A stretch of DNA of 64,000 nucleotides from Anaerolineae bacterium. GTDB taxonomy: Bacteria > Chloroflexota > Anaerolineae > Promineifilales > Promineifilaceae. The translations under genes were made by a program, and so were the position numbers. Every line of letters begins with the position of its first letter. Within the stretch, counting starts at the first letter, position 1. Below the pieces are notes generated by a model, which saw only the letters and a list, made by a program, of their open reading frames with translations, made no database searches and was not told the DNA's origin. Below, in pieces: positions 1-64,000 of this stretch. The stretch is from assembly GCA_020848035.1 (NCBI GenBank), contig JADLAX010000065.1, positions 62,001-126,000 of the forward strand. Direction: 5' to 3'.

Positions 1-744
1 ACACCTTGCTAATGAATCATCTGTTGTCAAAACGCAAATAGCTGGATCCCCCCAGATAGCCCAAGCTGACCAAATAAAAACACAGCAGCAGAGTAAAATT
101 AGAGCTATGACTACAGCAATGATGGCGGTGCGCCGTTTTTTGCCTGCGGCTTCATCGGCGTTGGCGGGGGGGACAAATGGCGGGGTGGCGGTCGCCTGCG
201 GCCGTATTGGGGGTGGTTCAGGTGTGTAAACGGGCGGGGGTGGGGCAGGCGTGAAGGGTGGCGAGGGGTCGGGTTCCCAATCGGAGGGGATTTCTGGTTC
301 GTCGTCAAAGTGGGGCAAGTCAGGAACGGCCGCTTCCAACGCATCATCCAGGTCATCCAGGCCGCTGTTTTGTGGTACCAGGCCCGCCAGACCGCTTTGG
401 TCGAGCATGGTGGCTTCCAGCGCTGCGCCCGTGGGAACCAGTTCATACACCAGCGTCACGCCGCTGCCCATGCTGACGGTGTAACCAGGCTGCAAATCGG
501 CCGGTTCGGCCGCCAGCCGCTGGCCGTTGACAAAGGTGCCGTTGGTGCTGCCCAAATCCTGCACGTGGTAACCGCCGCTGTCCAGGCGGGTAAACCGGGC
601 ATGCTGCCGCGATACTTCCGGGTCGTTTAAGACAATGTCGGAGACGGGATCACGCCCGACGGTGAGGGAGAAGGTTTCCAGTAAGAAGGTTTCGCCAACT
701 TTGGGACCTTTGCGAACAGTAAGTTGGTAAAGCGTATCTGCCAC
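1..744 (-). CDS. FHA-domain membrane protein (3' end outside window)
   Basis: The frame opens at a GTG (742-744) preceded by AAAGGAA and stays open to the window edge, so the C-terminus is missing. Residues 1-95 form a forkhead-associated domain, with the signatures TVGRDPVSDIVLND, VSRQHARF and DLGSTNGTFVNG. FHA domains bind phosphothreonine. A long Pro/Asp/Glu-rich linker follows (about residues 130-200), then KKRR and a hydrophobic segment at about 206-226 (IIAVVIALILLCCCVFIW), giving a single membrane anchor with the FHA domain on the cytoplasmic side. It lies 80 bp downstream of murJ on the same strand, so co-transcription is likely. The start codon is the last three bases of ACGGCCGTG, a genome-wide motif. 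The role is unknown, but a link to Ser/Thr kinase signalling at the envelope is a reasonable inference. Confidence 0.85.
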   Translation of the reverse strand, partial: MADTLYQLTVRKGPKVGETFLLETFSLTVGRDPVSDIVLNDPEVSRQHARFTRLDSGGYHVQDLGSTNGTFVNGQRLAAEPADLQPGYTVSMGSGVTLVYELVPTGAALEATMLDQSGLAGLVPQNSGLDDLDDALEAAVPDLPHFDDEPEIPSDWEPDPSPPFTPAPPPPVYTPEPPPIRPQATATPPFVPPANADEAAGKKRRTAIIAVVIALILLCCCVFIWSAWAIWGDPAICVLTTDDSLARC

Positions 745-824
745 GGCCGTTTCCTTTTTTGCTGCGTGTTTGTGAATAGTCCATTGAGCATTTTAACCAA
801 AATAGACGGTGCTTGGCAAGCTGA

Positions 825-2561
825 TTACGGCCGTTCCCCCTGGGTGGCCCGGCGGCGCAGCCGGGAAGTGAGCGTGCGGTGCAGCATCTGCACCTCGGTG
901 ATGCTGAGCAAGCGCACCAGCGTCAGGAACGCAGCCAGCCCTAATCCCCCAGCCACCCCCACGAGGAACAGTTTGCCCAGGAAGCTGTCCAGGGGCAGCC
1001 GATCGCCCAGGCCTGCCTCTACACCCCAGGCCGCCAGCCAGGCCACCAGCCCGGTCAGCCCGGAAGCGACGAGGGATTTCCAGATGGCGCGGCTGATGCC
1101 AAAGCCGCGCAGGCCGCCCAAATGCCGCTGGAGCAGCCAGAGCATGATCATCGTGTGGCTAAAATGTTTGATGGCGTCGGCGACCATGAGGCTGTACAGG
1201 CCAATGGCGGGCAGGAGAAGTACGGCCGTCACCGTATAAATTACAATGCTGACAATGCCCGTCACCGCCGGACGCCAGGTGTCTTTGCGGGCGTAGGAGG
1301 CAAACACCAGCATCTGGTCGATGGCGGCAAAGGGCAGCCCGGCCAGGTAAACGCGCAGGACGGTGGCGGTAACGGCCGTATCCTGCGCCGTAAATTCGCC
1401 ATGTTGCAGCAGCAGGGCGATGATGGGTGTGGCCAGGGCAAACAGCCCGGCGGTGGCGGGCAAAATGAGCGTCAGCACCAGGCGCAGGCCGCTGGCCAGG
1501 GTTTGCTTAAACTCCTGCACCCGGGCGCTGGCGGCGGCGGCATCGCTGTGTTTGCTGGCGTGGTAGGCGTTCACAATTTGCGACAGCGTGGGCAGGGTGG
1601 CCATCGACAGGGCGGTGACAACCAGGCCGAGCGGGAACTGGTAGAGGGTGGTGGCGTAGGTCATATAGTTCACGCTGTTGTCGCCGGTGAGGATGGCCAG
1701 GTTGTAGCTAATCCAGATGGCCACCTGGTTTACCAGCAGCACCACCACAATGGGCGCGTACAAAATGAAGATGCGGCGCATGGCGGGGTGCCGCCAGTTG
1801 AACTGAATCCGGAAACGGCCGTCGCGCAGCGCGGGCAGCTGCAACACAATCTGCAAAAAGGAGCCGAGCAGCAGGCCGTAAATCAGGCTGTCGATGTGGT
1901 CCGGGCGCAGCAGGGCGACAATGACGATGGTGCTGTTAAAAACGGCGGCGGTGAAGGCGGGCAGGGTGAAGCGTTCCAGGGCGTACAAAACCCCGGTGAG
2001 AATGCTGGCGATGGACAAAAAGAGCACGGCGGGGGTGGCCAGGCGCATCATTTGTTCGGTAACGGCCGTTAAGCTGCCGTCGGAAAAGTTGCGCGCTCCG
2101 GCCAGCCAGGCAATTTGCGGGGTGAACACCATTACCAGAGCCACAATGAAGAGGAGAACGGCCGTCGCCAAACTCAAAAAGCTGCTGACCACGCTCCACA
2201 GCTCGGCGCGGCGCTCCTTGCTGGCCAGGTCGCTAAACACTGGCACCAGCGACGAGCTCACCATCTCGCCGCCGGTGATGAGGTTAAACAGCGTGTTGGG
2301 TACCAGGGCGGCCACGGTGTAGGCCGCCAGCAAATCCGACGCGCCAAACAGGTTCGATTTGACGATTTCACGCACCAGCCCCAGCACCCGGCTGGTGACG
2401 TTGCCGATGGCCAAAACGGCCGCTGCCTTCACCACCCCCTTGTTTTCGCTGAGCTGGGGTGGGGATGAGGGCGGTAAGTCTGCGTCTAGCGGCAGGGGCA
2501 CGGGCTGGATGGCGTCTTCGGTCGCGTCGCTTGAGTTGAGCAAATGGTTTACCTTTGGCAC
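825..2561 (-). CDS. murJ: Lipid II flippase MurJ (MviN family)
   Basis: The 578-residue polytopic protein has the MurJ/MviN N-terminal signature (ALIAGNVTSRVLG-like, FGASDLLAAYTVA, LFNLITGGEMVSSSLVPVF) and about 14 hydrophobic segments. MurJ moves the lipid-linked peptidoglycan precursor lipid II across the cytoplasmic membrane. The N-terminal 40 residues are a Pro/Asp-rich cytoplasmic extension. The start is uncertain. The longest frame begins with GTG at 2561 without a clear ribosome-binding site, while TTG at 2543 has AAAGG eight bases upstream. A large inverted repeat sits directly 5' of the gene. The FHA gene follows downstream. Confidence 0.92.
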   Translation of the reverse strand: MPKVNHLLNSSDATEDAIQPVPLPLDADLPPSSPPQLSENKGVVKAAAVLAIGNVTSRVLGLVREIVKSNLFGASDLLAAYTVAALVPNTLFNLITGGEMVSSSLVPVFSDLASKERRAELWSVVSSFLSLATAVLLFIVALVMVFTPQIAWLAGARNFSDGSLTAVTEQMMRLATPAVLFLSIASILTGVLYALERFTLPAFTAAVFNSTIVIVALLRPDHIDSLIYGLLLGSFLQIVLQLPALRDGRFRIQFNWRHPAMRRIFILYAPIVVVLLVNQVAIWISYNLAILTGDNSVNYMTYATTLYQFPLGLVVTALSMATLPTLSQIVNAYHASKHSDAAAASARVQEFKQTLASGLRLVLTLILPATAGLFALATPIIALLLQHGEFTAQDTAVTATVLRVYLAGLPFAAIDQMLVFASYARKDTWRPAVTGIVSIVIYTVTAVLLLPAIGLYSLMVADAIKHFSHTMIMLWLLQRHLGGLRGFGISRAIWKSLVASGLTGLVAWLAAWGVEAGLGDRLPLDSFLGKLFLVGVAGGLGLAAFLTLVRLLSITEVQMLHRTLTSRLRRRATQGERP

Positions 2562-2573
2562 TGATCATTTTGC

Positions 2574-2698
2574 CACAGAGGGCACAGAGGTTGAATTTAA
2601 TTTTCCCGGAAACTGACTGGCAGCCTCAACGGCTATAACAACTCAGGAAGTTTCCGGGAAAATCTGTCAAGCTACTTCTTAACTGTGCCCTCTGTGGC
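2574..2698. repeat. Nested inverted repeat upstream of murJ
   Basis: Outer arms CCACAGAGGGCACAG (2574-2588) and CTGTGCCCTCTGTGG, and inner arms TTTTCCCGGAAACT and AGTTTCCGGGAAAA, nest into one long hairpin of about 125 bp. The CACAGAG phrase is common in dispersed repeats of environmental bacteria. The element fills much of the 305-bp spacer 2562-2866, in which no gene is evident. Confidence 0.75.
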
Positions 2699-2866
2699 TT
2701 TTTAGGATCAGATTTAGAGCCGGGTGCATTCTAGCGGATGGGCGGGGGCGGGGCAACAAGGGGCAGCCTACGTTTTGGTTCTGTTTTGCCTGCATGGGTA
2801 AAACTGTTAAACTTTGGGCGAGACCCGGGTCCTTTACCTACCGCCCGATGACAGCACTGTCACAAA

Positions 2867-5596
2867 ATGACAATTGTTTCCAAAACCAAAACCCAAATTC
2901 CCCAGTTTAGCCAGGATTATTTACCGCGTCCCCGGTTGGTAGAGGCTGGCAAAACGGCCGTCTTCCACCACCTGCTTACCCTCATCTCCGCCCCGGCGGG
3001 GGCGGGCAAAACCACCCTGGCCACCAGCATCTTGCTGGCGGCTAACCCGGCGTACCAGGCGTGGTTGCGGCTGGACCCCGGCGATAACGACCCGCAGACG
3101 TTGGTGACGGCGCTGGTGCAGGCCTTGCAAACGGCCGTTCCGACGCTTGGCACCACCGCCTTGCAGCTCATCCAAAACGCGCCAGACCCGGCCCAGGTGC
3201 TGCAGCCCGCTCTCACCCTGTTGGTGAACGATCTGCACGAGACGGCCGTCGAGCCGCTGCTGCTGGTGCTGGATGATTACCACACCATTGACAATACGGC
3301 CGTACACCAGGCCGTCGAATACTGGCTGACCCAACTGCCGCCGACGGTGCACCTGCTGCTCACCACGCGCTTTGATCCGCCCCTGGCCCTGGCCCGGCTG
3401 CGCATGCGCGGGCAGCTGGCCGAATTTCGGCTGCAGGAGCTGTGTTTTAGCCTGGCCGAAACGGAAACCTACCTGCAAAAGCAGCAGTCGATTCAACTGT
3501 CGCCCGAGCAGCTGGCGCAGCTGCAAAACCGCACCGATGGCTGGATTGCCGGGCTGCGCCTGCTGGCGATGACGCTGGGCAAACTTGACAATCCCGCTGA
3601 GCAGGATGCCTTCATTACCCAATTTAGCCGCTCCAATCGGCTGGTGTTCGATTTGCTGGCCGAGGAGGTTCTGGCCCACCAGCCGCCGTCTTTGCGCGAC
3701 TTTTTGGTGCAGACGGCCGTGCTCGATGAATTGACGCCTGAGCTGTGTACGGCCGTAACCCAAAACCCGGCGGCACCGCAGCTGCTGACCGAAGCCTACA
3801 AGCGCAACCTCTTCCTCACTGCCACCGACCCGTTTGCCTCGGCGGCGACGGCTTACCGCTACCACGACCTGTTTGCCAGCCTGCTGCGGCGCAAGCTGCA
3901 CGAGCAGGGTGAGGCGGCCTTCCGGGCGGCGCACCAGCGGGCGGCGGCGGCCCAGCCCGACCCGGTGCAGGCGATTGAGCATTTTTTGCAGGCGCAAGAT
4001 TGGGACGGCGCGGTGGCCGGCATTGAGGCCCAAAGCATTCCCCAACTGCGGCGGCGGCACATTAATCAGCGCACGCTGGACTGGATTGGTCAGCTGCCCC
4101 AGGCGGTGGTGGCGGGCAACAATTGGATGCGCCTGGTGACTACCTACCACCAGGCGCAGGTGGGGAATATGAGCAAAGCCGTTATCCAGGAACTGATGGC
4201 GATTCGTGATGCCTTCGGCGCGTATGGCGACAAACAGGGCGAATATCTCACCCTGCTGGCGGCGGTGCAGGCTTCGGGCGGCTACGACGCGACCATTTTG
4301 GGGGAATGCCGCCGCTTTTTCCACGAAAACCCGGAAATTGTGCGTCCCGAAGATGAAATTGCGCTGTTGCTGTCGGCGGCCTGGGGCGCGGAGGACAGAG
4401 ACAACTGGCCTCTGTTCAACGACTATTTCGGCCAGCTGTTGAAGATGCTGATGCAGATGCCGTGGCTGCACTATGTGGTGGGTCAAGGGTTCGGTGCGCC
4501 GTTCCTCTTTAGCGATTTAGGCCTGGCTCCCATCGAAAAGCTGATTGAGCAGATGAAGTCCGTGCACGGTGAGGGAAAACAGCTCATCCACCTGGGCATT
4601 TACTCTCAGGGGGCGGCCATCGATTTTTACAAGGGGCGGCTGGATGAGGCGTTGCGCAACGGCCGTATCGCCCGCCGCATCATCAAGCAGTTGGGTAACC
4701 TGGCCTGGCAAGAGAGCAACCCCAACTTTGTTGAACTAAACACGCACCTGGCCCAGGGAAATTACGCTGCCCTGTACCGTTTTTGTGAGGAGCAAATGCC
4801 TCGGGCGGCGGCCGATCCTTCGATTGCGTTTTCCGTCCTTGGCTTTCAATATGCCCTGGCGCTGGCCTACTGGCACCAGGGCAAGACCGAGGCGCTGGGG
4901 GCACTCGTTCAGGAACTCGCCGAAAAATACCAGTTCACGGAAAGTCCAGCGCCGGGGCAAGAACTGCCCCGTAAAGTGACCCAGTTAGCCTACAAGCCCA
5001 TGGAGGGCGCTGTCCTGCTGATCCTTGGCTGGGGGGCGCTGGCTCAGCAAGAATTTGCCACGGCGCAGCATTATTTTGAAGACGCAGCCGCACTTCAGGC
5101 GGTGTACCGGCACACCTTTTTGGGCGGCCATCCGCGGCTGGCCCTGGCCTGCCTGCACTGGCTGTGGCATGAACACACGGGCGAACCGCAGCAGCTGCGT
5201 GAAGCGGAACACCAGATGACGCTGCTGCTGGCGGAAACGGCCGCCCGCGAGATGCCGGGCCTGCTGCTGCAAGCGGGTCGAGTGGCCATCCCCCTGCTGC
5301 GCCACGTTTTGCCCCGCAGCCCTCACGCCGACCTGATTCGTGTGGCCCTGGACGCCTTTGGCGAGCCAGATGAATTTCGTCCCCTGCCCATCCCCAACAG
5401 CGAAGAGTGCCTGACGCCACGCGAGGTGGAAGTGCTGCACCTGCTGGTGGCGGGCGCTTCCAACCGCCAGATTGCCGAAGCGCTGGTGGTGACCACTCGC
5501 ACCGCCAAAGCGCACGTGAGCAGCATTTTGCAAAAGCTGGGCGTGTCTACGCGGGCCCAGGCTATGGCTGCCGCCCGCGACCTGTCCCTCCTGTAA
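2867..5596 (+). CDS. MalT-like LuxR-family ATP-dependent transcriptional regulator
   Basis: The 909-residue protein has the STAND/MalT architecture. A P-loop NTPase has Walker A APAGAGKTT at residues 42-50 and a Walker B-like stretch LLLVLDDYH near 130. A TPR-like helical repeat region runs to about residue 800. A C-terminal LuxR helix-turn-helix (LTPREVEVLHLLVAGASNRQ ... KAHVSSILQKLGVSTRAQA) occupies about 845-905. Family members bind DNA when ATP and an inducer sugar or protein engage the helical sensor. The start ATG follows an AT-rich spacer without a strong ribosome-binding site. The ligand is unknown. The next gene is 30-90 bp downstream and may be its target, since an inverted repeat lies between them. 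Confidence 0.9.
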   Translation: MTIVSKTKTQIPQFSQDYLPRPRLVEAGKTAVFHHLLTLISAPAGAGKTTLATSILLAANPAYQAWLRLDPGDNDPQTLVTALVQALQTAVPTLGTTALQLIQNAPDPAQVLQPALTLLVNDLHETAVEPLLLVLDDYHTIDNTAVHQAVEYWLTQLPPTVHLLLTTRFDPPLALARLRMRGQLAEFRLQELCFSLAETETYLQKQQSIQLSPEQLAQLQNRTDGWIAGLRLLAMTLGKLDNPAEQDAFITQFSRSNRLVFDLLAEEVLAHQPPSLRDFLVQTAVLDELTPELCTAVTQNPAAPQLLTEAYKRNLFLTATDPFASAATAYRYHDLFASLLRRKLHEQGEAAFRAAHQRAAAAQPDPVQAIEHFLQAQDWDGAVAGIEAQSIPQLRRRHINQRTLDWIGQLPQAVVAGNNWMRLVTTYHQAQVGNMSKAVIQELMAIRDAFGAYGDKQGEYLTLLAAVQASGGYDATILGECRRFFHENPEIVRPEDEIALLLSAAWGAEDRDNWPLFNDYFGQLLKMLMQMPWLHYVVGQGFGAPFLFSDLGLAPIEKLIEQMKSVHGEGKQLIHLGIYSQGAAIDFYKGRLDEALRNGRIARRIIKQLGNLAWQESNPNFVELNTHLAQGNYAALYRFCEEQMPRAAADPSIAFSVLGFQYALALAYWHQGKTEALGALVQELAEKYQFTESPAPGQELPRKVTQLAYKPMEGAVLLILGWGALAQQEFATAQHYFEDAAALQAVYRHTFLGGHPRLALACLHWLWHEHTGEPQQLREAEHQMTLLLAETAAREMPGLLLQAGRVAIPLLRHVLPRSPHADLIRVALDAFGEPDEFRPLPIPNSEECLTPREVEVLHLLVAGASNRQIAEALVVTTRTAKAHVSSILQKLGVSTRAQAMAAARDLSLL

Positions 5597-5627
5597 CGCA
5601 CACAATTGATCCCCGCAGTTGATCCAT

Positions 5628-5645
5628 ATTGTCCTTTGGGACAAT
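5628..5645. promoter_or_regulatory. Candidate operator, inverted repeat
   Basis: ATTGTCC-tttg-GGACAAT is a perfect 7-bp-arm inverted repeat directly after the MalT-like regulator and before the next gene. A further TTGTCC half-site follows at about 5653. Spacing and position fit a repressor or activator site, but the binding protein is not known. Confidence 0.4.
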
Positions 5646-5682
5646 GTGGCCTTGTCCCCTGGCCGGTATGATGCAGGTAGAT

Positions 5683-6348
5683 ATGTCAAAACGTACGGCC
5701 GTTTTCTACACCATTCACGTTCAAGGGCAGCTGGATGCCACCTGGGCACCGGAACTGTACGGCCTGGCCATCAGCGCCGAGCCGACTGGCACCACCCGCC
5801 TCACCGGTTCCCTGGCAGATCAGGCAGCGCTGTTGGGCTGCCTGAACCGGCTCATCAATCTGGGGGCCATCGTGCTCTCTGTAGAAAGCGAAACCGGGCA
5901 ACTAACCAAAGGAAAAGAAAACATGTTACAGGAACTTACCCTCATTCAAGAAGTAGAAGAAACCAAAATTCGGGCGCAGCTAGAGATAATGCGTGACGGC
6001 TGGAACAGCGGCAGCGGCGAACGCTATGCCGAGCCGTTTATGGCCGATGCCGACTACACCGTTTGGAATGGCATGTATGCCAATGGTCAGGCCACCATTG
6101 CCGCCCAACACCAATACATTTTTGACACGTTTTATGCCAACACGACCCTTCATTTTGGCGAAACACATATCCGTTTTTTGCGGGATGATGTGGCGCTGGT
6201 CCGTTTTGAGGTGTCGTACCTGACCCGGGAAAACGGGGAGCGCATTCAGGAAGTTGGCACACGGCCGTTGATGGTGTTTGTGAAAAATGATGGCCAATGG
6301 CAAATCGCGGCCTTCCAAAACACGGCAATTGTCAAGCAGCCTGAATAG
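5683..6348 (+). CDS. Two-domain protein: regulatory N-terminal domain plus SnoaL/DUF4440-like domain
   Basis: The frame is open from a TTG at 5629. I place the start at ATG 5683 because residues before it (including PCPLAGMM) look non-coding, and GCAGGT lies just upstream. Residues 1-65 resemble a small domain seen as a stand-alone protein in Chloroflexota and Actinobacteria (AVFYTIHVQG ... LTGSLADQAALLGCLNRLINLG). Residues 80-220 resemble the NTF2-like SnoaL/DUF4440 fold (NSGSGERYAEPFMADADYTVWNG, ending FVKNDGQWQIAAFQNTAI), usually an enzyme-like or ligand-binding barrel. It follows a MalT-like regulator and may be under its control. Function is not known. Confidence 0.7.
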   Translation: MSKRTAVFYTIHVQGQLDATWAPELYGLAISAEPTGTTRLTGSLADQAALLGCLNRLINLGAIVLSVESETGQLTKGKENMLQELTLIQEVEETKIRAQLEIMRDGWNSGSGERYAEPFMADADYTVWNGMYANGQATIAAQHQYIFDTFYANTTLHFGETHIRFLRDDVALVRFEVSYLTRENGERIQEVGTRPLMVFVKNDGQWQIAAFQNTAIVKQPE

Positions 6349-6369
6349 ATTAAACGGCGACTTTATCTA

Positions 6370-6490
6370 GAGACTTCGTGAGCGCAGGCTCAACACCATG
6401 CATGAAAGGAACACAGATGAACGCAGATTTTCACAGATTCTTATCTGTGTCCATCTGTGTTTATCAGTGTCCCATTTTCGAAAGGAGAAA
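6370..6490 (+). repeat. Repeat unit with terminal Shine-Dalgarno, copy 1
   Basis: The stretch matches 16405-16515 in order: GAGACTT, then ATGAAAGGAACACAGAT, the ACAGATGAACGCAGAT and ATCTGTGT words, then CCATTTTCGAAAGGAG. Its last bases, AAAGGAG, are the ribosome-binding site of the cytochrome gene that starts at 6496. The internal words form a hairpin. Confidence 0.7.
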
Positions 6491-6495
6491 TTGTT

Positions 6496-7389
6496 ATGAA
6501 GCGAACATTGAAGTGGGTGGGCATTGTGGTTGGGGGGCTGGTTGGCCTGGTGCTGATTTTGGCGGTGGTGCTCTTTTTGCTGGGGCGCAGCCGGTTAAAC
6601 AACGCGCCGGAAGTGGCCACGGCCCCGGTGACGGTAACGGATGATGCGGAATCGGTGGAAAACGGCCGTTACTTTGCCACCATCAGCTCCTGCACGGGCT
6701 GCCACGGCCAGCAGCTGGAAGGCAGTGTTTTTGTCGACGAAGCCCCGATTGGCTACGTGCTCGCGCCAAACCTCACCAGCGGTGCGGGTGGGTTGGGCGG
6801 CCGCTACACCGACGCCGACTGGGAACGCGCCATTCGCCACGGCGTCAACGCCGACGGCGAGGTGATGGTCATCATGTCTTCTAACCATTACGCGGCGTAC
6901 GGCGATGAGGATCTGGGCGATTTGATCGCTTACATCAAGTCGGTGCCGCCAGTGGACAATGAGTTGGGTGAACGGCAGCTTCAGTTCCCAGGCAACATCA
7001 TTTTTGGTGTCTTTGCCTTTGACAGTTGGGCGGTCAACAATATTGATCATACGGCCGTTGGCGGCGACGCACCGGCGGTTGGCGAAACGGCCGAATACGG
7101 CAAGTACCTGATCGACATCGCTTCGTGCGGCTCCTGCCATGCTGAAAACCTGGCGGGCAACTATGGCCAGCTAGACAGCCCGATGGGGCCGAACCTCACC
7201 ACCTGGCCCACCGAGCACAGCCGTGAAGAATTTGCCACGGCGCTGCAAACGGGCCAACTGCCAGACGGCCGTCAGCTAAGCCAGGAAATGCCCTGGATGG
7301 CCTACGCGCAAATGTCCGACACAGAAGTCGGCGCGATCTGGGCCTATTTGAACACGTTAGAGTCGCTGCCCAACAACAGCGCCGAGTAA
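6496..7389 (+). CDS. Membrane-anchored diheme cytochrome c
   Basis: The start is ATG 6496, chosen for AAAGGAG eight bases upstream and because an N-terminal membrane anchor follows at once (hydrophobic residues 7-30). Two c-type haem sites are present: CTGCH at residues 66-70 and CGSCH at 211-215, each followed by a conserved GPNLT/APNLTS-type loop, so there are two cytochrome c domains of the alcohol-dehydrogenase-subunit/class I kind. The 297-residue protein should face the outside of the cytoplasmic membrane and pass electrons between a dehydrogenase and a terminal oxidase. No oxidase or dehydrogenase gene is adjacent, and a terminator follows, so it appears to be a single-gene unit. Confidence 0.9.
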   Translation: MKRTLKWVGIVVGGLVGLVLILAVVLFLLGRSRLNNAPEVATAPVTVTDDAESVENGRYFATISSCTGCHGQQLEGSVFVDEAPIGYVLAPNLTSGAGGLGGRYTDADWERAIRHGVNADGEVMVIMSSNHYAAYGDEDLGDLIAYIKSVPPVDNELGERQLQFPGNIIFGVFAFDSWAVNNIDHTAVGGDAPAVGETAEYGKYLIDIASCGSCHAENLAGNYGQLDSPMGPNLTTWPTEHSREEFATALQTGQLPDGRQLSQEMPWMAYAQMSDTEVGAIWAYLNTLESLPNNSAE

Positions 7390-7416
7390 ACGGGTCCACT
7401 CAGGCAGAGCGTCTAT

Positions 7417-7454
7417 GGCCCCTTCTGGTTCTCAGCCAGGAGGGGCCTTTTTTT
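7417..7454 (+). terminator. Rho-independent terminator after cytochrome c gene
   Basis: A 12-bp stem (GGCCCCTTCTGG / CCAGGAGGGGCC, one G-T pair) with a 7-base loop is followed by seven Ts at 7448-7454. Confidence 0.85.
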
Positions 7455-7456
7455 GT

Positions 7457-7575
7457 GGGTCTTCAGGATTTCCTGGGTTTGGCGTGAAACGTGAAACGTG
7501 ATAGCCCTCCGGTCACGTTTCACGTTTCACGCATCCGGGCTGTAAGCCCCCCTGAATTCCCGAAGAGCCTTTTTT
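7457..7575 (+). repeat. 110-bp structured repeat built on CGTTTCACG, copy A
   Basis: The centre is a perfect 20-bp inverted repeat (7482-7501 and 7513-7532) made of GTGAAAC/GTTTCAC words. Flanks GGGTCTTCAGGATTTC and GGGCTGTAA-CCCCCTGAATTCCC-AAGAGCC recur in inverted orientation at 27904-28012. A third, shorter copy is at 45580-45660. Confidence 0.85.
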
Positions 7576-7589
7576 GTTCGGGTGGGGGA

Positions 7590-7619
7590 TTGACAACGGC
7601 CGTTCTTTTGCCGTATCAT
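7590..7619 (+). promoter_or_regulatory. Promoter of the 7687-8621 operon
   Basis: TTGACA at 7590-7595 and TATCAT at 7614-7619 are separated by 18 bp. Downstream, TTTGCAA and TTGCAAA (about 7629 and 7667) enclose two AATACAAA direct repeats, a plausible operator for the winged-helix regulator encoded in the same operon. Confidence 0.65.
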
Positions 7620-7686
7620 ACAAATAAGTTTGCAATACAAACTGAATTAGTAATACAAATCTATTTGCAAATTTCGGGGGACAGTG

Positions 7687-8316
7687 ATGAACGATTTAAA
7701 CAAGACCATTCGTCGTACACAGCAATATTGGTTTGAAGATGGCCTGGTCGAGCTGCTGCTCGGTCTGCTTTTATTGGTTTTGAGCGGCCTGTTTTGGTGG
7801 CAGGTGGTTACGGACTCGGAAATTGGGGCGTTGGTGGGCGGTATTGCCATGCCCTTGATCATTGTGTTCGGGGCCATTTTGATGGGTATGACGCTGCGCT
7901 GGCTCAAGCAGCGGCTGGTTTATCCGCGCACGGGTTATGTCACCTACGCCAAACCCACCAACAAGCAGCGCGGCCTGAGCGCGGTGCTGGGGTTTGTGAT
8001 TGGGGGCGCGATGGCCCTGACCATCACCCAGCTACAACTGGCCGAACTGACGCCCGCCTTCATCGGGGCCGGATTGGGCTTTGCCCTGTTTCTGCTGGGC
8101 AACCGCGTGGGGTTGATGCGCTTTCATCTGCTGGCGGTTTGGGCGGTGGCTTCGGGGATTGTCATTGCCTTTTTAGGCGTGGCTGAGACGGTGGCTTCCA
8201 CCTTTGCTCTCGGCGCGATTGGCTTGGGTTTGGTCGCGTCGGGTGGTTTTGCTTTCTGGCGCTACTGGCAAAACAGCCAGCCGGGCAACGACGAGCCGAT
8301 GGAGGCGTTGTCATGA
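7687..8316 (+). CDS. Four-to-six-TM membrane protein of unknown function
   Basis: The 209-residue protein has a short polar N-terminus (MNDLNKTIRRTQQYWFEDGL) followed by hydrophobic segments at about 22-40, 50-72, 100-118, 123-138, 146-163 and 170-190. I start at ATG 7687. GTG 7684 is in frame one codon earlier, and GGGGGA lies upstream of both. Its stop overlaps the start of the next gene as ATGA, implying translational coupling to the winged-helix regulator. Such membrane-protein/regulator pairs are common in Chloroflexota and Firmicutes, but I cannot assign a substrate. Confidence 0.8.
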   Translation: MNDLNKTIRRTQQYWFEDGLVELLLGLLLLVLSGLFWWQVVTDSEIGALVGGIAMPLIIVFGAILMGMTLRWLKQRLVYPRTGYVTYAKPTNKQRGLSAVLGFVIGGAMALTITQLQLAELTPAFIGAGLGFALFLLGNRVGLMRFHLLAVWAVASGIVIAFLGVAETVASTFALGAIGLGLVASGGFAFWRYWQNSQPGNDEPMEALS

Positions 8317-8621
8317 CCGATTTTAAGCAGATGCTGGAAACGGATCGGCTCATTCACGAACCGGCGCGGCTCATCATCATGGCGCTGCTGTACGGCGTGG
8401 AAAATGCGGATTTCACTTTCTTGCTGCGCGAGACGGGGCTGACGCGGGGCAACCTGTCGTTCCATCTGAGCAAGCTGGAGGAGGGGGAATACGTGGCCAT
8501 CGAAAAGACGTTTAAGGGGAAACGGCCGCATACCCTCTGTAGTTTGACGGATAACGGCCGTACCGCCTTCAACACCTACCGCCAACAGCTGCAAAACGCG
8601 GCCAACTCGTTACCCGATTAA
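8313..8621 (+). CDS. Winged-helix transcriptional regulator (ArsR/MarR-like, PF13601 type)
   Basis: The 102-residue single-domain protein begins with HEPARLIIMALLYGVENADFTFLLRETG, has the recognition-helix region TRGNLSFHLSKLEEGEYVAIEK, and a wing KTFKGKRPHTLCSLTDNG. This layout is typical of the stand-alone winged-helix family that represses its own operon with a membrane partner. It overlaps the upstream gene by 4 bp. The candidate operator is the AATACAAA repeat region near 7629-7673. Confidence 0.88.
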   Translation: MTDFKQMLETDRLIHEPARLIIMALLYGVENADFTFLLRETGLTRGNLSFHLSKLEEGEYVAIEKTFKGKRPHTLCSLTDNGRTAFNTYRQQLQNAANSLPD

Positions 8622-8627
8622 CCTTCA

Positions 8628-9203
8628 TCACGACAGAGCGGCAAGGGCGCGATTGAGTAAATCTTCCACCTGTAAAGCTTCTGCCCATTTTTGCAAATAA
8701 GCGTGGTCCAGATTGGTTTTCTGCAAGGTGAGAATGCTCAAAATGTCGAGCCATTGCCGCTCAGACTGCTCACCCCCCAGCCGATACCACTCAAATTTCG
8801 CTAGAATCGTATCTTCGGCACTGGCAAAGTAAGCGGTGTTTGCTCCTTCTTTGTCAAGTGGTCGTTTAACGCGACGGGCCAACTGTTCCTGGTCAAACGG
8901 CCGTTTCTTCGGCACAAAAATATCCACCTTAAACATCGTTTCCAGATGAATCAGATTAAAATGCGACCGCCGCTCAATGGCCGAGAGCATCATTTGCTCA
9001 TCTGCGTAAAAATCTTGCTGAACCGCAGTGAGAAAGGGTGGCACCTGTTCTGCGGTCAAATCTGTCACAATGTCCACGTCTTGTGTGGTGCGGATACGGC
9101 CGTATGCCGTGCTGGCAAAAGAGCCGCCAATGAGGTAGGGAATATTTAAAGATTCAAGCGTCTGCGTTATGCGGAGGGTGACAAGGATTGGTTCGGGGGT
9201 CAT
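8628..9203 (-). CDS. Nucleotidyltransferase-fold protein
   Basis: The 191-residue protein carries the minimal nucleotidyltransferase signature GGSFASTAYG followed by RTTQDVDIV, the DxD-type metal site at about residues 38-44, and a later D in the strand FKVDIFVP. The family includes AbiEii/MNT-type enzymes that act in toxin-antitoxin or antiphage modules. The start overlaps the stop of the 83-residue gene upstream as ATGA. That coupling suggests a two-gene functional unit. Whether it is toxin, antitoxin or a housekeeping enzyme cannot be settled from sequence. Confidence 0.8.
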   Translation of the reverse strand: MTPEPILVTLRITQTLESLNIPYLIGGSFASTAYGRIRTTQDVDIVTDLTAEQVPPFLTAVQQDFYADEQMMLSAIERRSHFNLIHLETMFKVDIFVPKKRPFDQEQLARRVKRPLDKEGANTAYFASAEDTILAKFEWYRLGGEQSERQWLDILSILTLQKTNLDHAYLQKWAEALQVEDLLNRALAALS

Positions 9204-9451
9204 ATGGCCGTTTCCAAAAAATGCGGCCCAAACACTTTTTCAGCCAACTCACTGCCCAGCAGCCGATCGGCCAAATGACGGTGCAGGCACGCGGCATCTG
9301 CATTTGGATATTGTTCTTTCAACCCAGCCAACACCAACTGCTTCGCCGTTTGATTGAGCTGGCTCATCATTTCCAATTTGCGCCAAACTGGAGCCTGACG
9401 TAGCAGATCATTTAGAACCTTTTCGGTTTCGGGGCTTGTGTCAGTTAACAT
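9200..9451 (-). CDS. Small helical protein paired with nucleotidyltransferase
   Basis: The 83-residue protein contains VWRKLEMMSQLNQTAKQLVLAGLKEQYPNA and ends with RHLADRLLGSELAEKVFG. Proteins of this pattern are often found directly upstream of nucleotidyltransferase-fold genes in cyanobacteria and Chloroflexota (from memory, to be confirmed by search). It overlaps the next gene by 4 bp. It is likely the partner subunit or regulator of that enzyme. Confidence 0.72.
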   Translation of the reverse strand: MLTDTSPETEKVLNDLLRQAPVWRKLEMMSQLNQTAKQLVLAGLKEQYPNADAACLHRHLADRLLGSELAEKVFGPHFLETAI

Positions 9452-9556
9452 AACCTGGTCTCGCTAAGTTATACTTTACCGTTCATTACGTTGTTGCTCT
9501 GCTGTATGCCTAAAAATGCTTCTGGCTTGAAAAACGAGCAGCCAAGGGGATGATAA

Positions 9557-10588
9557 TTATTCTGTAATAATAAAGAAAGGCCAAGTGTATTCGATTTTTT
9601 CGCCCGAGGTCTTTTGAGCAGAAAAAGTTGCAGAATGCATTCCTGGTTCTAAGTCGTTTTCAAAACAAACAATGTATCGCCCCTCAGGAACACTTGCTTC
9701 AGGCTCTCCTGTCTCTGGGTCAATTGGCACACGAGGCACTCCTTCGAACATGACTAATTCAACTTGATAGGAATCCACTGTACCATAAGTAGATCCGTCT
9801 ACTTCTAAACTTAAGCGTTCAATCACATCTTCTGATGTTAAAACATCTCCAGGTTCTAAAATAAATGGATAAGGCAGAAATGAGACGCAAATGCCTGGAG
9901 CACTCAGTCCAAAGTAATATCCCAATCCGTCTTCAGTATATTCATCAAGATTGACAACCGCCCCTGGAGATGGATAGGTAGTTTCAATAAATCTTGGCAA
10001 CGGCTCAAAAGGCATCGGCGAAGGTGTAGGGGTCGGTGCAATATCTATCAAGAAAAAGGGCCATGTATATGATAGCATCACACCAGAGGTCTTCTGTGCT
10101 GAAAATGTTGCTGTGTGAAGGCCAGGTCTAAGCTCTCTGGCAAAACAGATAAAGTAGGGAGAACCTGGGGGGACCTGAAATAACGGCTCCCCGGTCTCGG
10201 GGTTTGGTGGACCATCATCTCCTCCAGTATCGCGCAACATAATGTAGCTTGGATCATTGATAAGATAATCGTCAATTCGCAAAGAAAAACGGGGGGCAAG
10301 TTCCTCTTGGGTAAGGAAATCACCTGCTTCAAGCATGTAATAAACTTCGAACTCAACGCATATACCTTGGTCTTCAAAATCATACAATTGAGCTGTATCG
10401 TAGTCGTGCATCAATATGGCCTCGCCAGGTTTTGGCCAAATGAAAGAGAGATATTCCGGTGGTGGGACGACACTTTGCTCAGCGAGCACGGCTTGGGCTG
10501 TTGCCAACTCTTGACTGTCATCTTCGGATTGAGCGACAGCACAACTTGCCAACAGCATCAGAACACCTAGAAGAACAGTTTTTGGCAT
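9557..10588 (-). CDS. Lipoprotein with two homologous extracellular repeats
   Basis: The 343-residue protein starts with a lipoprotein signal peptide ending LMLLASC (lipobox cysteine at about residue 16). Two halves (about 45-185 and 190-343) repeat the same order of motifs: a PxPGE/PSPGA entry, GICVxF, LEPGD/LEAGD, an NPETGEP or DPETGEP turn, and the closing HTATFSAQKTSG ... YTWPFF. A short TPTPSPMP linker joins them. The module looks like an Ig-like beta sandwich. The protein should be tethered outside the membrane. No enzyme motif is visible. Confidence 0.82.
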   Translation of the reverse strand: MPKTVLLGVLMLLASCAVAQSEDDSQELATAQAVLAEQSVVPPPEYLSFIWPKPGEAILMHDYDTAQLYDFEDQGICVEFEVYYMLEAGDFLTQEELAPRFSLRIDDYLINDPSYIMLRDTGGDDGPPNPETGEPLFQVPPGSPYFICFARELRPGLHTATFSAQKTSGVMLSYTWPFFLIDIAPTPTPSPMPFEPLPRFIETTYPSPGAVVNLDEYTEDGLGYYFGLSAPGICVSFLPYPFILEPGDVLTSEDVIERLSLEVDGSTYGTVDSYQVELVMFEGVPRVPIDPETGEPEASVPEGRYIVCFENDLEPGMHSATFSAQKTSGEKIEYTWPFFIITE

Positions 10589-10601
10589 TGAACCTTCCGC
10601 A

Positions 10602-10751
10602 TCATAAATATTCCACGCGACCTTGAATTTCTTCCGGTGTCAATACTTCATAAATCAGACGTAAAGCGGCAATGATTTGGCCAATCGTTTGTGCATCTTT
10701 GTGGCAGTAGGCTATGGTTGAACTAGCGAGGACTTCTTCGCTTTTTCCTGT
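10602..10751 (-). pseudogene. Remnant of DUF5615-type (PIN-like) toxin, C-terminal end only
   Basis: A 49-codon frame with no start codon reads ...SSTIAYCHKDAQTIG, then IAALRLIYEVLTPEE, then GRVEYL-stop. This resembles the C-terminus of DUF5615 PIN-like proteins, which normally follow DUF433 antitoxins. The N-terminal catalytic part is missing and the frame overlaps the 3' end of the DUF433 gene by 40 bp. A deletion appears to have joined the antitoxin gene to the tail of the toxin gene. Assignment to DUF5615 is from memory of the family. Confidence 0.6.
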
Positions 10752-10999
10752 TCATAGAAGCGACGGCCGTTTTCAATTTCACCGTCAATTTCATCTTTGT
10801 GATCTAAGTAGTAGGCAATGGCAGCATATACGGCCGCTAACGGCAGATCATAGGTGATCGCAATCTCATCCAGCGATTCCCCCAGGCGAAAATGGCTGAT
10901 GACAACATCTGAAACAGTGATGCGCGTCCCCGTAATGCGTGCTTTCCCCCCGCGAATATCAGGTGTGATTTCAATATGTTTGTCCAAAATCAGTTCCAT
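10712..10999 (-). CDS. DUF433 antitoxin-like protein
   Basis: The 95-residue protein has the DUF433 pattern: IEITPDIRGGKARITGTRI, then VSDVVISHFRLGESLDEIAITYDL and LAAVYAAIAYYLDHKDEID. This is a helix-turn-helix domain used as the antitoxin of DUF433/DUF5615 modules. GGAGGTGCAAGT precedes the ATG. The last residues (KKSSLVQP) may derive from the toxin gene out of frame after a deletion. Confidence 0.85.
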   Translation of the reverse strand: MELILDKHIEITPDIRGGKARITGTRITVSDVVISHFRLGESLDEIAITYDLPLAAVYAAIAYYLDHKDEIDGEIENGRRFYEQEKAKKSSLVQP

Positions 11000-11133
11000 A
11001 CTTGCACCTCCACATGAGCGATGGCTGCATTATAGCACAGACAGGCGAACGGCCGTTCCCCCCCACAAACCACTTACCATTAACAATTAACCATTCAAAC
11101 GGCCGTCACCTAGCCAACACAATTTCCCCCAAG

Positions 11134-11139
11134 TATAAT
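11134..11139 (+). promoter_or_regulatory. Putative -10 box before methylmalonyl-CoA mutase
   Basis: A consensus TATAAT is present about 100 bp before the gene, but no good -35 hexamer is visible. Between it and the start lies half of a CTCCAATCTCTAATC-type repeat (about 11198-11224). Confidence 0.35.
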
Positions 11140-11239
11140 CCCCCTCACACAACCCACGACTAATCGCTATTTCGAGAGACAAGGCTGCGAGAAAACAATC
11201 TCTAATCTCCAGTCTCCAATCTCCCCAAAAGGAGCACCC

Positions 11240-12922
11240 ATGTACGACAAACAAAAGCTGGCCGAACTGGCCGAGAACCAAGACAAATGGGAAGAAACCA
11301 CCCTGCACAAAACCCTCTCCCGCTTTCCCGAACGCAAAGAGCAGTTCATCACCACCTCCAGCGAGCCAATTAAGCGGCTCTACACCCCGCTGGACGTGGC
11401 CGACCTGGATTACCCGCGCGATTTAGGCATGCCCGGCGAGTACCCCTACACGCGCGGCGTGCACGCCTCCATGTATCGCGGACGGCCGTGGACCACCCGT
11501 ATGTTTGCCGGTTTTGGCACCGCCGAGGAAACCAACGCTCGCTACAAATATCTGCTGGAGCAGGGCAACATGGGCCTCTCCGTCGCCTTTGACCTGGCCA
11601 CGCTGATGGGCTACGACACCGACGCCCCCGAAGCGCTGGGCGAATTTGGCCACTGCGGTGTGGCCATCAGCAGTTTGGCCGATATGGAAATCCTGTTTGA
11701 TGGCATCCCGCTGGACAAAGTGAGCACCAGCATGACCATCAACAGCCCCGCGCCAATGATTTGGGCCATGTACATCGTCGCCGCCGAAAAGCAGGGGGTG
11801 CCGATGGCCAAGCTGCGCGGCACGCTGCAAAACGACATCCTCAAGGAGTACATTGCCCAAAAAGAGTACATCTTCCCGCCCGAACCCTCGATGCGGCTGG
11901 TGACCGACACAATTGAGTTTGGCACCAAAAACATGCCCGAATGGAACACCGTCTCCATCAGCGGCTACCACATTCGCGAGGCGGGTTCAACGGCCGCTCA
12001 AGAGCTCGCCTTCACCCTGGGCGACGGGCTGGAGTACGTGCGCTGGGCGCTGGAGCGCGGCCTGGACATTGACGACTTTGCCCCGCGCCTGAGCCTCTTT
12101 TTTAACTGCCACAATGACTTTTTTGAGGAGATTGCCAAGTTCCGCGCCGCCCGCCGCATTTGGGCGCGGGAAATGCGCGAGACGTTTGGCGCGAAAAATC
12201 CGCGCTCCTGGCTGTGCCGCTTTCATACGCAAACAGCGGGTGTCTCCCTCACGGCGCAGCAGCCGGAGAACAATATTGTGCGTGTAGCCATTCAGGCGTT
12301 AGCGGCCGTTCTTGGCGGAACGCAAAGCCTGCACACCAACAGCATGGACGAAGCCCTGGCGCTGCCCAGCGAGGAAGCGGTCACCATCGCCATGCGCACC
12401 CAGCAAATCATCGCCGAGGAGAGCGGCGTGGCCAACACGATTGATCCGCTGGCTGGTTCCTTTTTTGTGGAGCACCAAACCAACAAAATCGAGGCGCAGG
12501 TGTATGAATATTGGCAGCAGGTAGAGGAGCTGGGCGGCGTGCTGCCCGCCATCGAGCAGGGCTTTTACCAGCGCGAAATTTCCAACGCGGCGTACCAGTA
12601 CCAGCGGGAAATTGACGCCAATGAACGCACCATCGTCGGCGTGAATGGCTTTGTCGATCAAACGGAAGATATTCGCATTCCTATTTTGCGGATGGATCCG
12701 CAGGGGTACGAGCGGCAGGTGGGGCGCATCCAGCGGGTGAAGGCGGAGCGGGACAGCGAAAAAGTCGGCGCTGCCCTGCAAGCCCTCCGCGAAGCAGCGC
12801 AGGGCACGGCCAACACCATGCCCTTCATCATCGACGCGGTGCGGGAATACGCCACCCTGGGCGAAATCACCGACGTGTTTCGCGAGGTGTTTGGCAAGTA
12901 CGAGGAGCCAACCTGGATTTAG
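11240..12922 (+). CDS. Methylmalonyl-CoA mutase large subunit, N-terminal catalytic type
   Basis: The 560-residue protein has the substrate-binding barrel of adenosylcobalamin-dependent acyl-CoA mutases: [20 protein letters not shown], then [18 protein letters not shown], and the later [21 protein letters not shown] with [18 protein letters not shown]. It converts (R)-methylmalonyl-CoA and succinyl-CoA in propionate metabolism. The cobalamin-binding C-terminal domain (DxHxxG) is absent, as expected for the alpha-1 subunit whose B12 domain is a separate small protein. No such gene is in the window. AAAAGGAG precedes the ATG. The gene stands alone and ends before a two-way hairpin terminator. 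Confidence 0.95.
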
Positions 12923-12970
12923 GGATGATGGGGTGAGGGGGTGTGCGATGAGGACATCGCGGGGTGAAGG

Positions 12971-13012
12971 GGTGAACGGCCGTAAAAAGAATGATTTTTA
13001 CGGCCGTTCACC
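12971..13012. terminator. Bidirectional hairpin made from two ACGGCCGT motifs
   Basis: A perfect 18-bp stem (GGTGAACGGCCGTAAAAA, 6-base loop, complement) gives an A-tract on one side and a T-tract on the other. It sits between the convergent mutase and Kelch genes, so it can serve both strands. Confidence 0.75.
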
Positions 13013-13047
13013 TTCCCACACAAAATGAAAAACGCGCCGAGCTACCT

Positions 13048-14070
13048 CTACTTTTGCGTCCAGGTTACACCGTCATATTCCCAGGTGTCGTTTAGGTAGG
13101 TTTCATCAGCAGCGAAACCGCCAAAAAGGACAACGACGCCTCGCGCCTCGTCGTAAACCATTGCGTGATACAAACGAGACGATGGCCGTGCATCAACAGA
13201 CGGCGGCTGATACCATTTTTCCCCATCATATTCCCACACACCATCCTGACCAGCTGGTGCTTCTCCTCCAAACAGCACTGTGAGCCCTCTGTCAATATCA
13301 TAAACCATTCGGAACCCAAGGATTGGGATTCGCAGCTCTTTTTCTGGTTCCAGGGGAGCGTGTGACCATGTGCTGCGGTCATACTCAAAGGTCGTTACGT
13401 TAAAAACGGAGCGGAGCACAAAAACCTCACGACGGGAATCGTAAACCATTTGCGGTAAAGTAATCGGCGGGCCGGCTGAGAGAAACTCCATTTCTTGCCA
13501 TGTTGTTCCGTTAAATTTCCAGGTATCATGTAGCTGTCCCCCGCTTCCGTAGCCACCAAAAAGGAGCATTGCCTGTTCCACCGGATCATAAACTAAAGGG
13601 GCGCTATGGCGTGGCGGGGGGTGATGTGAAGGTTCTGTTTGCTGCCATGTTTGGCCGTCATAGAACCACACATCGCTGGTGTATGCAGAATCGGAGGTAA
13701 TCCCGCCAAACAACATTGTTATTCCTCGTTCAGGATCATACGCTAATGAGAGGTCTGCACGTGCGGGTGGTGATGTGGTCGTCGCAATCTTTTGCCACGC
13801 TGTCCCATCATATTCCCAAGTATCATCCAGTAACTCGCCTTTATTGCTCCATCCCCCAAACAAAACGACGACATGGCGTTTCGAGTCATAGGCCATAGCA
13901 TGGTTAGAACGCGGTAGCGGTTTCTCAGCGAGACTTTCCGAAACAGTCATACTCGGAGTTGTGGAAGCTGTGGGCGTTGTTTCGGTAACAGCAACCAAGC
14001 CCGATTGACAGGCTATTAACAGTATAGACAACAACCATAGCCAGGTGAGGCTCTTCACTCTTGTACCCAT
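13048..14070 (-). CDS. Kelch-repeat lipoprotein 2
   Basis: The start is ATG 14070, which overlaps the end of the preceding Kelch gene by 16 bp. An upstream in-frame start would run back through that gene. The signal peptide (KSLTWLWLLSILLIAC) ends in a lipobox cysteine. Six Kelch-type blades follow, with units such as HAMAYDSKRHVVVLFGG and DTWEYDGTAWQ. These fold as a beta-propeller. The last unit (YDEARGVVVLFGG ... LNDTWEYDGVTW) is nearly identical to that of the upstream gene, showing a tandem duplication. It is likely a surface-exposed binding protein with an unknown ligand. Confidence 0.88.
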   Translation of the reverse strand: MGTRVKSLTWLWLLSILLIACQSGLVAVTETTPTASTTPSMTVSESLAEKPLPRSNHAMAYDSKRHVVVLFGGWSNKGELLDDTWEYDGTAWQKIATTTSPPARADLSLAYDPERGITMLFGGITSDSAYTSDVWFYDGQTWQQTEPSHHPPPRHSAPLVYDPVEQAMLLFGGYGSGGQLHDTWKFNGTTWQEMEFLSAGPPITLPQMVYDSRREVFVLRSVFNVTTFEYDRSTWSHAPLEPEKELRIPILGFRMVYDIDRGLTVLFGGEAPAGQDGVWEYDGEKWYQPPSVDARPSSRLYHAMVYDEARGVVVLFGGFAADETYLNDTWEYDGVTWTQK

Positions 14071-15122
14071 GTTACACCGTCGTACTCCCATGTATCGTTT
14101 AGGTACGTTCCATCAGCACCGATACCACCGAAGAGGACAACTACATTCCGGGCTTCATCGTAGACCATGGCGTGGCCATATCGGGCTGGCGGCACCTGGC
14201 GGGGTGAAACTTCGTACCAAATTTCGCCATCAAATTCCCACAAGTCGTTTAGTGTTTGATTGACCTCTACTGGCAAATCCTCGGTAGGGCGTGCCGGTCC
14301 TTGCCCGCCGAACAAAACAATCACTCCTCGCTGCGCATCGTATACCATGTCAAACCCGAAACGGTCACCATTGCTTTCATCTCGCGAAGGCAATAAGCTC
14401 CAACGGACTTCCTGAAGAGGGGTAAACTGCGCCGTTTCCCCTGTCAAATTTGTGAAAACAAAAGCTTCCATCTGCTCGAAGTAAACCACTTTGGCAATCG
14501 GCGATCCTCGCATAAGCGGCGGCACCTGGGAGGCTGAGCGTGCCCAGGATTGACCATCATATTGCCAGATGTCGCTGAGCTGAAAACCTGAAAACAAAAA
14601 AAGATCTTTCTGATGCGGGTCAAAGGCCAGAAGGGGATAAGATTGCGCAGGGATTTCTTCAATTTCGGTGGCTGTCTGCCAAGCTGACCCGTTGAACTCC
14701 CACATTTTTGCCAATCTATTGGTTTCTCCCGATTCCTGACTGGGACCGATTAACACTGTTACGTTGCGATTTGCATCAAACGCCATGCCATATCCTTCTG
14801 CAGAGTCTGGGCTGATTGGCGTGTTAACCTGCTGCCAGGCATCCCCGTTGAACGTCCAGGTGTCATTGAGCCAGTTGGTTTGTGGGAACTCGTCTTCGGC
14901 CGTCGTCAGCATACCCGACTGCCCACCAAACATGACAATAACTTGGCGAGCGCTGTCATAAGTCATTTGATGAAACCCCCGTGGTGAAGGTTGATTTTGT
15001 CCTTCGAAGGCAGCTGGCGGCTTTGCAGTGGGAGGGGTTGTGTCCGTGGACGGTGACTCGCACGAGCAAACGAGCACGAGGAGTACAAACCAAAATCGGC
15101 TGTTTGTAAAGTAGCGCTTAAT
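14055..15122 (-). CDS. Kelch-repeat lipoprotein 1, likely ATT start
   Basis: The conventional start (GTG 15077) would leave only about five residues before the lipobox cysteine. Fifteen codons upstream, an ATT at 15120-15122 has AAAGGAG seven bases before it. It gives a complete lipoprotein signal peptide (IKRYFTNSRFWFVLLVLVCSC), and no ATG, GTG or TTG lies between that site and an upstream stop. Kelch units such as YDSARQVIVMFGGQ and NDTWTFNGDAWQ form a propeller of about six blades. It is encoded 40 bp after a predicted metalloprotease and overlaps a paralogous gene downstream, so the three probably form one operon. Confidence 0.78.
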   Translation of the reverse strand: MKRYFTNSRFWFVLLVLVCSCESPSTDTTPPTAKPPAAFEGQNQPSPRGFHQMTYDSARQVIVMFGGQSGMLTTAEDEFPQTNWLNDTWTFNGDAWQQVNTPISPDSAEGYGMAFDANRNVTVLIGPSQESGETNRLAKMWEFNGSAWQTATEIEEIPAQSYPLLAFDPHQKDLFLFSGFQLSDIWQYDGQSWARSASQVPPLMRGSPIAKVVYFEQMEAFVFTNLTGETAQFTPLQEVRWSLLPSRDESNGDRFGFDMVYDAQRGVIVLFGGQGPARPTEDLPVEVNQTLNDLWEFDGEIWYEVSPRQVPPARYGHAMVYDEARNVVVLFGGIGADGTYLNDTWEYDGVTWVQE

Positions 15123-15161
15123 AACAGAACTCCTTTTGAAGTGGAACGGCCGTTCCCAACC

Positions 15162-16331
15162 CTATTCCACAGCCTCAGCTAACAAATCATCCAGAAACAC
15201 ATCCGCGTCCCATACTTGATCTTTCCAGCCAGGCAGCAGGTGGTCTAGCATGACGGCCTGAGCCATGCCGCTGTAGTAGAAACGGCCGTCGCCCACATCA
15301 TCCGCCATACGCCCAATCTGGCCCACTTCCTGGTTCCAGCGCTTGTCGAAGGTGGCATAGCCGGAAAAGTCGCCATCGTCTTGCAAAGCAGCAACCGGCG
15401 TGTAAGTGTCGTCCAGAGCGGCTTGTTGCCAGAGTTCCAGCTCCACGTAGCGGGCCAAGCCTTCGACCCATTCGCGCTGCTCCTCGTACCGGATCAGGTC
15501 GTCGCTCAGCCCAGCCGCCGCCCGCCGCTGGGCGCGCTGGGCCAGGAACTGCCGGGCCAGTTCCGCCATCGCCTCGTCCGAATCCGCCTGAACTGCTTCG
15601 GCCAAAATGTCCAGTTCCGTTTGCCATTCTGCCTGGAATGATGCATCGTCCCAGGGGTAGCCAGATTCACCGACGGGCGCACCGTTTTCGGCCGCGGCCA
15701 GTTTTTCTGGCGCCACCGAACCCTGGTAGGCATGGAATGACTCGTGCGCCAGCAGCGAAATGTAGCCCTCACTGCCGCGAATAAACAAGGTGTTCAGGAG
15801 GCCGTAGGGAATAACGGGCGCTAAAAAGGAGGGCAAGTCACTGCGGAACTGGTCCGCCAGGCTAATTTCCATCCACTCCATCGTGGTCATGCTGGTCACC
15901 CACTGCTCGCCCACCCGCACGGTAAACGCCTGGGGCGTGCTCCCGTCGGCGGGCAGGGGCTGCCGGTAATACGGTGCGCCGTGAAACAGCTCATCGGGCA
16001 CCAGATCCCAGGCGGTGCCTTTGTGGCTGTTTTGCGGCACCTGAATCCAGCCCGACGGCGGGTCGGGATAGCCCAGCAAAAAAGCATACGCTTCGTTGTA
16101 GACGATGGTGGGGATTACGGCCGTATCCCACCCCGGCCACACCTTCCCGCCCACCACCTGCCGCACCTGGATAAACTCAGCCAAGCGCGCTTTCTCCAAA
16201 TCGCTTAAGGAAGCCACTTCGCTAGATTCCGTGGGCAAATTGCGATTGATCAGGACCGAAATGCCGGTTAAAACCAGGCAAAGCAGAAGAATTGCGGCGC
16301 ATCCGCGCATCATCCATTTTTTCATTTTCAT
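15162..16331 (-). CDS. Predicted membrane-anchored zinc metalloprotease (HESFH)
   Basis: The start is ATG 16331 with AAAGG seven bases upstream. The longer frame to 16520 runs into a repeat. The 389-residue protein has an N-terminal signal anchor (KKWMMRGCAAILLLCLVLTG). The core motif LLAHESFHAYQ fits the zincin HExxH site, and EEQREWVEGLARYVELE about 120 residues later offers the third glutamate ligand, as in gluzincins. It should act outside the membrane. Overall it resembles no named peptidase that I can identify. It heads an operon with two Kelch lipoproteins. Confidence 0.75.
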   Translation of the reverse strand: MKMKKWMMRGCAAILLLCLVLTGISVLINRNLPTESSEVASLSDLEKARLAEFIQVRQVVGGKVWPGWDTAVIPTIVYNEAYAFLLGYPDPPSGWIQVPQNSHKGTAWDLVPDELFHGAPYYRQPLPADGSTPQAFTVRVGEQWVTSMTTMEWMEISLADQFRSDLPSFLAPVIPYGLLNTLFIRGSEGYISLLAHESFHAYQGSVAPEKLAAAENGAPVGESGYPWDDASFQAEWQTELDILAEAVQADSDEAMAELARQFLAQRAQRRAAAGLSDDLIRYEEQREWVEGLARYVELELWQQAALDDTYTPVAALQDDGDFSGYATFDKRWNQEVGQIGRMADDVGDGRFYYSGMAQAVMLDHLLPGWKDQVWDADVFLDDLLAEAVE

Positions 16332-16404
16332 CGTAGCACCTTTAGGGGGCTCCCCCAACCTTTTTGAGCAGGATCGTTTACGGCCGTTGCGCCCACCATT
16401 GAAT

Positions 16405-16624
16405 CCTTGAGACTTTATGAGTGGTCTCACCACCACAAATGAAAGGGACACAGATAAACACAGATTTTTATCTGCGTTCATCAGCGTTAATCCGCGTCCT
16501 ATTTTCGAAGGAGACGACATCGGCTGTCGCCGACCACCATGAATAAAAATCAGCAGATTTCGCAGATTAACAAGATTTAATCCGTGTTAATCCGTGCAAT
16601 CCGCGGCCTATTTTCAGAGGAGAA
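16405..16624 (+). repeat. Two tandem copies of the Shine-Dalgarno-ending repeat
   Basis: The first unit (about 16405-16515) ends CCTATTTTCGAAGGAG. The second (about 16516-16624) runs ACGACATCGGCTGTCGCCGA, then ATCAGCAGATTTCGCAGATT, then GGCCTATTTTCAGAGGAG. Here the elements lie opposite to both flanking minus-strand genes, so their terminal GGAG does not serve a gene. Instead the antisense of the second unit's end encodes the last residues of the permease gene. Confidence 0.8.
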
Positions 16625-17426
16625 ACAAGATGCCCAGCATGTACGGCAAAAAGGCCAGCAGGGCCAGGGCACGATGGCCGCGCTGCTGGCTGTTTTTGCT
16701 GTCCCAGTTGAACAGGTACAGCGCCAGGCCAAAAGCCAGCAGCCCGCTGCTGGCCAGGATACCCACCGAGGCCCACGGATTAAAATCGGCCGTAGCCCCC
16801 ATGGCCAGGCCGTTGAAGGCGTTCATGGCGTGGGTGGCGGGCATGAGCTGGGCAAAATAGCGGGCCGCTTCCGGCAGCATGCTGTACGGCAGCATCAGGC
16901 CGCCCAAAATCATCGACGGGATGAAGATGGCCTGGGAGTACAGCACCGTCATGCGCGTGGAGGGCGACACGACGCCAATCAGCAGCCCCAGCCCGGCGCA
17001 GGCCAGTGACAGAGCCACCATGACCAGGAAAAAGTTGAGACCATTGGCGGGAACGGCCGCATCAAACAGCAGCGGCGCGGTAAACGTAATCAACAGGACA
17101 ACGATGGCCAGGTGCAGCCCCGTGGTTAAGCCAGGAATCAGCAAAATGGAAGAGGCGGGTACGCCGTTGATCTTGTAGCTGCGCAGGACGCCGCTCTCGC
17201 GGGCGTTGACCAGCGGGTCGGGCAGGCCCAAAAAGGTGGCCGCCAGCACGGCAAAAACGATCATCGCCGGAATCATCGTGTCGCGAAACAGCGGGTTGAT
17301 GCCCGGCATGATGGCCCCCATCATCAGGTAAAAGCCCAGCGGGAAGAGGTAGTTCATCAGCAGCAAGGTTTTGTTGCGAATCCCGGTTTTGAATTCAAAG
17401 AGGAAATGTGTGGCAAAAGCAGACAT
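16614..17426 (-). CDS. ABC-2 type transporter permease
   Basis: The ATG at 17426 has GGAG seven bases upstream, inside the end of the ATPase gene. The 270-residue protein has six membrane segments in the ABC-2 pattern: an N-terminal anchor (LLLMNYLFPLGFYLMMGAIMP), the central FFLVMVALSLACAGLGLLIG, and the typical SQAIFIPSMILGGLMLPYSMLPEAARYFAQLMPATHAMNA. It forms the membrane part of an exporter of a drug, lipid or polysaccharide together with the ATPase encoded upstream. Its last six residues and stop codon lie inside a dispersed repeat, so its C-terminus may have been replaced by insertion. Confidence 0.9.
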   Translation of the reverse strand: MSAFATHFLFEFKTGIRNKTLLLMNYLFPLGFYLMMGAIMPGINPLFRDTMIPAMIVFAVLAATFLGLPDPLVNARESGVLRSYKINGVPASSILLIPGLTTGLHLAIVVLLITFTAPLLFDAAVPANGLNFFLVMVALSLACAGLGLLIGVVSPSTRMTVLYSQAIFIPSMILGGLMLPYSMLPEAARYFAQLMPATHAMNAFNGLAMGATADFNPWASVGILASSGLLAFGLALYLFNWDSKNSQQRGHRALALLAFLPYMLGILFLL

Positions 17427-17428
17427 GG

Positions 17429-18349
17429 TCACGCTCCCATACCCTGGTGACTGGTTAATTCCAGAAAACGCTCTTCTAAAGACGGCCGTTCCACCCGCAA
17501 ATCAATCAGTTCATCCTGTGCCGCCTGCACAAACGCGATGAGTGCCGGCACGGTTTGGCCAATGTCGCGGCTGAAGTAGAGGGCGTAGCTTTCCTTTTGC
17601 ACAACCTGTGCCACGGCGGGGAAGGTGTGCTGACTGTTCAGCAGCAGATTGTCGCGGGTGTGTACCGACACTTTGGTCAGCCCCGCCCCGGTGGCGGTAA
17701 TTTCAAGCGGGGTGCCGATGGTGGCGATACGGCCGTTGAGCAAAATCGCCACCCGGTCAGACAACTGCTCCGCCTCGGCCATGTCGTGCGTGGCCAGGAT
17801 GATGGTGGTGCCTTTGCTGCGCAGCTCGCGCATCACCGCGTGCAGTTCCGTGCGCGAGGCCACGTCTAAACCGGCCGTCGGCTCATCCAAAAAGAGCACC
17901 TGCGGCTCGTGGGCAATGGCCAGGGCCAGGGCCAACCGCCGCTGCTGCCCGGTAGACAGCTCATGAAACTGGGTTTTGCGCTTGCTGCTCAGGCCAAAAC
18001 GGTCCAGCAAATCGTAGCGCGGTGTTACCTGGTGATAGGCACAAAAAAAGGCCATCGCTTCGTTGGGCGTCATCGCTTCCGGCATGCCAGCGGCTTGCAG
18101 CTGCACGCCAATGACCTGGCGCAGCTTGGGCGCGTCTTTGTGCGGATCAAAACCCGCGACGGTTAGACGGCCGCTGTCCGGCTGGCGCAGCCCTTCCAGG
18201 CACTCCAGCGTGGTGGTTTTACCTGCGCCATTTGGCCCCAGCAGGCCGAAGATTTCTCCCGGCGGCACGGCAAAACTGATGTTGTCTACGGCGACAAACG
18301 CCGCATACGTTTTGCGAAAATTTTCAACGTTGATAATTGGCTGCGCCAT
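17429..18349 (-). CDS. ABC transporter ATP-binding protein (exporter type)
   Basis: The start is ATG 18349, chosen because AAGGGG lies five bases upstream and the family starts at MAQPIINVENFRKTY. A longer frame to 18535 has no ribosome-binding site. The 306-residue protein has Walker A GPNGAGKTT, signature LSTGQQRR, Walker B VLFLDEP and the H-loop THDMAEAEQL. The C-terminal 80 residues are the extra domain typical of CcmA/DrrA-type exporters. Its stop overlaps the permease start region, indicating an operon. Confidence 0.93.
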   Translation of the reverse strand: MAQPIINVENFRKTYAAFVAVDNISFAVPPGEIFGLLGPNGAGKTTTLECLEGLRQPDSGRLTVAGFDPHKDAPKLRQVIGVQLQAAGMPEAMTPNEAMAFFCAYHQVTPRYDLLDRFGLSSKRKTQFHELSTGQQRRLALALAIAHEPQVLFLDEPTAGLDVASRTELHAVMRELRSKGTTIILATHDMAEAEQLSDRVAILLNGRIATIGTPLEITATGAGLTKVSVHTRDNLLLNSQHTFPAVAQVVQKESYALYFSRDIGQTVPALIAFVQAAQDELIDLRVERPSLEERFLELTSHQGMGA

Positions 18350-18567
18350 ACCCACCCCTTTTAAAACTGATTGAACAAGAGAATGAACTCCTGCCAAAAT
18401 GAAGTGCTGCGTTTTGCCGTCTGCATCTTCACGGCCCAAAACGCTGCGCCAATCATACGCCGATCGGGTTGCCGGGAATAGTGAGGATCGGCACGTTTGC
18501 CCGGCCAGGTTGCTCCCTTGTTTGCCTGGCCACACATGGTTTGATGGACTAGCAATTCGAATGTGGC

Positions 18568-18729
18568 GTAGGGGCGGGACGGCGCGGTATGGTTTGGGCT
18601 GAAACAGGTAGCCTTATCGCCGCGCCGTCTCGCCCTGCCTGGCGTTAACGGCCGTTTTGGGCGAGACAGGCGGGAGGGGAGGCCCTTCGTTGGCCATAAT
18701 ATTGGCCCGCCTGTCCCGCCCCTACCGCA
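18568..18729. repeat. Composite inverted-repeat element (cruciform-like)
   Basis: Outer arms GTAGGGGCGGGAC and GTCCCGCCCCTAC enclose two internal hairpins: GGCGGGACGGCGCGG with CCGCGCCGTCTCGCC, and GGGCGAGACAGGCGGG with CCCGCCTGTCCCGCC. The GTAGGGGCGGG phrase is widespread in non-autonomous repeats of environmental bacteria. The 496-bp spacer 18350-18845 holds this element and a promoter, and no convincing gene. Confidence 0.75.
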
Positions 18730-18769
18730 AAATGTGCCTATTTCGAAATGCGCTGGCGGGCAACGGCCG

Positions 18770-18816
18770 TTGACACACCATTTTCGTTTGTGCTAATATG
18801 TCAGCCAGTGACATAT
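18770..18816 (+). promoter_or_regulatory. PadR promoter with overlapping operator
   Basis: TTGACA (18770-18775) and TAATAT (18794-18799) are 18 bp apart. The -10 box overlaps the palindrome ATATGTCA-gccag-TGACATAT (18796-18816), which has the ATGT...ACAT form of known PadR operators. The regulator encoded next should repress its own promoter. Confidence 0.75.
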
Positions 18817-18845
18817 CATCCAACGACCTATAGGATGCCCTAAAC

Positions 18846-19169
18846 GTGCAAGACCAGATTCCTCTGCAAGAAACTACTTTTTTCATTTTGTTAAGCCTGT
18901 CGCGACAGCCCAGGCACGGCTACGCCATTTTGCAAGACGTGGCCCAGTTGAGTAACGGCCGTCTCCAGCTCAGCACCGGCACGCTGTATGGCGCGCTGCG
19001 CCGTATGCTGGACCTGGCCTGGATTGAGCGTTACGACGCCGCCAGCGAAACCGTGCACGGCCGTATCCGCAAAGCCTACCGCATCACCGACCTCGGCCAG
19101 CAAATTCTCAACGCCGATGTGGCCCGGATGCAGGATATGATTACGGCCGTGCAGGGCAAGCCAGCCTGA
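18846..19169 (+). CDS. PadR-family transcriptional regulator
   Basis: The 107-residue protein starts at GTG 18846. It has the PadR winged-helix pattern: FFILLSLSRQPRHGYAILQDV, then STGTLYGALRRMLDLAWIER, and a wing RKAYRITDLGQQIL. The family usually represses transporter or membrane-stress genes until a ligand binds. A palindromic operator overlaps its -10 box. The next gene (19219) is a PadR-linked membrane protein, probably co-transcribed. Confidence 0.92.
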   Translation: MQDQIPLQETTFFILLSLSRQPRHGYAILQDVAQLSNGRLQLSTGTLYGALRRMLDLAWIERYDAASETVHGRIRKAYRITDLGQQILNADVARMQDMITAVQGKPA

Positions 19170-19203
19170 GAGTGGCCCAATCTTTGAGGGTTGGACCACT
19201 CTA
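19167..19203. repeat. GAGTGGCCCAAT hairpin, copy 1
   Basis: AGAGTGGCCCAATC and GGTTGGACCACTCT form an imperfect hairpin between the PadR gene and the next. A more regular copy is at 25051-25086. Confidence 0.6.
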
Positions 19204-19218
19204 GAACCTGAGGCCACC

Positions 19219-21906
19219 ATGACCCTTTTCACCCGATTTGCCTTCTGGACATACGCCATTTTGCTGCGGCTCTATCCGCGTTATTTTCGGGAGGAATTTG
19301 GGGAGGAGGTGACGGCCGTTTTCCAACACCATCTCCAGCAGGCCGCCGCCAGGAGTCCGCGAGATGCCCTGGCCGTCGTCGGGCGCGAGCTGCGCGACTG
19401 GCCGCTGAGCTGCCTGCGCGAACACGCCCGCGAGCGCAACCGGCAGCTGTTGCTGCCACGGCCGTTGTTTGTGTCCGGGTGGGGGGCCGTGGCGGCGGGT
19501 GTGCCGTTCCTCTTCTCGTTTGTCACCTTTGGTTTGCTTTTCAGCTTCATCCCCAACTTAACTCGTTTTATGCCGCTCTATTTTTTGGCCGGTGGCGTGC
19601 TGGTGGCCTGGTGGCGGCGCTGGCCGGGTTGGGTGGTGAGCTGGCTGGGGCTGCTCATCTTTTACGGCCAAAACTGGCTGCCCTACACTTTTTTTACAGC
19701 TGAACTGCCCTGGAACAGCATGTCCCGGCTGCTAGACAATTTGTCGCAGGTGGTGATTCAGGTAGGTTGGCTCCTGGTGATGGCCTGGGTGGTGCGCCGC
19801 TGGCCGCGCCACGGTACGCTGGTTTTCCTGCAATTTTTGCTCATGCCGTGGGCGTTTAGTCTGGAGTTTGTCTCTGAGGCCATTTCGGCCGTTATCTTTT
19901 CCATCATCAATCTGTTTTTGGCGGTCACGGCCATCGCCATTGCCCGGCAGCGCAGCCTCAGCGGTGATCTATGGTTGATGCTGAGCGCGACGCTGCTGCC
20001 GGGGCTGCTGCTGTCTTGGGGTGCGGCGACGTTTAGCCCCAGCATGGGCTTTACGCTTAGCAGCGTACCGCCCCAGTTTTTGCAGGCGGTGGCCCCCTTC
20101 TTGGTTATCATTTTGCTGCAAACGCTCAATGCCTGGGGGAAGGAAAACGGCCGTACCACCCATCGCCTTACCCGCACCATCGCAATCGGCACCTGGCTCA
20201 CCTATTTTGCCGTCCTGGCCGCATCTCGCCTGCTTGGCCCGAGTGATCTGGAAGTGTTCCAACTCAGCGCCATGCCCGTTTTGCTTGGGCTGTGGCTGTT
20301 GGGGATTTTGGCCATTTTACTGAGCAGTTGGCAACTGCGTTTTGCCAGCCTGCCCCGGCCCATTTTGCCGTTTTTTGGCCTGATGCTCCTGCTGCTGCCT
20401 CTGCTGTACCGGCCAGCGTATCTTTCCGGCATGGTGCGCAGCCTGACCTACAACAAACCAGCGCTGTCAGATATTGCCGCGCTCATTCCCGTGCTTGAAA
20501 CGGCCGATTTTATCATCTTCAATCTCGGTTTTGCGGGTACTGTGCTGCTGCCCTGGATGGTGGGCCGGGTGCGCCAGCAAACGGCCGCTTTCCCCAAATT
20601 CCCGCAGCCCACCGGCTGGCAGGCGTGGTGGCAGGGCAGGCAGGCGCAGCGCGAATCGCAGCTGGCAGTCAACGGCCGTTCGCGGCGCAAACGAACAATC
20701 GTGCTGCTGCTGGGCGGTGGTTTGCTCGTCGCCTGCATCGCTTTTCTGGCCGTTTTCCTGCCGCTCCAGCTGGAGGCCGAGCCGTACACCCAGCAGGTCG
20801 CCCTGGGTGATGTGGATGGCGACGGCGATCTGGACGCGCTGCTGGCCAACACGCGCCGTCTGATTCCCAATGCCGACAATGCCTTGCTGCTGAATGAGGG
20901 GAACGGCCGTTTTGTTCCCACTGGCCAGCCGGTAGGCAACGGCAGCACCGCTGCACTGTTTTTGGACATGAATGAAGATGGCGCTTTAGACATCCTGTTG
21001 AGCAGCTTTGGTGGGCCAATAGTCTATAGAAACCAGGGCGACGGCCGCTTTTCCCACTTAAATTTGCGCTTTCAGGCTTTTCAAACACCGGAATCGGGCA
21101 TCAACACCGCATTTTTACAGACCGGCGATTTGAATGGTGATGACCTGATGGATGTGTTTGTGGCGGGCTGCTGTGGCATGGGCCTCAGCCATTCACCCGC
21201 GCCGGGGCAAACGCGCTGGGTTCCTGCCGCCAACCGGGTGCTGTTTGGCAGTGAAGAACGGCTGGTGGACAGCGGCCAGGCCCTGGGCACGGCGGGCAGC
21301 GAGGCCATCGACCTGGGCGACCTGGACGGCGACGGCGATCTGGATGCCTTTGTGGGCAATACCCAGGGCAACGGCGAGGTGATGCAAAATAATCTGCCCA
21401 ACGAAGTGTGGCTCAATGATGGCAGCGGCCAGTTTAGCGACAGCGGCCAAAAGCTGGGGCAGCAGCGCACCTACGCCGTGGCTCTGGGCGACGTGGATGG
21501 TGACGGCGATCTCGATGCCCTGGTGGGCAACGAAGGGGCGGATGAACTGTGGTTGAATGATGGCGACGGCCGTTTCGCCCGCAGCGACCAAAGTTGGAGC
21601 CAGCGGCGCACGCTGACCGTGTTCCTGGTCGATTTAGACGGCAACGGCCATCTGGACGCCGTAACCGGGCATGAGCTGACCACCAGTTTTGCCTGGTGGC
21701 GGCAGGCCATCGTCTGGTGGAACGATGGCCGTGGCCACTTCAGCAAAGGGCCAACCATTCGCTACCGGCCCAACGGGGCGCTCGCCGTGGGCGACGTCAA
21801 CGGCGATGGCCTGCCAGACCTGGTGGTGGGGGAGTTGGATGAGGTAAAGGTGTGGCTGAATGAGGGCAACGGCCGTTTCACCAGCGCGCTCACGTTTGAA
21901 GGCTAG
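19219..21906 (+). CDS. PadR-linked polytopic membrane protein with C-terminal FG-GAP repeats
   Basis: The 895-residue protein begins with LLRLYPRYFREEFGEEVTAVF, the cytoplasmic segment typical of permeases encoded beside PadR regulators. About ten to eleven hydrophobic segments follow (residues 85-460), then a further one at about 495-515 (TIVLLLGGGLLVACIAFLAVFLP). The remainder is extracellular and has seven calcium-binding DxDxDG-type loops, for example GDVDGDGDLDALL, GDLNGDDLMDVFV and GDVNGDGLPDLVV. This is an FG-GAP/VCBS beta-propeller. No FtsX or ATPase motif is present. The joining of a PadR-type permease head to a propeller is unusual. Function is unknown, with surface sensing or adhesion a reasonable guess. 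Confidence 0.85.
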   Translation: MTLFTRFAFWTYAILLRLYPRYFREEFGEEVTAVFQHHLQQAAARSPRDALAVVGRELRDWPLSCLREHARERNRQLLLPRPLFVSGWGAVAAGVPFLFSFVTFGLLFSFIPNLTRFMPLYFLAGGVLVAWWRRWPGWVVSWLGLLIFYGQNWLPYTFFTAELPWNSMSRLLDNLSQVVIQVGWLLVMAWVVRRWPRHGTLVFLQFLLMPWAFSLEFVSEAISAVIFSIINLFLAVTAIAIARQRSLSGDLWLMLSATLLPGLLLSWGAATFSPSMGFTLSSVPPQFLQAVAPFLVIILLQTLNAWGKENGRTTHRLTRTIAIGTWLTYFAVLAASRLLGPSDLEVFQLSAMPVLLGLWLLGILAILLSSWQLRFASLPRPILPFFGLMLLLLPLLYRPAYLSGMVRSLTYNKPALSDIAALIPVLETADFIIFNLGFAGTVLLPWMVGRVRQQTAAFPKFPQPTGWQAWWQGRQAQRESQLAVNGRSRRKRTIVLLLGGGLLVACIAFLAVFLPLQLEAEPYTQQVALGDVDGDGDLDALLANTRRLIPNADNALLLNEGNGRFVPTGQPVGNGSTAALFLDMNEDGALDILLSSFGGPIVYRNQGDGRFSHLNLRFQAFQTPESGINTAFLQTGDLNGDDLMDVFVAGCCGMGLSHSPAPGQTRWVPAANRVLFGSEERLVDSGQALGTAGSEAIDLGDLDGDGDLDAFVGNTQGNGEVMQNNLPNEVWLNDGSGQFSDSGQKLGQQRTYAVALGDVDGDGDLDALVGNEGADELWLNDGDGRFARSDQSWSQRRTLTVFLVDLDGNGHLDAVTGHELTTSFAWWRQAIVWWNDGRGHFSKGPTIRYRPNGALAVGDVNGDGLPDLVVGELDEVKVWLNEGNGRFTSALTFEG

Positions 21907-21920
21907 AATTGTGTGAATCG

Positions 21921-21967
21921 TGGTTAGCGGCTGGTGGCTGGTACCAACTACCAGCCGCGAGCCACTC
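21921..21967. repeat. GGCTGGTGGCTGGTA hairpin
   Basis: GTGGTTAGCGGCTGGTGGCTGGTA pairs imperfectly with TACCAGCCGCGAGCCACTC after the FG-GAP gene. It is built from the same GTGGCTGG/CCAGCCAC words as the element at 29787-29850. Confidence 0.55.
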
Positions 21968-22043
21968 CTTCAAAATACCCTCCGCTTAACCCCTTTTTGC
22001 CCAAAATGATAACTGACTCTCCTTCCCCTCTTGGCGATGCGTG

Positions 22044-22049
22044 TATAAT
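22044..22049 (+). promoter_or_regulatory. Putative -10 box of LuxR/AAA regulator gene
   Basis: TATAAT lies 16 bp before the chosen ATG, so the transcript would have a very short leader. No convincing -35 hexamer is seen. Confidence 0.4.
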
Positions 22050-22064
22050 CTGCCCATAGGAATT

Positions 22065-24647
22065 ATGGGACTTCTCGAACGTGGTGACGCACTCAATAAG
22101 CTGGAACAGGCCCATCAGCTGGCGGTGGCGGGCAACGGCCGTTGCCTGCTCATCAGCGGCGAGGCGGGCATTGGCAAAACCAGCCTGGTCGAGCAGTTCA
22201 TCCCCCGCCAGGCCAGTCGGGTGCTGTGGGGTGCCTGTGATGCGCTGTTTACGCCACGGCCGTTAGGTCCGCTGTACGATATGGCCGCCCAACTGCGCGG
22301 CGAACTGCTGGCCTTGCTCGAAGGTGTGCCCAACCGTCCCGCCATCTACGCCGCCTGCCTGAAAGAGTGTCAGACCCCCACCCTCCTTGTGTTTGAAGAC
22401 ATTCACTGGGCCGATGAAGCCACCCTCGATTTGCTTAAATATCTGGGACGGCGCATCCAGCAAACCTGCTCCCTGATCATCGCCACCTACCGCGACGACG
22501 AGCTGGGCTCGCAGCACCCCCTGCGGCTGCTGCTGGGCGACCTGGTGCGCCATCCGGGGGTGGAACGGGTGGGGCTGACGCCGCTGTCGTTAACGGCCGT
22601 ACGCCAGCTCGCCAAAAATTACCGGGGCGACATCACCCAGCTGCACCGCCTGACGGCGGGCAATCCATTTTTTATCAACCAGGTGCTTACGTCCGGCGAA
22701 GCAGGCATTCCGGCCACCGTGCGTGAGGTGGTGCTGGCCCGCGTCTCGCGGCTTTCCCTGTCCGGGCGGGCGGTGCTGAATGCCGCAGCCGTCATTGGCC
22801 AGCGCATCGAGCCGTGGCTGCTGAAAGCCGTCACCCAGGCGGAGGCCGACGCCGTGGAAGAAAGTCTGGAGCTGGGCATTCTGCTGGTGCAGGGCGATTA
22901 TTTTGTGTTTCGCCATGAGCTGGCGCGTCAGGCCATCCTCAACCAGATTGGGCCGCACCAGCGCACTTTTTTGCACCAGGCCGTTTTGGACGCGTTGAGA
23001 GTGTCATCCGCAGGCAAAAAAGATCTGGCGCGGCTGGCCCATCATGCCGAAGCCGCTGCCGACAAAGAAGCCATTTTGGCCTACGCCCCGGCGGCGGCCC
23101 GGCAGGCCGAGGCGGCCCGCGCTCACCGTGCGGCCGTTGTGCTTTATGAGCTGGCCCTGCAGCACGCCGATAATCTGCCCGCAGCCGAACGCGCGCAGCT
23201 GCTGGATGAGTTTGCCGTGGAGTGCGACATCGTCGATCGCCGTCCTGATGCCATTGCCGGGCACCAGCAGGCGATTGCGCTGTGGGAAGAAGCCGGTCTG
23301 CCGCTCAAAAAAGGGCGCAGCATGACCAGTCTGTCGCTGCTGCTGCAAATTACCGGCCGCAAAACGGAGGCTGAAGACGTCAATCGCCAGGCGCTGGAGA
23401 CCCTTGAGCCGCTGGCCCCCAACCCCCAGCTCATTTATGCCTACAACATGGAGGCGTGGCTGAGCCTGGGCAATGGCGACAGTGAGCGTGGGGTGACGAT
23501 GGCCGAAAAAGGCATTGCCATCGCCCAACATTATGAGGAAGAAGAAGAACTGCCGCGCCTGCTGGAAATTGCCGGGCTGTGCTGGCTGTACCTGGATCAC
23601 ACAAAAGGTACGGAATATTTAGAACAAAGCCTCATGTTGGCGCAAAAGTTTGACCATGCGGTGCGGGCGGGCAATGTTTTTGCCAATCTTGCCTCGATCT
23701 ACGTTGATTTTCACCAGTTCCGGCGGGCTGAACAGACGTTTGAAGAAGGGCTGCCCTTTGCCCAGGATCGCCATTTGGACTCGGTGCGGGCGTACATGGA
23801 CGGCTGGCTGGCGCTGCTGAAGCTGTACCGTGGTGACTGGGCTGCGGCCGAAGCCATTGGCCGGGAAGCGGTGGCCCGGCCGAGTACGTCGCCCGGGCGG
23901 GGTCCGGCGCTGGTGGCGTTGGGCCGGTTGTACAGCCGCCGGGGTGATGCAGAGGCAACGGCCGTTCTCGATGAGGCGCTTGATGTGCTGCTGAAACAGG
24001 GCTTCCGCCAGCGCGAGGGCATGATCCGCGCCGCCCGGGCCGAGCTTGCCTGGCTGGCCGGTGATGCCGAGAAGACACGAGCCGAGGTGCAGGAAGTGTT
24101 TGATCTGGCGCTCAGCCATCATCATGGTTGGTATGTGGGCGAGCTGGCGTTCTGGCTGTGGCGGGCTGGTGCTGCGGTGGATTTGCCGGAGTGGGCAGCT
24201 GAGCCTTTTGCCTTGCAGATCGCTGGTGATTGGCGCGGGGCAGCGGCGGCCTGGGCTGAGATGGGCTGCCCCTACGAGCAGGCCCGGGCTTTGGCCGACG
24301 GCGACGGCGACGCGCAAAAGCAGGCGTTGGCCCTGTTTGAGCAGCTGGGGGCGCGTCCTATGGCCGAGCGGGTGCGTCAAGCGCTGCGCCGCGCCGGGGT
24401 AGAGACGATCCCGCGCGGTCCCCGGTCTACCACCCGGGAAAACCCGTTCCAGCTGACCAACCGCCAGGTGCAGATTTTGGCCTTGCTCACGGAAGGCCTG
24501 ACCAACGCCGAAATTGCGGCGCGTATGCATATTTCGCCCAAGACGGTGGACCACCATGTTTCGGCCGTTTTGGGCAAGCTAAATGTTTCCTCGCGTGAAG
24601 AAGCGGCCGTTTTGGCCCGCACCTCCCCCGAATTACGCCAAAAATAG
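22065..24647 (+). CDS. AAA-ATPase LuxR-family transcriptional regulator
   Basis: The start is ATG 22065 with AGGAATT directly upstream. An in-frame GTG at 22041 falls inside a likely promoter. The 860-residue protein has Walker A GEAGIGKTS at residues 32-40, Walker B LLVFEDIHWADEATLDLLKYL, a helical TPR-like middle (about 300-760), and a C-terminal LuxR helix-turn-helix (LTNRQVQILALLTEGLTNAEIAARMHISPKTVDHHVSAVLGKLNV). It belongs to the large LuxR ATPase group whose ligands are mostly unknown. It ends 134 bp before the first small-peptide gene and lies next to the surface-protein island, which it may control. Confidence 0.92.
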   Translation: MGLLERGDALNKLEQAHQLAVAGNGRCLLISGEAGIGKTSLVEQFIPRQASRVLWGACDALFTPRPLGPLYDMAAQLRGELLALLEGVPNRPAIYAACLKECQTPTLLVFEDIHWADEATLDLLKYLGRRIQQTCSLIIATYRDDELGSQHPLRLLLGDLVRHPGVERVGLTPLSLTAVRQLAKNYRGDITQLHRLTAGNPFFINQVLTSGEAGIPATVREVVLARVSRLSLSGRAVLNAAAVIGQRIEPWLLKAVTQAEADAVEESLELGILLVQGDYFVFRHELARQAILNQIGPHQRTFLHQAVLDALRVSSAGKKDLARLAHHAEAAADKEAILAYAPAAARQAEAARAHRAAVVLYELALQHADNLPAAERAQLLDEFAVECDIVDRRPDAIAGHQQAIALWEEAGLPLKKGRSMTSLSLLLQITGRKTEAEDVNRQALETLEPLAPNPQLIYAYNMEAWLSLGNGDSERGVTMAEKGIAIAQHYEEEEELPRLLEIAGLCWLYLDHTKGTEYLEQSLMLAQKFDHAVRAGNVFANLASIYVDFHQFRRAEQTFEEGLPFAQDRHLDSVRAYMDGWLALLKLYRGDWAAAEAIGREAVARPSTSPGRGPALVALGRLYSRRGDAEATAVLDEALDVLLKQGFRQREGMIRAARAELAWLAGDAEKTRAEVQEVFDLALSHHHGWYVGELAFWLWRAGAAVDLPEWAAEPFALQIAGDWRGAAAAWAEMGCPYEQARALADGDGDAQKQALALFEQLGARPMAERVRQALRRAGVETIPRGPRSTTRENPFQLTNRQVQILALLTEGLTNAEIAARMHISPKTVDHHVSAVLGKLNVSSREEAAVLARTSPELRQK

Positions 24648-24781
24648 GGAATCGCCCAGCGCAAAATAGGGAGGGTCTCCCGATGAATTGCCCTTGGAAA
24701 ACGCCTATCCTGAAGGTGTGTCCGAAGGTTGCAATTGTCTGGCTTACTGGCCCCTGGCCGGAGCCATCAGGAGAATGTGGT

Positions 24782-24958
24782 ATGAGTAAGTCCCCTGCTG
24801 CCCTTCATTGGCCCAAAAAAGAGAAACAAACCTCTTCCCGTAAGCAAGTGCACGAGGAACGGCCGTATGGCATCAATGCGGTTCAGGAACGGCCGTTGCC
24901 CACCCCAGCCTCCCCACCCAAACGAACCTTGGGCCTGCTGCTGAGCAAATTCCTGTAA
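24782..24958 (+). CDS. Small peptide 1 of the MSK...LLLxKFL pair
   Basis: AGGAG lies eight bases before ATG 24782 and yields a 58-residue peptide beginning MSKSPAALHW and ending LPTPASPPKRTLGLLLSKFL. The only similar peptide in the window is at 33691-33900, which also starts MSK and ends LPTAS...LLLNKFL. The matching ends, separate ribosome-binding sites and intact frames argue that both are real genes. The body is basic and proline-rich, the tail hydrophobic. No cysteine, signal peptide or known domain is visible. It lies between a LuxR/AAA regulator and the first YLP-tagged surface protein. Function is unknown. A secreted or membrane-active peptide is possible. Confidence 0.65.
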   Translation: MSKSPAALHWPKKEKQTSSRKQVHEERPYGINAVQERPLPTPASPPKRTLGLLLSKFL

Positions 24959-25050
24959 CCTGTAAGCACCCCACAACGAACCCAATATCGCCTGAAAGCC
25001 GGGATTGCCCCACAGATTGCCCGCGTGTTGTTGTACGGCCGTCTTTCTCA

Positions 25051-25086
25051 GAGTGGGCCAATTTGCCGCAAGATTGGCCCACTCTT
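25051..25086. repeat. GAGTGGGCCAAT hairpin, copy 2
   Basis: AGAGTGGGCCAAT and ATTGGCCCACTCT form a perfect 13-bp stem just before the ELWxxDGT protein gene. It could also act as a terminator for the small peptide gene, since TTTG follows. Confidence 0.7.
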
Positions 25087-25115
25087 TGTAATTCATTTTG
25101 GAGCAGATAGATACT

Positions 25116-27905
25116 ATGAAGCGTATTGGTACTTTTTGGATTGTTTTGCTGGTCATTTTTGGCCTGGCGTTTGTGTTTTTTTTGCCGCTGGTGCTGGCCC
25201 AAAGTGAAGGGCGTTCTGAGGCAGTGGTGAGTGGTACGGCCGTTCCCCCCACCGTTGCCCCGCCCACCCTCGTCACCGATATCAACACGGCCCCGCTTGG
25301 CTCGGAGCCTTACGGCTACTTTAAGCTGGGTAACCAGATTTACTTCAGCGCCAGAGACGATCAGCATGGGCGAGAGCTGTGGGTGAGGGACGAAACCGTG
25401 CCCGGTGCCCGGCTGGTCAAAGATCTCTACCCCGGCCCGGTGCACAGCGATGCCTACCCGATGCAGTCGCTTAATGGCCAGCTGGTGCTGCTGGCCACCG
25501 ATGAAACGCACGGCCGTGAATTGTGGCTGAGCGATGGCACCGACAGCGGCACGGTTTTGCTGAAAGACATCAATCCCGGCCCGCAATCCTCTTACATCCC
25601 GACGATGGTGGTGTTTAACAACCAGCTGGTGTTTGCCGCCTACGATGGCAGCCACGGTGTTGAGCTGTGGATTAGCGATGGCACCACTGATGGCACGGTT
25701 CTGCTGGCTGATATTTTTCCGGGCGCGTTTGCGTCGGATCCCGAAAACTTTGTGGCCATGGGCGGGTATCTCTACTTCAAGGCCTCCGATGGGGTGCACG
25801 GTACCGAATTGTGGCGCACCGATGGCACATCCGGCGGCACTTCCCTGGTTGTTGATCTGAATCCAGGGATCACCTCCTCTTTGTCGTCTGATGAAATTGT
25901 GACCAACGGCAGCCTGCTCTTTCTTTCGGCCGAGGGCAGCAGCAGCAGTGGCTATGAATTGTGGGTTTCTGATGGCACCAGCGCCGGAACCGATCAGATC
26001 GAAATCCGGCCGGGAGCCTCTGATGCTTCGCCAGTTTATAAAACGGTCATGGGCAACGGCATTGTTTTTGCCGCCAACGATGGGGTGAACGGCGGGGAGC
26101 TGTGGCGTAGTGATGGCACCCCCGGCGGCACCTTTATGATTAAGGATGTTTATCCTGGCCCTTCCTCATCCAGTGTGCAGAGAATTGTGGTGGCTGACGG
26201 CCAGATTTTCTTTTCGGCGTATGAAAACACACATGGCCGAGAGCTGTGGGTGTCGGATGGAACGGCCGTTGGCACCCAACTCGTGCTAGATATTGACCCA
26301 GGCACCGCCAGCAGCTCACCGGTTGACTTTTCGGTGGTCAACGACCAGCTCTTTTTTACGGCCGTTACCAGCAGCACCGGCCGTGAGCTGTGGATCAGCG
26401 ACGGCACTTCTGCCGGGACTACCCTGGTCCAGGATATTTTCCCCGGCAGTCAGTCCAGCGGACTTGTCAGCTTGAAGCCGCTGGCCAACTCGCTGATCTT
26501 CACCGCCAATGATGGGGTGCATGGCAAGGAGATGTGGCGCAGCGATGGCACCCCGGCCGAAACCAAGTTAGTGGTCGATATTGCCGACTCCTTTACAGAC
26601 AACGCCTGGCCCTTCGACATCACCCCGTTTGGTGATGGGGTGATGTTCCGTGGCGATGATGGCGTACACGGCTACGAGCTGTGGTTTAGCGATGGCACAG
26701 CGACCGGCACGGAGATGGTGGCCGACATAAATCCTGGTCCCGAATACAGCGGCACCGGCAGTTCCACGTATGCCGAACTGGACGGCACTTTCTACTTTAC
26801 CGCCCTTACCCCGGCCAACGGCACCGAGCTGTGGCGTACCCAGGGGGACGCGGCCACCACGCAGTTGGTCAAAGATGTTCGTCCCGGCATTGTTTCGGCC
26901 GACATCGTGGAGCTGATCACCTTTGGCGCGTACGTCTACTTTGCGGCCAATGATGGCGTGTTTGGCCAGGAACTGTGGCGCACCGATGGTACGGCCGTAA
27001 ACACCACCCGCTTCACCGATATCTACCCCGGTCTATCTGGCGCTGAGCCGTTTGACTTAACCATCGTTGGCTCGCGCCTCTTTTTTGTGGCCAACGACGG
27101 CGTGCACGGCGCGGAGCTGTGGTCGACCGATGGCACACCCTCTGGCACCGCCCTGGTGAAGGACATCAACGCCGATCCAGACGATTCAGACATTCGCTAC
27201 CTGACGGCCGTTGCCGGGCGGCTTTACTTTGCGGCCAATGATGGCAGCACCGGCTGGGAGCTGTGGACCTCGGACGGCACCAGCGCCGGCACCACGCGGG
27301 TTATGGACATTTACCCCGGCACCGACAGCGCCTACCCGGATAAATTAACGGCCGTCAACGACCTGCTCTACTTCTCGGCTGATGATGGCGTGCATGGGCA
27401 CGAACTATGGGTCAGCGACGGTACCCAGGCCGGGACGCGGCTGGTGAAAGATATTGATGACGGTGTGTCAGGCTCAGATCCGGATTGGTTAACGGCCGTT
27501 AACGACCGGCTCTACTTCTCGGCTGACGACGGCACACACAACCACGAGCTGTGGGTCTCCGACGGCAGCGAGGCGGGGACGTACATGGTGAAAGACATTT
27601 TTGTAGGCTCAGATGGCGGCTACCCCTATCTGATCACCCACCTGACGGAAGGCACCATCCTCTTTGCGGCCCTGCGCGACGATCCCACCGGGGAGGAGTT
27701 GTGGATTTCGGACGGTACCGAGGCCGGCACTGTGCTGCTAGCGGACATGACGCCGCAGCCTTACGAATCATTCTCTCCATCGGAAATTGTGGTGGTCAAC
27801 GGCCGGGCCTTTGTCGACGGCGAACATCCAATCCTGGGCGGCGAGCTGTGGCTTGTGGAATTCGGCCGTACTTACCAGGTTTATTTACCCAACATTATCA
27901 AATAA
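25116..27905 (+). CDS. Secreted ELWxxDGT-repeat protein with YLP C-terminal tag
   Basis: The start is ATG 25116. An in-frame TTG lies at 25098. A signal peptide (KRIGTFWIVLLVIFGLAFVFFLPLVLAQ) ends near residue 28. About 17 units of the ELWxxDGT repeat follow, each roughly 45-50 residues, for example GRELWLSDGTDSGT and GVELWISDGTTDGT, with PG and YF(S/A)A(D/N)DG between them. The repeat fills the protein and should form a beta-propeller or solenoid. The C-terminus is VYLPNIIK, matching the ends of three other proteins in this island. It is a surface or exported protein. The ligand is unknown. Confidence 0.9.
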   Translation: MKRIGTFWIVLLVIFGLAFVFFLPLVLAQSEGRSEAVVSGTAVPPTVAPPTLVTDINTAPLGSEPYGYFKLGNQIYFSARDDQHGRELWVRDETVPGARLVKDLYPGPVHSDAYPMQSLNGQLVLLATDETHGRELWLSDGTDSGTVLLKDINPGPQSSYIPTMVVFNNQLVFAAYDGSHGVELWISDGTTDGTVLLADIFPGAFASDPENFVAMGGYLYFKASDGVHGTELWRTDGTSGGTSLVVDLNPGITSSLSSDEIVTNGSLLFLSAEGSSSSGYELWVSDGTSAGTDQIEIRPGASDASPVYKTVMGNGIVFAANDGVNGGELWRSDGTPGGTFMIKDVYPGPSSSSVQRIVVADGQIFFSAYENTHGRELWVSDGTAVGTQLVLDIDPGTASSSPVDFSVVNDQLFFTAVTSSTGRELWISDGTSAGTTLVQDIFPGSQSSGLVSLKPLANSLIFTANDGVHGKEMWRSDGTPAETKLVVDIADSFTDNAWPFDITPFGDGVMFRGDDGVHGYELWFSDGTATGTEMVADINPGPEYSGTGSSTYAELDGTFYFTALTPANGTELWRTQGDAATTQLVKDVRPGIVSADIVELITFGAYVYFAANDGVFGQELWRTDGTAVNTTRFTDIYPGLSGAEPFDLTIVGSRLFFVANDGVHGAELWSTDGTPSGTALVKDINADPDDSDIRYLTAVAGRLYFAANDGSTGWELWTSDGTSAGTTRVMDIYPGTDSAYPDKLTAVNDLLYFSADDGVHGHELWVSDGTQAGTRLVKDIDDGVSGSDPDWLTAVNDRLYFSADDGTHNHELWVSDGSEAGTYMVKDIFVGSDGGYPYLITHLTEGTILFAALRDDPTGEELWISDGTEAGTVLLADMTPQPYESFSPSEIVVVNGRAFVDGEHPILGGELWLVEFGRTYQVYLPNIIK

Positions 27906-28012
27906 AGGCTCTTTGGGAATTCAGGGGGTTTACAGCCCGTGGTGCGTGAAACGTGACCAGAGGGCCATCACGTTTCACGCCAGACCCCACGAAATCCTGA
28001 AGACCCATCAAA
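27904..28012 (-). repeat. 110-bp structured repeat built on CGTTTCACG, copy B
   Basis: The reverse complement reproduces 7457-7575 in order (GGGTCTTCAGGATTTC, GGCGTGAAACGTGA, TCACGTTTCACGC, GGGCTGTAAACCCCCTGAATTC, AAGAGCC). Its end overlaps the stop region of the ELWxxDGT gene. Confidence 0.85.
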
Positions 28013-28034
28013 TAAATTGGTTCAGGAGCATTGC

Positions 28035-29747
28035 ATGAAAAGCAAACACACGACTTTTCGCCCTGGGTGGCTGATGGGTTGGCTGGTGGTGGGTGTGGTG
28101 GCGGTAACGGCCGTTTTCATCGCCCCCGTGCACGCCACCGACATCACCGTTACCACCACGGCCGACGAAGTGAACAGCGACGGCGACTGCTCGCTGCGCG
28201 AGGCGGTGATTGCGGCCAATGGGGATACGGCCGTTGATGCCTGCCCGGCGGGGAATGGGGCCGATACCATCATCCTGCCCGCCGGGGAATTCATCTTCAG
28301 CCTGGCGGGCAGCAGCGAAAACGGCGCGCTCACCGGCGACCTCGATATTTTGGACGATTTAACCATCATCGGTGCCGGGGCCAATGACACGTTTATCAAC
28401 GCCAATAATCTGGATCGTGTTTTTGAAATACTCAACAGCAGCCAGGTGCGGCTGGTGCGGTTGACGGCGCGCGGTGGTAACAGCGGTATCGTATCTGGTG
28501 GCAATACGCGCCTCTCCGGTGGTACGACGTTGACGCTGGAATTTGTGCGCATTAGCGATACGGCCGTTGATACCTCAGCCGCCCTCTACGTCATAAACGG
28601 TGCCACGCTAAATATTTATACCAGCCGCATCGAAAACAATCTCTCTGGCGGTATTTTTGTGCAGGGCGGTGGTGTGGTCGTTGTCTATAACAGCAGCATT
28701 AGCGGCAATGTCAATGCCGTGGGCAGCGGGGCGGGATTGTCTTCCGGCGGTACCGTTACCCTGGTGAATAGTACGCTAAGCGGCAACAGCGCGGGATTTT
28801 CTGGCGGGGCTATCAACAGTTCAGGAACTTTCAATTTATACAATGTGACGGTTGCCCAAAATACCGGAGGCACATCGGGTGTTGCTGGCAGTGGGGCGGG
28901 AATTAGCCTGGTGGGCGGAACGGCCGTCCTGCGCAACAGCATCGTGGCCGACAATGTGTTGGCGACCGGTGGTCCAAGCGTGGATTGTGCCGGTACCATC
29001 GTCAGCGAAGGGTATAACCTTATTGAAACTCAGACGGGCTGCACGATTACCGGCGATACCACCACCAATATTCTCGGCCAGGATCCGATGCTGGACGTGC
29101 TCGGTGGTAATGGCGGCGGCACGCAAACCCATGCGCTGCTGGCGGGCAGCCCGGCCATCAATGCGGCCAATCCGGGTGGCTGCCTTGATGGCCATAACAC
29201 CCTGCTCACCACCGACCAGCGGGCCTACCGGCGCAATGGCACCTGCGACATCGGCGCATTCGAGGCCAACTCGCCAGGCCCCGCCACGCCAACCCCCACC
29301 CTGACGGCCACCGCCACCAACACGCTCCCGCCTACCGCCACGGCCACGCCAACCCTCACCAGTACGTCTACCGCCACACCAACCCGTACCCCCAGCCCCA
29401 CCGGGACAACGGTGCCGCCAACCAGCACGTCTACAGCTACCCCCACGCGCACGCCCAGCCCAACTGGAACAACAGTGCCGCCCACCAGCACGTCTACGGC
29501 CACACCCACGCGCACGCCCAGCCCAACTGGCACTTTCTTACCGCCCACCAGCACGCCGACGCGTACGCCCAGCCCAACTGGTACCCTCGTGCCGCCCACC
29601 AGCACCGCCACCGCCACCCCGACGCGGACCGCTGGCCCCACCGCCACCGCCACCGCCACGCTGCTGCCGGGCGTCACCCCCACCGCCACCCCGGACCCCT
29701 CGCAAACGGCCGATTTCTTTGTCTATCTGCCGTTTGTCATCCGGTAG
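28035..29747 (+). CDS. Secreted CSLREA beta-helix protein with Thr/Pro stalk and YLP tag
   Basis: ATG 28035 has CAGGAG six bases upstream. A signal peptide ([24 protein letters not shown]) ends near residue 36. Next comes the CSLREA entry module ([19 protein letters not shown] ... [10 protein letters not shown]), then a right-handed parallel beta-helix region (about 90-370) with repeated SGGxxxxNSxxxxN turns. A long Thr/Ser/Pro linker of tandem [11 protein letters not shown] units (about 420-560) forms a stalk. The end is VYLPFVIR. This layout suits a surface-attached adhesin or polysaccharide-binding protein. No catalytic lyase residues could be identified. Confidence 0.9.
29341..29640 (+). 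repeat. In-frame tandem repeat encoding the [18 protein letters not shown] stalk
   Basis: About five imperfect units of 54-60 bp (ACCCCCACGCGCACGCCC-type) stand in a row inside the CSLREA gene. Copy number is likely to vary between strains by slippage or recombination. Confidence 0.85.
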
Positions 29748-29786
29748 CCCGTTGTGGATTCGCGCCGACAGGCAGCTTTATGGAAA

Positions 29787-29850
29787 TAGATGTTAGTGGC
29801 TGGTGGTTAGTGGCTTGGACTAGCCACTAGCCACTAACAACCAGCTACTT
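29787..29850. repeat. Word-type hairpin: TTAGTGGCTGG / CCACTAGCCACTAAC
   Basis: Arms of GTGGCTGGTGGTTAGTGGCT face AGCCACTAGCCACTAACAAC. The element fills the spacer before the next CSLREA gene, ending at AAGGAG (29853-29858). Confidence 0.65.
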
Positions 29851-29869
29851 ATAAGGAGTATTGGAACGT

Positions 29870-31210
29870 ATGAATGCCAAAAACCTTTTTCACCTGGGAC
29901 TATTGTTGTTTTTGCTGGCCGTGGGCGGCTGGGGCGCTACGGCCGTTTTCACCCCCCTCGTTTACGCCAACACCATCACCGTCACCACCACCGTCGACGA
30001 GGTGAACAACGACGGCGACTGCTCCCTGCGCGAAGCGGTGCTGGCGGCCAATGGGGATACGGCCGTTGACGCCTGCAGCGCGGGCAGTGGGGCCGACGTC
30101 ATCACCCTGCCCCCAGGCACCTACACCCTCAGCCTGGCCGGCACGGGCGAAAATGCCGCCCAAACCGGCGACCTGGACCTGGTAGGCAGCGTCACCATCA
30201 ACGGTGGCGGCATGCACAACAGCGTCATCGACGGCGCTGACCTTGACCGTATTTTTGATGTCCTGAGCAGCGCCCAGGTCACCCTCAACGATCTCACCGT
30301 GCGCAACGGCAGCTCGACCTCCGGCGGGGGCATCAATGTGTCCGGGGCGCTCACCTTAAGCGACAGCCGCGTCACGGCCAACACCGCGACCAGCTTTGGT
30401 GGTGGCCTTGCCGCCAGCGGCACGGTCACCGTCACCCACAGCCGCATCGATGGCAACCAATCCACCGGCGGCGGCGGCATCTTCATCAGCTTTAACCCGG
30501 CGCTCATCCGCAACAGCGAAATCAGTGGCAATACCGTCACCGGCGTCGGCGGGGGTGTTTACAGTTCTGGCGCGCTGGACCTGGTGAACAGCACCCTCAG
30601 CGGCAATATGGCCGGAGACGGCGGCGGTGGTCTGGCCGTCGTGGAAAGCAACAACAACCACCTCTACAACGTCACCATCAGCAACAATACGGCCGATTCC
30701 GACAGCGACGACGACGGCGACGGCGGTGGCATGCTCCTGGCGGGCGGCACAACGGCCGTTAATATCGTCGTCAGCGGCAATACCGACAACAGCCCCGGCG
30801 AGAAACGCCCCGATTGTTCCGGCTCGCTAAACAGCCAGGGATACAACCTCATTACCACCATCACCGGCTGCACCATCAACGGCACCACCACCGGCAACCT
30901 CACCGGGGTGGATGCCCTTCTGGGACCGCTGCAAAACAACGGCGGACCCACCCACACCCACGCCCTGTTGGCGGGCAGCCCGGCCATCAATGCCGGTAAT
31001 CCCGGCGGCTGCCGCGACCAAGACGATTTACCGCTGGGCACCGACCAGCGCGACTTTAGCCGCCCGGCCAACGGCAGCCCGCTGTGTGACATGGGGGCAT
31101 ACGAGGCCGGGGCCAGCGAAGCGCCCACGCCGACGCCAACCGCCACCCTGGTGCCGACCATTGCCTTTACCCCAGACCACTGGAACTACCTGCCGCTCAT
31201 TCAAAAATAA
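29870..31210 (+). CDS. Secreted CSLREA beta-helix protein with YLP tag
   Basis: The start is ATG 29870 with AAGGAG 11 bases upstream. TTG 29861 is closer to it but less likely. The 446-residue protein has a signal peptide ending near VYA, the CSLREA module ([31 protein letters not shown]), and a beta-helix region rich in NSxISGN turns. [13 protein letters not shown] loop may bind calcium. The C-terminus is NYLPLIQK. It is a close paralogue of the preceding gene ([10 protein letters not shown] is identical), but with a short TPTPTAT linker in place of the long stalk. Confidence 0.9.
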
Positions 31211-31216
31211 CGTTTA

Positions 31217-31249
31217 GGTGCGACGCACTTCTCACGTGCGTCGCACCTG
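31217..31249 (+). repeat. GTGCGACGCAC hairpin
   Basis: AGGTGCGACGCAC, a seven-base loop and GTGCGTCGCACCT form a perfect 13-bp stem between two genes. No T-run follows, so it is a structured repeat or RNA-stability element rather than a standard terminator. Confidence 0.7.
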
Positions 31250-31270
31250 CTAAAAACAGGAGAGTAAACC

Positions 31271-31696
31271 ATGAAACCGATTTTGATTTTGCTCAGTTTG
31301 CTGGGCCTGACGGCCGTATTCCTCACCGCCTGCGAAGGCGAGCCAGACCCCATTCCCGCGACCATCGCCGACCTGTGCACGATGGAAGCAAACACCTGGG
31401 TGCTCGTCGAGGGCCAATTTAGCCTGCCCACCTTCCTCACCTGCCAGGAAGGCAAATGCCGCCTCAACTTCGGCGGGGGCGGCAGCGGCATCATGGCCGA
31501 CATGCGCGCCAGCGATAATCCCCGGGCCAACATGCTCCAAATGCCGCCAGAACAGTACACCGCTGCCGACCTCAGCTTTGTCTTGGATGACGAAACGCTG
31601 GCCGATGGCAATACGGTGGTGTCGGTGATGGGGCGGGTGAAACGGCCGTCTGACACCAGCTGTTACCTCGATGTGTCATCGGTGAGCTTGCCCTAA
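31271..31696 (+). CDS. Small lipoprotein of unknown function
   Basis: ATG 31271 has AGGAGAG nine bases upstream. The 141-residue protein has a lipoprotein signal peptide (KPILILLSLLGLTAVFLTAC, lipobox LTAC). The mature part has four cysteines besides the lipid-modified one (DLCTMEA, FLTCQEGKC, TSCYLDV), probably two disulfides, and an N-terminal VLVEGQFSLP strand suggestive of an OB-fold or beta-barrel. It lies in the surface-protein island, but has no YLP tag. Confidence 0.78.
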   Translation: MKPILILLSLLGLTAVFLTACEGEPDPIPATIADLCTMEANTWVLVEGQFSLPTFLTCQEGKCRLNFGGGGSGIMADMRASDNPRANMLQMPPEQYTAADLSFVLDDETLADGNTVVSVMGRVKRPSDTSCYLDVSSVSLP

Positions 31697-31724
31697 CATC
31701 ATTTACCCACAGGAGGACCGTCGG

Positions 31725-31997
31725 ATGCCGCGCTACCTTGTCGAACAAACCTTTCCCGATGGGCTGCCGCTGTCGCTAGATGAGCGCGGCGCCCGGCTGT
31801 GCCTCCACATCATCCACAACAACGCCCTCGACGACGTGACCTGGATCATTTCCTACGTCACACCCGATCGGCAAAAGGTCTTTTACATTTGTGATGCCCC
31901 ATCGCCAGAAGCGATTCGTCGCGCCGGGCTGCGCAACCAACAGCCCATCGATCGCATCACCGAGGTGCGCATTCTTGACCCATATTTTTTATTGTAG
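31725..31997 (+). CDS. DUF4242-type small protein
   Basis: The 90-residue protein resembles the DUF4242 (SCO4226-like) ferredoxin-fold family: MPRYLVEQTFPDGL, then VTWIISYVTPDRQKVFYICDAPSPEAIRRAG and ITEVRILDPY. SCO4226 binds nickel in Streptomyces, but metal ligands are not evident here. AGGAGG lies a few bases before the ATG. It sits 28 bp after the lipoprotein gene and 10 bp before the next, which suggests co-transcription. Confidence 0.75.
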   Translation: MPRYLVEQTFPDGLPLSLDERGARLCLHIIHNNALDDVTWIISYVTPDRQKVFYICDAPSPEAIRRAGLRNQQPIDRITEVRILDPYFLL

Positions 31998-32006
31998 GCG
32001 GAACTT

Positions 32007-33542
32007 ATGAATGGCTTTACTGAATCAACCACAACTTTGACCCCCGGCGCTTCTCGGCCGAGAGAGGTGAACAAGTTCATCTCTCGAATGACGGCCGTTG
32101 CCCTGACCGTACTTCTGACCTTGCTGGGGGCGGTTCATCTGCTGCGCAGCCTGGGTCACATCCAGACCGCCGCCGCGCTGCCAGCGGCCACCTTCACCGT
32201 TAGCACCCTCAACGACAGCGGCGCGGGGTCGCTGCGCCAGGCCATCCTCAATGCCAACGCCACCACCGGTCCAGACGTGATCCAGATTACGGCCGTTGGC
32301 ACCCTCCAGCTTCTCAGCGCCCTGCCGATCATTACCGAGACGGTCACCATTCAGGGGCCGGGCATGAGCCAGCTGGCCGTGGCGGGTGGCAGCGGCTTTC
32401 GTGTGTTTGAGAGTACGGCCGTTCCCCTCACCGTCACCGACCTCACCGTGCAAAATGGCGCGCCCGCCAGCGATCCCGGCGGCGGCATTCGCAGCCTGGG
32501 CACGCTCACCCTCACCAACGTAGCCGTTTTAAGCAACACCACCCCGGTGCGCGGCGGTGGTGTATTCGTAGACGGGGCAGCGTGGATTGTGAACGGCCGT
32601 TTCGAGAACAATCGCGCCCTGGGCGGCACGGGCGGTGGGCTGCAATCCAACGGCCGTGCCCTGGTCACCGGAACGCTGTTCATCAGCAATACATCAACGG
32701 CACAGGGCGGTGGGGCGCATATAGCGACCTACTCCGTGGTGCGTGATGCCTATTTTGAGCAAAATCGTTCGCTCTTGGCCAACGGCGGCGGTCTGTACGC
32801 CAGTGGCATTGTCACCCTGGTTAATGCGTCCGTCATCAGCAACACCGCGTTTAGTGATGGCGGCGGCATGCTCGCTTTTGGTCAGGCCCACGTCTACAAC
32901 TCTCGCTTTATCAACAACGTGTGCGCCGACCAGGGCGGCGGCATGTATGTAGGCAGCTTCCTCACGGTGAAGCAAACGGCGTTTGTGGGTAATCGGGGCG
33001 GGCGCGGCGGCGCGATTTTCCACGGGGCGCTCAACGGGCTGCTGGAAAACAGCTTGCTGGCTGAAAACACGGCCACAAATCTGGGCGACCAGATGTTTAT
33101 CAACAGCACGTACCCGGTGACGCTGAACCATGTAACGGCCGTTGGCACCACTGGCGGCATGGGCACAGGTTTCCACGTCACCAACACCCCGCTGCTCATC
33201 ACCAACACCATCATCGCCAGCCACACGCTGGGCATCAACAACCTCAACGGCAGCGTGACCGAGGAGTACAACCTCTTTTTTGGCAACGGCACCGACATTC
33301 AAGGCGCGGCTTCGGGAGGTGCCCACACCCTCACGGATGATCCCCGGTTTGCTAATCCAGCCGCCGCCAACTACCACCTGCGCTATGACTCGCCCGCCAT
33401 CGACGCGGGCAGCGATACCGGCCTTTTGCTGGATTACGACGGCGATGTACGGCCGCGTGATAACGGTTTCGACATCGGCTTTGATGAAGGCAGCTTACTG
33501 CCGCCGCCCAAAGAACTTTACCTGCCGCTTGTAACCCGTTAA
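32007..33542 (+). CDS. Secreted beta-helix protein with YLP tag
   Basis: The 511-residue protein has a late signal peptide (hydrophobic TAVALTVLLTLLGAVHLL at about 29-46) after a polar N-terminus of 28 residues. It has a CSLREA-like entry without the exact motif (TFTVSTLNDSGAGSLRQAILNAN) and a beta-helix with GGG(I/V)xxxG and NNxxxGGG turns through about residue 470. The C-terminus is LYLPLVTR. It is the fourth YLP-ending protein of the island. Confidence 0.88.
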   Translation: MNGFTESTTTLTPGASRPREVNKFISRMTAVALTVLLTLLGAVHLLRSLGHIQTAAALPAATFTVSTLNDSGAGSLRQAILNANATTGPDVIQITAVGTLQLLSALPIITETVTIQGPGMSQLAVAGGSGFRVFESTAVPLTVTDLTVQNGAPASDPGGGIRSLGTLTLTNVAVLSNTTPVRGGGVFVDGAAWIVNGRFENNRALGGTGGGLQSNGRALVTGTLFISNTSTAQGGGAHIATYSVVRDAYFEQNRSLLANGGGLYASGIVTLVNASVISNTAFSDGGGMLAFGQAHVYNSRFINNVCADQGGGMYVGSFLTVKQTAFVGNRGGRGGAIFHGALNGLLENSLLAENTATNLGDQMFINSTYPVTLNHVTAVGTTGGMGTGFHVTNTPLLITNTIIASHTLGINNLNGSVTEEYNLFFGNGTDIQGAASGGAHTLTDDPRFANPAAANYHLRYDSPAIDAGSDTGLLLDYDGDVRPRDNGFDIGFDEGSLLPPPKELYLPLVTR

Positions 33543-33690
33543 ACACCCGGCCAGGCAAGTCGAGACTAAACTGGGTAAAAGCGAGACTTAATTTCTATTG
33601 AATGACAGCACAATAGAGGTAGCAATCAGAAAACGGACCAAAATCATCAATTCAGCAATCATCGAGACGCATTTTTAGGAGAACCGAATC

Positions 33691-33900
33691 ATGAGTAAAC
33701 CGCTAGCAGCATTTTATGGGCAAAAAAGTGTCAACCAGCCACAGCAGCCAAAGCCGCAGGAATACACCGTGTTGGGCGTCAACCAACCCCTGGTGGCCCC
33801 AGAGCCAGATCGTCTGCCGGAATCGTGGCCGATGGCCCTGCCTACTGCCAGCGGGCAGCGCAAATTTCGGTTGATGTTGCTGTTGAACAAATTCCTGTAA
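33691..33900 (+). CDS. Small peptide 2 of the MSK...LLLxKFL pair
   Basis: TTTTTAGGAG lies ten bases before ATG 33691. The 69-residue peptide begins MSKPLAAFYG, is rich in Gln and Pro in the middle (VNQPQQPKPQEY) and ends LPTASGQRKFRLMLLLNKFL. The C-terminal 20 residues match those of the peptide at 24782-24958 in spacing and in the LLLxKFL end, while the centres differ. A hairpin terminator follows at 33928. It closes the surface-protein island on its right side. Function is unknown. Confidence 0.65.
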   Translation: MSKPLAAFYGQKSVNQPQQPKPQEYTVLGVNQPLVAPEPDRLPESWPMALPTASGQRKFRLMLLLNKFL

Positions 33901-33927
33901 ATTTTTAGCTTGAAGAAGTTATAGAGC

Positions 33928-33963
33928 AGAAACGGCCGTTCCCTGGGACCGGCCGTTTTCATT
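33928..33963 (+). terminator. Hairpin terminator from paired ACGGCCGT-like motifs
   Basis: AGAAACGGCCGTTCCC faces GGGACCGGCCGTTTTC with two mismatches, followed by ATTTTG. It ends the small peptide transcript. Confidence 0.7.
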
Positions 33964-34182
33964 TTGCCAGCATTCAAAATTCGCCAAAGTATGACCTCAG
34001 CCCTGGTGCGTCGTCGCCTCGGCGCTTCGCGCCTGGCGACGCTACTTCGGATGGGTTTTTTCAGTTTTGGGGGTGTACCACCCCCAAAACTGAAAAAACC
34101 CCAAAAAAGTCCCCGCACGGGGTGCGCAGCACCCTCGTGCGGGTCAGCGACTTCGGTGGTCAAATTTTGAATGGCTGTTGTT
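33964..34182. other. Non-coding spacer with long hairpin
   Basis: Within the 408-bp spacer 33901-34308, a perfect inverted repeat of over 20 bp per arm (about 34051-34099) joins GGGTTTTTTCAGTTTTGGGG to its complement around a GTGTAC centre. GTCCCCGCACGG and CTCGTGCGGGTC form another stem beside it. On the minus strand, 33970-34040 reads RRRRTRAEVILWRIL, faintly like a DUF559 endonuclease helix, but no full gene is present. Confidence 0.5.
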
Positions 34183-34211
34183 TTGACAATCAAATAGGGG
34201 CGGGCTATAAT
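34183..34211 (+). promoter_or_regulatory. Consensus promoter of the ribosomal protein operon
   Basis: TTGACA (34183-34188) and TATAAT (34206-34211) are both perfect hexamers, 17 bp apart. A leader of about 90 nt precedes rplU. Confidence 0.88.
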
Positions 34212-34265
34212 CCCCGTTCGCGTCTGGGTTTTCTACCACTGCTCAGACAGCTTACCATTCACACG

Positions 34266-34297
34266 CCGGCATCTTTCCACAGGTGCTGGTTTTTTTT
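34266..34297 (+). promoter_or_regulatory. Candidate attenuator in rplU leader
   Basis: CCGGCATC and GGTGCTGG form an 8-bp stem with G-T pairs and an eight-base loop, followed by eight Ts and then at once by the ribosome-binding site GGAGG. Such a terminator in the leader could give feedback control by L21 or another ribosomal protein. Confidence 0.5.
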
Positions 34298-34308
34298 GGA
34301 GGTACAAC

Positions 34309-34623
34309 GTGTACGCAATTATTGAAAGTGGTGGCCGGCAATACCGCGCCGAAGCGGGGCACAGCTTCTCCGTCGAAAAGCTTCCCTACGAAGTCGGTGA
34401 GCAGATTGAACTGGAAAATGTCTTGCTCCTGGCGAACGGCGATGATGTAAAAGTTGGTCAACCCACCGTGGCAGGTGTTTCGGTCAAAGCGACTGTTTTG
34501 GAACAGTATCGCGGCGAAAAGATTTTTGTTTGGAAATATAAGCCCAAGAAACGGTATCGTCGGCGTCAGGGTCATCGGCAGAGCTATACCCGGCTGCGGA
34601 TTGACGAGATCGTAGCAGGTTAA
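34309..34623 (+). CDS. rplU: 50S ribosomal protein L21
   Basis: The 104-residue protein starts at GTG 34309, six bases after GGAGG. It begins [12 protein letters not shown] and ends [22 protein letters not shown], both diagnostic of bL21, which binds 23S rRNA. It is first in an operon with rpmA and the L31 fusion gene. Confidence 0.97.
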
Positions 34624-34636
34624 AGGAGCGAGTGAC

Positions 34637-34894
34637 ATGGCACATAAGAAAGGTGCAGGTTCAACCAAAAACGGCCGTGATAGTAATTCCAAGCGGCTCG
34701 GTGTAAAGCGCTACGGTGGCGAACACGTCATCCCCGGCAATATCATTATTCGCCAGCGCGGCACCAAAATTAAACCCGGAAATTATGTCGGCATGGGTAA
34801 AGATTACACCATCTTTGCCACTGTCGAAGGTAAAGTAACTTTCGAAATGAAACACGGCCGTAAATACGTCAGCGTGTTCCCTATCGAAAGTTAA
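34637..34894 (+). CDS. rpmA: 50S ribosomal protein L27
   Basis: The 85-residue protein starts [23 protein letters not shown], the standard bL27 N-terminus that reaches into the peptidyl-transferase centre. No N-terminal cleavable extension of the Firmicutes type is present. It lies 13 bp after rplU. Confidence 0.97.
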
Positions 34895-34910
34895 GGAAGG
34901 CGTTGGTCAC

Positions 34911-35357
34911 ATGAAACAAGATACTCATCCCAAATGGTACCCCGACGCCAAAGTCATTGTTGATGGCGAAGTTGTGATGACCGTGGGCTCCACCCAGCCA
35001 GAAATCCGCGTGGAAATCTGGTCCGGTACCCACCCGTTCTACACCGGCACCCAGCGCCTGGTCGACACCGAAGGTCAGGTAGACCGCTTCATGCGCCGTT
35101 TGCAGCGCCGCGAAGAGCTGGTGAAGCAGGAAGAAGTCATCAAAGAAACGTCCAAACCCACCAACCTCACCGTCGATGGCATGGACCTGGGCACGCGCGC
35201 GACCAAAGCGCTGCAAGATGCCGACATCACCACCGTGGGTGATGTGTTGGAACTGCTGAACCAGGGTGAAGATGCCCTGCTGGCGTTGCCCGGCATTGGC
35301 CAGAAAGCGCTGATCGATATCAAGCGCTACCTGCGTGCCGAAGGTCTCATCGACTAG
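34911..35357 (+). CDS. rpmE: Ribosomal protein L31 fused to an RNA polymerase alpha-CTD-like domain
   Basis: Residues 1-70 are bL31 ([15 protein letters not shown], then [26 protein letters not shown]). The four zinc-ligand cysteines of the classical form are all absent, so it is a C-minus type. A charged linker (about 70-88) leads to residues 89-148, which align closely with the C-terminal domain of RNA polymerase alpha: [19 protein letters not shown] against VDDLELTVRSANCLKAEAI, and [21 protein letters not shown] against [21 protein letters not shown] of E. coli. The helix-hairpin-helix motif PGIGQKAL is intact. The 148-residue length is about twice that of normal L31. It is last in the operon, before a terminator. 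Confidence 0.9.
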
Positions 35358-35390
35358 AGCCGAGCGGGTCAACCTACTCATTATCAAGCT

Positions 35391-35428
35391 AAAAGGGCAG
35401 ATGCGATAACGTATCTGCCCTTTCTTGT
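35391..35428 (+). terminator. Terminator of the rplU-rpmA-rpmE operon
   Basis: AAAGGGCAGAT and ATCTGCCCTTT form an 11-bp stem, followed by CTTGTTTT. Confidence 0.85.
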
Positions 35429-35493
35429 TTTAAGAAGTGGCTGGTGGCTTGTTGTTTGTACCTGGACAGGAATTCTGTAAAAAGCCGGTTAGA

Positions 35494-35544
35494 GGCGTGG
35501 GCATCCTCAGATGCCCCTCGCCCGCATCTGAGGATGCCCACGCC
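35494..35544. repeat. Perfect 21-bp inverted repeat upstream of tdk
   Basis: GGCGTGGGCATCCTCAGATGC and its exact complement flank a nine-base loop. Outer GGAATTC (about 35469) and GAATTCC (about 35547) extend the symmetry. It is probably a dispersed repeat and may fold in the tdk leader. Confidence 0.8.
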
Positions 35545-35599
35545 GCGAATTCCGACGTTTGATGGTTGAGCAACTCACCGCTGCATCAGGAGGAGGATT

Positions 35600-36190
35600 A
35601 TGAGCAAACATTCCAAAGGTCGCATTGAAATTATTTGCGGCAGCATGTTTAGCGGCAAAACGGAGGAGCTGATTCGTCGCTTGCGCCGTGCCCAAATTGC
35701 CCGCCAACAGGTGCAGGTGTTTAAACCTGTCATTGACAATCGCTACCACGCGGAAAAGGTTACGTCCCACAACGGGGCCGATTTTCAGGCGCAGCCGGTG
35801 GCCTCGTCGGGGCGGATTTTGGAGACGCTGGACGAAGACACCACTGTGGTGGCTATTGATGAGGTGCAGTTTTTTGATACGGCCGTCATCGACGTCTGTG
35901 AACAGTTGGTGGCCGAAGGCAAACGGGTCATCTGTGCCGGGCTAGACATGGATTTTCGCGGCGTGCCTTTTGGCCCCATGCCCGATCTGCTGGCCCGTGC
36001 CGAACTGGTGAGTAAGCTGCACGCCATTTGCGTGGTCTGTGGCGAAGAAGCCAGCCGCACCCAACGCCTCATCGACGGCCGTCCCGCCGCCTACGACGAT
36101 CCCATCGTGCTGGTGGGTGCCGCCGAAGTGTACGAAGCACGCTGCCGCGACTGCCACCAGGTGCTGCCCGCCCGCAACGGCCGTCACTAA
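35600..36190 (+). CDS. tdk: Thymidine kinase
   Basis: The 196-residue type II thymidine kinase has P-loop [11 protein letters not shown] (residues 13-23), the acidic motif AIDEVQFFD, lasso region [14 protein letters not shown], and zinc-binding pairs CVVC and CRDC. It phosphorylates thymidine with ATP in nucleoside salvage. AGGAGGAG precedes ATG 35600. It is 13 bp upstream of hpt, giving a salvage operon. Confidence 0.96.
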
Positions 36191-36202
36191 ACAGGGGAAT
36201 TT

Positions 36203-36775
36203 ATGAGCCAAAATAACCAGGATTTATACCAGGACATTGATCGCATTCTTATTGACAGCCCGGAAATTCAAGCCCGCATCCTCACGCTGGCGGCAGCTAT
36301 CGACGCCGACTACGCCGACAAGGACGATTTGCTGCTGATTTGTGTGCTGAAGGGTGGCTACGTCTTTTTGTCAGATTTGAGCCGGGCGCTGCAGCGGCCG
36401 CATCATCTCGACTTCATGGGCATCTCCAGCTACGGCAAAGGCACCACCAGCAGTGGTGCCGTGCAGATTATTATGGACTTGAAGCAGCCGTTAAACGGCC
36501 GTCACGTCCTCATCGTCGAAGATATCATCGACAGCGGCCACACGCTGAGCTACCTGCGCCAGAACTTGCTGGCCCGCCAGCCCGCCTCGCTCAAAATTTG
36601 CACGCTGCTCAACAAACCATCCCGCCGCGAGGTGGACGTTGCGGTGGACTATGTTGGGTTTGATATTCCCGATGAATTTGTGGTAGGCTATGGCCTGGAT
36701 TTTGACGAGTTGTACCGCAATTTCCCGTTTATTGCCGTGCTGAAGCCAGAAGTTTTTGCCCATTTGAACCTGTAA
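36203..36775 (+). CDS. hpt: Hypoxanthine phosphoribosyltransferase
   Basis: The 190-residue protein has the PRPP-binding motif VLIVEDIIDSGHTL, the flexible-loop region ISSYGKGTTSSG and the purine-contact end PDEFVVGYGLDFDELYRNFPFIAVL. It converts hypoxanthine or guanine plus PRPP to nucleotides. It follows tdk with a short gap. Confidence 0.96.
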   Translation: MSQNNQDLYQDIDRILIDSPEIQARILTLAAAIDADYADKDDLLLICVLKGGYVFLSDLSRALQRPHHLDFMGISSYGKGTTSSGAVQIIMDLKQPLNGRHVLIVEDIIDSGHTLSYLRQNLLARQPASLKICTLLNKPSRREVDVAVDYVGFDIPDEFVVGYGLDFDELYRNFPFIAVLKPEVFAHLNL

Positions 36776-36855
36776 TTACCCAGCTACTCAATTACCCAAT
36801 TACAATTTTTGTAGTCGAGTAATTGCGTAATTGCGTAATTGGGTAATTGAGTCAT
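36776..36855. repeat. Word-type hairpin: ACTCAATTACCCAATTAC
   Basis: A perfect 18-bp inverted repeat (36786-36803 and 36835-36852) is built from AATTACCC/GGGTAATT words and fills the spacer between hpt and the next gene. The distal arm ends six bases before the ATG, so it may occlude translation initiation. Confidence 0.75.
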
Positions 36856-36858
36856 TTT

Positions 36859-38538
36859 ATGAGCAGTGATTTGCCAGATTTAACCGCCTATGTTGGTCGG
36901 TGGGTGGCCCTGGTGGGGTCGCAGGTAACCGGTGTGGGTGAATCGCCCGACGCGGCGCTGCAAATGGCCCGCCACAGCCGCCCCAAGGAACGTTTTACCC
37001 TGCGCTTTGTCGATGATCCGGCGGGGGAACCCCTGGTACTGTCGCCGCTGCTGGCACGGTTACGGCCGTTGTTCTACACCCAAGCCCAGCCTGTCTACCT
37101 GGTCGGTGGGGCGGTGCGTGATGCCCTGTTGGGCCGCGTCAGCCACGATCTGGACTTTGTGGTGCCGGCCAACGCCATCAAGCTGGCCTTTGCCGTGGCC
37201 GATGCCCTGGAAGTGCCCGCCTACGTGCTGGATCGCGAGCGGGACACCGGGCGGGTCATCCTGCCGGACGCCCACACCAGCCTCGATTTTGCCCGCTTTC
37301 GTGGCCCTGACCTGGCCGCCGACCTGCGCGAGCGTGATCTGACGATTAACGCCATGGCTCTGCCCGCTACGGCTACCAGCACGGCGTCGCTCATCGACCT
37401 GCACAACGGGCAGACGGACCTGAAGGCGGGTTTGGTGCGCGCCATTCACCAGAACAGCCTGCGCGACGACCCGGTCCGGGCGCTGCGGGCGGTGCGGTTG
37501 GTTCACAGCCTGGGTTTCGCGCTGGCCCCGGAGATGGAAACGGCCGTTCGCGCCACTGCTCCCCAGCTGCATGAAAGCGCCACCGAACGGCTGCGCGATG
37601 AACTGCTGAAGTTGCTGGCAACGGCCGTCCCGCACCGCGCCATTGCCGATCTGGCCCGGCTGGGTCTGCTGGCCGAACTGCTGCCCGACATCTTGGCCCT
37701 GACCACCGTCGAGCAATCCCCACCGCACCACGAACCTGTTTTTGCCCATACCCTCTCTGTGCTGCGCTGGCTTACCCTGGTGGAAGCGGCGGTTGAACCG
37801 CAAAACACGTCGGGCTCAGGTCAAAATAACTTCGCGTCCACTGCGCTGTCTGCGGTAGAAAACGTTCTGGAGCCATATGCCGAAAAAATTCATGCGCTGT
37901 GGCAGGTGGAAGTAGATGGGGGGCTGAACGGCCGTCTTCTCCTTCGTCTTGGGGCGCTGTTTCATGATGTGGGCAAGGCCCACACCCAAACCGTCGAGCC
38001 GGACGAGGCAATGGGCCAGCGGATTCGCTTTTTGGGGCATGACCAGGTGGGCGCGGATTTAACTGGGGAAATTTTGCACCGGTTCTGCCTGAGTAACGAG
38101 GCGGCGGCTGTGGTGAAGAAAATGGTCGCCGGGCACATGCGGCCGCTGCAATTGGCCAACAGCGGCGGCAATCCGTCGCGGCGGGTGGTGTTTCGCTACT
38201 TCCGCGATACGGCCGCAGCGGGCATCGGCATTGCCCTGCTTGCCCTGGCCGACCACCTGGCTACCTACAACGGCCCCGGACCAGACCGGCCCTGGCAGGC
38301 GCTGCTTCAGGTGGTCCAAACCTTGTGCCACCACTACTTTGACCGGCACGAAGAAACGGTGGCGCCGCCGCCACTGATCGACGGCCGTACCCTCATGGAA
38401 CGGCTGCACCTCTCGCCTGGGCCGGAAATCGGCCGTTTGCTGCGGCTCATCCAGGAAGCGCAGGCGGCAGGGGAAGTGAACTCGGTAGAAACGGCCGTGG
38501 CCCTGGCGCGGCAAGCCTACACACCAACCAAATTATAA
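36859..38538 (+). CDS. CCA-adding-type tRNA nucleotidyltransferase with HD domain
   Basis: The start is ATG 36859. An in-frame TTG at 36847 lies inside the repeat. Residues 1-50 resemble a small DUF5678-like domain (YVGRWVALVGSQVTGVGESPDAALQ). The nucleotidyltransferase core follows with VGGAVRDALLGRVSHDLDFVV (the G-G-x-V-R-D and DxD motifs), ERDLTINAMAL and RDDPVRALRAVRL. An HD phosphohydrolase domain follows with LGALFHDVGKAHT. The protein belongs to class II CCA-adding or poly(A) polymerase enzymes. Which of the two reactions it performs cannot be told from sequence alone. Confidence 0.88.
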   Translation: MSSDLPDLTAYVGRWVALVGSQVTGVGESPDAALQMARHSRPKERFTLRFVDDPAGEPLVLSPLLARLRPLFYTQAQPVYLVGGAVRDALLGRVSHDLDFVVPANAIKLAFAVADALEVPAYVLDRERDTGRVILPDAHTSLDFARFRGPDLAADLRERDLTINAMALPATATSTASLIDLHNGQTDLKAGLVRAIHQNSLRDDPVRALRAVRLVHSLGFALAPEMETAVRATAPQLHESATERLRDELLKLLATAVPHRAIADLARLGLLAELLPDILALTTVEQSPPHHEPVFAHTLSVLRWLTLVEAAVEPQNTSGSGQNNFASTALSAVENVLEPYAEKIHALWQVEVDGGLNGRLLLRLGALFHDVGKAHTQTVEPDEAMGQRIRFLGHDQVGADLTGEILHRFCLSNEAAAVVKKMVAGHMRPLQLANSGGNPSRRVVFRYFRDTAAAGIGIALLALADHLATYNGPGPDRPWQALLQVVQTLCHHYFDRHEETVAPPPLIDGRTLMERLHLSPGPEIGRLLRLIQEAQAAGEVNSVETAVALARQAYTPTKL

Positions 38539-38799
38539 GCCTGAACCCGGTTCTTCTATAAGAAACAGTAATCAATCCCGCCCATCTGCCCGTGTAGAGT
38601 TTGCTAAAAAAAGATATACTTATCTACCAATGGGCCTACTCTAAAGAAATTCAGCTTTAGGGTCGCCGCCCTGGTAACCACCTATTACGCACAGCAGCAT
38701 GGTCAAACCAGTCTGCTGGCACCAGCAAGAACCGGGGTCAAGACCCCACCTGTCTAAACCATTTCAACCATTTACTGCAGAGTATGATTGGAGGTACTC
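38539..38799 (+). promoter_or_regulatory. Leader region of citrate synthase gene
   Basis: No gene is visible in this 261-bp stretch. TATACT near 38616 may be a -10 box. Downstream, potential stems include GGTCAAACCAG...CTGGCACCAG and CCGGGGTCAAGACCCC. No known riboswitch consensus was recognised. Confidence 0.3.
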
Positions 38800-40086
38800 A
38801 TGTCAAAAGATACCCTAACTATTACCGATAACCGAACCGGCCGCTCCTATGAGATTCCCATTCAGCACGATACGATCGACGCCAGTGCCCTGCGCCAGAT
38901 CAAAATTAACGAAGATGATTTTGGCATGATGAGCTACGATCCGGCCTTCAAAAATACCGCTTCGACCAAGAGCAGCATCACCTACATTGATGGTGACAAA
39001 GGGATTTTGGAGTATCGCGGTTACCCCATTGAGCAGCTGGCCGAAAAATCAACCTACCTCGAAACAGCCTACCTGATTTTGTACGGCGAACTGCCCACCA
39101 AAGAGCAGTACAGCGAGTGGGAGCACGTGATTCTGCACCACACCTTTGTTCATGAGAACATCACCCAGCTCATGAAAGCGTTCCGGCACGATGCGCATCC
39201 GATGGGTATGTACATCGCTACGCTGGCGGCCATGTCTACCTACTACCCGGAAGGGCGCGACATTTCTGATCCGTGGATTCGTACCAAGCAGATTCACCGC
39301 CTGGTGGCCAAGCTGCCCACCGTCGCGGCCTTTTCTTACCGCCACAGCCGTGGCCTGCCCTACGTTTACCCGGACAATGATTTGAGCTACACGGGCAACT
39401 TCCTGAACATGCTGGACAAGATGACGGAAGTCAAATACCAGCCGAACCCGGTGCTGGAACGGGCGCTGGATGTGCTGTTCATTTTACACGCCGACCACGA
39501 GCAGAACTGCGGCACGGCGACGATGCGCGTCATTGGCTCCAGCCACACCGACCCCTACACGGCGATGGCGGGGGCGGCGGCGGCGCTGTATGGACCGCTG
39601 CACGGCGGCGCCAACGAAGCGGTGCTGCGTATGCTGGTGGAGATTGGCGATATCAAACACGTGCCGGAATTTATTCAGGGCGTCAAGAACCGTGAACGGC
39701 TGCTGATGGGTTTTGGCCATCGTGTGTACAAAAATTACGATCCGCGGGCGCGCATCATTAAGCAGGTGGCCGATGAGGTGTTTGAGGTGACGGGCAAAAA
39801 CCCGCTGCTGGACATTGCTCTGGAGCTGGAGCGGATTGCGCTGGAAGATGATTATTTTGTACAGCGTAATCTGTACCCGAACGTGGACTTCTACTCGGGC
39901 ATCATTTACCAGGCGATGCGTTTCCCGATTTCGATGTTCCCGGTGCTGTTTGCTATTCCGCGGACGATTGGTTGGTTGGCGCAGTGGGTGGAGATGCTGG
40001 AGGATTCGGAGCAGAAGATTGCCCGGCCGCGCCAGATTTATCTTGGCGAGCGCACACGCGATTTTGTGCCGATGGCTGAGCGGTAA
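38800..40086 (+). CDS. gltA: Citrate synthase
   Basis: The start is ATG 38800 with GGAGG five bases upstream. The 428-residue protein has all family motifs: LEYRGYPIEQLAEKST, HADHEQNCGTATMRV, GPLHGGANEAVLRML with the first catalytic His, GFGHRVYKNYDPRA with the second, and PNVDFYSGIIYQAM with the catalytic Asp. It condenses acetyl-CoA with oxaloacetate as the entry step of the TCA cycle. It has the long hexameric bacterial type length. Confidence 0.97.
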   Translation: MSKDTLTITDNRTGRSYEIPIQHDTIDASALRQIKINEDDFGMMSYDPAFKNTASTKSSITYIDGDKGILEYRGYPIEQLAEKSTYLETAYLILYGELPTKEQYSEWEHVILHHTFVHENITQLMKAFRHDAHPMGMYIATLAAMSTYYPEGRDISDPWIRTKQIHRLVAKLPTVAAFSYRHSRGLPYVYPDNDLSYTGNFLNMLDKMTEVKYQPNPVLERALDVLFILHADHEQNCGTATMRVIGSSHTDPYTAMAGAAAALYGPLHGGANEAVLRMLVEIGDIKHVPEFIQGVKNRERLLMGFGHRVYKNYDPRARIIKQVADEVFEVTGKNPLLDIALELERIALEDDYFVQRNLYPNVDFYSGIIYQAMRFPISMFPVLFAIPRTIGWLAQWVEMLEDSEQKIARPRQIYLGERTRDFVPMAER

Positions 40087-40113
40087 TCGGTTATCCGTAA
40101 AAAGTGATTGGTA

Positions 40114-40150
40114 AAAAAGACGGCCGTTTCCCCCAAACGGCCGTCTTTTT
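40114..40150. terminator. Bidirectional terminator from two ACGGCCGT motifs
   Basis: AAAAAGACGGCCGTTT, loop CCCCC and the exact complement form a 16-bp stem ending in a T-tract, between the convergent gltA and DUF2203 genes. Confidence 0.88.
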
Positions 40151-40154
40151 CTTT

Positions 40155-40529
40155 CTAGTCAATTTCCTGCCGCCCGGCAAAACCGGTGTGCAGTTCGTGG
40201 TAATGGGCGACCCGATCTTCGCCATAACGCCAGCAAAGGTAAACGTCACGGCCGTTGCGCTGGGAGAGAAAGTCCAGCAGCCCGGCGTTTACATCCTTGA
40301 TGACCACGCCGTAGGCCCGAATTTTCTCCAGCATACGCTCAATGGCCACAAAATCCTGTGTAAGAATAGACAGCTCGGCTGCCCCCACGTTGCTGCGGTA
40401 ATCCCCCAACAGGTGGCCCATTTGCTGCGCCAGCCGCGAGGCCCGGGCGCGCCGCGCCAGCAGCTGTTTCATTATTGGTTCCAGGGTAGGCAGCAGGGCA
40501 TTTGCTTCGGCAACGGTAAAATATTTCAT
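40155..40529 (-). CDS. DUF2203 family protein
   Basis: The 124-residue helical protein has the DUF2203 features: MKYFTVAEANALLPTLEPIMKQLL, then GVVIKDVNAGLLDFLSQRNGRDVYLCWRYGEDRVAHYHEL. The latter segment holds conserved His and Glu residues that may bind a metal. Start ATG 40529 was chosen over the adjacent GTG 40532. Function is unknown. It lies downstream of erpA on the same strand, after erpA's terminator. Confidence 0.85.
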   Translation of the reverse strand: MKYFTVAEANALLPTLEPIMKQLLARRARASRLAQQMGHLLGDYRSNVGAAELSILTQDFVAIERMLEKIRAYGVVIKDVNAGLLDFLSQRNGRDVYLCWRYGEDRVAHYHELHTGFAGRQEID

Positions 40530-40543
40530 CACATTTCAACAAA

Positions 40544-40567
40544 AAAACGGGGCGTTTTTGCGCCCCG
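40544..40567 (-). terminator. Terminator of erpA
   Basis: On the minus strand, CGGGGCG, six-base loop and CGCCCCG are followed by a run of Ts, 30 bp after the erpA stop. Confidence 0.8.
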
Positions 40568-40597
40568 CTCAGCTAACAATAAAGGTAAACGGCCGAT

Positions 40598-40993
40598 TTA
40601 GCCACAGCTGCAGCCGCCGCCCGAAGCGCCCGCGCTGCCTGCTGTTTTGAAAGACGTGCCGCAGCCACAGCTGGAAACGGCATTCGGATTGTCAATTTTG
40701 AAGCCGCCGCCCATGATGCTGTCTTCGTAATCGATGGTGGCGTTGTTCAGGTACATCATGCTGGTGGGGTCGATAAACACTTTCACCCCATCCCGTTCGA
40801 TGACGTGGTCATATGGCCGTGCTTCTGCTTCTAAAGCCATGCCATATTGCAGCCCGGAGCAGCCACCGCCGGAAACAAAAACGCGCAAACCATGATTGGG
40901 AACTTCTTTTTGGACCAAGAGGTTCTTCACGATAGCCACTGCGGCGTCTGTCAGGTTAATTGTTTCTACATTTGTTTGTTCAAGAAGGTCCAT
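40598..40993 (-). CDS. erpA: Iron-sulfur cluster insertion protein, ErpA/IscA family
   Basis: The 131-residue A-type carrier has the three cluster-binding cysteines in GGGCSGLQYG and SSCGCGTSF. It receives Fe-S clusters and passes them to apo-enzymes. The C-terminal tail of 17 residues (GASGGGCSCG) carries two extra cysteines, which is not usual for the family. AAGGAA lies upstream of the ATG. No isc or suf genes are nearby. Confidence 0.93.
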   Translation of the reverse strand: MDLLEQTNVETINLTDAAVAIVKNLLVQKEVPNHGLRVFVSGGGCSGLQYGMALEAEARPYDHVIERDGVKVFIDPTSMMYLNNATIDYEDSIMGGGFKIDNPNAVSSCGCGTSFKTAGSAGASGGGCSCG

Positions 40994-41134
40994 GGTTCCT
41001 TTCCTTGTTTACATGATTTGAATTGCTTACGGTATGCCCTGGCATTCTAGCAAGCAAACGGACTCGTGTCAATTTATACGGCCGTTTTCTTATAAAATAT
41101 CAACAGTTTGGCCCTGCTGGGGCCGGTTCGTCAA

Positions 41135-41163
41135 TTGTCGTGTTCCCGGGGGCATGATACAAT
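41135..41163 (+). promoter_or_regulatory. Promoter of aspS
   Basis: TTGTCG (41135-41140) and TACAAT (41158-41163) are 17 bp apart, leaving a leader of about 90 nt. Confidence 0.6.
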
Positions 41164-41262
41164 TTTCACAATCACAAGGAGCCCAATTTCAAGGGAACAG
41201 GGTTGGCTTCATGCAGCGGGACTCGCTCTCAGAAAAGCTCTAGAAACGGAAGGTAAATCAAC

Positions 41263-43044
41263 ATGCTAAAAACACACAGCTGCGGTCAACTGCGGCTTGA
41301 AAACGTTGGAGAAACAGTCACGCTGGCGGGCTGGGTCAACCGCCGCCGGGACATGGGCGGGGTCATTTTTATCGACTTGCGCGACCGCGACGGTAAGACG
41401 CAGGTGGTGGTTAACGCCAGCGAGACCCAAGAGGGGTTTGCCGCGGCCGAGCAGATTCGCAGTGAGTTTGTGGTCCGGGTGACGGGTGTGGTGTCGCAAC
41501 GGCCGTCTGGCCAGGAAAACGAAAATCTCGCCACCGGTCACATCGAAGTGATTGCCCGTGAAGTGGTGGTGCTGAACCCGGCCAAAACGCCCCCGTTTCT
41601 GATCGACCGTGACGACGTGGTCGACGAGAGCCTGCGTCTGAAATATCGCTATCTGGACCTGCGCCGCGAGCGCATGCAGCGCAACCTGACCATTCGCCAC
41701 AAAGCCATCAAGTTCATTCGTGACTTTTTAGACCAGCGCGGCTTTTTGGAAGTGGAAACCCCCATCCTGTTCAAAAGCACCCCCGAAGGGGCCCGCGATT
41801 ACCTGGTGCCCAGCCGCGTCCATCCCGGCCAGTTTTACGCCCTGCCGCAAAGCCCACAACAGCTTAAGCAGCTGCTCATGGTGGCTGGCTACGAGCGTTA
41901 CTTCCAGATTGCCCGCTGCTTCCGCGATGAAGATTTGCGCGCCGACCGCCAGCCGGAATTTACCCAGCTGGACATGGAAATGAGCTTCGTCGAGCGCGAC
42001 GACATTTTGAACCTGGTTGAATCGCTCATGGTGGGCATGGTAAAACACACCAGCCTGGTGCCCCTGGCCTACGACAAATTCCCCCGCCTGAGCTACGCCG
42101 ACGTGGTGAACCGCTACGGCACCGACCGGCCCGATTTGCGCTACGGGCTGGAGCTGGTCAGCATTGGCGACATCGTGGCGGACAGCGCCTTCCGCGTGTT
42201 TGCCGAGAACGTGGCTGCGGGCAACCCGGTGAAGGCGATTTGTGTGCCGGGCTGCGGCGAATACAGCCGCAAACAGATGACCGAGCTGGAAGACCTGGCC
42301 AAAACCGCCGGAGCCAAAGGGTTAGCCTGGTTAGCCATCCACCCAGAGACGGGCGAAATGCGCGGCCCCATCGCCAAATTTTTCACCGTGGATCAGCTGA
42401 TTACCATTACCGAACGGATGAAGGCTGGCCCTGGCGACCTGATTTTGATTTCCAGCGACACCAAAGCGATTGTGCACGAAGTGCTGCACACCCTGCGCAG
42501 CGAAATGGGCAACCGCCTGGGGCTAACCAACACCAACACGCTGGCCTTTGCCTGGGTGGTGGACTTCCCCCTGTTTGAAGAGGGCATGGAAGACGGTCAT
42601 TATGCCCCCAGCCACCACATGTTTACGGCCCCGAAGCGGGCGCACATTCCGCTGCTGGACAGCGATCCAGGCCAGGTGCTGAGCGAGCAGTACGACCTGG
42701 TGTGCAACGGCTTTGAGGTAGCGGGCGGCAGTATTCGTATTCACGAACGGCCGCTTCAGCGCAAAATCATGGAGCTGATCGGTTTTTCCTGGGAAGAGGC
42801 CGAGGACCAGTTTGGCCACATGCTGGAGGCGTTTGAGTACGGCGCACCCCCGCACGGCGGCATCGCCCCCGGCATTGACCGGCTGGTGGCCCTGATGGCT
42901 GGTGAGCCCAACATCCGCGAGGTGATGGCTTTCCCCAAGACGGCCCAGGCCACCGACCTGATGGCCAGCGCCCCGTCGCCCGTGGTGCAGCGTCAGCTCG
43001 ATGACCTGCACATCGCCCTGGCGCTTAAGGACAAAGCCAAATAA
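41263..43044 (+). CDS. aspS: Aspartyl-tRNA synthetase (bacterial type)
   Basis: The 593-residue class II synthetase has the N-terminal OB-fold (GWVNRRRDMGGVIFIDLRDRDG), motif 2 (FQIARCFRDEDLRADRQPEFTQ, split by a bacterial pattern), and motif 3 (GGIAPGIDRLVALM). The bacterial GAD insertion is present between them. It charges tRNA-Asp (and possibly tRNA-Asn if non-discriminating, which cannot be told here). AAGGTAAATCAAC precedes ATG 41263. Confidence 0.97.
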   Translation: MLKTHSCGQLRLENVGETVTLAGWVNRRRDMGGVIFIDLRDRDGKTQVVVNASETQEGFAAAEQIRSEFVVRVTGVVSQRPSGQENENLATGHIEVIAREVVVLNPAKTPPFLIDRDDVVDESLRLKYRYLDLRRERMQRNLTIRHKAIKFIRDFLDQRGFLEVETPILFKSTPEGARDYLVPSRVHPGQFYALPQSPQQLKQLLMVAGYERYFQIARCFRDEDLRADRQPEFTQLDMEMSFVERDDILNLVESLMVGMVKHTSLVPLAYDKFPRLSYADVVNRYGTDRPDLRYGLELVSIGDIVADSAFRVFAENVAAGNPVKAICVPGCGEYSRKQMTELEDLAKTAGAKGLAWLAIHPETGEMRGPIAKFFTVDQLITITERMKAGPGDLILISSDTKAIVHEVLHTLRSEMGNRLGLTNTNTLAFAWVVDFPLFEEGMEDGHYAPSHHMFTAPKRAHIPLLDSDPGQVLSEQYDLVCNGFEVAGGSIRIHERPLQRKIMELIGFSWEEAEDQFGHMLEAFEYGAPPHGGIAPGIDRLVALMAGEPNIREVMAFPKTAQATDLMASAPSPVVQRQLDDLHIALALKDKAK

Positions 43045-43085
43045 GCTGCGGCTGCGGCCGTTTCCCGGCCAATCAACGGTAAAAC

Positions 43086-43125
43086 AAAGCGGGGCATCTT
43101 CTTGGAAGATGCCCCGCTTTTCTTT
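43086..43125 (+). terminator. Terminator of aspS
   Basis: A perfect 16-bp stem (AAAGCGGGGCATCTTC and complement) with loop TTG is followed by TCTTTC. Confidence 0.92.
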
Positions 43126-43151
43126 CGGTTATCTCAGCTCGCGCTGTCCAA

Positions 43152-44465
43152 TCAAAGTTTTTCTACGGTCATGCCAAACAGCTGGGCCAGCATTTCAATG
43201 TCGGCCAGGTGATGGCCCGACATGAGCAGGTAGTGGTGTGAAGAGAGGGTGTTGACCATGTGACGGCCGTTTGGCACCCGAATCACCGCCCCGTTCAGGC
43301 AGTCGGAATTGGCGTACTGCGTGTACGCCGTAATGTCACCCTCGGTGATGGTTAGTTTGTTCAGCGACGGACTCAGCTTGGCCAGCGTCATGTTGCCCTC
43401 CGGCAGCCGGGCGTCAATCGCCGTGGCGTTGTCATCCACAATCGCCAGCACCTTGTTGCGTAGCTTCCACTCAGTAGCAAACGACGGCGGCACCACGCCC
43501 AGGTAGCCACAGTGAGCGGCCAAAATGTAGTTGTCCGGATTGCCCTCAACTTCGGGGAAGTGGGGGATGCGCTCATGCTTCAGCGCCGCCTGACCCATCA
43601 GGAACGGGTACAGGTTGGTCATCATAATCGGCATGCCCAGCGATTTGTGCAGCAGGTATTTGGTCAACATCGACATCGTATCCGCTTCGCAGCCCCAAAT
43701 CAGACCCATCTCTTCGTACAGCATGCTCCAGGCCAGGCAAGGGGTCGTGTCAGAGAAGTGCGATTCATTGAGGCAGTTGATGCCCACACCGCGAATCGCC
43801 GGGTCCTGCGCCAACTCATCTTTCACCGTGATGTAAATTTTGATGGCGCTGAGCAGCTGGCGGTTGGTGATGTCTACTGGCCAGTTCCACTGCTGCCACA
43901 CCGCTTCGGCGTCGGCGTCAGCAACGGCCTTGGCCCGCGCGGCCATCTCCTTGAAGCTCTTTTTAACGATGGTCACGCCAAAGTTGGTCATCATGCGCTG
44001 GGTGCACTCGTCTTCCCACCAGTAGAATCGCTTGAAGATGCTGGCCTGAAAGCCTTCACCGGGATTGTCCTGGAAGACGAGGAATTTGGTGTGCTTCAGC
44101 TCCCGCTTCACGCTCAGGGCGCGGCACGCTTTGCGCGTTTGCTCCAGACTGTACGGGGCCAGAACGTTCAGCCCTTCGCTGCGCAGATAGCTGGCGATCT
44201 CCCAATCCCACATTAGCACGGTGCCAAATTCGGAGGTTACCGTCAGGATAGGCAGGTCGATCTGCTTAAATTCGTCCAGGCGGCGGTACGCTTCGCCCAG
44301 GAGTTGGGGAAAGATAATCGCTTCGGCTTCGGGGATGCTGCTGCCCAGCGGCAGTGGTTCTAAAAATTCGGCATCTTCGGCCAGCTGTTCTTTTAGAATG
44401 GCCAGTTGTTCGTCAAATTCATGGTCACGGCCCTCAAAATAGAGGGGAAGTAAACGTGCTTTCAT
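43152..44465 (-). CDS. L-fucose/L-arabinose isomerase-like protein
   Basis: The start is ATG 44465, with GAAGGAG nine bases upstream supplied by a dispersed repeat. The 437-residue protein has the fold pattern of the fucose/arabinose isomerase superfamily, with a long N-terminal Rossmann-like part and ends such as NESHFSDTTPCLAWSMLYEEMGLIWGCEADT and HHYLLMSGHH. Typical family enzymes interconvert aldoses and ketoses with Mn2+. The exact substrate is not clear. It is the last gene of the long minus-strand sugar locus. Confidence 0.78.
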   Translation of the reverse strand: MKARLLPLYFEGRDHEFDEQLAILKEQLAEDAEFLEPLPLGSSIPEAEAIIFPQLLGEAYRRLDEFKQIDLPILTVTSEFGTVLMWDWEIASYLRSEGLNVLAPYSLEQTRKACRALSVKRELKHTKFLVFQDNPGEGFQASIFKRFYWWEDECTQRMMTNFGVTIVKKSFKEMAARAKAVADADAEAVWQQWNWPVDITNRQLLSAIKIYITVKDELAQDPAIRGVGINCLNESHFSDTTPCLAWSMLYEEMGLIWGCEADTMSMLTKYLLHKSLGMPIMMTNLYPFLMGQAALKHERIPHFPEVEGNPDNYILAAHCGYLGVVPPSFATEWKLRNKVLAIVDDNATAIDARLPEGNMTLAKLSPSLNKLTITEGDITAYTQYANSDCLNGAVIRVPNGRHMVNTLSSHHYLLMSGHHLADIEMLAQLFGMTVEKL

Positions 44466-44595
44466 GAGGTGTTGCTCCTTCAAAAATAGGCCGCAGATTA
44501 CGCGGATTAGCGTAGATTAAATCTGGTAAATCTGCGCAATCTGCTGATTTTGATTTACGGTGGTCAACGACAGTTGGTGTCGTCTTCTTTTAAGG
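44466..44595 (-). repeat. Repeat unit with terminal Shine-Dalgarno, copy 3
   Basis: The reverse complement runs GACGACACCAACTGTCG, then ATCAGCAGATTGCGCAGATT, then CTGCGGCCTATTTTTGAAGGAG. It matches 16516-16624 through its full length. It exactly fills the space from the stop of one gene to the ribosome-binding site of the next. Confidence 0.85.
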
Positions 44596-45549
44596 TTATT
44601 TGCTGCGGGTGGCAGCGGCCGTTTCTTCCAGCCGCGCAAACAAGTCAGGCGTAATCTCGATGCCGAGCACCTGGCCTACCACCTGCGACCAGCCGTGGAC
44701 AAAGTAGACCCAGCCATCCTCTACCCGCAAATTGCGCGTGTCTACCTGGCGCAGCGCCTGGTGCATAAAATCCAGCTCGCCGCGATAGTTAAACTCCCAG
44801 GCAATGCCATGTTGCGGAAAACGGCCGTCGTCCGTAATGGGTGATCCCGGTGTATCTTTGCCCATGCCGGTGGCGTTGATGACGAGGCTGCCGTCCGGCA
44901 GGCCGTCCATCAGCGCGTCGTTCTGGCGCGGATCGCTGTTGACCACATATTCCACGGCGATGTCCGTGTTGTAGCTGGCCACCATGTGGCGCATATGTTC
45001 CAACCGGTCGGCGGAGCGGTTCACGGCGATAAATTTGGCGGGCCGGTCGCCCTTGTCGGGTTTGTTGATCAGGTGCAGCAGGGTGGCCAGCGCCGAGCCA
45101 CCAGCCCCCAGGCAGAGCACGTGGCCGCCGGTGCGGGCAAAATAACCGCTGCCGATGATGTGGTCCAGGCTCAGCCCGGCGGTGATGGGGTCTTTGGCGT
45201 GGCCTTCAAGACGGCCGTTTCGCTTCGAAATACACGACAATTCCCGCGTCACCTCGGCATACGGATCAAAATAGTCAAACATATCCTCGGCGGCGGCAAA
45301 CAGGTCCAGCTTGTGGGTGGTCACCAACGCGCCCAGCGAGTTGGGATCCTGCTTGATTTGGGCCACGGTAGCCCGGTACGCTGCCGGGTTGTCGTGAATG
45401 GCATGGTCGATGCCTTCCAGCACCACGTCGGGCCGCCCCATCACTTCCATCCACCGCGGAAACACCTGGTTGATGGAGGATTTGCCGGTGGTGACGCCGA
45501 CAAAGTAGAAAGTGGGCTGGGTTTTGCTAACAATTGGATAAGCGGTCAT
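44596..45549 (-). CDS. Shikimate-dehydrogenase-like protein in sugar locus
   Basis: Start ATG 45549 has AAGGAAA upstream. The 317-residue protein has the AroE-like layout: substrate-side TTGKSSINQVFPRWMEVMG, catalytic Lys in GALVTTHKLD, Asp in HAKDPITAG, dinucleotide loop CLGAGGSALATLL and NATGMGKDTPGSP. The usual SLSP substrate motif is replaced, so the substrate is probably not shikimate. Placement between a KDPG aldolase and an isomerase suggests oxidation of a sugar or polyol intermediate. Confidence 0.8.
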   Translation of the reverse strand: MTAYPIVSKTQPTFYFVGVTTGKSSINQVFPRWMEVMGRPDVVLEGIDHAIHDNPAAYRATVAQIKQDPNSLGALVTTHKLDLFAAAEDMFDYFDPYAEVTRELSCISKRNGRLEGHAKDPITAGLSLDHIIGSGYFARTGGHVLCLGAGGSALATLLHLINKPDKGDRPAKFIAVNRSADRLEHMRHMVASYNTDIAVEYVVNSDPRQNDALMDGLPDGSLVINATGMGKDTPGSPITDDGRFPQHGIAWEFNYRGELDFMHQALRQVDTRNLRVEDGWVYFVHGWSQVVGQVLGIEITPDLFARLEETAAATRSK

Positions 45550-45579
45550 AAGCACTTTCCTTTTTATGATAGTTCTTTG

Positions 45580-45660
45580 GCAGTTCGTGATGCGTGAAAC
45601 GTGAAACGAAAATTACGTTTCACGCATCACGTTTCACGCCACAAAACCTGAAAGTTCTTA
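45580..45660 (-). repeat. CGTTTCACG repeat, copy C
   Basis: On the minus strand, CTTTCAGGTTTTGTGGCGTGAAACGTGATGCG recalls the left half of copies A and B. The hairpin arms GTGAAACGTGAAACG and CGTTTCACG-type words flank AAAATTA. A further half-copy is at 46395-46420. Confidence 0.65.
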
Positions 45661-46302
45661 ACGGCGAGCAGCGGCAACGGCCGTTGCAAACGACCGCGCA
45701 ATCGCCGTAATCTCGTCAAATTTTCCAGCAGCGGCCAGGTTTTTGGGGCAGAGCTGGCTGCCCGCGCCCACGGCCACCGCCCCGGCGGCAAACCAGTCGG
45801 CGATGTTGTCAATATCTACGCCGCCAGTGGGCATCATTGGCACGTTGGGGAACGGCCCCTTCAGCGCCTTCATGTACTCCGGGCCGCCTAGCGATCCTGG
45901 GAACAGCTTTACCACATCGCTGCCCAACTGCACCGACGCCATCACTTCCGATGGCGTCAACGCACCCATCATCACCGGCAGGCCGGTGGTCACCATCGCC
46001 TGCGCCAGCGCTGGCTCGGTGTGCGGGCTTACCAGGAACTGTGCCCCGGCCTGCGCCGCTTCGGCCGCCTGGGCTGGCTCGATCAGCGTGCCCATGCCCA
46101 GCACAATCTCATTGCCAAAGCGCTGCGCCAGCGCCGCCACCACCTCCGCCGCGTTGGGCGTGGTGTAGGTAATTTCAATGCCAGTGACGCCACCCGCCAC
46201 CAGCGCCGCCACCATTTCCAGCGTCAGTTCCTTGGACGGCCCGCGAATCACCGCCAGCAGCCCCAGTTCACGAATTTTTTGTAACGTTTCTGCTTTGTCC
46301 AT
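45658..46302 (-). CDS. KDPG/KHG aldolase family protein
   Basis: The 214-residue class I aldolase has the KDPG aldolase motifs: LLAVIRGPSKE, the GVTGIEITYTTPNA segment with the Glu, GMGTLIEPAQA, SPHTEP, the Schiff-base Lys in SDVVKLFPGS, and MPTGGVD. It cleaves 2-keto-3-deoxy-6-phosphogluconate or a related acid to pyruvate and an aldehyde. It fits as the last catabolic step of the locus. Confidence 0.9.
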   Translation of the reverse strand: MDKAETLQKIRELGLLAVIRGPSKELTLEMVAALVAGGVTGIEITYTTPNAAEVVAALAQRFGNEIVLGMGTLIEPAQAAEAAQAGAQFLVSPHTEPALAQAMVTTGLPVMMGALTPSEVMASVQLGSDVVKLFPGSLGGPEYMKALKGPFPNVPMMPTGGVDIDNIADWFAAGAVAVGAGSQLCPKNLAAAGKFDEITAIARSFATAVAAARR

Positions 46303-46321
46303 TTCAACCTCGCAGCCATGC

Positions 46322-46382
46322 AGACCCTAAGGGTTTTGAATTCGACTAATTTATTTCCAAAAGTGGCAAACCCTTAGGGTCT
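46322..46382. repeat. Inverted repeat AGACCCTAAGGGTTT
   Basis: A perfect 15-bp inverted repeat (46322-46336 and 46368-46382) around a 31-base AT-rich loop lies in the spacer between two sugar genes. Confidence 0.75.
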
Positions 46383-46420
46383 CGCCACTCACTATTCATC
46401 ACGTTTCACGTTTTACGCCC

Positions 46421-47389
46421 TCAAACCACCCGATACTTGGGCATCTCTCCGCGCAGCACCGCCAGGCAGTCGGCCAGGGCCATGCGGCCCATGGCGTTGG
46501 TGGCGTCGTCGGTGTGTGCCCCCATGTGCGGCGTGGGAATCACCTGCGGCAGGGCCAGCAGCGCATTGTCCGCGCCGGGTGGCTCCTGCTGGAAGGCATC
46601 CAGCGCGGCTCCGGCCAGGTGGCCGCTGGTGAGCGCCGCCAGCAGCGCCGCCTCGTCCACCAGCTCGCCGCGCGAGGTGTTGATCAGGTACGATCCGGCC
46701 TTCATTTGCTGCAAAAAGTGGCCATCAACCATGTTGATGGTGGCAGGCAAAACCGGCACGTGCAGCGAGACGATGTCGGCTTGCGCCAGCAGTTCAGTCA
46801 GCGAGACAAGCTGCACGTGGTGCCCGGTGGCAAAGGCGGCGTCGGTCGCTACGTCGAAGGCCAGCAGGGTGCAGTCGAAGCCTGCCAGCCGCCGAGCGAC
46901 CTCTTTGCCGATGGCGCCTAATCCCACCAACCCCACCGTTTTGCCTACTAGCGACTGTCCTTTGAGCCGGGGCCAGCCGCCGAGCCGGGTTTGGGTTACG
47001 GCCGTTGCCACCGGCCTAACCAAACTCAACATCAGCAGCACCGTCAGCTCCGCCACCGACGCCGAATTGGCCCCCGGCGTGTTGGTCACGACGATGCCGC
47101 ACGCCTGGGCCGCCGCCAGATCGACGTTGTTAATGCCCACGCCGTAGCGGGCGACCACCTGGAGATTGGGACCAGCCGCCAGGGCCGCCGCATCAATTTC
47201 GTCCAGCCCTGCAATGTAGCCGTCCACGTCGGGCAGCAGTTCCTGCAATTGCACCGAGGTCAGCGGTTTGCCGGATTCGTTGTAGGTGACGCGGGCAACG
47301 GCCGTTTCCAACTCAACTTTCTGCCGTGGATCAAAACGGCCGAATGAGGTAGACGTCACCAGCACGTGACATTCGTTCAGGGGTTTCAT
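46421..47389 (-). CDS. D-isomer 2-hydroxyacid dehydrogenase (phosphoglycerate-dehydrogenase-like)
   Basis: The start is ATG 47389, overlapping the upstream stop as ATGA. A longer frame has no homology. The 322-residue protein has NAD-binding GLGAIGKEVARRL, the Arg-Glu-His triad regions VVARYGVGINNVD, INTSRGELVDEAAL and TPHMGAHT. It reduces or oxidises a D-2-hydroxyacid such as a sugar acid. The neighbouring genes suggest a catabolic rather than serine-synthesis role. Confidence 0.88.
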   Translation of the reverse strand: MKPLNECHVLVTSTSFGRFDPRQKVELETAVARVTYNESGKPLTSVQLQELLPDVDGYIAGLDEIDAAALAAGPNLQVVARYGVGINNVDLAAAQACGIVVTNTPGANSASVAELTVLLMLSLVRPVATAVTQTRLGGWPRLKGQSLVGKTVGLVGLGAIGKEVARRLAGFDCTLLAFDVATDAAFATGHHVQLVSLTELLAQADIVSLHVPVLPATINMVDGHFLQQMKAGSYLINTSRGELVDEAALLAALTSGHLAGAALDAFQQEPPGADNALLALPQVIPTPHMGAHTDDATNAMGRMALADCLAVLRGEMPKYRVV

Positions 47390-47973
47390 CCCGCCTCCGC
47401 CGCGGCCCAGCGCGGATTGTCCACGATGGCCGGTTGGCCATCGTGCTGCACGACCAGCTTGCGGAACCCTTTCTGCTCGATGGTGCCATAGTCGTGCCCG
47501 GCGTCGCCGGGGTACACAAAAAAGGTGATCAAATCTTCGTCCAGGCTGGCGTTGACGGAGCGATGCGCCCAGCGGGGCAGCACGCATAGCACTCGCCCCG
47601 GATACAGCGGCTCGACGGCCCACTCGCCTTCCGGCGTTTCCATCACCATGAAGCCGTGACCCTTCAAGCAGTAATAAATTTCGCCCGTTTCCAGCACTTC
47701 GTGGAAGTGGCCTTTGGTCATGTGGTATTCGTCGCCCACCAGGCCGGGATGCACGATGGAGATGCCGTGCAGCAGCTCGCCGGGCACGGTGGGGCGGCGC
47801 AGTTCATATACTTCGTATAGTAAATCATCACCCTGCGCCAGCCGCTGTTGGTAAGCGGTCTGGTCCAGGTACTGTCCCTTCATCGCCGTCAGGTGACGCT
47901 GGATGTGGTTGTCATATTCCGAGGGAATGAAGTCGGGACCGTTCAGGTCGAAGCCAAAAGGGATTGTTTTCAC
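47386..47973 (-). CDS. Cupin-type phosphoglucose isomerase
   Basis: The 195-residue protein has the cupin PGI motifs YHMTKGHFHEVLETGEIYYCLKG and PRWAHRSVN, with His/Glu metal ligands, as in archaeal glucose-6-phosphate isomerase (PF06560). It starts at GTG 47973, which overlaps the upstream stop (GTGA) and lies inside ACGGCCGTG after AGGAGG. Cupin PGI is unusual for bacteria; here it may act on another sugar phosphate of the pathway. Confidence 0.85.
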   Translation of the reverse strand: MKTIPFGFDLNGPDFIPSEYDNHIQRHLTAMKGQYLDQTAYQQRLAQGDDLLYEVYELRRPTVPGELLHGISIVHPGLVGDEYHMTKGHFHEVLETGEIYYCLKGHGFMVMETPEGEWAVEPLYPGRVLCVLPRWAHRSVNASLDEDLITFFVYPGDAGHDYGTIEQKGFRKLVVQHDGQPAIVDNPRWAAAEAG

Positions 47974-48929
47974 GGCCGTTCCTCCTGCTGTGGGGGAAAT
48001 GCCAGCCGTTGGGCAATGTTTCCTCCCATAAGTTGATAAATGGTTTCTGGTTCAAGCGCCATCTGTTCCAGGCGCGTTTTGATGTGGGTGATAAACGCCG
48101 CCATGCCCGGTGCCCCGCCAAACTGGCTCCACAGGCCGCTGTCGGCCAGGTCGGTGGCCAGCACAATCTGGCGGGTCAGCCCCGCCGCCGCCATCTTTTC
48201 CAGCAGCGGCCAGACGGTTTGCGCCGGCTGGTATTTGGGGCGGAAGAAGGTGTCGTACTCCAGCATTGCGCCCGATTGGGCGATGGTTTGGTGGAAGGCA
48301 AAGTCGGGCCGCTTGTCCACGTGGCAAAAGACCAGCCGCTGCGGACTGACGCCGTGGTCGAGGAAAAATTGCAGGAAATCCTCAACGGCCGTTCCCCTTT
48401 CCGTGTGCATTTCGATGGCGCAGCCGGTGGCCAGGCAGGCGCTGGCCGCCGCTTCCAGCAAATGGTGCGGCGTTGCCGCCAGCGTCGCTTCGCCAGCAAT
48501 TTTGATGAAACCGGCGCGCACGGGCTGGGGCGTATCGGCCGTTTCGGCCAGCGCCACCGTCAGCTCGCGCACGAACAGGTCAGCGGCGGCGGCGCTGCCC
48601 ATCTGCCAGAGCGGGGCAGCGGGTGGGTAGTAAAGGCGGCGGTGGAAGCCGGTGCAGGCGATGAGGTGTACGCCGCTGGCCTGGGCGAGTTGGGGCAGGA
48701 TACGGCCGTTCCGTCCACACCCGCCCGGTTGACAATCAACCACAGCCCCGCCGCCCGCCGCTTTGTACTGCTGGAGTTCGCGGGTAACGGCCGTTTCATC
48801 AAACAGCACCGGCGCAGACGGATCGGCCCCCACGACTGGCTCAATCCAGACGTGGCTGTGGCCATCCACGATGCCCAGTTCGGCCGGATCCACCGGCCCC
48901 AAAACGGTGGTGACGACAGAACGACTCAT
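47970..48929 (-). CDS. Phosphotriesterase-like amidohydrolase (putative lactonase)
   Basis: The start is ATG 48929, one base after the preceding stop. The 319-residue protein resembles the phosphotriesterase/lactonase family: LGIVDGHSHVW with metal-binding His, GFIKIAGEAT with the Lys position, CAIEMHTERG, LVFCHVDKRPDF and IVLATDLADSG. In sugar loci such enzymes commonly open lactones made by a dehydrogenase. It is encoded directly after a zinc dehydrogenase, which supports that role. Confidence 0.85.
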   Translation of the reverse strand: MSRSVVTTVLGPVDPAELGIVDGHSHVWIEPVVGADPSAPVLFDETAVTRELQQYKAAGGGAVVDCQPGGCGRNGRILPQLAQASGVHLIACTGFHRRLYYPPAAPLWQMGSAAAADLFVRELTVALAETADTPQPVRAGFIKIAGEATLAATPHHLLEAAASACLATGCAIEMHTERGTAVEDFLQFFLDHGVSPQRLVFCHVDKRPDFAFHQTIAQSGAMLEYDTFFRPKYQPAQTVWPLLEKMAAAGLTRQIVLATDLADSGLWSQFGGAPGMAAFITHIKTRLEQMALEPETIYQLMGGNIAQRLAFPPQQEERP

Positions 48930-48930
48930 C

Positions 48931-49980
48931 TCACGGCTCCAGCGACACCCGCAGGTTGGCACCATCGGCGGCGGCGGCAAAGGCGGCCACCGCCTCGCGC
49001 AGCGGGAAGCGGCTGGTGATTAGCGGAGCCAGATCCAGCCGCCCCGAGTTGACGATGTCGGCGGCACGCAGGCAGTCGTAGGTGCTGCACGCCGTCGTGC
49101 CGGTGATGACCAGCTCGCGGTAATGCACGACGTTGGCATCGAGCTGGATAAACGGATCGTGCTTGGCCAGCCCGCCAAAAAAGTTGATCCGCCCGCCAAT
49201 GGCGGCAATGTCGATGGCCGACTGCTGCGCCGCTTTAGACGGCGCGGCCACGATGATGACGTCCGCGCCGCGCCCACCGCTCTCGGCCAGCACCACGGCG
49301 CGTAAATCGTCGTGGATGGGGTCCACCACACAATCCGCGCCCAGGGCCAGCGCCTGCTGCCGCCGGTCGGCCGACGGCTCGCTGACGATGACCCGCAGCG
49401 CCCCACGCAGCCGGGCCAGCTTCAGGTGCAGAATGCCAATCGGCCCCGCGCCCATGACCACGACCACGTCGCCATCGTGCACGTTGATGGCGTTCTGGCC
49501 ACGCAGCACGCAGGCCAGCGGCTCGATCAGCGCCGCCACGGCGGGGTCTACGCCGTCCTGGATGGGCATCAGGTTGCCCTGCTGGATGGCCAGGGCGGGC
49601 ACGCGCATGTATTCGGCAAATGCGCCGTCGAGGTTAATGCCAATCGCCTGGAAGTCGGGGTCCATGTTATTGTTGCCGGAGATGGTGGCCCGGTTACGGC
49701 CGTAACCCATGTTCGGTGCCACAAACACCCGCTGGCCCACGGCATAACCCACCACCTGATCACCCATTTCGGCAATTTCACCCACCACCTCGTGGCCGGG
49801 AATGCGCACCGCGCCGGGCGGGTAGTGACGGTGGCCACCCTTGTAAATGCGCAAATCGGTGCCGCAAATATTGGCGTTCAATACCTTGATCAGCACCTCG
49901 TCCGGTCCAATTTCGGGACGCGGCACCGTTTCCACACGAATGTCTTCAGGTCCGTGATAGACCGCAGCTAACATAGTCAT
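48931..49980 (-). CDS. Zinc-dependent medium-chain sugar/polyol dehydrogenase
   Basis: The 349-residue MDR enzyme has catalytic zinc residues in NICGTDLRIYKGG and GHEVVG, and the coenzyme motif VVVMGAGPIGILHLKLA. The structural zinc loop is degenerate (no four-Cys cluster), as in several sorbitol- or threonine-dehydrogenase relatives. It probably oxidises a polyol or sugar to a ketose or lactone using NAD. Confidence 0.9.
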   Translation of the reverse strand: MTMLAAVYHGPEDIRVETVPRPEIGPDEVLIKVLNANICGTDLRIYKGGHRHYPPGAVRIPGHEVVGEIAEMGDQVVGYAVGQRVFVAPNMGYGRNRATISGNNNMDPDFQAIGINLDGAFAEYMRVPALAIQQGNLMPIQDGVDPAVAALIEPLACVLRGQNAINVHDGDVVVVMGAGPIGILHLKLARLRGALRVIVSEPSADRRQQALALGADCVVDPIHDDLRAVVLAESGGRGADVIIVAAPSKAAQQSAIDIAAIGGRINFFGGLAKHDPFIQLDANVVHYRELVITGTTACSTYDCLRAADIVNSGRLDLAPLITSRFPLREAVAAFAAAADGANLRVSLEP

Positions 49981-50002
49981 TTCTCCAAATTTATATGAGA
50001 CT

Positions 50003-50056
50003 GGAGATTAGAGATTGGAGATTAAGTGTCCTGTCAATCTCCAATCTCTAATCTCC
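50003..50056. repeat. Word-type hairpin: GGAGATTAGAGATTGGAGATT
   Basis: A perfect 21-bp inverted repeat with a 12-base loop lies in the spacer between two sugar genes. A half-copy of the same words precedes the mutase gene at about 11198-11224. Confidence 0.8.
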
Positions 50057-50068
50057 AATCTCCCCAAA

Positions 50069-51130
50069 TTACTGCTGCCAGGGCACCGGCAGGGCGGGGT
50101 CCATGATTTCGTCCAGGCGCACCGGGCGGCCTTCCAGCATGGACTTGGTGCCAGCGATGACACCGGCGACGGCCCAACGGCCGTCTACACCCCCCACACG
50201 CGGTTTGTTGCCCGTTTGAATGCATTCCACAAAATGCTGGATTTCGTTGATGTAGGCCCAGGCAAACCGTTCGGGCCAGCGGCGGTAGATGGGGGTGATC
50301 AGCCCTTGATCGCGGTTGACACACACGACCACATCCATGCCCTGCATCGAGCCAATCTGCATGATGCCGTTTTTGCCCACAATTTCCACCCGCGCATCGT
50401 AGCCGTAGTCGCAGGGGCAGACGCCGGAAATGCTGCCCAGCCCCCCGGACGCGAATTTGATGGTGGCAAACATGTTGTCGTAAAAATGCTCGGCGTGGGC
50501 ACCGCGCTCCGCGCCTTTGAAGTTGGCCGTTTCCACGTAAATGCGCTCTGGATTGCTGCCCATCAGCCAGCGGGTGCAGTCCAGGTCGTGGCTGTTGACT
50601 TCGGCAATCATGCCGTTGGAGGTGCGAATGTCGTTGGCCCAGGCGGGCGGCAGGCCTGGGCCGTGGGTGAGCGACTTGATCAGCATCGGTTCGCCAATCT
50701 CGCCGGCAAAGATGCGCTCGGCGGCGGCCACAAATTCGGGGTCGAAGCGGCGCATGAAGCCCAATTGCAGCAGCAAGCCGCGCCTCTCGGTGGCGGCGAT
50801 GATGTCGTCGCACTCTTGCAGGTTCATGGCCATGGGTTTTTCCAGGAAGACGTGTTTGCCGTGCTCGGCGGCCAGCAGGGCCAGCTGGCGGTGGGTGAAG
50901 GTGGGGGTGGTGATGATGACGGCGTCGAAGTCGGCTTTGTCGAGGGCTTCGGCGAGGGAGGGGAAACGGCCGTCTATGCCAAATTCATCCCCCGTTTCTT
51001 GCAGCATTTTTTCTGCCGGGTCCACCAGGGCTACCACGTCGCCATCGGGCACGTACCGCTTCAGCGTGCCGGAGTGCAGCTTGCCCACCCGTCCCGCGCC
51101 AATCATGCAAATTCGCACTTGTTTTTTCAT
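50069..51130 (-). CDS. Gfo/Idh/MocA family oxidoreductase (inositol dehydrogenase-like)
   Basis: Start ATG 51130 (MKKQVRICMIGAGRVGKLHSG) is preferred over TTG 51136. The 353-residue protein has the Rossmann motif IGAGRVG, EKPMAMNL with the catalytic Lys, and a C-terminal barrel with DLDCTRWLMG carrying Asp/His. It resembles myo-inositol 2-dehydrogenases in its N-terminal segment, but the substrate cannot be fixed. Confidence 0.9.
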   Translation of the reverse strand: MKKQVRICMIGAGRVGKLHSGTLKRYVPDGDVVALVDPAEKMLQETGDEFGIDGRFPSLAEALDKADFDAVIITTPTFTHRQLALLAAEHGKHVFLEKPMAMNLQECDDIIAATERRGLLLQLGFMRRFDPEFVAAAERIFAGEIGEPMLIKSLTHGPGLPPAWANDIRTSNGMIAEVNSHDLDCTRWLMGSNPERIYVETANFKGAERGAHAEHFYDNMFATIKFASGGLGSISGVCPCDYGYDARVEIVGKNGIMQIGSMQGMDVVVCVNRDQGLITPIYRRWPERFAWAYINEIQHFVECIQTGNKPRVGGVDGRWAVAGVIAGTKSMLEGRPVRLDEIMDPALPVPWQQ

Positions 51131-51149
51131 CAGCAAAAACTATCTCCTT

Positions 51150-51235
51150 CCCCCTCCCTTGCCCTCCCCCGCAGGGGGAGGGCATCCGGCTCCCTCTCCC
51201 TCTGGGAGAGGGTTGGGGAGAGGGTAAACTAATTT
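51150..51235. repeat. CCCTCTCCCTCTGGGAGAGGG element
   Basis: GCCCTCCCCC and GGGGGAGGGC hairpin, followed by CCCTCTCCC and GGGAGAGGG hairpin, fills the spacer. This phrase is a common dispersed repeat in many bacteria. Confidence 0.7.
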
Positions 51236-51241
51236 CATTTC

Positions 51242-52786
51242 TCAATCATGCAGCGTGTGTAAATATGTCTCGTGCAGGGTTGCTTGCAGGGCAATATGTT
51301 TGGCCACCAGCGGCGCGTACTGCGCGTGCGTGGCCGGGTCAGGCCCCAGCGCCGCCCCGGCGGGCTGGGCGTGGCGCATGGCCACCTCGGCCAGATCATC
51401 AAAGATGCCTGCTGCTTTCCCAGCAATCATGGCGCTGCCCCAACTGCCAAATTCGCTGCGTTGCAGCCGCTGGTAGGGCACGCCCAGCACATTGGCCTTC
51501 AGCTGGTTCCAGGCGGTGCTGCGCGCCCCGCCGCCAATGGCCCGCGCTTCGTGCAGCGCCAGGTTGGGAATGGCGCGCTGCAAAATTTGCAGGTAGTAGG
51601 CGTATTCGTAGGCGATGCTTTCCAGCACAGCGCGGGCAAAATGGGCCTGGGTGTGGCTCCAGGAGAAGCCAATCCAGGCGCCGCGCATAGCTGGCGCGGC
51701 GGGGCAAATCCGCCCGCCCAGGTGGGGCGAGAAGAAAAGGCCGTCGGCACCGGGCGGGGCTTGCTGGGCCAGGTCAATCAGCTCGGCGTACAGATCGGCG
51801 GTGCGTGGCTGTTCGCGGCCGTGCAGGGTGTTGAAGAAGCGGTCGCGGAACCAGCGCAGCGCCTGCCCGCCGCCGCCGATGTAGGCCAGCGGATTCCACA
51901 GGCCGGGGATGACGGAGCGCATGGTGAGCAGTGCCCGGTTTTCCACGTCGGCCATGAAGGTGTCGGTGGAGGCGGCCAGCACGGAGGCGGTTCCGGCCAC
52001 GTCAAACAACATGCCGGGCTGCACGATGCCCGCGCCGAGGGCGTTGGCGGCGGTGTCGCCGCAGCCCGCGGCAATGAGGGTGCCGGGAGCCAGGCCAAAT
52101 TCGGCAGCGGCCGTTTCGGTCACTTCCCCCACCACAGCCCACGGTTCCACAATGCGCGGCAGCTTGGCGGGGTCGATGCCCAGCGCGGCGCACAGCTCGC
52201 CAGACCAGGTGCCCTGCTGGGCGTCGCTGAGGGTGGTGAAGTGGAGAAAGGTGTAGTCAATGAAGGCGTCGTCGGCGCGCAGCCCGGCCATGCGCCCGGC
52301 GACGTAAGCCGAGGGCATGACAAATTTGGCGATGTTTTGGTAGATGGACGGCCGTTCCTCCTTCCACCACACCAGCTTGGGGCCGTGGTCGCAGGTGGGC
52401 GGGCAGCCAGTGAGCCGGGTCACCAGGTCGCCATACTCTTTGTCGATTTGTGCGATGTACGGCTGGCAGCGCATGTCTAGCCAGGAGTCGAAGCGGGCGG
52501 CGGACTGGTAATTGTCGTCAATGAAACCCACACCGGCCATCTGGCTGTCAAAGGCCAGGGCGGCAATGTGGCGCGGATCGACGCCGCTGGTTTGCACACA
52601 GTCGCGGATGGTCTGGGCGGCGGTGCGGTAGAAATCTTCGTTTTCCTGCTCCACCACGCCGGGGCGGGGGGTGTAGAGGGGCACTTCGGCGGTGGATTCG
52701 GCGAGGAGACGGCCGTCTGGCGTGTACAGCGCCGCCTTGGTGCTGCTGGTGCCCAAATCAATTCCCAGAAGATATGTCGCCGTCAT
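51242..52786 (-). CDS. FGGY carbohydrate kinase (xylulokinase-like)
   Basis: The 514-residue protein has FGGY features: GIDLGTSSTKAALYTPDG (phosphate-binding strand), AFDSQMAGVGFID, the ATP-binding GCGDTAANALGAGIV and IGGGARSTAWNQLKANVLG. It phosphorylates a ketose or polyol, making the substrate for a later aldolase. It is adjacent to Gfo/Idh/MocA and epimerase genes of the same strand. Confidence 0.92.
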   Translation of the reverse strand: MTATYLLGIDLGTSSTKAALYTPDGRLLAESTAEVPLYTPRPGVVEQENEDFYRTAAQTIRDCVQTSGVDPRHIAALAFDSQMAGVGFIDDNYQSAARFDSWLDMRCQPYIAQIDKEYGDLVTRLTGCPPTCDHGPKLVWWKEERPSIYQNIAKFVMPSAYVAGRMAGLRADDAFIDYTFLHFTTLSDAQQGTWSGELCAALGIDPAKLPRIVEPWAVVGEVTETAAAEFGLAPGTLIAAGCGDTAANALGAGIVQPGMLFDVAGTASVLAASTDTFMADVENRALLTMRSVIPGLWNPLAYIGGGGQALRWFRDRFFNTLHGREQPRTADLYAELIDLAQQAPPGADGLFFSPHLGGRICPAAPAMRGAWIGFSWSHTQAHFARAVLESIAYEYAYYLQILQRAIPNLALHEARAIGGGARSTAWNQLKANVLGVPYQRLQRSEFGSWGSAMIAGKAAGIFDDLAEVAMRHAQPAGAALGPDPATHAQYAPLVAKHIALQATLHETYLHTLHD

Positions 52787-53053
52787 GCTCTGCTTCCTTC
52801 TGGCCCACTTTCAAGTGATTAGAAAAAGTTCTCAAAATTCTTTATCAACAGATTTCGCAGATTACACAGATTTTTTCCTCTAAATCTGCGCAATCTTTTA
52901 AATCTTTGATTGATGGTTTTTTGAAAACATTTTGCACTTTACTCAAGTAGGCGCACTAAACCAACCTGGCGTGCCATTTACACTGCCAGCTATTCACAAC
53001 GCCTCAGGCAGCCCTGGTTTATCATCGCCAGGGCTGCGGACGGCCGATTGCTG
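52787..53053 (-). repeat. Spacer with Shine-Dalgarno repeat fragment and hairpin
   Basis: 52846-52905 contains partial CAGATTTCGCAGATTACACAGATT words of the same repeat family. GCAGCCCTGG and CCAGGGCTGC (53008-53037) form a 10-bp hairpin after the epimerase stop. No gene is evident in this 267-bp spacer. Confidence 0.6.
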
Positions 53054-53884
53054 CTAAAGTAGTTTGGCTAAATATTCAAAGCTGCGAATGGCTTCCGGGA
53101 CGGTGCCACATTCCACGCTAAACACAATATCGCGGTCCTGGGCGACGGGTTTGACGATGTCAATGACCCGCTGCCAATCAACCACACCCTCGCCGCAGGC
53201 GCAGCCCACGGGCGTGCCGGTGACCTTGCCGCGCTCGGCTTCGCCCTGCTGCATACTGATGTCTTTGGCATGCAGATGCACCAGCCGGTCGCGTACCCGC
53301 TCCAGCCATTCGTACGGATCGGAGCCGCCCGCCAGGTAGCTGTTGCCCGTGTCGTAGTTGATGCCGATGGCGGGTGAATCAACCAGGTTGTAGATGCTGT
53401 CCAGGCCGTCGGGGGTTTTGCTGTACTGCTGGTGCGGTTCGATGCCGATTTGGATGCCGTGCCGCTCGGCGACCAGGGACGCCTCTTTGAGCGTGTAGGT
53501 CATCAGCATAAAATCCATCTCCCGGCTGGTCCAGGTGGGTTTGGGGCCTTCGTCGGTGTTGATGACGGGTGCGCCCGCGTCGGCGGCCCAGCGGACGGCC
53601 GTCTTCAAATATTCCACGCTGATTTCCGGCTTGCACAGCGGCGTGTGGGAGGACAGGCCAGACAGCTTGATGTTGTGCTGGGCGCACAGGTCGCGCACCC
53701 AGAGCGGGTCGTCGTACATGGAGACGGAGTGAAAATAGCCCGCCTCGCTGAGCAGTTCACGGCCCAGGTGAACCATCGGTTCGATATATTCGTAGCCAAT
53801 TTCGGCTGCTTTGGCGACACCCCAGGCAAATGGTTTGTCGTGGTGGCGCACAAATTCCATATTTACGCCAATTTTGATGGCCAT
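53054..53884 (-). CDS. Sugar phosphate isomerase/epimerase (TIM barrel, AP-endonuclease-2 fold) A
   Basis: The 276-residue protein has the family motifs IGVNMEFVRHHDKPFAWGV, IEPHQQYSKTPDG, IGINYDTGN and LHAKDISMQ with metal-binding Glu, Asp, His residues. Its ribosome-binding site GAGGAG is the last part of a dispersed repeat. It lies 81 bp downstream of a paralogue. The substrate is unknown. Confidence 0.88.
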   Translation of the reverse strand: MAIKIGVNMEFVRHHDKPFAWGVAKAAEIGYEYIEPMVHLGRELLSEAGYFHSVSMYDDPLWVRDLCAQHNIKLSGLSSHTPLCKPEISVEYLKTAVRWAADAGAPVINTDEGPKPTWTSREMDFMLMTYTLKEASLVAERHGIQIGIEPHQQYSKTPDGLDSIYNLVDSPAIGINYDTGNSYLAGGSDPYEWLERVRDRLVHLHAKDISMQQGEAERGKVTGTPVGCACGEGVVDWQRVIDIVKPVAQDRDIVFSVECGTVPEAIRSFEYLAKLL

Positions 53885-53965
53885 GTCGTCTCCTCTAAAA
53901 ATAGGCCGCGGATTACGCGGATGAACGCGGATTAGATCTGGTAAATCTGTGTAATTTGTTGATGG
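53885..53965 (-). repeat. Repeat unit with terminal Shine-Dalgarno, copy 4
   Basis: The minus strand reads CACAGATTTACCAGATCTAA, ATCCGCGTTCATCCGCG, then CCGCGGCCTATTTTTAGAGGAGACGAC directly before the ATG. It spans from the stop of one epimerase gene to the start of the next. Confidence 0.85.
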
Positions 53966-54841
53966 TTAGTTGTTTTGGATGCGTTGGTTGGCGTCGGCGA
54001 CCAGGTCGCGCACCCAGGCCAGGCTCTTTTCGATCATCGGGCCGCCTTGCCCTTCACACTCGATGCTGACGATGCCGTCGTAGCCGATGTCTACCAGGAT
54101 GTCGAAGCATTTTTTGATGTTGTCGACGTTGACGCCATCGCCGATGGCGGTCTGGCTGACGGCAATACCGGTCAGTTCACCGCGCAGAGAGGCAGCCAGC
54201 GATTGGCTGACGTCTTTGACGTGCACGTGGCTGACGCGATCTTTAAAGCGGGTGAGGAAGGCGACGGGGTCTTGCCCGGCAATGAAGGTATTGCCGGTAT
54301 CCATGTTCATGCGCAGCAGCGGGGTGTCGAAAAAGTCCAGCATGCGGGCCATGAAGTCGGGTTTGGTGGTGTAGTAGCCGTGGGGTTCGATGTTAATGAT
54401 CATGTTGTAGTGAACGGCCGTTTCCAACACCTCGCCATAAATCCGTTTCATCATCTCCAGCGCCTGGTCATCGGTCTGCCCGGCCGGTTTGTACATGTGG
54501 TCGGTGGTGTCGATGTGGGTGCAGCCAGCCAGCGACGCCCAGCGAATGCTGTTGATGATGTAGCGGGTGCCCAGCGACTCTGCGTTGGGCAGGGAGAGCG
54601 GATAAGCGGCGTCTAGCTGGGAAAATTGAACGCCGTAGCTGTCCATCTTCTTACGCAGCGCGACGGGATCTTCCCACAGGGCCACATGGGGCTGGTAGCC
54701 AAGCCCGTGCAGCCAGCTAACGCCGTCAATGGTGCCACATTCGATGTAATGCACATCGTTTTTCTGGGCCCACTGCAAACAGTGCTCAAAATCCCAATAG
54801 GAACTGTTAAACGCATCGGTATGAAAGCCTATTTCAATCAT
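53966..54841 (-). CDS. Sugar phosphate isomerase/epimerase (TIM barrel) B
   Basis: The start is ATG 54841 (MIEIGFHTDAFNSSYWDFEH) after AGGGGGA. The 291-residue protein has INIEPHGYYTTKPDF, LRMNMDTGNTFIAG, SHVHVKDVSQ and GIVSIECEG, the four metal-ligand regions of the family. The gene begins just after the terminator of the ABC transporter genes, so the 3' part of the locus may have its own promoter. Confidence 0.88.
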   Translation of the reverse strand: MIEIGFHTDAFNSSYWDFEHCLQWAQKNDVHYIECGTIDGVSWLHGLGYQPHVALWEDPVALRKKMDSYGVQFSQLDAAYPLSLPNAESLGTRYIINSIRWASLAGCTHIDTTDHMYKPAGQTDDQALEMMKRIYGEVLETAVHYNMIINIEPHGYYTTKPDFMARMLDFFDTPLLRMNMDTGNTFIAGQDPVAFLTRFKDRVSHVHVKDVSQSLAASLRGELTGIAVSQTAIGDGVNVDNIKKCFDILVDIGYDGIVSIECEGQGGPMIEKSLAWVRDLVADANQRIQNN

Positions 54842-54860
54842 CGTAGTCCCCCTAAGGTGA

Positions 54861-54903
54861 AAAATAGCGGTGGGTCTGGCAGCCAAACCCACCGCTATTT
54901 TAG
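54861..54903 (-). terminator. Terminator after the sugar-binding protein gene
   Basis: AAAATAGCGGTGGGT and ACCCACCGCTATTTTT form a long stem around GGCTGCCAG on the minus strand, seven bases after the stop. It separates the transporter operon from the downstream enzymes, or gives partial read-through. Confidence 0.85.
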
Positions 54904-54909
54904 AAAGTG

Positions 54910-56187
54910 TTATTCACCGCCCCAACGGCCCGGGAAATCGGGCATGCCTTCACAGCCGCACATGGCGTAGTGCAGCGGGGGCATGTTGGGCTGGACGTAT
55001 TGATCCAGGTTGTCGTTGGTAATGACGGGTTGCGGGAGACGCCAGACAGCTGGCAGTTCTTCACCGTTCATGATGCGCAGACCGGCGATAATGGGGGTGC
55101 GCCATTGGAAGGTGGGGAAGGTGGGGGCAATACCGGAAAGGCCATTTTCTTGCCATTTCACCAGGAAGTCTTGCTGATCCTCACCGACGATGATGGGGTA
55201 GGGCTGGCCAGCATCTTCAAACGCTTCGAGGGCGGCAACGGCCGTTGCCCCAGCATCCATCCACACCGCGTCGATCCGGCCAAAGCGATCCAGGTAATCG
55301 GTCACAATTGATTTCACTTTGGCGTTGTCACCATCGCCAAACTCCACACCAATGACGTTGATGCCACCGGCTTCTTCAAACGCCAGTTTGGCCGCAGCCC
55401 AACGCTCTTCCAGCACATCCACACCGGGCAGAATGCGTAAGGCCAGCACGTTACAGTCATCGCCACAGTTGTCGATGATGTATTGGGCACCTGCTTCACC
55501 AAAGGCATACCCGCCAATGGGCTGAACAAAGCTCACGGGACAGTCGGTAAACACACCGCGGTCGAAGACAACAACGGGCAGCACTTCACAGGCCTGTTCA
55601 ACGGCGGGGGTCAAAGCGGCCGTGGTGTTGGGGGAAACAATCAAAACATCGCAGTTGCCACTGGCCACCAGGTCAGCGATATCGGAAATCTGCTTTTCAT
55701 CACTGCCTTCAGCATCTACATGGATGAACTCTTCAATTTCTGGATGCAAATCTACTTCCGCCTGCATCGTGGTGTAGCCGACCACGCGCCACGGATTGTT
55801 GACACCAGCATTGGAGAAGCAGAAGGTGTACGGGCCTTCTTTGGCGTAGGCACTGGTATCCACAAATTCAGCTTCCAGGTACTGGAGCCACGGTTCGCCT
55901 TCAGGACCTTCTGCGGTCAGGGTCATCTGGCGCATGGAACGATCATACTGATCCTGGCTGAAAAACTCAGATTTCACTTCGGCGGCATCACTTTCCAGGC
56001 CAGCCGCAACGGGTTCTTCCGCTGCCGGTTCCTCAGCTGCCGGTTCTTCAGCCGCCGGTTCATCTACGGCCGTATCGTCGGTAGCCGGTTCTTCTGTGTC
56101 GCCACCACCGCAGGCCACCAGCCCGAAAATAAGGGCTACCAAAGCCAATAACACCAACCAGGAACGTTTTTTGTTCTTGTTTAACAT
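54910..56187 (-). CDS. Sugar-binding lipoprotein of ABC transporter (ribose-type)
   Basis: The 425-residue protein has a lipoprotein signal peptide ending GLVACGGG. An acidic linker of repeated EEPAAEEPA follows (about 32-60), then a periplasmic-binding-protein fold of the RbsB/type I group (FCFSNAGVNNPWRVVGYTTMQAE ... VLIVSPNTTAALTPAVEQA ... VDVLEERWAAAKLAFEEAG). Four extracellular Cys are likely disulfide-bonded. It is encoded with two permeases and a double ATPase. Confidence 0.9.
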   Translation of the reverse strand: MLNKNKKRSWLVLLALVALIFGLVACGGGDTEEPATDDTAVDEPAAEEPAAEEPAAEEPVAAGLESDAAEVKSEFFSQDQYDRSMRQMTLTAEGPEGEPWLQYLEAEFVDTSAYAKEGPYTFCFSNAGVNNPWRVVGYTTMQAEVDLHPEIEEFIHVDAEGSDEKQISDIADLVASGNCDVLIVSPNTTAALTPAVEQACEVLPVVVFDRGVFTDCPVSFVQPIGGYAFGEAGAQYIIDNCGDDCNVLALRILPGVDVLEERWAAAKLAFEEAGGINVIGVEFGDGDNAKVKSIVTDYLDRFGRIDAVWMDAGATAVAALEAFEDAGQPYPIIVGEDQQDFLVKWQENGLSGIAPTFPTFQWRTPIIAGLRIMNGEELPAVWRLPQPVITNDNLDQYVQPNMPPLHYAMCGCEGMPDFPGRWGGE

Positions 56188-56291
56188 TGAGAATCTCCTC
56201 CATCATAAGAAGTAAAAAGTGAAAAGTTGGTCGGAAAGTTGTTTGTCTTTCTGCAGCGTCACCTCCTTTTATTTGCCTAAAGTTTTATCGG
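56188..56291 (-). other. Spacer between permease and binding-protein genes
   Basis: On the minus strand AAAAGGAGGTGACG precedes a 17-19 codon frame ending TTATGA just before the GGAGGAG of the binding-protein gene. It may be a leader peptide or merely a strong ribosome-binding site. A hairpin of AACTTTTCACTTTTTACTT words is also present. Confidence 0.3.
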
Positions 56292-57290
56292 TTAACGTGA
56301 ACGGCGCGCGCTTAAGGCGGCGTAAGCCACCGCGCCAATGATGATGAGTCCTTGTACCGCATCGCGCAGGGGTTTGGGCAGGCCCAGCAGGTTCAGCAGG
56401 GTAAACAGGGCTTCCAGGGCCAGCGCCCCGGCAATGGCGGCGGGCACAGAACCGCGCCCGCCCAGCAGCACGGCTCCACCCAAAACGGCCGCTGAAATTG
56501 CCTGAAGTTCAAACCCATCCCCGGCATCCGGGTTGACGCCGCCAAAACCACCTTGCAAGATGCCCGCGATGACGGCCGTTACCGCCGACACCACAAAAGC
56601 CACAATACGCATCTTTTCCACCTGAATGCCCGCCAATTTGGCCGCCCGTGCATTGTCGCCCACGGCCAGCAGCTGGCGGCCCAGGTTAGTGTAATGGAAC
56701 AGGTAAATCAGGATGGCGCTGACCACAAGCAGCACAATGACCGCATAGGGAAAGCGCTCCACCCAGGGCACCGGCTCCAGCCACCCCCGGCCAAAAGCGC
56801 GGAAGTTGTCGGTGAGGTAGCCGCGCGGCGCGCCGCCCGTCCAGTACAGCCCGGCACCGCGCAGGGCCAGCAGCATACCCAGCGTGGCGATGAGTGAGGG
56901 CACCTTGAAGTAAGAGACCAGCGTGCCGTTGATCACCCCGGCGGCAATGCCGATGGCAAACAGCACCACAATCACCCACCAGGTGTTGCTGGGATCATTG
57001 TTGATCAGCAGCGAAGCGCCAATGACCGTCAGGGACATAATCGACCCTACAGACAGATCAAAGCCGCCCGCCACGATGACAAAGAGCTGTCCAGCGGTCA
57101 AAATCATCAGTGGTGCAGCCCGGCGCAGCAAATTGAGAATGCCGGAAGGCTCTAAAAAGGTCGGGTTTTGTGTGCCAATGGCAATGAGCAGCAGAATGAG
57201 CACCACATAAATTGGCGAAATGGAGCGAAGGGCAGCCTGAAGGCGGCTGCCGAAGGATTTTTCTTGCTGGATAGTTGAAAGTGGCGCCAT
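56292..57290 (-). CDS. Sugar ABC transporter permease (RbsC family) 2
   Basis: The 332-residue polytopic protein has the branched-chain/ribose permease pattern: ILTAGQLFVIVAGGFDLSVGSIMSLT, INGTLVSYFKVPSLIATLGML, YAVGDN-type AVGDNARAAKLAGI, and VLGGAVLLGGRGSVPAAIAG. It pairs with the permease encoded just upstream (15-bp spacing). Confidence 0.92.
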   Translation of the reverse strand: MAPLSTIQQEKSFGSRLQAALRSISPIYVVLILLLIAIGTQNPTFLEPSGILNLLRRAAPLMILTAGQLFVIVAGGFDLSVGSIMSLTVIGASLLINNDPSNTWWVIVVLFAIGIAAGVINGTLVSYFKVPSLIATLGMLLALRGAGLYWTGGAPRGYLTDNFRAFGRGWLEPVPWVERFPYAVIVLLVVSAILIYLFHYTNLGRQLLAVGDNARAAKLAGIQVEKMRIVAFVVSAVTAVIAGILQGGFGGVNPDAGDGFELQAISAAVLGGAVLLGGRGSVPAAIAGALALEALFTLLNLLGLPKPLRDAVQGLIIIGAVAYAALSARRSR

Positions 57291-57305
57291 GATTTACTCT
57301 CCTGC

Positions 57306-58292
57306 CTAGGCGGCTTTTTCTCGTGAGCGAATGGTGTAGCTGGCCACGGCCAAAATGATGATCGCGCCGCGCAACACCTGTTTCAAGAAGGTATCTACGC
57401 CGAGCTGGTTGAACATGGTGTCTAAAATGCCAAAGATCAAAACACCTGCCAGTGTGCCTACCACACCGCCTTTACCGCCAGAAAGCGCCGTGCCACCCAC
57501 CACAACGGCCGCAATCGACTCCAAATCGTACAAACCATCGGTGCCCACCCAGGGAGCGCCCGAGCGCAGCCGACTGACGACAAACAGCCCGGTGAGTACG
57601 GCCGTTAAGCTGCAAATCACATGCGCCAAAATAATCACCCGGTCGGTGCGCAGGCCAGAGAGCCGCGAGGTTTCGACATTGCCGCCCACTGCGTACAGGT
57701 GCGCGCCAAACTTGGTGCGGCTCAGCACCAGCGCCCCCACGATGGTGACGCTCAGCAGCACCAAAATGGAGATGGGAATGGGGCCAATCTGGCCGTAGCC
57801 CAGCGTTTGGAAGCTGCGCGGCACCGCGCCCACGAAGTTTTCAAAGCTGGCGTTGAGAATGCCTTTTAGCACCAGCCCCACGCCGAGGGTGGCGATAAAC
57901 GGATTCACCTTCAGCTTGCTGACGATCAGGCCGTTAATGAGCCCCACAAACGCGCCAATGCCCAAAACGGCCGCTACCGCCATCGGTACCCGGTTGGGGT
58001 CCCCTTGCATGATGTAAGAAGCCATTACGGCCGTTACGCTAATCAGATACGCCACCGACAAATCAATCGAAGCGGCCAGCATGACAAACGTTTGCCCCAT
58101 AGCCACAATGCCCAACGCCACCGAGCGCACCACCATGTTGGTGAGGATGGTGCTGGAGGTGATCTGGCCGCGGCCAAAAATGGCGTCCAGAACGATGGCC
58201 GCCACAAACACCACCACTAAAATGGCGTAAACCGGCGGTATTTTCGAGTCGCGCATCAGGGAGCGCATGGAAGTCAAGCTTTTTGCGGTCAT
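57306..58292 (-). CDS. Sugar ABC transporter permease (RbsC family) 1
   Basis: The start is ATG 58292 (MTAKSLTSMRSLMRDSK), four bases after the ATPase stop, with AAGGAACGG upstream. The longer frame to 58388 lies inside the ATPase gene. The 328-residue protein has MGQTFVMLAASIDLSVAYLISVT, AVGGNVETSRLSGLRTD and VVVGGTALSGGKGGVVGT, all ribose-permease signatures. Two different permeases suggest a heterodimeric channel. Confidence 0.92.
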   Translation of the reverse strand: MTAKSLTSMRSLMRDSKIPPVYAILVVVFVAAIVLDAIFGRGQITSSTILTNMVVRSVALGIVAMGQTFVMLAASIDLSVAYLISVTAVMASYIMQGDPNRVPMAVAAVLGIGAFVGLINGLIVSKLKVNPFIATLGVGLVLKGILNASFENFVGAVPRSFQTLGYGQIGPIPISILVLLSVTIVGALVLSRTKFGAHLYAVGGNVETSRLSGLRTDRVIILAHVICSLTAVLTGLFVVSRLRSGAPWVGTDGLYDLESIAAVVVGGTALSGGKGGVVGTLAGVLIFGILDTMFNQLGVDTFLKQVLRGAIIILAVASYTIRSREKAA

Positions 58293-58296
58293 CGTT

Positions 58297-59853
58297 TTAC
58301 CGTTCCTTCCCGTTTCGTGGGGCAGGTGTGCTGCCCGTGCCATCCTGGTGGCCCGTGGCCAGGAGCATGATCTCTTCTTCGCTGGCACCGGCGGGCAGTT
58401 CCCCGCTGATACGGCCGTCCCACATCACCACAATCCGGTCACTCATGCCGATAATCTCGGGCAGTTCCGAGGAAATCATCAGAACGGCCGTTCCCGCCTT
58501 GGCCAGGTCACGAATCATCTCGTGGATACTGGCCTTGGCGTCCACGTCAATGCCCCGGGTTGGCTCATCAAAAATGAGCAGATCACACGTCGAGGCCAGC
58601 CATTTGGCCAGCACCACTTTTTGCTGGTTGCCGCCGCTCAGATATTGCACTTCTTGCACGATGCTGGGCGTGCGTACGTCTACCTGCTGCACCAGTTCGG
58701 GCACCAGCTGTGGTTTTTCGGCCGTGCCAAACCGCTTGATGCGGCGCAAAACGGCCTGCAACGCCCGCACCGAGGCCAGGATGTTGTCGTTCAGCGGCTG
58801 GTTGGGGAAGATGCCTTCCGCTTTACGATCTTCTGTCACAAAGCCCAGGCGCAGGTTGATGGCAGCTTTGGGGGTTTTAATCGGCCGTTCGGTGCCCTGC
58901 ACCAAAATCCGGCCTGTGGTAAACGGCTCCACGCCAAAAATTGCCTGGGCCAGCTCGGTACGGCCCGACCCTTGCAGCCCGGCCACACCTACGATTTCGC
59001 CCGCGCGCAGCTTCAGGTTGATGTCGCGCAGTTTGGCATTGCTGGCGTTTACCACTTCCAGCGCTACCGCGCCAATCTCGTCGGCTTGGGCCAGCTCGGG
59101 AAAATATTGGTCCAATTCCCGCCCCACCATCATCGTGATCACCTGGGAGGGTGTGGCCGCGTCTGCCGCCACGGAGGCCACGTGCTGCCCATCTTTCAGC
59201 ACGGTAATCGTTTTAGCCAGGTCAAACACTTCGGTAAACCGGTGAGAGATAAAAATGACCGCGATGCCGGTGGCAATCAGCTTGTGAATGAGGCGGGTTA
59301 AGATTTCTACTTCGTGGGTGGCTAAAGCGGCCGTTGGCTCATCCATGATCAGCACTTTGGAGTCAAACGACAGCGCCTTGGCAATTTCCACCAGCTGCTG
59401 CTCGGCAATGGACAGGGTTTTTACTTCGGCATCGGGCGAAATCATCGTTTCGGCCCCAATGCGCTGCAACACTTCTTGTGTCTGGCGCATCAGCTGGCGC
59501 TGGTCAATGACCCCATAGCGGCTCGGCTCACGCCCCAAAAAGATATTCTGGGCCACGGTTCGCTCGGGCAGCAGGTTAAATTCCTGGTAAATGATGCTGA
59601 TGCCCGCTTCTTGCGCCTCGCGTGGGTGCTTGAAGCTGATCGGCCGACCCTGGAAAAACAGTTCACCTTCGTCCGGGGTGTAAGCCCCAGCCAGGATCTT
59701 CATCAGCGTGGATTTGCCCGCGCCGTTTTCACCCACCACGGCATGAACCTCGCCCGGCAAAAATTGGATTGAGACATCGTTCAGCGCTACGACACCGGGA
59801 AACCGTTTGGTGATATTGCGCGCCTCTAAGATAGGTGACTGAGCGTTCGCCAT
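58297..59853 (-). CDS. Sugar ABC transporter ATP-binding protein (RbsA type, double ATPase)
   Basis: The start is ATG 59853 (MANAQSPILEARNITKRFPG) with GGAGATCAGCCGC upstream. The longer frame to 59952 overlaps the epimerase gene. The 518-residue protein has two ATPase halves. The first has intact Walker A GENGAGKST and signature LSIAEQQ; the second has the family's degenerate Walker A GLQGSGRTE, the signature YLSGGNQQKV and Walker B LLIFDEPTRGID. It energises import of the sugar bound by the lipoprotein. Confidence 0.94.
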   Translation of the reverse strand: MANAQSPILEARNITKRFPGVVALNDVSIQFLPGEVHAVVGENGAGKSTLMKILAGAYTPDEGELFFQGRPISFKHPREAQEAGISIIYQEFNLLPERTVAQNIFLGREPSRYGVIDQRQLMRQTQEVLQRIGAETMISPDAEVKTLSIAEQQLVEIAKALSFDSKVLIMDEPTAALATHEVEILTRLIHKLIATGIAVIFISHRFTEVFDLAKTITVLKDGQHVASVAADAATPSQVITMMVGRELDQYFPELAQADEIGAVALEVVNASNAKLRDINLKLRAGEIVGVAGLQGSGRTELAQAIFGVEPFTTGRILVQGTERPIKTPKAAINLRLGFVTEDRKAEGIFPNQPLNDNILASVRALQAVLRRIKRFGTAEKPQLVPELVQQVDVRTPSIVQEVQYLSGGNQQKVVLAKWLASTCDLLIFDEPTRGIDVDAKASIHEMIRDLAKAGTAVLMISSELPEIIGMSDRIVVMWDGRISGELPAGASEEEIMLLATGHQDGTGSTPAPRNGKER

Positions 59854-59867
59854 GCGGCTGATCTCCT

Positions 59868-60731
59868 TCAATCCGTCAACAACGACTTCAGAAAAGCCAG
59901 GCCCTGGGCGGCGATGCTGTCCTGGTCTGGGGCAATTTCGCGCCAGATGCACACGGCGCGGGCAATGGACTGTACTTCTGGCGTGAAGGATTCAATCACC
60001 ACCGCGCCGTCGTACCCGACTTCGTTTAACGCCTGGGCAACGCCAGGCCAATTTACCTGCCCGGTGCCGGGAATGCCCCGGTCATTTTCGCAGGCATGGA
60101 CGTGGTAAATGCGGGACCCTGCCCGGCGAATGGCGGCGGCTGAATCTTTTTCTTCCAGGTGCATGTGGAAGGTGTCCAGGTGCAGCCCGACGGCGTCGCA
60201 ATCGACTGCGGCCAGCAGCGCCAATCCCTGGTCCACCACGTTGATCATGTCGGTTTCAAAGCGGTTGAGCGGCTCCAGCGCCAGCCGGACGCCCTGCTGT
60301 TGGGCATAGCTGCCCCATTGGTGCAGCCCGGCGACGGCGCGCTGCCACTCATCCTGGCGGGCAACGGCCGTTGCCAACCTCTCTTTCCCCACGGCCGAAT
60401 ACATCGGCCCCGACACAACCGGTGAACCCAGTTCCGCAGCGGCGTCGATGCACCAGCGCAGATAATCGGCGGCTTGTTGGTGAACGGCCGTAACCGCACT
60501 GCTCAAATTTCGGTCTGGCCCAAACGCGCCACAAACCAGCACGCCCACGCCCGCCTCGGCGGCGGCGCGGCGTAGGGTTGGCACATCAATCAGCGCCGGA
60601 TCTTCTACCGCCACTTCCAGCAGATCGAAGCCCATCGCCGCCGCTTTGTCTAGCAAACCCAGGTGGGTAGCGGTAGCAAAAGGTGAAGCCCAAATGAAGG
60701 TGTTCGCGCCAAATTTCACGACATGCTCCAT
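59868..60731 (-). CDS. Sugar phosphate isomerase/epimerase (tagatose/psicose 3-epimerase-like)
   Basis: The 287-residue TIM-barrel protein begins VKFGANTFIWASPF. It has VVSGPMYSAVG, LALEPLNRFETDMINV with the metal-binding Glu, VGLHLDTFHMHLEE, IYHVHACENDRGIPGTG and GAVVIESFTPE with the second catalytic Glu. This set is characteristic of the D-tagatose/D-psicose 3-epimerase group. It lies 14 bp before the ATPase gene. Confidence 0.9.
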   Translation of the reverse strand: MEHVVKFGANTFIWASPFATATHLGLLDKAAAMGFDLLEVAVEDPALIDVPTLRRAAAEAGVGVLVCGAFGPDRNLSSAVTAVHQQAADYLRWCIDAAAELGSPVVSGPMYSAVGKERLATAVARQDEWQRAVAGLHQWGSYAQQQGVRLALEPLNRFETDMINVVDQGLALLAAVDCDAVGLHLDTFHMHLEEKDSAAAIRRAGSRIYHVHACENDRGIPGTGQVNWPGVAQALNEVGYDGAVVIESFTPEVQSIARAVCIWREIAPDQDSIAAQGLAFLKSLLTD

Positions 60732-60749
60732 ACGTACAAAAAGTGGGCA

Positions 60750-60781
60750 GACTGGTCTGGTAATCAGTTGCCAGACCAGTC
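60750..60781. terminator. Hairpin between epimerase and Gfo/Idh genes
   Basis: GACTGGTCTGG and CCAGACCAGTC form an 11-bp stem with a 10-base loop. On the minus strand it is followed by TGCCCACTTTTT, so it may weakly terminate transcription after the oxidoreductase gene. Confidence 0.5.
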
Positions 60782-60817
60782 GCTAAACGTCAAAAATGGT
60801 TGGGATTGGCCGGTTTA

Positions 60818-61990
60818 TTACGAACTCAGCGAAGCAATGGCCACCCGCTCTCCCGATTGGGCCGACTGAACGCCAGCCTGCAGCACTTCAACTTCTTTCA
60901 CGCCGTCGTAGAAATTGGGCCGAATTTCCCCGCCGGTTTCAATCGCCTTCATAAAGTCAACCACGGCATGGTGGAACTCGTGCTCGTAGCCAATGATGTG
61001 CCCCGGCGGCCACCAGTTCGCCACGTACTCGTGCTGTCCACCTTCGGTGGCAATGATGGTGCGGAAGCCCTGGGCGTAGGCCGGGTCGTTACGCAGGAAA
61101 AGCTGAAGCTCGTTCATGCGCTCCAGGTTGAAGACAATGCTGCCTTCGCTGCCGTAGATTTCAAAGTAGTTGTAATTTTTGCGGCCGGGAGCAAAACGCG
61201 AGGCTTCAAACGTACCCAACGCCCCGTTTTCAAACTCGGCCACCATAAAGGAGGCGTCGTCTACGGTGACCTGGCCCATTTCAGTGGACTCGCCAGACCC
61301 TGCGCTGAAGGTGGCGGCCCCGGCCCCGGGAAGCGGCCGTTCCTTAATAAACGTCGTCATCATCGCCGCCACCGACTTGATGTCGCCCACCAAAAACCGC
61401 GCCAGGTCAATGCTGTGGGAGTTTAAATCGCCGTGTGGTCCCGTGCCGGCCGTCTCGGCCCGCAGGTGCCAGGTGAGGGGGAAGTTTGGATCCACAATCC
61501 AATCCTGCAAATACGCGCCGCGCCAATGGAAAATACGGCCGATTTTCCCCTCGTCAATTAACCGCTTGGCCAGCATCACCGCCGGGCAGCGGCGATAATT
61601 GTGGTTTACATAATGCACGATGCCCGCCGCGTCGGCCGCCTCATACATTTCGCGTGCTTCATCCAAATTAAGCGCAAACGGCTTCTCGCAAAAGATGTGC
61701 TTGCCTGCTTTGGCCGCCGCCACGGCAATATCGCGGTGCAGGTACGTGGGCACCGAAATGTCCACAATGTCCACATCGTCCCGCTCCATCACCTTGCGCC
61801 AATCCGTTTCCGTCTCTTCCCAGCCCCAGCGCTCAGCAAACGCCTTCAGTTCGGCCTCGTTCTGGCCGCAGGCCACCTTCAACACCGGCTTAATCCCCAT
61901 GTCGAAGAAGCGTGGCGCGTTGAGCCAGGCATTGCTGTGCGCTTTGCCCATAAACTTGGTGCCAATAATGGCCACATTCATCGTTTTCAT
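60818..61990 (-). CDS. Gfo/Idh/MocA family oxidoreductase 2
   Basis: The 390-residue protein starts MKTMNVAIIGTKFMGKAHSNAW. It has the catalytic region CEKPFALNLDEA and VNHNYRRCPAVMLAKRLI, the conserved HGDLNSHSIDLARFLVG with His/Asp, and the C-terminal barrel. It likely oxidises a sugar or cyclitol with NAD(P). GAGGAGG precedes the ATG. It belongs to the first transcription unit behind the GntR gene. Confidence 0.9.
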   Translation of the reverse strand: MKTMNVAIIGTKFMGKAHSNAWLNAPRFFDMGIKPVLKVACGQNEAELKAFAERWGWEETETDWRKVMERDDVDIVDISVPTYLHRDIAVAAAKAGKHIFCEKPFALNLDEAREMYEAADAAGIVHYVNHNYRRCPAVMLAKRLIDEGKIGRIFHWRGAYLQDWIVDPNFPLTWHLRAETAGTGPHGDLNSHSIDLARFLVGDIKSVAAMMTTFIKERPLPGAGAATFSAGSGESTEMGQVTVDDASFMVAEFENGALGTFEASRFAPGRKNYNYFEIYGSEGSIVFNLERMNELQLFLRNDPAYAQGFRTIIATEGGQHEYVANWWPPGHIIGYEHEFHHAVVDFMKAIETGGEIRPNFYDGVKEVEVLQAGVQSAQSGERVAIASLSS

Positions 61991-62133
61991 AAATTCCTCC
62001 TCTCACCCAATGGCGGCAAACATCCTACAACAGTCCGGCAGAAATCGCTTTGACGTTATGATGTCGAGTTCGCCGGACTGTTTAAGTATTGCGCTGTCAT
62101 CAATAATCTGATGCGAACTTTCGGGGCGCAATA
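61991..62133. repeat. Two adjacent hairpins between sugar genes
   Basis: CAGTCCGGC and GCCGGACTG (about 62030-62080) enclose 30-odd bases. AGTATTGCGC and GCGCAATACT (about 62084-62093 and 62127-62136) follow, the latter ending at the stop of the upstream gene. Both may stabilise or partly terminate the transcript. Confidence 0.6.
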
Positions 62134-63006
62134 CTACCGGACATTGGCTGCAATTTCTTTCAGCCGGGCCACGCTCTGCTCCACGGCCCAATGCTCCCGA
62201 TTTTCATAATCTGGGTGCAGCGAATCCGTCTCCACCGCCAGGAAACCCTGGTAGTTGGCATCATACAAAATCTGGGCCAGCTTCTGATTGTCCACCAGTC
62301 CATCACCCACGGGCGTGGAAGAGAAGAAGTACCATTCGCGGGCATCCAGTCCCTTCACCGGCTTCAAATCCTTGATGTGGGTGGCATAAACCCGGTTGGC
62401 CAGCTTCTTGGCCCCGGCCACCGGATCGTCCAACAGCCGCAAGAAGTTGCCCGTGTCCAGGTTGAGGCCCAAATAGGGTGAATTTACCCGCTCCAACAGC
62501 TCCACACATTCGTCGGCGGTGTAATCAATGTGGTTTTCGACGGCCAGCTTGACCCCGTTTTCTTCGGCCACTTTAACCGCCTCTTTGAACCAGTCCACCA
62601 GAATGTCAATCTGCGGCGCGTGTGGCTCAAAGCGGAACATCAGGCTGCTGGCCACCACCCGCATCACTGGGGCACCAATGAGTCTGGCGTTGGGAATTTG
62701 GGCAACCATGTCGTTAAATGCGTCACGATTTTTGCCTGCTTCCAGGCCGTCTGGATGCCCCCACGCGTAGACTCGATCAAACCCATATTCATCCAGCTGC
62801 GCTTTTAAATCCACAAACCAGGCTTTGTCAAAGCTGGGGAAAAAACATGATTCCAGGGAAACTCCATCGACGTCTAACTTCTTGGCAAACGCCAAAAAAT
62901 CTTCCATCGACATTTTTTCGTTTTCTGGGGGTGGGGTTTGATGGGGGTATACCTCGCCGAAGTAGCGGTGAAAACAGTAGCTGTCTATGCCCACTTTCAT
63001 CTTCAT
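62134..63006 (-). CDS. Sugar phosphate isomerase/epimerase (TIM barrel) C
   Basis: The start is ATG 63006 with AAAGGAG eight bases upstream. The 290-residue protein has IDSYCFHRYFGEVYPHQ, LAVENHIDYTADECVELLERV, LGLNLDTGN, YATHIKDLKPV and FLAVETDSLHPD, the four metal-ligand regions of the family. It is the first enzyme gene behind the regulator. Confidence 0.9.
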   Translation of the reverse strand: MKMKVGIDSYCFHRYFGEVYPHQTPPPENEKMSMEDFLAFAKKLDVDGVSLESCFFPSFDKAWFVDLKAQLDEYGFDRVYAWGHPDGLEAGKNRDAFNDMVAQIPNARLIGAPVMRVVASSLMFRFEPHAPQIDILVDWFKEAVKVAEENGVKLAVENHIDYTADECVELLERVNSPYLGLNLDTGNFLRLLDDPVAGAKKLANRVYATHIKDLKPVKGLDAREWYFFSSTPVGDGLVDNQKLAQILYDANYQGFLAVETDSLHPDYENREHWAVEQSVARLKEIAANVR

Positions 63007-63075
63007 GCCAAACACTCCTTTCAATTGTTTTGCAGGTAAATATAGAAACTGGATTACGTTGGTATGTTGTCCGGC

Positions 63076-63828
63076 CTACTCTCGTGATCGAATGAGTTCT
63101 ACTTCAAACATAGATCGATCACCGCGATGTAGCGCTTTGTAATATTCCAACGGGGTTCCGTCCGGTAGGTAGCTGATGCTTTCCAAAGAAATGAGCGGGG
63201 CGCCTTCTTTGACTTCCAGCAAATTTGCTTCGTACTCACCGGCAACAATGGCTTCCAAAATGCGACGGCCGCGGTCAAGGACCAGGCCGTATGTCTCTTC
63301 CAGGTAGGCGTAAAGTGAACGCCGCGTCAGGTCTGTTTCTACCAGGCCTGGGCATAACGAGTGGGGGAGGTAGGTTGTAACCAGAACAATGGGCTCGTCA
63401 TCGACGTAGCGCACCCGGTCGATTCGGATAACCGGGGTTTCGGGAGCCAGCTGCAAAAAGGCAGCCACTTTGGCATTGGCCGGAATGACGGCCTGTTTAA
63501 GCACTTTGGAGACAGGAACATGACCTTTTTGCGTCATGTCCTGGTAAAAGCCGGTCAGCTTTTGGAACAGGCTTTCACCAATCTTTGGTTCGGCAATGAA
63601 GGTGCCACGGCCTTTAATGCGGACAATGAGCCCCTCATTTTCCAGGCCACGTAGTGCTTGTCGAATCACCGTGCGGCTGACATCAAACATCCCACAAAGA
63701 TCTGGTTCACTAGGCAGCTGATCGCCTGGAATAGCTTCGCCGTGTTCGATGAACTCTTTCAGAGCGTCATGGACCTGTACATATAAGGGGATGTATGTAC
63801 TCCGATCAATTTTTGTATCCACACTCAT
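63076..63828 (-). CDS. GntR-family regulator with UTRA ligand domain
   Basis: The 250-residue protein has the GntR winged helix (YIPLYVQVHDALKEFIEHGE, LPSEPDLCGMFDVSRTVIRQALRGLENEGL, KGRGTFIAEP) in the first 80 residues. A UTRA/HutC-type sensor occupies about 95-245 (VIRIDRVRYVDDEPIVLVTTYLP ... LISLESISYLPDGTPLEYYKALHRGD). The family represses sugar or histidine catabolism until its ligand, often a phosphosugar, binds. It opens the minus-strand sugar locus, and a palindrome in its own promoter is a likely target. Confidence 0.93.
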   Translation of the reverse strand: MSVDTKIDRSTYIPLYVQVHDALKEFIEHGEAIPGDQLPSEPDLCGMFDVSRTVIRQALRGLENEGLIVRIKGRGTFIAEPKIGESLFQKLTGFYQDMTQKGHVPVSKVLKQAVIPANAKVAAFLQLAPETPVIRIDRVRYVDDEPIVLVTTYLPHSLCPGLVETDLTRRSLYAYLEETYGLVLDRGRRILEAIVAGEYEANLLEVKEGAPLISLESISYLPDGTPLEYYKALHRGDRSMFEVELIRSRE

Positions 63829-63878
63829 GATTCGATTTGTAATCCTGTAATCCTGTAATTACAACTTGATGGGTAGTT

Positions 63879-63902
63879 TATACAGTTTGTATAGGTTGTC
63901 AA
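63879..63902 (-). promoter_or_regulatory. GntR promoter and operator
   Basis: On the minus strand TTGACA (63902-63897) is followed at once by the palindrome TATACA-aac-TGTATA (63893-63879). This has the GntR-type shape and lies between the -35 and the likely -10 region. Confidence 0.6.
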
Positions 63903-63963
63903 GAAATTATTTGTGCGATTCTTTACAAGATGGGCGTTTTGGGCAGAATCACGCCCAAAGTAG

Positions 63964-63993
63964 TTGACATTTGCGTATGATTCATACTAATAT
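63964..63993 (+). promoter_or_regulatory. Divergent promoter at the right window edge
   Basis: TTGACA (63964-63969) and TAATAT (63988-63993) are 18 bp apart, with the palindrome GTATGA-t-TCATAC (63975-63987) filling the spacer. It should drive a gene beyond the window, and could be controlled by the same or another regulator. Confidence 0.65.
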
Positions 63994-64000
63994 ACGGACG

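Follow-up and report, generated by a model that had tools for sequence, protein, structure and literature searches.

A short C-terminal tag on exported Chloroflexota proteins: a probable sorting signal with a PorU-like C25 peptidase as candidate reader

Four exported proteins encoded in the window, a stretch of 64,000 nucleotides from an Anaerolineae genome, end in a short tag with the core [YF]LPx[VI]x[RK], which recurs on unrelated exported proteins of the same genome and of several Chloroflexota families. From our sequence analyses and genome comparisons, we conclude that this tag is very probably a sorting signal that acts after export. Our preferred reading, to which we give a probability of roughly 0.45, is that it forms a minimal signal for C-terminal sorting and attachment, most likely read by a PorU-like C25 peptidase that would cut the protein and attach it to the cell surface.

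All four genes lie on the forward strand. Protein 1 (25116-27905, in an open reading frame at 25098-27905) contains 17 ELWxxDGT repeats matching TIGR04534 in a profile search, and its N-terminus, MKRIGTFWIVLLVIFGLAFVFFLPLVLAQ, looks like a signal peptide by eye and to our crude detector; it ends in YLPNIIK (27882-27902). Protein 2 (28017-29747) combines CSLREA and beta-helix regions with a choice-of-anchor Q domain (NF041518, E=1.3e-18, residues 356-417, at 29082-29267), from which a Thr/Pro stalk with approximate limits (29274-29717) leads to the tag YLPFVIR (29724-29744). Protein 3 (29861-31210) has the same CSLREA, beta-helix and choice-of-anchor Q composition (NF041518, E=1.4e-22, at 30911-31108) and ends in YLPLIQK (31187-31207). 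Protein 4 (32007-33542) is of the beta-helix/POMP-repeat type, matches choice-of-anchor Q weakly and has YLPLVTR (33519-33539) at its end. The four ends listed in the first-pass annotation were confirmed, each directly before the stop codon, and the four proteins are not recent paralogues: proteins 2 and 3 share 49% identity and protein 4 is a remote relative of both, whereas the ELWxxDGT protein 1 is unrelated to these beta-helix proteins. The rhombotarget A model matched proteins 2 and 3 weakly, and profile searches of the four proteins gave no match to the C-terminal domain (CTD) models of the type IX secretion system (T9SS).

The tag has the consensus [VLIT][YFW]LP[LIMF][VI]x[RK] followed by the stop codon. 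As a DNA pattern it matched the whole source genome 32 times, compared with 4 times for the reversed control, and about 28 of the 32 matches are the ends of long open frames encoding unrelated exported proteins. Among sampled genes, the 7-residue pattern was found at 58 C-termini against 0.02 expected at 1,637 C-termini, an expectation derived from 9 internal matches in 635,175 positions of a sample that was partly drawn around tags; the C-terminal occurrence of the tag is not due to chance. Since its synonymous codons vary freely, selection acts on the peptide and not on a DNA element, which also rules out a terminator as the explanation. Arg or Lys is the last residue in 49 of 53 register-true tails. 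The exact C-terminal register noted in the first-pass annotation is very common but not absolute, as a few additional residues are tolerated in slightly longer ends (YLPLVLRP, FLPVVLRP, YLPFILRN, FLPLILAGGGS). The hydrophobic, strand-like tag might instead be an intramolecular element that completes the fold as its final beta strand or as a cap, or it might be a relic without any sorting role. We consider this very improbable, because the same tail is strongly conserved among unrelated proteins with unrelated folds, stands behind long Thr/Pro stalks from which it could not pack on the domain, and is disordered in the AF2 model of protein 3, where the beta-helix mostly has pLDDT values of 80-98 and the tail, tag included, falls below 50 from roughly residue 415 onwards.

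The proteins that carry the tag are diverse and predominantly exported. Their domains are mutually unrelated (S8, M12B reprolysin, FG-GAP, DUF11, PD40 and CBM96), and the carriers in the source genome include proteases, beta-helices, propellers and a DUF1501 protein that is apparently exported by Tat, as its signal, NRRQFLG, is Tat-like. The signal-peptide detector and the gene caller were home-made and crude, and the figures from both are approximate: signal peptides were detected in 20 of 23 tagged proteins of the source genome and in 79 of 263 others (p=1e-7), and the strict tag was present on 45 of 297 signal-peptide proteins compared with 12 of 1,204 proteins without a clear signal peptide. 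Eleven tagged proteins without a detected signal comprised six with an export signal recognizable by eye and five with a truncated or miscalled start. The tag is thus neither equally frequent on cytoplasmic proteins nor, given the 32 genome matches, the unrelated carriers and the other families, limited to four recent paralogues; either outcome would have spoken against the original proposal. It was also absent from all 45 lipoproteins, compared with 62 tagged among 285 other signal-peptide proteins without a C-terminal transmembrane (TM) segment (p=5e-5); a wider lipobox definition combined with the strict tag gave 1 of 55 lipoproteins, and none of 81 proteins with a C-terminal TM segment carried the strict tag. 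This avoidance of proteins already held by a lipid or a TM segment suggests a role in retention.

Further evidence comes from the position that the tag occupies. In proteins 2-4 and their relatives, the choice-of-anchor Q domain (NF041518) is followed by interchangeable tails, and the slot behind it holds the tag or, in other genomes, LPNTG-TM (G126), SLH (G112), TM-RR (G120) or LLPVCG-TM-RRR (G011). Judged from these sequences, the substitution of the tag for LPxTG-TM, SLH and TM-Arg tails is as expected for a sorting or anchoring signal, and together with the link to export signals it supports that reading of the first-pass annotation. SLH itself is not a general alternative, as it was found in only one (G112) of 40 genomes.

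Similar endings do occur on other Chloroflexota proteins, as stated in the first-pass annotation. In a scan of 400 genomes of the phylum with a stricter pattern, the source genome had 24 matches against 0 for the control, family f25 had the tag in 22 of 23 genomes (191 matches against 8 for the control) and the Herpetosiphonaceae (f35) in 7 of 7 (40 against 1); the counts were 31 for family f5 and 27 for family f61, and the majority of the remaining families were at or below the control. Several Chloroflexota families thus use the tag frequently, and outside them it stays at background level. A search of 100 genomes from the phylum to which an Acidimicrobiales record belongs, made with a pattern stricter still, gave 1 match against 3 for the control. 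In several Chloroflexota families, Herpetosiphon included, the tag marks as many as some two dozen surface proteins in a genome, and it would supply a sorting rule for the cell-surface proteome of the bacteria that bear it.

We considered several candidates for the factor that reads the tag. The LP followed by a residue and a beta-branched position resembles LPxT, most tag genomes encode several sortases, and in Herpetosiphon a sortase gene lies immediately downstream of a C25 gene, so class A-F type sortases might read LPx[VI] for LPxTG in a noncanonical substrate. This is quite improbable and largely refuted by two tag-rich genomes (G168 and G343, 97% and 95% complete) in which neither a PF04203 match nor a first-look sortase candidate was found. 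Moreover, sortases are equally common in tag-poor (31/35) and tag-rich (23/25) genomes, so that their presence is unlinked to tag richness, and the motif is followed by neither a TM helix nor a basic tail. Exosortase (PF09721) was absent from 29 of 30 genomes and found only in G011, and rhombosortase remained below the model cut-off in all 20 genomes searched, with generic rhomboid-level scores; both were rejected. A conserved neighbouring processing gene was likewise sought, and no gene family stood out beside the tag genes in the neighbourhoods of six genomes. No NCBIfam model matched the tag.

A PorU-like C25 peptidase was found in 15 of 15 tag-rich and 0 of 5 tag-poor genomes (p=6e-5), a comparison of 20 genomes that are related by descent, with just five tag-poor ones and with the tag-poor f61 genomes G142, G385 and G330 left out. 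The first-pass annotation knew of no described processing system; we likewise found no earlier description of the tag or of such a system in the open literature searched (PMC), but this peptidase does track the tag in the 20 genomes. Its best PDB match is PorU (6za2, 4.7e-37), followed by gingipain R2 (1.8e-31), and PorU is also its best NCBIfam match (1e-51 to 1e-83, below the cut-off; up to 280 bits for NF033707 against a cut-off of 420). The His and Cys residues aligned with those of PorU are invariant in five C25 sequences. The AF2 prediction for the C25 protein, whose pLDDT averaged 42.7, was set aside. Most copies with a known end bear a tag-like end themselves (ALPLVQR, LYLPLTIADY, LFLPIIFH, VWLPLVGWE, VWLPLVGRE); protein L289 has no C-terminal tag and contains an internal LWLPLIM. 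In genome G372, C25 was not found and loose LP[VL]V-type tails are still present. The C25 proteins may be mere cargo, most of them being tagged, and we assign them the role of reader tentatively, with the odds slightly against it.

In the mechanism that we infer, proteins would be exported by Sec, or apparently by Tat for at least one of them, each ending in a short disordered tail. Once outside, this tail would be recognized by a factor at the outer face, which would route or attach the protein to the cell surface. By analogy with PorU of the Bacteroidota, the most likely reader would be the C25 cysteine peptidase, which would cut at the tag and transfer the C-terminus so formed to an acceptor on the surface. 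Because the Chloroflexota are described as lacking a lipopolysaccharide (LPS) outer membrane, this acceptor would probably be a cell-wall polysaccharide or a lipid. The tagged C25 enzyme would be its own passenger. Bacteroidota PorU itself carries a CTD. In its most specific form, a T9SS-independent route in which a C25 transpeptidase joins Sec or Tat exports with a tag of about ten residues to a glycan or lipid, the proposal is speculative, with the odds clearly leaning against it.

Two other readings also grant the tag a function. It could be an uncleaved retention motif bound non-covalently by a partner in the wall, S-layer or sheath, with C25 as another tagged cargo; conservation up to the final residue with occasional tolerance of additional ones, the cargo-like tags of most C25 proteins with known ends and the lack of a prominent neighbouring gene family are all consistent with this. 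We nevertheless regard it as rather unlikely, since the distributions of C25 and tag coincide in 20 of 20 genomes and a short degenerate peptide would need a receptor, and no candidate for one has emerged. Alternatively, the tail could direct proteins to a dedicated export machine for release into the medium or sheath and not for attachment, comparable to a T9SS CTD in its translocation role; the T9SS signal also tolerates extension of its extreme C-terminus without loss (PMC11285876), like the RP and RN tails found here. This is improbable, as no second translocation step is evident in a phylum described as without an LPS outer membrane (PMC10608941), and avoidance of lipid- or TM-held proteins points to retention.

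If the specific proposal of a C25 transpeptidase is correct, few C-terminal sorting signals that lack a membrane helix would be smaller than the tag. Like PEP-CTERM with its exosortase (PMC1569441), it is a C-terminal tag found many times per genome on diverse exported proteins with a patchy distribution, but it has neither the PEP motif nor a TM helix. With GlyGly-CTERM and rhombosortase (PMC3237569) it shares the C-terminal position on CSLREA-containing proteins, but it lacks the GlyGly and the TM segment. As in LPXTG substrates of sortases, LP opens a short motif behind a Thr/Pro stalk and in the same choice-of-anchor slot, but the tag has no T-G, TM helix or basic tail, and the motif is the end of the protein. 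There are parallels with T9SS as well: a C-terminal signal is common to many unrelated exported proteins, the extreme C-terminal residues, which are needed for translocation in T9SS, include a basic residue and tolerate extension (PMC11285876), and a C25-family peptidase bears the signal itself, as PorU does. We do not claim homology between the tag and CTDs, because a CTD is a domain at least about 40 residues long (PMC11969387); the tag comprises about 7-10 disordered residues, compared with a CTD beta domain of about 40-100. The NCBIfam PorU models, moreover, match the Chloroflexota C25 proteins only below their cut-offs, and descriptions of the hosts give them no LPS outer membrane. In the specific form with a C25 transpeptidase, the system would be related to the PorU half of type IX secretion, or its precursor, in bacteria that have no LPS outer membrane. 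Should the link to PorU hold, a PorU-type sorting enzyme would operate outside the Bacteroidota, apart from an LPS outer membrane.

The first-pass annotation had described four exported proteins, all on the forward strand of the window, that share a short C-terminal tag (about [YF]LPx[VI]x[RK]) beneath differing domains, and all four were recovered as described. Proteins 1–4 (25116–27905, 28017–29747, 29861–31210 and 32007–33542) carry YLPNIIK, YLPFVIR, YLPLIQK and YLPLVTR directly before the stop codon, and library matches identify ELWxxDGT repeats in protein 1, CSLREA and choice-of-anchor Q in proteins 2 and 3, and POMP repeats with a marginal choice-of-anchor Q match in protein 4. Identity between proteins 2 and 3 is 49%; protein 4 is only remotely related to them, and protein 1 is unrelated. 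The AF2 model of protein 3 shows a confident beta-helix (mostly pLDDT 80–98), whereas its tail, including the tag, has pLDDT <50. A small untagged lipoprotein (lipobox LTAC; 31271–31696) lies between proteins 3 and 4, and a large AAA_16/TPR/LuxR-type regulator (22041–24647) adjoins the four genes upstream.

The tag is not limited to these genes. The window's own genome, G000 (7.65 Mb in 104 contigs), has 32 matches to the DNA pattern TAY YTN CCN NNN RTN NNN MRN TRR, compared with 4 for the reversed pattern used as control; about 28 of the 32, read back from DNA, are true ends of long frames, and the proteins carry unrelated domains (S8 subtilase, M12B reprolysin, FG-GAP, DUF11, PD40, CBM96). 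Among genes called around the matches, a signal peptide was found on 20/23 tagged and 79/263 other proteins (p=1e-7), with genes and signal peptides called by our own crude detectors and start positions uncertain. A tagged DUF1501 protein begins with the Tat-like signal MNRRQFLG. A second genome, G061, showed the same pattern.

Among 1,637 proteins, a sample partly picked around tags, the 7-mer occurred at 58 C-termini and 9 times in 635,175 internal positions. The exact register claimed earlier held for the window proteins and for 53 tails from six genomes, but nine further tails from these genomes were off register. The 53 tails give the consensus [VLIT]-[YFW]-L-P-[LIMFA]-[VI]-x-[RK], and position −10 is enriched in Y/F; codons for the tag's Y, L and P vary freely. 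The strict tag occurred on 45/297 signal-peptide proteins, 11/1081 proteins with none detected and 0/81 C-terminal-TM proteins. Inspection of those 11 showed an export signal in six; the other five have starts that are truncated or miscalled. Weak-signal-peptide proteins (1/123) and lipoproteins (1/55) each gave one match. The looser tag was found on 0/45 lipoproteins and 62/285 others (p=5e-5), and its two C-terminal-TM matches look like chance.

This avoidance of lipid and TM anchors, together with the interchange of tails on choice-of-anchor Q proteins, is our main argument that the tag is a putative sorting or attachment signal. Choice-of-anchor Q proteins of tag-rich genomes (e.g. G000, G168, G222 and G380) end with the tag; those of other genomes end with LPNTG-TM (G126), SLH (G112, the only one of 40 genomes with SLH), a Thr/Pro stalk plus PCAAAAM-TM-RRMG (G120, locus L153) or LLPVCG-TM-RRRW (G011, L172); the last two were matched to no named family here. 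In G372, a relative from the window's family lacking the C25 peptidase considered below, several have loose LPVV-type tails (LPVVLGGNE, VPVVWAQ and LPVVIGE at L181, L183 and L185, two after a Thr/Pro stalk), which may be tags that have been degenerating since the reader was lost.

A first 400-genome survey was noisy; a stricter one used the pattern TAYYTNCCNHTNRTNNNNMRNTAR with a control. Similar ends on other Chloroflexota proteins, as the annotation had noted, were found above control in several families: 22/23 genomes of family f25 (191 versus 8 control) and 7/7 of f35 (40 versus 1), with 31 matches in f5, 27 in f61, 7 versus 0 in one f24 genome and 24 versus 0 in G000. Most other families in this survey were at control level (e.g. 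f2, f23, f30, f33, f53 and f56). Genome G110, with a C25 gene on its C2 at pHAU01 coordinates, is Herpetosiphon aurantiacus DSM 785; f35 is therefore Herpetosiphonaceae and the surveyed phylum Chloroflexota. A still stricter pattern, run on 100 genomes of the phylum reached through an Acidimicrobiales locus, matched once, against 3 matches for the control.

Peptidase C25, the candidate reader, was present in 15/15 tag-rich and 0/5 tag-poor genomes (p=6e-5, Fisher, ignoring kinship; 20 genomes), although such p-values overstate independence because the genomes are related. Of other candidates, sortase was equally common in tag-rich and tag-poor genomes and absent from tag-rich G168 and G343, exosortase was seen in 1/30 genomes, and all rhombosortase scores were below cut-off. 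The best NCBIfam matches of five C25 sequences are PorU models (1e-51 to 1e-83, below cut-off), and in the PDB C25 sequences match PorU 6za2 better than gingipains. His749 and Cys796 (L122 numbering) are invariant and align with the PorU GHG and TC positions. The C25 proteins may be cargo themselves: L122, L288, L290, Haur_5106 and Haur_5046 end in ALPLVQR, LYLPLTIADY, LFLPIIFH, VWLPLVGWE and VWLPLVGRE. L289 lacks a C-terminal tag and has an internal LWLPLIM; L291 is interrupted by masked bases. In L289 (1–2661) the internal tag-like AHQLWLPLIMTQ lies upstream of the PorU-like region and is possibly a pseudosubstrate.

In Herpetosiphon G110 (L288, 1–4038) the PorU-like C25 gene is followed, about 114 nt downstream and on the same strand, by a sortase gene, and coordinates indicate the same pair at G070:C241 19403–21790. 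In G061 (L122, 6101–12232) one strand carries in succession the genes for a tagged 743-aa protein and for a DUF11-like protein bearing ILPNTG-TM-RRRR, and then the PorU-like C25 gene; pHAU01 (L292, Haur_5062–5066) has a similar set plus sortase.

By eye, the tails of ELWxxDGT relatives in Chryseobacterium/Epilithonimonas resemble the CTDs of type IX secretion (T9SS). In that system PorU cuts off the CTD and then conjugates the new C-terminus (PMC11969387, PMC4560394); PorU itself still bears a CTD, and residues at the extreme C-terminus are important, yet extension is allowed (PMC11285876).
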